This document shows, in pieces, positions 1 to 12,285 of a stretch of DNA of 12,285 nt. This stretch comes from Clostridiales bacterium (GTDB lineage: Bacteria > Bacillota > Clostridia > Oscillospirales > Oscillospiraceae). The notes beneath the pieces are model-generated. The model made no database searches. It was not told the origin of the DNA and saw only the letters and a program-made list of their open reading frames with translations. The number at the start of each line of letters is the position of its first letter. The first letter of the stretch is position 1. The position numbers and the translations under genes are program-made. The stretch is from contig JAJQHP010000205.1 in NCBI GenBank assembly GCA_021199695.1, forward strand, positions 1 through 12,285. Reading direction: 5' to 3'.

Positions 1-330
1 AGCGATGGCTCTCTGAGCTCGGGAGATACGGCCAACGATGACAATGACAGCACAGAGAGTACGGTTGACTCCGGCACAGACAGCTCTGCCGGGCAGACTG
101 CTACCACGCCGGTCTATGAGATCATTATCCCTCTCCACACATCGGATGAGGATGCGGGGACCACGCCCACTGTGTCTGTGACAGTCAACGGAGAGGTCAT
201 TCTGAATATGTCCTATTCCGCCGACGCCACCCAGGCGTCCACCGTATACAGTGGAGAGATCAGCGACATCATTGTCCTGATCAACGGGGTGCAGACCAAC
301 GTCTTTACCTGTGAGGACATCTCTGAGTGA
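1..330 (+). CDS. C-terminal end of a probable PASTA Ser/Thr protein kinase (PrkC-like), 5' truncated by the window
   Basis: An open frame enters from the left edge and ends at TGA 328-330, giving 109 visible residues. The first 35 or so are a flexible Ser/Asp/Thr/Gly-rich linker. The rest (from about TTPVYEIIIPLHTS) looks like a small beta-rich domain with alternating hydrophobic residues, ending VFTCEDISE. No catalytic or PASTA motif is visible. The identity is inferred: the stp-prkC-rsgA-thiN gene order is widespread in Firmicutes, and clostridial PrkC homologues often carry a Ser/Thr/Asp-rich linker and a further extracellular domain after their PASTA repeats. If correct, this part sits outside the membrane and the missing N-terminus holds the cytoplasmic kinase. 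The stop overlaps the rsgA start (GTGA), which suggests translational coupling. It could instead be another secreted or membrane protein. Confidence 0.6.
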   Translation, partial: SDGSLSSGDTANDDNDSTESTVDSGTDSSAGQTATTPVYEIIIPLHTSDEDAGTTPTVSVTVNGEVILNMSYSADATQASTVYSGEISDIIVLINGVQTNVFTCEDISE

Positions 331-1223
331 CGGGGGTTATTGTCCGCTCGCTCAGCGGCTTTTATGATGTGGACGTTCAGGGGCAGGTCCTCCGGTGTCG
401 CGGTCGTGGCAAGCTGCGCCACCAAAAGCAGAAGCCCCTGGTGGGGGACCGGGCGGAGATCACTCCGCTCAGCGAACAAGAGGGTGTGTTGGACGCCATT
501 CTTCCCCGGCGCAACGCCCTGGAACGTCCCGCTGTGGCCAATATGGATCAGATCTTGATCGTGGCCTCCGGAGCCATTCCGGTGACAGACCCGTTCCTGA
601 TCGACCGGATCACCGCCCTGGCTATCGCTGTGGACTGCCAGCCGGTCATCCTGTTCAACAAGTGGGACCTGGTCCCGGTCCCGGAGCTGGCGGAGATCTA
701 TGCAAATGCCGGTTTCACCGTCATTCCGTGCAGCGCCAGGACTGGTCAGGGAGTAGAGGAGATCCGGTCCTGCCTCCGGGACCGTATCTCTGTCTTTACC
801 GGCAATTCCGGCGTGGGAAAGTCCAGTCTGCTCAATGCCCTGGAGGGCAGTCTGGAATTGGCTACCGGAGAGGTCAGCGCCAAGCTGGGCCGCGGGAGGC
901 ACACCACCCGAATGGTAGAGCTGTTTCGGCTCCCGGGAAACGCTCTGGCAGCGGATACCCCCGGCTTTGCCGCCTTTGACCCTCAGACGCCGGAGCTGAT
1001 GGATGCCCAGGCTTTGGCAGGCTATTTCCCGGAATTTCGTCCCTACCTGTACGATTGTTCCTTCGCGGACTGCGCCCATGTCAAGGAGAAGGGATGCGGC
1101 CTGCTGGAGGCGATAAAGCAGGGCAAGGTATCCAAAAGCCGCCATGACAGCTATGTGCGGCTCTATCAACAGGCAAAGGAGTATCGGCCTTGGGAGAATC
1201 ACGGAAAAAACGGGCCGTCCTGA
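327..1223 (+). CDS. rsgA: Ribosome small-subunit maturation GTPase RsgA
   Basis: This 298-residue protein has the hallmark circularly permuted GTPase layout. An N-terminal OB-fold (about 1-68) is followed by G4 NKWD (111-114) and G5 CSAR (135-138), and only then G1 GNSGVGKSS (159-167), the G2 region RGRHTT (189-194) and G3 DTPG (210-213). A C-terminal zinc-binding knuckle follows (C244, C249, H251, C257). RsgA checks late 30S assembly and uses GTP hydrolysis, stimulated by the ribosome, to leave the mature subunit. Length matches the family. The start is GTG at 327, overlapping the upstream TGA by three bases; only a weak GAGG-type site lies upstream, so coupling to the previous gene is likely. 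The 3' end overlaps thiN by 34 bases. In Bacillus subtilis rpe lies between cpgA (rsgA) and thiN; here it is absent. Confidence 0.97.
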   Translation: MTGVIVRSLSGFYDVDVQGQVLRCRGRGKLRHQKQKPLVGDRAEITPLSEQEGVLDAILPRRNALERPAVANMDQILIVASGAIPVTDPFLIDRITALAIAVDCQPVILFNKWDLVPVPELAEIYANAGFTVIPCSARTGQGVEEIRSCLRDRISVFTGNSGVGKSSLLNALEGSLELATGEVSAKLGRGRHTTRMVELFRLPGNALAADTPGFAAFDPQTPELMDAQALAGYFPEFRPYLYDCSFADCAHVKEKGCGLLEAIKQGKVSKSRHDSYVRLYQQAKEYRPWENHGKNGPS

Positions 1224-1846
1224 TCGGCGCATCCTCCCATTCGCTCCCGCCGGGGCTGGCGGAGGAGATACATCCGGATGATTTTATCATCTGCGCTGAC
1301 GGCGGACGGGATGTGGCGGAGCAACTCGGGCTCCGACCGGACTGGTATGTGGGGGACAACGACTCGGGCGGACGGCCGGAGGGGCTGCCTGCCACTCTTC
1401 TGCCATCGGAGAAGGATGTTTCCGATATGGAGATGGCCGTCGATCAGGCCCTCCGGCTGGGTTACCGGGAGCTGCTGCTCCTGGGCTGCACCGGCGGCAG
1501 AGGAGACCATCACCTGGCGAACCTGGGCCTTCTGGAGCAGATCGACCAGCGAGGCGGCCACGGCATTTTGATGGACAGGACAAACGAGGTGCGTTTCCTG
1601 GGGCCCGGCAGCTACCGGATGGAAAACCGCCCCAAATACCACTACCTGGGGCTGATCCCATTGGACGCGACAGTCACCGGCGTCACGATTACCGGCGTCC
1701 GCTACCCGTTGAACCAATTTACCCTCTGCCGTGGCTCCACCCGGTCGGTCAGCAACGAGATACTGCCCGGGGCCACAGCTGAAATCACCGTTCAAACCGG
1801 TCACGTCTATCTGATTCGGTCACAGCCGGAACCCATGGACCCCTGA
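1190..1846 (+). CDS. thiN: Thiamine pyrophosphokinase
   Basis: The 218-residue product transfers pyrophosphate from ATP to thiamine, making thiamine diphosphate. Family motifs appear in order: ADGG (36-39), GDNDS (55-59), SEKDVSDMEMA (73-83), the nucleotide-binding GCTGGRGDHHLANLGLL (99-115), and C-terminal thiamine-site strands ending in SVSNE (186-190). One oddity is GDNDS: the family usually has Phe or another hydrophobic residue between the two aspartates, but both metal-binding aspartates are kept. The start is TTG at 1190, chosen because AAAGGAG (1175-1181) lies 8 bases upstream and the Met-Gly-Glu start leads directly into the first strand (RAVLIGA). The gene overlaps rsgA by 34 bases and is probably co-transcribed with it. 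Assignment is strong; the exact start is a little less certain. Confidence 0.94.
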   Translation: MGESRKKRAVLIGASSHSLPPGLAEEIHPDDFIICADGGRDVAEQLGLRPDWYVGDNDSGGRPEGLPATLLPSEKDVSDMEMAVDQALRLGYRELLLLGCTGGRGDHHLANLGLLEQIDQRGGHGILMDRTNEVRFLGPGSYRMENRPKYHYLGLIPLDATVTGVTITGVRYPLNQFTLCRGSTRSVSNEILPGATAEITVQTGHVYLIRSQPEPMDP

Positions 1847-1855
1847 GAGCGAGAG

Positions 1856-1869
1856 AAGGAGGAACTGAA
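1856..1869 (+). promoter_or_regulatory. Strong ribosome-binding site for the GH25/FN3 gene
   Basis: AAGGAGG at 1856-1862 sits 7 bases before ATG 1870. It is close to a perfect anti-16S match and fixes the start, which is followed directly by a signal peptide. With only 23 bases between the thiN stop and this ATG there is little room for a separate promoter, so translation probably comes from the rsgA-thiN transcript. Confidence 0.75.
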
Positions 1870-4800
1870 ATGAGAAGAATGATCGCGCTGCTGCTGACGG
1901 CTGTACTCTGCTTGCAGCTATGCGTCCCGGCCTTTGCTACAGAGACGGCGGAAGAGACAACGGACGTCGTTGCTGCGGATGAGGAGTTGACCTCTGAAAC
2001 AGAGGAAAATACCGATGCCGTGACTGACGAGGCAGAAGACACCTCTGCTGATGCGGCTGACGAAACGGAAGAAGAAACCGCCTCTGCCAGCGAGGAAACG
2101 GCAGCATCCGCCGAGACAGACGTGGCGGAGGCCGCTTCCGAGGCGGATGAGACAGAAACTGCTGCTGAAACAGAGGTTGCTGCCGCTTCCGAGGAGGCTG
2201 AGGGGGAGGCGTCAGAGGCCGCAGAGGAGGATACATCTGACAGTACAGAGGAGGATGTCACCCTCTATGGCGGCTTTGAGGCGGACTATAACGATCCGGA
2301 ATTCCTCCAGCTGCTGGAGAGCGGGGCCTTTGAGGAGAGCGAGGATGACGGCATCTCCACCGCTGCCACCTATTCCCACAACAGCCAGTTCAACGGATAT
2401 ACCATTACCAAGGGGGTTGACGTCTCCAAGTGGAACGGGACGATCAACTGGTCCAAGGTCAAGGCGTCTGGCATCAGCTTCGTTATCATCCGTTGCGGAT
2501 ATCGGGGGACCGGCGACGGGACGCTTTATAAGGACTCCATGTTTGAGACGAACGTCAAGGGTGCTCTTGCTGCCGGGCTGGAGGTGGGCGTATATGTCTA
2601 CTCTCAGGCCATCACCACCGCAGAAGCCAAGGCGGAGGCCAACCTGGCCATCCAGATGTGCGCAGGCTATGACGTCACCCTTCCTCTTGTACTGGACTAT
2701 GAGTACCTTACGCCTACCACCGGCCGTCTGGCGAATGCCAGCCTGACAAAGACCCAGCGGACCAATATTTGTCTGGCCTTCTGTGATACGGTGGATGCAG
2801 CCGGATACGGGGCCATGGTCTATGCCAACAGGAGTATGCTGGAGGATGATACCTACGGCCAACAGATCGCGGACGCGGGCTATGAGGTGTGGCTGGCCCA
2901 ATGGCGATCCAGCACCACCTATTCCGGTACTTACACCTATTGGCAATATTCCGACAGCGGCTCTGTCAGTGGCATCAGTCAGCCCACCAGCGGAGTGGAT
3001 GTGGACTACCGCTATGAACTGCCCTCTCCCACCATTACGCTGACCTACTGCGCCGCTACGGGGGTGCGTCTGGCCTGGAGCGAGGTTTCGTTGGCGGACA
3101 GCTATGTTGTCTATCGCAGGGCCTCCGGAGCGACCGCCTGGACAAAGCTGGGCACTGTCAGCAGCGATGATGACCTCACTTGGTTGGATAAGACCGCAGT
3201 GGAGGGGACCACCTACGAATATGTGGTCCGGGCCTGTGACGGTTCCATTCTCTCTCCCTACCAGCGGACGGGGACCTCCGTTGACTATGACCCGGAATTT
3301 TCTCTTTCCTCGGCAACGCAGACCAACAGCGGCGTCAAGCTCACCTGGGACGCGTCTACGGAATACGATTCCTATCAGATCTATCGCCGGGTCGGCAATT
3401 CCGGAAGCTGGACAAAGGTTGAAACCATTTCGGACACCTCAAAAACGTCTTATACAGATACTGCTCAGCTGACCAGCGGAGCGGTCTATTCCTACACGAT
3501 CGCCGGCATCAGCGACGGGACCGAGGATGATTACGATCCCTACGGCCTCCAGGTGACCTGGCTCGATATGCCGGAGCTGGTTTCCGCCGCCTCCTATAAG
3601 ACCGGCATGAAGGTGACGTGGAAGGCGGTATCCGGTGCGGACGGCTATCGGGTTTTTCGGAAGGAGAGCGGCAGCTGGAAGTGCATCGCCACCATCACCA
3701 GCGGCAGCACCGTCACCTACTATGACAGCGCAGCGTCTGCCTCCGGCACTACCTATACCTATACGGTCCGGGCCTATCAGGGCTCCGCCTACGGCCCTTA
3801 CAGTAGCTCCGGCATATCCGGGACCCGGGTCACTGCGCCTACCCTGGTCAGCGTCGCACAGAGTGGAAGCAGCATGAAGGTCCAGTGGACGGCGGTCAGC
3901 GACGCAACGAAATATTACGTCTACCGTAAGTCCTCCGGTACTGGCTGGACTAAGGTAGGAACGGTCTCTGCCAGTGCTACCTCCTATTCCGATTCTACCG
4001 CTTCCAGCGGCACTGTGTACACCTATACCGTCCGGGCCGTCGTCTCCGGAAATACAAGCTGGTATGATGAGACAGGCGTCTCCGGTTTGTACCTGGGCAC
4101 GGTCAAGCTCAATTACGCCTCCCGCACAGACGCGGGGATCACGGTTTCGTGGAGTACAGTGACCGGCGCCGCGAAATACGCTGTTTACCGGAAAGTGGGA
4201 ACGTCCGGGAGCTGGACAAAGATCGCTACCGTTACAAAAAACTCTTACACCGAAACGGAAAGCCTGAGCACTACCGAAAAATATTATTATACGGTCCGTG
4301 CAGTTGCCACTTATAACGGAAAGACCGTGATGGGCGGCTATCAGACGGCTGGCATCCTCCTCTCTAACCTGACAATCCCCGCTTTGACGGGAGTGACGAG
4401 CAGCACCGGAGGCCTTACGGTCAAGTGGGAAGCCGTGACGGGCGCATCCGGCTATTACATCTATCGCAAGGTCAGCGGCGGCAGCTGGTCCAAGGTAGCT
4501 ACCGTCAGCAGCGGGACCTCATGGACGGATTCCACTGCCAAGGCGGGAACGGTCTACACCTATACCGTTCGCGCTACCGATGGAGAGACGATGAGCTGGT
4601 ATAATACGAGCGGCATCTCCGGCGTGTGGCTGTCTGCGCCCACGATCTCTTCTGTGACCACTGCCTCCACCGGCGTGCGTATTAAATGGAGCAGTGTGGA
4701 TGGGGCCTCCAGCTATCGTGTCTACCGCAAGATATCCGGCGGCAGCTGGAAGCTGTTGGCAACCACCACCAAGACCCAGTATGACGATACCGATACGCTG

Positions 4801-6234
4801 ACCACCGGCACCACCTACCTTTACACGGTACGGGGTTGCACGACCCTGAATGGCTCCACAGTCCTGGGCGCGCTTGCATCCAACAGTACGTTCTGCTATC
4901 TGGACGCCCCCACATTGAAGAGCGTAAAGGTTGCGACCTCGGGGCTGACAGTGACCTGGGACAGCGTGGCGGGCGCATCCAGCTATTACGTCTATCGCAA
5001 GGTCAGCGGCGGCTCCTGGTCCAAAATGGCCACTGTCAGCAGCGGGACCACATGGACAGATACCTCGGTGAAAAGCGGGACTACCTATCTTTACACGGTC
5101 CGGGCGGTCAACAACGGGAACATGAGCTGGTATAACGCCAGCGGCATCTCCGGCGTGTGGCTGTCTGCGCCTACGATCTCTTCTGTGACCACCGCATCCA
5201 CCGGCGTGCGCATAAAATGGAGCAGTGTGGATGGGGCCTCCAGCTATCGTGTCTACCGCAAGATATCCGGCGGCAGCTGGAAGCTGTTGGCAACCACCAC
5301 CAAGACCCAGTATGACGATACCGATACGCTGACCACCGGCACCACCTACCTTTACACGGTACGGGGTTGCACGACCCTGAATGGCTCCACAGTCCTGGGC
5401 GCGCTTGCATCCAACAGTACGTTCTGCTATCTGGACGCCCCCACATTGAAGAGCGTAAAGGTTGCGACCTCGGGGCTGACAGTGACCTGGGACAGCGTGG
5501 CGGGCGCATCCAGCTATTACGTCTATCGCAAGGTCAGCGGCGGCTCCTGGTCCAAAATGGCCACTGTCAGCAGCGGGACCACATGGACAGATACCTCGGT
5601 GAAAAGCGGGACTACCTATCTTTACACGGTCCGGGCGGTCAACAACGGGAACATGAGCTGGTATAACGCCAGCGGCATCTCCGGTCTTTGGATAGAGACT
5701 CCCGAACTGACTTCCGTCGCAACAGTGTCCACCGGAGTTGAAATTACCTGGAGCGCCGTTGAAAACGCTACCGGATACCGGGTCTTTCGCAAGACGGAAG
5801 GGGGAAGCTGGGTATTCCTGAAAGCGGTCACCGATACCAGCTATACGGATTCCGGCCTCACCGCCTACGATACCAACTACTATTATACGGTGCGGGCCTA
5901 CGTTACTGTCAGTGGAACGACCTATTACGGCGGCTACGACACGACTGGAATCCTGCTCCACTATCTCGCAGTGCCACAGCTCAATGACGCAGATAGTACC
6001 AGCTCTGGCATTACCATTAGCTGGATCAAGGTCAGCGGAGCCACCTCCTATCTGGTTTACCGCAGAACGAGCGACGCCGATTGGACGCAGATCGCCACCC
6101 TGGACAGCGTCGCTACCGATTATACCGATACCACCGGCGTCTCCGGGATGACCTACTATTATACTGTCCGGGCAAAGAGCGACAACGGCCTGAGCTGGTA
6201 CAACGAGACGGGCGTCTCTGCCACTTGCCAGTAA
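1870..6234 (+). CDS. Secreted GH25 lysozyme-family protein with twelve FN3-like repeats
   Basis: A 1454-residue exported protein. Residues 1-23 are a signal peptide (MRRM, hydrophobic core, probable cleavage after AFA). Residues 24 to about 165 are a highly acidic Ala/Glu/Thr/Ser/Asp-rich linker. Residues about 176-385 form a glycoside hydrolase family 25 domain: GVDVSKWNG with D184, the DYE motif with D276 and E278 as expected active-site acids, and the closing WQYSDSG...GVDVDYRYE. GH25 enzymes cut the MurNAc-GlcNAc bond of peptidoglycan. From 385 to 1454 there are twelve repeats of about 82-93 residues with the pattern W...A..Y.VYRK..G.W..IATV...YTDT....GT.Y.YTVRA, typical of FN3-like modules in Firmicute surface proteins. 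Repeats begin near 385, 478, 571, 660, 748, 840, 927, 1017, 1104, 1194, 1281 and 1372. No LPXTG, SLH, choline-binding or transmembrane C-terminus is visible, so wall retention would depend on the repeats or linker. Role could be wall remodelling, adhesion, or attack on other bacteria; the sequence does not decide. Confidence 0.92.
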   Translation: MRRMIALLLTAVLCLQLCVPAFATETAEETTDVVAADEELTSETEENTDAVTDEAEDTSADAADETEEETASASEETAASAETDVAEAASEADETETAAETEVAAASEEAEGEASEAAEEDTSDSTEEDVTLYGGFEADYNDPEFLQLLESGAFEESEDDGISTAATYSHNSQFNGYTITKGVDVSKWNGTINWSKVKASGISFVIIRCGYRGTGDGTLYKDSMFETNVKGALAAGLEVGVYVYSQAITTAEAKAEANLAIQMCAGYDVTLPLVLDYEYLTPTTGRLANASLTKTQRTNICLAFCDTVDAAGYGAMVYANRSMLEDDTYGQQIADAGYEVWLAQWRSSTTYSGTYTYWQYSDSGSVSGISQPTSGVDVDYRYELPSPTITLTYCAATGVRLAWSEVSLADSYVVYRRASGATAWTKLGTVSSDDDLTWLDKTAVEGTTYEYVVRACDGSILSPYQRTGTSVDYDPEFSLSSATQTNSGVKLTWDASTEYDSYQIYRRVGNSGSWTKVETISDTSKTSYTDTAQLTSGAVYSYTIAGISDGTEDDYDPYGLQVTWLDMPELVSAASYKTGMKVTWKAVSGADGYRVFRKESGSWKCIATITSGSTVTYYDSAASASGTTYTYTVRAYQGSAYGPYSSSGISGTRVTAPTLVSVAQSGSSMKVQWTAVSDATKYYVYRKSSGTGWTKVGTVSASATSYSDSTASSGTVYTYTVRAVVSGNTSWYDETGVSGLYLGTVKLNYASRTDAGITVSWSTVTGAAKYAVYRKVGTSGSWTKIATVTKNSYTETESLSTTEKYYYTVRAVATYNGKTVMGGYQTAGILLSNLTIPALTGVTSSTGGLTVKWEAVTGASGYYIYRKVSGGSWSKVATVSSGTSWTDSTAKAGTVYTYTVRATDGETMSWYNTSGISGVWLSAPTISSVTTASTGVRIKWSSVDGASSYRVYRKISGGSWKLLATTTKTQYDDTDTLTTGTTYLYTVRGCTTLNGSTVLGALASNSTFCYLDAPTLKSVKVATSGLTVTWDSVAGASSYYVYRKVSGGSWSKMATVSSGTTWTDTSVKSGTTYLYTVRAVNNGNMSWYNASGISGVWLSAPTISSVTTASTGVRIKWSSVDGASSYRVYRKISGGSWKLLATTTKTQYDDTDTLTTGTTYLYTVRGCTTLNGSTVLGALASNSTFCYLDAPTLKSVKVATSGLTVTWDSVAGASSYYVYRKVSGGSWSKMATVSSGTTWTDTSVKSGTTYLYTVRAVNNGNMSWYNASGISGLWIETPELTSVATVSTGVEITWSAVENATGYRVFRKTEGGSWVFLKAVTDTSYTDSGLTAYDTNYYYTVRAYVTVSGTTYYGGYDTTGILLHYLAVPQLNDADSTSSGITISWIKVSGATSYLVYRRTSDADWTQIATLDSVATDYTDTTGVSGMTYYYTVRAKSDNGLSWYNETGVSATCQ
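4684..5153 (+). repeat. First copy of a 470-bp exact direct repeat (FN3 units 7-8)
   Basis: By base-by-base reading, 4684-5153 is identical to 5215-5684, an offset of 531 bp (177 codons, two FN3 units). Just upstream, 4621-4683 matches 5152-5214 except for five third-position changes (at 4641, 4662, 4665, 4680 and 4683), all synonymous. The encoded unit pair is thus identical at protein level. Confidence 0.93.
5215..5684 (+). repeat. Second copy of the 470-bp exact direct repeat (FN3 units 9-10)
   Basis: Identical to 4684-5153. Identity stops at 5684, where GGC GTG TGG of the first copy is replaced by GGT CTT TGG and the sequence runs into unit 11. A repeat of this length can confuse short-read assembly, so the copy number should be treated with care. 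Confidence 0.93.
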
Positions 6235-6267
6235 ACCGCAGACTCCCGGGAAAAATCCATCTGACAC

Positions 6268-6324
6268 AAACCGCCGCCTCTCTGCATATCCTGTAATAAC
6301 AGGGTATCCAGAGGGGCGGTTTTT
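6268..6324 (+). terminator. Long hairpin intrinsic terminator after the GH25/FN3 gene
   Basis: AAACCGCC at 6268-6275 pairs with GGCGGTTT at 6315-6322, which continues into a T-run ending at 6324. The stem continues inward through CTCTG/CAGAG and ATATCCTGT/ACAGGGTAT (one G-U pair), closing on an AATA loop. It lies 34 bases after the stop codon at 6232-6234 and only about 43 bases before the spoVM-like ATG, so it probably separates the vegetative operon from the sporulation genes. Confidence 0.85.
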
Positions 6325-6366
6325 CTGCCTGTCCCGGTGATACTGCGCAGGGAAGGGGGCACGGTC

Positions 6367-6447
6367 ATGAAGATCATCATTTTGCGGTCGCCAAAATTTC
6401 TCTCCGGTCTGCTCAAGCTGGTGTTTCATATGGATTCCAGGGAATGA
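6367..6447 (+). CDS. spoVM: SpoVM-like 26-residue spore coat anchor peptide
   Basis: ATG 6367 to TGA 6445-6447 encodes exactly 26 residues, the length of Bacillus subtilis SpoVM. It begins MKIIILRSPKFL, continues SGLLKLVF, and ends HMDSRE. Aligned without gaps to the B. subtilis peptide as I remember it, Met1, Lys2, Pro9, Lys10, Phe11, Leu12 and Gly14 are identical, and positions 6, 7, 15, 16, 17 (Lys for Arg), 19, 25 and 26 are conservative. Pro9 is the residue known to be critical for SpoVM function. SpoVM is an amphipathic helix that lies in the forespore outer membrane, recognises its convex curvature and anchors SpoIVA. AGGGAAGGGGG (6349-6359) ends 7 bases before the ATG, a good ribosome-binding site. 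Context agrees: in B. subtilis spoVM follows thiN, and here the SpoIVA gene lies downstream. No clear promoter is visible between the terminator and this gene. It is divergent, so the call rests on length, motif and context together. Confidence 0.85.
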   Translation: MKIIILRSPKFLSGLLKLVFHMDSRE

Positions 6448-6470
6448 AGGACGCCGCTGGCGCATACTCT
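6442..6470 (+). promoter_or_regulatory. Candidate sigma-E promoter for sipL-spoIVA
   Basis: CATACTCT at 6463-6470 resembles the sigma-E -10 element (CATACAAT-like). GAATGAA at 6442-6448 is a weaker match to the -35 element (GAATATT-like), with a 14-base gap that fits sigma-E spacing. Transcription would begin near 6476, about 45 bases before sipL. The sipL and spoIVA genes are sigma-E-dependent in studied spore formers. The -35 overlaps the end of the spoVM-like gene. This is a pattern match by eye only. Confidence 0.4.
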
Positions 6471-6519
6471 CTTTCAGAACCGTGTCCGGCCAGGCCGGGC
6501 GCAAAGGAGAGGATGCCTT

Positions 6520-8040
6520 TTGGAACTTGAATGGAACGGAACCAGTGTGGACTATCTTGAGCTGATACAGGACAGCGGGTACAGCAGGGAGGAGACGCTG
6601 GAGATGATTGTCCCGGACGCCTGTCCGGATATTGTGCAGGTGGTAGACACCTGGGGATTCTGCTGCCTGGCCCGTCGGGAGGTGACAGATACCGGCGCTC
6701 TGGTGACGGGGCGGGTGAGGGTCACGATCCTGTACATTCCGGAGGGGGGCGGCGGACTGCAACAGCTGGAGACGGAGCTCCCCTTCCAGCACCTGAGCGA
6801 ATGTACCCAGGCGGACGGCAGTACCCGACTGATGGCCAGAGCCTGGGTGTCCTCAGCGGAGACCCGGATATTGAACCCCAGAAAGGTCCTGATCCGCACA
6901 GATATTTGCGAGAGAGTGCAGCTTTACCGGCCACAGACCCTTCGGACCTGCGGCGGACTGGAGCCCGACGACGCTCTGGGGATTCAAACCAGGCAGCGGC
7001 AGGAGCAGACCGACCTGGTGACCCAGACGGCGGAAAAGGTCTTTGTGCTGGAGGAGGAGCTGACCCTGTCCGGCGGTCGGGCAGTCTCGGCCGTGCCGCT
7101 GCGGCTCCGGCCGGAAGCATCCTGGGTCGAGGCCAGACTGATCGGCTCCAGGCTGGTGCTGAAGGGGACCGTCCGGGTCCAGGCGCTTTGGCAGGAGGAG
7201 GGCGGAGGGCTGGCCTGCAACAGCTTCGAGCTTCCCTTTTCCCAGATGCTGGACGCCGCCGGAGTGGGGGAGGGCACCCAGTACCGGGTATGGCTCCAGC
7301 TCCAGAGCTGGCAGACGGGTCCCCTCTCCGGTGATGGGCGTACTCTGCCCATTACCCTGGAGCTGTGTGCCCAGGCGGTCTTTGGGGAGCGGATCCCCCT
7401 GGAGCTGATGACCGACGCATACAGCGTCTATTATCCCACAGAGCTGCATACAGAGCAGTGGACCGTCTGTCGGCAGAGCCAGGAGGAATCCCGGCAGCCT
7501 GTCCGGGAGTTTGTCCCCTGTGAGCGGAGCATTCAGACCGTGCTGGACTGCCACGGAGAGCTGGGACTGGCCCAGATCGCCAGGGAGGACAGCCAGTATA
7601 CCGTGACCGTCCCTGTCTCCGCCACCACCCTCTGCCTGGATGAGGAGGGGACCCCGTTTTCCGTTTTGCGCTCCTTTTCTGTCTCTCTCCAGCCGTCCTG
7701 TTTGCCGGAGCAGCGGCTCCGATGCGGCTGCACGCTGCTCCAGATGGAGGCTCTGCCTGCCGCAGCCGGTGTGGAACTGCGGGGTTCGATCGCGCTGTAT
7801 CTCCAGACCGTACAGGAGACGGAGATACCCGGATTGACAGGGCTGGAGGTGGACAGAGAGCACCCACACGAGCACGCCGGACAGCCCTCTGTGGTGCTGC
7901 GCCGTCCCGCCCCGTCAGAGTCCCTGTGGGACATCGCCAAGCGCTGCTCCACCACCTGTCAGGAGATCTGTGCGGCCAACGGTCTGGCGGAGGATCAGCC
8001 GCTTGGGGAGCAGATGCTGCTCATCCCCCGGAAGCGGTAA
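6520..8040 (+). CDS. sipL: SipL-type spore coat morphogenetic protein (DUF3794/SPOCS domains plus LysM)
   Basis: A 506-residue protein with SPOCS (DUF3794) modules and a C-terminal LysM domain. The first module spans about 25-145 (VPDACPDIVQVVDTWG, GRVRVTILYIPEGG, then RTDICERVQLYRP), the second about 165-310 (FVLEEELTL, LKGTVRVQALWQEEGG, ELMTDAYSVYYP), the third about 325-450 (ERSIQTVLDCHGEL, ELRGSIALYLQT). LysM is at about 455-504 (SESLWDIAKRC ... LLIPRK). This is the architecture of Clostridioides difficile SipL, the functional counterpart of SpoVID, whose LysM domain binds SpoIVA and joins the coat to the forespore. Start: TTG 6520, supported by AAAGGAGAGG (6503-6512) 7 bases upstream; the nearby ATG 6513 is in another frame and meets a stop within six codons. 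Only 12 bases separate the stop from spoIVA, so the two are surely co-transcribed. Confidence 0.9.
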   Translation: MELEWNGTSVDYLELIQDSGYSREETLEMIVPDACPDIVQVVDTWGFCCLARREVTDTGALVTGRVRVTILYIPEGGGGLQQLETELPFQHLSECTQADGSTRLMARAWVSSAETRILNPRKVLIRTDICERVQLYRPQTLRTCGGLEPDDALGIQTRQRQEQTDLVTQTAEKVFVLEEELTLSGGRAVSAVPLRLRPEASWVEARLIGSRLVLKGTVRVQALWQEEGGGLACNSFELPFSQMLDAAGVGEGTQYRVWLQLQSWQTGPLSGDGRTLPITLELCAQAVFGERIPLELMTDAYSVYYPTELHTEQWTVCRQSQEESRQPVREFVPCERSIQTVLDCHGELGLAQIAREDSQYTVTVPVSATTLCLDEEGTPFSVLRSFSVSLQPSCLPEQRLRCGCTLLQMEALPAAAGVELRGSIALYLQTVQETEIPGLTGLEVDREHPHEHAGQPSVVLRRPAPSESLWDIAKRCSTTCQEICAANGLAEDQPLGEQMLLIPRKR

Positions 8041-8052
8041 GGGAGGGGTCAG

Positions 8053-9531
8053 ATGGAACACGTCAAGCTCTATGAGGAGATCGCCCAGCGGACGGAAGGG
8101 GACATCTATATCGGCGTCGTAGGGCCGGTCCGGACGGGAAAGTCCACCTTCATCAAACGTTTTATGGAGACGCTGGTGATCCCGAACATCGAAAATGTCT
8201 ATCGCCGGGAGCGGGCCAGAGATGAGCTGCCCCAGTCCGGCAGCGGCCGCACCATTATGACCGCCGAGCCAAAGTTCGTCCCGGAGGAGGCCGCTCAGGT
8301 GGAGCTGGAGGGGGGCGTCCGGTTCTCCGTCCGGCTGATCGACTCGGTGGGCTATCTGGTGGCCGGTGCCGTGGGTCAGACGGAGGACGGCAGCCCGCGA
8401 ATGGTCACCACGCCCTGGTTCGACCACGAGGTTTCCATGGCGGAGGCCGCCGAGCTGGGGACCAGAAAGGTCATCGCCGAGCACTCCGCCATCGGCATCG
8501 TCGTGACCACCGACGGCACCGTCACCGAAATCCCCCGGGAGGACTATCTGGAGGCGGAGGAGCGGGTCATTCAGGAGCTGAAGGCGCTGAACAAGCCCTT
8601 CCTGGTGCTGCTCAACTCCCAGGAGCCGGGTTCCGACCGGGCGAGGGCCATCGCTTCGGACCTCTCCTCCCGATATGAGGTCAGCTGTCTGCCGGTGAAC
8701 TGCCTGGAGCTTCGGGAGCAGGATGTGACCCAGATCATCCAGTCCGTCCTCTATGAGTTCCCGTTGCAGGAGCTGGAGTTGTTCCTGCCCTCCTGGGTAG
8801 ACGCCCTGCCCTACGACCACCCCATCAAGTCTGGGCTTTACCAGTCCATTCAAACCGTGGGCGGGCAGATCAGCCGTATCCGGCAGGTGCGGGACAGCCT
8901 GGCCCAGCTGGGGGCCTGTGAGAGCGTCAGCCGGTGCGAGATGACCGGGGTAGACCTGGGCAGGGGAGTGGTCCAGGCCACCGTAGAGGTCCCGAGAGGG
9001 CTGTTCTACGAGACGCTGAGCCAGCAGTCCGGCTTTGCCGTGGGCGACGACGGCGATCTGATCCAGCTCCTGACCCAGCTTGCCACGGTCAAACGGGAGT
9101 ATGACAAGGTGAGCGATGCGCTCCGGGAGGTCCGGGAGAACGGCTACGGCATCGTTGTCCCATCCATGGATGAGCTGACCCTGGAGGAGCCGGAGATCAT
9201 GCGGCAGGGAGGACGTTATGGCGTCCGTCTCAAGGCCAGTGCCCCCTCCATCCATATGCTGAGGGCGGACATCGAGACGGTCCTCTCGCCTATCGTGGGC
9301 AGCGAGAAGCAGAGCGAGGAGATGATCCACTATCTGCTCCAGGAGTTTGAGGGGGACACCCAAAAAATCTGGGAGTCCAACATTTTCGGGAAGTCCTTCC
9401 ACGAGCTGGTCAACGAAGACCTCCAGGGGAAGCTGACCCGGATGCCAGAGGACGCCCGGGTCAAGCTCCGGGAGACTCTGGAGCGCATCATCAACGAGGG
9501 GACCGGAGGGCTGATCTGCATTATCCTCTGA
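8053..9531 (+). CDS. spoIVA: Stage IV sporulation protein A, coat basement-layer ATPase
   Basis: The product is 492 residues, the same length as Bacillus subtilis SpoIVA. The N-terminal domain is a TRAFAC GTPase-like fold that uses ATP: Walker A GPVRTGKS (24-31, with K30), a Thr-containing segment SGSGRTIMTAEP (62-73), and a Walker-B-like LIDSVGYL (95-102, D97). The middle and C-terminal regions are conserved through to the hydrophobic end GGLICIIL, the part that contacts SpoVM and the membrane in B. subtilis. SpoIVA hydrolyses ATP to polymerise irreversibly on the mother-cell face of the forespore membrane, making the platform for the coat and supporting cortex formation. GGAGG (8042-8046) precedes ATG 8053 by 6 bases. 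It follows sipL by 12 bases and ends at a strong terminator. Confidence 0.97.
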   Translation: MEHVKLYEEIAQRTEGDIYIGVVGPVRTGKSTFIKRFMETLVIPNIENVYRRERARDELPQSGSGRTIMTAEPKFVPEEAAQVELEGGVRFSVRLIDSVGYLVAGAVGQTEDGSPRMVTTPWFDHEVSMAEAAELGTRKVIAEHSAIGIVVTTDGTVTEIPREDYLEAEERVIQELKALNKPFLVLLNSQEPGSDRARAIASDLSSRYEVSCLPVNCLELREQDVTQIIQSVLYEFPLQELELFLPSWVDALPYDHPIKSGLYQSIQTVGGQISRIRQVRDSLAQLGACESVSRCEMTGVDLGRGVVQATVEVPRGLFYETLSQQSGFAVGDDGDLIQLLTQLATVKREYDKVSDALREVRENGYGIVVPSMDELTLEEPEIMRQGGRYGVRLKASAPSIHMLRADIETVLSPIVGSEKQSEEMIHYLLQEFEGDTQKIWESNIFGKSFHELVNEDLQGKLTRMPEDARVKLRETLERIINEGTGGLICIIL

Positions 9532-9547
9532 TCAATGAACAAAAACA

Positions 9548-9589
9548 GCGCAGAGCAGAAGATTCAAAGGTCTGCTCTGCGCGCTTTTT
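9548..9589. terminator. Bidirectional intrinsic terminator between spoIVA and the convergent recombinase gene
   Basis: A perfect 12-bp stem, GCGCAGAGCAGA (9548-9559) with TCTGCTCTGCGC (9571-9582), has an 11-base loop. On the + strand TTTTT follows at 9585-9589. On the - strand the same stem is followed by a T-run from AAAAA at 9541-9545. It lies 16 bases after the spoIVA stop and about 19 bases beyond the recombinase stop, so it can end both transcripts. Confidence 0.88.
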
Positions 9590-9607
9590 GCGCAACAGGA
9601 TTTGATG

Positions 9608-10573
9608 TCATTTCTTTCCCTTGATATGGGCCAGGGGGTTCATCTCCGCGGCGTCAGCCAGATTTTCGTTGCTGACGTGGGTATAGATTTGGGTCGTGTT
9701 CAGGTGGTCGTGGCCCAAAACCTCTTGCAGGGTGCGGACATCCACGCCGTTCTGGAGCATCAGCGTCGCGGCGGTATGACGGAGCTTGTGGGCGGAATAG
9801 AGGCTGGGGTCCAGCCCGGCGGCGGCCAGGGCGTTTTTGATCATCAAATGAACAGCACTTTTAGAAATGCGCTTTCTCTGATTGCTGACAAACAAAGCCT
9901 CCGGATCGATCAGGGTCATACCGTTTCTGACCACCAAATAGTTCTCCAAAGCGTCCACACAGCTGTCATTTAAGTACAAAATCCGTTCTTTATTGCCTTT
10001 GCCCAGCACACGGACGGTGTTGCCCTGGATGCTGGACAGATTCAGGTTCACCAGCTCGGAAATACGCAGACCGCAGTTCAGGAAGAACACCAGAATACAG
10101 TAATCCCGCTCCTGATTTTTGCCCTGAACCGAGTTGAGCAGCCGGACGGATTCCTCCAGGGTCAGGTATCTGGGCAGCGATTTCCGGATCTTCGGCGAGT
10201 CCAGGTCCTGGATGGGATTTTCCTCCAGCTTGTGGGTCTTGACGGTCAGGTATTTGAACAGCGAACGGATGGCGGAGATCTTTCTGGCCCGGGACGCCTC
10301 GTTGAGACCTTTTTCCCGGTTTAAGTAGGACAGATAGCTGTAGACGTCGCTCAGGGAAATTTGGCGGATAAAGTCGATGTCCACGTCGTCGATGGGGATC
10401 TCGTTTTCCGGCATATCCCGTGGGACGACCCGCTTGAGCCGCTTCATATAACGGAAAAAGCTCCGCAGATCAAGACAGTATTCGTCCACGGTGAGATTGG
10501 AATGGCCTTTTACCGTCTCATGATAGGATAAAAAGTCGCACAGCAAGGGCGACGCAAATTCTCGGTAGTCCAT
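9608..10573 (-). CDS. Xer-type tyrosine recombinase
   Basis: A 321-residue site-specific recombinase. The N-terminal SAM-like DNA-binding domain spans about 5-115 (LLCDFLSYHETVKGHS, TVDEYCLDLRSFFRYM). The C-terminal catalytic domain holds the full set: R170 (NCGLRISEL), K192 (VLGKGNKER), H262 and R265 (HKLRH), H288 (LGHDH), and nucleophile Y297 (IYTHV). Length and layout fit XerC/XerD, which resolve chromosome dimers, but I cannot tell that role from a related recombinase. I chose ATG 10573 because the family N-terminus (MDYREFASP) begins there. Its only nearby ribosome-binding site, GGGAG, is 16 bases away, so TTG 10579 two codons upstream (spacing 10) is a real alternative. A longer frame upstream runs through the leader and the -10 element and is unlikely. 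No phage or integron genes flank it. Confidence 0.92.
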   Translation of the reverse strand: MDYREFASPLLCDFLSYHETVKGHSNLTVDEYCLDLRSFFRYMKRLKRVVPRDMPENEIPIDDVDIDFIRQISLSDVYSYLSYLNREKGLNEASRARKISAIRSLFKYLTVKTHKLEENPIQDLDSPKIRKSLPRYLTLEESVRLLNSVQGKNQERDYCILVFFLNCGLRISELVNLNLSSIQGNTVRVLGKGNKERILYLNDSCVDALENYLVVRNGMTLIDPEALFVSNQRKRISKSAVHLMIKNALAAAGLDPSLYSAHKLRHTAATLMLQNGVDVRTLQEVLGHDHLNTTQIYTHVSNENLADAAEMNPLAHIKGKK

Positions 10574-10624
10574 AGTCAAAATCAGGGGTCTCCCGGCCTG
10601 GTGAGAGCGGTTTTCACCTCCCTC

Positions 10625-10656
10625 AACCTGAACAAAATTTTTATTTTGTTCAGGTT
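10625..10656. repeat. Perfect 14-bp inverted repeat in the recombinase leader
   Basis: AACCTGAACAAAAT (10625-10638), then TTTT, then the exact reverse complement ATTTTGTTCAGGTT (10643-10656). It lies 52 bases upstream of the recombinase ATG. In the - strand transcript it forms a stable hairpin just before a GGGAGG sequence. As DNA it could be an operator or a recombinase-binding site. It contains GAAC...GTTC, but the spacing is far too wide for a LexA box. Confidence 0.9.
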
Positions 10657-10667
10657 TGTATTTTGGG

Positions 10668-10697
10668 AAAAAGCGGCCTCTCGCTTCGCAGCCGCTT
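10668..10697 (-). terminator. Terminator-like hairpin inside the recombinase leader (possible attenuator)
   Basis: On the - strand AAGCGGC (10697 to 10691) pairs with GCCGCTT (10677 to 10671) across a 13-base loop, and the 3' arm runs into a T-run (AAAAA on the + strand at 10668-10672). It lies downstream of the sigma-A promoter and upstream of the coding region, so it could stop transcripts early. The stem is short (7 bp), so strength is uncertain. Confidence 0.5.
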
Positions 10698-10744
10698 CTC
10701 TCAGGCGGAGTCCCCTGCCTCCTGTTCCTTGTTTGATTAGGTCC

Positions 10745-10773
10745 AGCATACCACAACGGCGGGTTTCTGTCAA
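10745..10773 (-). promoter_or_regulatory. Consensus sigma-A promoter for the recombinase gene
   Basis: On the - strand TTGACA (10773 to 10768), a spacer of exactly 17 bases, and TATGCT (10750 to 10745). The -35 is perfect and the -10 has five of six consensus bases (TATAAT). Transcription should begin near 10738, leaving a leader of about 165 nt before ATG 10573. It lies in the gap after the small gene at 10811-11086, so the recombinase does not depend only on read-through from radA. Confidence 0.8.
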
Positions 10774-10810
10774 GAACGGCATGGCAAAACAGACGGTCTG
10801 ATGTGTTTTT

Positions 10811-11086
10811 TCATTCTGAGTTCTTTCCCGACACACCGGGCCCTTCGCCCGTAAACAGCACCAGATCGCCCATACTGCTGTTTTCCGACGCCCAGCGCCA
10901 CACCTCTACGATCATCTCCTCCTCGGCCCGCTGGAGCAGAATGGCCGCCTTTTCATCCACGGCAGCCTCGTCCATCAGCGCGTCCCGATTCATTTCTAAC
11001 GCCGCTCTGGCCCGGCGTCTGCTCAGGACGACCTGCTTTCGCAGGAAGGCCCGCAGCTCCGACTGACGGATATATTTCTCCTTCAT
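10811..11086 (-). CDS. Small hypothetical protein downstream of radA
   Basis: A 91-residue protein that I do not recognise. It starts MKEKYIRQSEL, has an Arg/Ala-rich stretch (RRRARAALEMNRDALMDEAA, about 24-43), then an acidic, probably helical segment (RAEEEMIVEVWRWASEN), and a short Gly/Ser-rich tail. It looks soluble: no signal peptide, membrane segment or metal-binding cluster. ATG 11086 is preceded by GGAGGGG at a good distance (about 5 bases). It begins 21 bases after the radA stop, so the two are probably co-transcribed. The good ribosome-binding site and operon position support a real gene, but nothing shows its function. Confidence 0.6.
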   Translation of the reverse strand: MKEKYIRQSELRAFLRKQVVLSRRRARAALEMNRDALMDEAAVDEKAAILLQRAEEEMIVEVWRWASENSSMGDLVLFTGEGPGVSGKNSE

Positions 11087-11107
11087 ACGCGCCCCTCCGT
11101 TCTGCGC

Positions 11108-12285
11108 TTACGCCAGCACCGCCAGCGCCTCCCGGATGTTGCGCACCGGGATGAGCTGCATCCCCGGGATGTCGATGTCCTTGATCCCTCTGGCGGGGAC
11201 CAGGCACTTGTGGAAGCCCAGACGGTGAATTTCCGACAGCCGCTGGCCCAGGACGCTGACGCTGCGTATCTCCCCCGTCAGGCCCACCTCTCCCACGGCG
11301 GCCAGGTCGTCCGGCACCGGGCGGTCCCGGAAGCTGGAGGCCAGGGCCAGCACCGCCGCGAGATCCGCCGCAGGCTCGTTCAGGTTCAGGCCCGCCACCA
11401 CGTTGATATAGGCGTCACAGCCGCCGATGCGGAGGCCGCCCCGCTTTTCCAGCACGGCCAGGAGCAGCATGGAGCGGTTGTAGTCGATACCGTTGCTGGT
11501 GCGCCGGGGGACGGCGAAGCTGCTGGGGGCCACCAGGGCCTGGACCTCCGCCAGAACAGGGCGCACCCCCTCCATGACGCAGGTGACGCAGCTCCCCGGT
11601 GTTCCGGCAGGTCGGCCGGATAGTAGCATCTCCGAGGGGTTGGGTACCTCCCGGAGGCCGGAGTCCAGCATCTCAAAGACGCCGATCTCGTCCGTGGCCC
11701 CGAACCGGTTCTTGGTGGCCCGGAGGATGCGGTAGACCAGATTCTGCTCTCCCTCAAAGGACAGCACGCAGTCCACGATGTGCTCTAGCACCTTGGGCCC
11801 GGCGATGGAGCCCTCCTTGTTGATGTGGCCGATGACAAAGACGGTGATGCCGTTGCCCTTGGCCAGCTCCATCAGGCTCATGGCACAGGCCTTCACCTGG
11901 GCCACGCTGCCGGGCAGAGACTCCGACCCGTCCTGATACATAGTCTGGATGGAGTCCACCACCAGGATATCCGGCTTTACCTCGTCTACGCTGCTGAGGA
12001 CCTGGTTCAGGTTGGTCTCCGCCAGCAGGTACATCCCCTCCCCCGCGACGCCCAGCCGTTGGGCCCGGAGCTTGATCTGCCGGGCGGACTCCTCTCCAGA
12101 GACGTACAGCACCCGATAGGAGGCGGAGAGGGTGTCGCAGATCTGGAGCATCAGGGTGGATTTCCCGATGCCGGGGCTGCCGCCCACCAGGACGAAGGAG
12201 CCCTTGACGGCGCCGCCCCCCAGCACCCGGTCCAGCTCCCCCATGCCGGTGCAGAAGCGGATCTCCTCCCCCATCTCTACCTGGG
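11108..12285 (-). CDS. radA: DNA repair protein RadA (Sms), N-terminus outside the window
   Basis: The reading frame enters from the right edge and stops at TAA (11110 to 11108), giving about 391 visible residues. Starting at the in-frame Met at 12274, motifs are EIRFCTGMGELDRVLGGG (4-21), Walker A GGSPGIGKST (31-40), SGEES (59-63), Walker B ILVVDS (103-108), and the RadA signature KNRFG (188-192). A Lon-protease-like C-terminal domain follows (about 240 onward, with GLNLNEPAADLAAVLAL and GEVGLTGEIRSV). RadA is a RecA-related hexameric helicase that promotes branch migration of recombination intermediates. Full-length RadA starts with a four-cysteine zinc finger about 60 residues upstream; the frame stays open to the window edge, so the Met at 12274 is internal and the true start lies beyond. 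Confidence 0.96.
   Translation of the reverse strand, partial: QVEMGEEIRFCTGMGELDRVLGGGAVKGSFVLVGGSPGIGKSTLMLQICDTLSASYRVLYVSGEESARQIKLRAQRLGVAGEGMYLLAETNLNQVLSSVDEVKPDILVVDSIQTMYQDGSESLPGSVAQVKACAMSLMELAKGNGITVFVIGHINKEGSIAGPKVLEHIVDCVLSFEGEQNLVYRILRATKNRFGATDEIGVFEMLDSGLREVPNPSEMLLSGRPAGTPGSCVTCVMEGVRPVLAEVQALVAPSSFAVPRRTSNGIDYNRSMLLLAVLEKRGGLRIGGCDAYINVVAGLNLNEPAADLAAVLALASSFRDRPVPDDLAAVGEVGLTGEIRSVSVLGQRLSEIHRLGFHKCLVPARGIKDIDIPGMQLIPVRNIREALAVLA

Follow-up and report, generated by a model that had tools for sequence, protein, structure and literature searches.

SpoVM of Bacillus subtilis recruits SpoIVA to the forespore membrane, where the mother cell lays down the base layer of the spore coat (PMC3533761), and its gene is described as switched on by sigma-E (PMC517825). 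According to a study of C. difficile, Pro9 kinks the SpoVM helix and is needed for the recognition of positively curved membrane, and it is the sole fully conserved residue of the SpoVM alignment presented there, in which key residues are otherwise conserved (PMC5607322). The same study describes a C. difficile SpoVM that binds SpoIVA and is under sigma-E control, the loss of which lowers resistance only about 3-fold, and reports that sipL is absent from Bacilli (PMC5607322). Galperin et al. (2012) found that annotation had seldom recognised spoVM, listed 70 newly identified copies, and left the question of whether distant versions hide in clostridial genomes (PMC3533761).

The stretch of DNA analysed here, referred to as the window, comprises 12,285 nucleotides from an uncultured member of the Oscillospiraceae. 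It contains a short ORF upstream of genes for SipL and SpoIVA, the latter being the binding partner of SpoVM (Table 1). Translation of the ORF on the forward strand, from ATG to TGA, gives MKIIILRSPKFLSGLLKLVFHMDSRE, a peptide of 26 residues with P-K-F-L at positions 9-12, Gly14 and Lys17. The initial annotation had proposed a SpoVM of this length, with a ribosome-binding site 7 bases upstream, the P-K-F-L motif from position 9, Gly14 and a basic residue at 17, all of which was borne out by the translation and the sequence. Its placement of the gene downstream of thiN was correct in direction, but the two genes do not adjoin, as a large glycosyl hydrolase 25 gene lies between them.

Table 1. 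Features of the window in order of position; + denotes the forward strand.
Feature	Position	Strand	Basis or remark
rsgA	327-1223		Same locus, 5' of thiN
thiN	1190-1846	+	TIGR01378 over cut-off; Pfam TPK domains
Glycosyl hydrolase 25 gene with repeats, 1,454 codons	1870-6234	+	Pfam Glyco_hydro_25 over cut-off
GACACA, possible -35-like element	6263-6268	+	16 bases 5' of the -10-like element
Terminator-like hairpin	6273-6320	+	-36 kcal/mol, z -7.0; T run 6321-6324; ends the upstream gene
CATATCCT, putative -10-like element in 5' arm of hairpin	6285-6292	+	Coordinates; similar motif in 43/68 loci
GGGAAGGGGG, Shine-Dalgarno-like	6350-6359	+	Read from the sequence; ends 7 bases 5' of the spoVM ATG
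spoVM	6367-6447	+	26 codons, then TGA; translation, NF033436 over cut-off, conserved frame, pN/pS 0.14
CATACTCT, -10-like element, likely sipL promoter	6463-6470	+	Coordinates
sipL, SpoIVA coat partner	6520-8040	+	TTG start; Pfam SipL SPOCS and C-terminal LysM, both over cut-off
spoIVA, coat ATPase	8053-9531	+	TIGR02836 698 bits (cut-off 459.9); three Pfam SpoIVA domains
Tyrosine recombinase gene	9608-10756	opposite	Followed by a short ORF
Gene which we take to be radA	11108-12274	opposite	Pfam KaiC-type ATPase and Lon-like parts

The NCBIfam equivalog model NF033436 (SpoVM_broad) matched the window peptide at 31.5 bits (E 1.3e-7), a margin of 0.5 bits over its cut-off of 31, and Pfam PF08183 did not match the peptide. 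The genome to which the window belongs, available as 1.50 Mb of sequence in 270 contigs with a completeness of about 68%, was also searched. In a six-frame scan with NF033436, spoVM was the sole match at E <= 10, with a score in that scan of 29.1 bits, below the cut-off; PF08183 gave two matches only, both elsewhere and both below cut-off. A family profile (A1), which has the window peptide among its members, gave spoVM 52.1 bits and the next place 10.6, so that no better SpoVM was found in the available 68% or so of this genome. A separate family model was built from 56 peptides of other loci, with the window peptide and the five closest to it excluded. It assigned the window peptide 43.1 bits, with 39.2 for the lowest SpoVM listed; of the 42,523 short ORFs in the window and 80 related loci, none that is not a SpoVM scored above 12.4. 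Scores over the loci were bimodal, with SpoVM peptides at 36.7-57.7 and other short ORFs at 11.5 or less. Sequence searches of the PDB found no SpoVM, and the one weak match of the SpoVM profile was a fish piscidin (E 0.31).

The B. subtilis SpoVM was compared with the sequence given in PMC12626167. It and the window peptide both have 26 residues and share Met1, Lys2, Pro9, Lys10, Phe11, Leu12 and Gly14, but these represent the only identities (7/26); the window peptide has Lys for Arg at position 17, and at positions 6 and 15 Ile is replaced by Leu, and unlike in B. subtilis its gene adjoins sipL. Under the 56-peptide model the B. subtilis SpoVM scored only 12.1 bits, on a level with the top unrelated ORF (12.4), so that kinship with the B. 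subtilis peptide is supported by the broader NCBI model, the gene position and the partners, and not by the family profile. The likeness to C. difficile SpoVM, as described in the literature, lies in the partners SipL and SpoIVA.

Computation identifies the ORF as a SpoVM under purifying selection in a fixed place upstream of sipL. The proposal of a divergent clostridial SpoVM is supported by NF033436, the conserved frame, Pro9 and the sipL-spoIVA neighbours, and the best explanation, in which we have high confidence, is that the ORF is the spoVM gene of an uncultured Oscillospiraceae relative, with a coat role assigned by homology. With it, uncultured bacteria gain a clear SpoVM that extends an already known family; its surroundings hold more interest than the peptide.

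For comparison, the window SpoIVA was scanned against one genome per species, and the best 80 of the 156 relatives found were taken as loci; these are close relatives rather than a random sample, the nearest having 98% SpoIVA identity. A SpoVM ORF was recovered at 67 of the 80 loci and in the window, and in all 68 cases the next gene downstream is sipL, with a median gap of 79 bases (range 49-363; 72 in the window). Eleven of the 13 genomes without a SpoVM ORF at the SpoIVA locus encode one elsewhere, located in each case (11/11) within 300 bases upstream of sipL. In total, SpoVM is present in 78 of the 80 best-matching relatives and just 5' of sipL in 78/78; in the remaining two genomes (L080 and L093) no SpoVM was detected by profile or by reading the interval upstream of sipL. 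The same arrangement, with sipL downstream of spoVM, was found in 29/29 further family loci fetched with NF033436.

All 62 distinct peptides have Met1, Pro9 and Leu16; position 10 is Lys or Arg in 62/62, Phe20 is present in 61, Gly14 in 55, Lys2 in 46 and Phe11 in 17. Among the five 26-codon sequences of close relatives (10 pairs) pS was 0.45 and pN 0.061, giving a pN/pS of 0.14, as expected under purifying selection on the peptide; in the wider set (67 sequences, 22 codons) the ratio was 0.45, with pN 0.30 and a pS of 0.67 that is near saturation. Conservation of the frame (78/80 relatives) and of Pro9 (62/62 peptides) and purifying selection, for all of which the initial annotation had proposed checks, were thus found. 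Conservation of length was not: the peptides have 22-30 residues, most often 23 (24/62), and therefore the match to the 26 residues of B. subtilis is probably a coincidence. Lys2 is replaced by Gly in nine distinct peptides (L070, L075, L077, L079, L081, L082, L090, L097 and L101), by Asn in four, and by Ser, Ile and Arg in one each. For B. subtilis SpoVM, the K2A substitution is described as blocking cortex formation (PMC5607322).

The initial annotation had also pointed to a hydrophobic N-terminus and to the replacement of Arg17 by Lys as possible grounds for altered curvature sensing and membrane insertion. Both traits are real, but both are ordinary for the family. The mean Kyte-Doolittle value of residues 3-8 is 2.00 in the window and 0.87 in B. 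subtilis, whereas the family median is 2.07 (range 1.12-2.50) and 40 of the 62 peptides, including the window, reach at least the window value; position 17 is Lys in 31/62 and Arg in 29/62. As family traits they do not by themselves predict altered curvature sensing, and nothing points to a change in this species particularly. The helical moment of residues 9-22, calculated from sequence only, is 0.49 in the window, 0.43 in B. subtilis and 0.60 in the family median.

The wider gene order was explored in 245 genomes of the order, 103 of which had a NF033436 match at E <= 0.001, and 27 new loci were fetched with about 1.5 kb on each side of spoVM. In 18/27, rsgA and/or thiN lie upstream of spoVM, which is the neighbourhood of the B. 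subtilis gene also, suggesting that the rsgA-thiN-spoVM order is old. A sipL gene was detected in 5/27 and none in the stretch in 22/27, with queries from the window's family that distant sipL genes can escape; it was adjacent in L149, about 1 kb downstream in L138 and L142 and divergent in L154, while L140 belongs to the window's own family. The joining of spoVM to sipL thus looks mainly like a trait of this family, in which spoVM, sipL and often spoIVA form one cluster, so that the coat base layer could be studied as a unit. A literature search, judged by titles and with subscription journals mostly outside its scope, found no paper on the spoVM-sipL cluster.

In 200 genomes of the family, SpoIVA was found in 169. 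NF033436 was over its cut-off in 17/200 and matched 114/200 at E <= 1, some of these by chance, whereas profile A1 matched 94/200 at E <= 0.1, 80 of them at E <= 2e-4, including the window's genome. The claim that ordinary gene calling would miss this gene holds in part: an NCBI model exists, but the window peptide exceeds its cut-off by half a bit and few genomes of the family pass it. About half of the SpoIVA-bearing genomes, some of them incomplete, have no recognisable SpoVM, indicating that SpoVM is not indispensable to the locus. Twenty such genomes were opened around spoIVA. A detectable sipL was found beside spoIVA in five, with no SpoVM upstream of sipL in any of them (0/5); for the remaining 15, the sequence fetched around spoIVA showed no sipL. 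Some absences reflect divergence, since in G070, a genome that A1 did not pick up, the expected place is occupied by a diverged SpoVM form, MKVCVIKLPAFLGNFISRFLKK.

The present case fits the picture drawn by Galperin et al. The place upstream of sipL, together with a family-tuned profile, provides a direct way to find distant clostridial SpoVMs or to show their absence, and the genomes with SipL and SpoIVA and no recognisable SpoVM are natural tests of SpoVM dispensability in some clostridia.

Homology with the B. subtilis and C. difficile peptides predicts that the mother cell makes the window peptide and that it enters the outer forespore membrane as an amphipathic helix with a kink at Pro9. 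It would favour the convex face of that membrane and help SipL-bound SpoIVA to encase the forespore in the base layer of the coat. We infer membrane insertion, curvature preference, SpoIVA binding and timing only by analogy with those systems. As in C. difficile, SpoVM may be helpful here rather than essential, with partial redundancy possible. An alternative goes further, holding that spoVM is kept by descent with little or no role, SipL and SpoIVA encasing the forespore largely without it. The C. difficile phenotype of only about 3-fold (PMC5607322) speaks for this, as do the family genomes with SpoIVA but no recognisable SpoVM, which are about half of those with SpoIVA and include five with sipL beside spoIVA. 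A gene of so little use is at odds with the pN/pS of 0.14 in close relatives and with its retention in 78 of the 80 best-matching ones, and we regard this alternative as unlikely, preferring a SpoVM with a part in coat formation.

The region between the glycosyl hydrolase gene and spoVM contains the terminator-like hairpin, which was also present in five related loci (L033-L037, with a variant motif in L034). Its 5' arm includes CATATCCT, which we liken to the -10 element recognised by mother-cell sigma factors, with sigma-E and sigma-K types taken together. In many loci a CACA-like element lies upstream of the -10-like motif at a distance similar to that of GACACA in the window, and several loci whose motif is outside any hairpin have GTGTCA at that distance instead. 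Further -10-like elements within hairpins were seen in L038 (6091-6142) and L096 (6055-6106), the equivalent in the window being 6263-6324.

The motif CATAYNNT was found within 120 bases upstream of spoVM in 19/68 loci, with a mean of 1.6 and a highest count of 6 in 200 resampled runs. After this first look the motif was widened to C[AG]TAY[AC]NT and the distance to 450 bases, and it was then found in 54/68 loci; in 43/68 a terminator-like hairpin, at -15 kcal/mol or better, holds it in its loop or 5' arm. As a control, 154 of 625 occurrences of the widened motif elsewhere were sampled, of which 12 fell in a hairpin of this kind. Given the widening of the motif, the relatedness of the loci and the looseness of the hairpin test, the contrast is suggestive rather than a probability. 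A narrower control, in which the motif was in 9/55 hairpins within 130 bases upstream of spoVM and in 21/3,454 elsewhere, was superseded, as at least seven of the 21 are also upstream of spoVM, further off. A longer -35 spacing, with ATA before CATAY, was found upstream of spoVM in 0/68 loci. A scan of 6150-6600 for sigma-70-type promoters and for terminators gave one promoter-like site on the opposite strand and one terminator-like site inside spoVM, counts near chance expectation, and missed the 6273-6320 hairpin; Rfam at gathering thresholds had no match over the window.

These observations suggest that the terminator hairpin between the glycosyl hydrolase gene and spoVM likely carries a mother-cell promoter in its 5' arm. 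Transcription of spoVM would then probably begin inside the hairpin. RNA reading through from the upstream gene would fold the hairpin and stop, whereas RNA begun a few bases 3' of the motif would lack the 5' arm, so that the terminator could not form and, as we infer, transcription would continue. Folded read-through RNA could also hide a ribosome site in the 3' arm. The B. subtilis sigG gene reportedly has a hairpin that forms only in read-through RNA and acts on translation; the proposed spoVM hairpin would likewise form only in such RNA, but it looks like a terminator too and holds a putative -10 element. No precedent for a promoter inside a terminator was found among the papers listed in a literature search.

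The interval between spoVM and sipL has a CATAYNNT of its own in 53/68 loci (resampled mean 2.0, highest 6), and ATA at 13-17 bases ahead of a CATAY in 42/68 (resampled mean 0.9), suggesting that sipL is probably promoted separately; the corresponding element in the window is CATACTCT. This bears on the possibility that the short ORF has no part in the coat and serves to tune the translation of sipL, as a leader peptide or upstream ORF, which its position 72 bases upstream of sipL, and within 363 bases in 68/68 loci, would allow. Such a leader would not explain why the amino-acid sequence is conserved beyond the frame alone, why the curated SpoVM model NF033436 matches, or why most of the 27 order-level loci have spoVM apart from sipL (22/27 with none in the stretch), and with a separate promoter-like element between the two genes in 53/68 loci we consider it very improbable. 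Less probable still, and already disfavoured, is an unrelated amphipathic peptide with a convergent likeness to SpoVM: short amphipathic helices converge readily, the one weak PDB match being to piscidin, and B. subtilis SpoVM is undistinguished under the family model, but the ORF scores are bimodal and other families of the order keep spoVM near rsgA and/or thiN (18/27 loci).

In other loci with spoVM, a further gene is found upstream. A filter for hydrophobicity and position detected a hydrophobic ORF ending near the spoVM start in 41/68 loci, which we sorted into 28 of a first kind, 12 of a second kind and one that looks spurious (L082). ORFs of the first kind often begin right after the T run of the hairpin, with a GGAGG in the 3' arm as the likely ribosome site. 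Those of the second kind (L056, L064, L065, L068, L069, L072, L073, L083, L085, L086, L099 and L109) have stop codons that overlap the spoVM start by 1-4 bases, which suggests translational coupling. Examples of unannotated membrane ORFs of 47-49 residues, placed just 5' of spoVM or, where SpoVM is lacking, 5' of sipL, are L040:6151-6297, L044:6157-6303, L049:68-211, L107:6159-6302 and L171:4764-4910.

A profile of ten members of the small membrane protein (A2) matched 117 of the 200 family genomes at E <= 0.01, of which 112 could be compared with 88 of the 94 genomes matched by A1. Both proteins were found in 51 genomes, with the small ORF directly upstream of spoVM in 47; in the other four the matches are on separate contigs, and two of these matches, which fall within long reading frames, are probably due to chance. 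SpoVM without the small protein was found in 37 genomes and the small protein without a listed SpoVM in 61, which is an upper figure because at least two of these (G070 and G147) have a weak NF033436 match beside the small ORF. Thirty A2 loci were fetched and the small ORF was recovered in 29, with sipL downstream in 29/29; seven (G100, G055, G186, G033, G161, G139 and G084) have no SpoVM between the small ORF and sipL. All five sipL-spoIVA loci found above without SpoVM have a small membrane ORF upstream: L158 (G033), L164 (G055), L165 (G061), L169 (G092) and L171 (G100).

A protein search found 868 relatives of the small membrane protein, and the 120 of these that were listed have no Pfam domain and, where they bear a name at all, only 'hypothetical protein' or 'uncharacterized membrane protein'; Pfam and NCBIfam searches with four members, one of the second kind, gave nothing over cut-off. 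SpoVQ of C. difficile was considered and set aside by its description: it is described as confined to Peptostreptococcaceae, with a soluble part after an N-terminal membrane segment (PMC8265636), whereas the small proteins are only 47-49 residues long and are found in the family of the window. The window's genome, about 68% complete, gave no match to the small protein, which is present in three genomes of the same genus; the close group of the window has no gene for the small ORF and keeps the putative hairpin promoter. The position of the gene suggests a protein of the outer forespore membrane that could be a partner of SpoVM or SipL, and where it is kept in genomes without recognisable SpoVM it is a concrete candidate for study.

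A joint reading, offered tentatively and as somewhat short of probable, is that in this family spoVM belongs to a compact mother-cell unit whose -10 element in the 5' arm of the terminator acts as a read-through switch, and that about half of the spoVM-bearing genomes add a small membrane protein which may share or take over the anchoring of SipL and SpoIVA.

The glycosyl hydrolase 25 gene upstream of the hairpin contains a near-exact internal duplication (4836-5135 and 5367-5666 of the window), recognised from overlapping ORFs 531 bases apart with identical translations.
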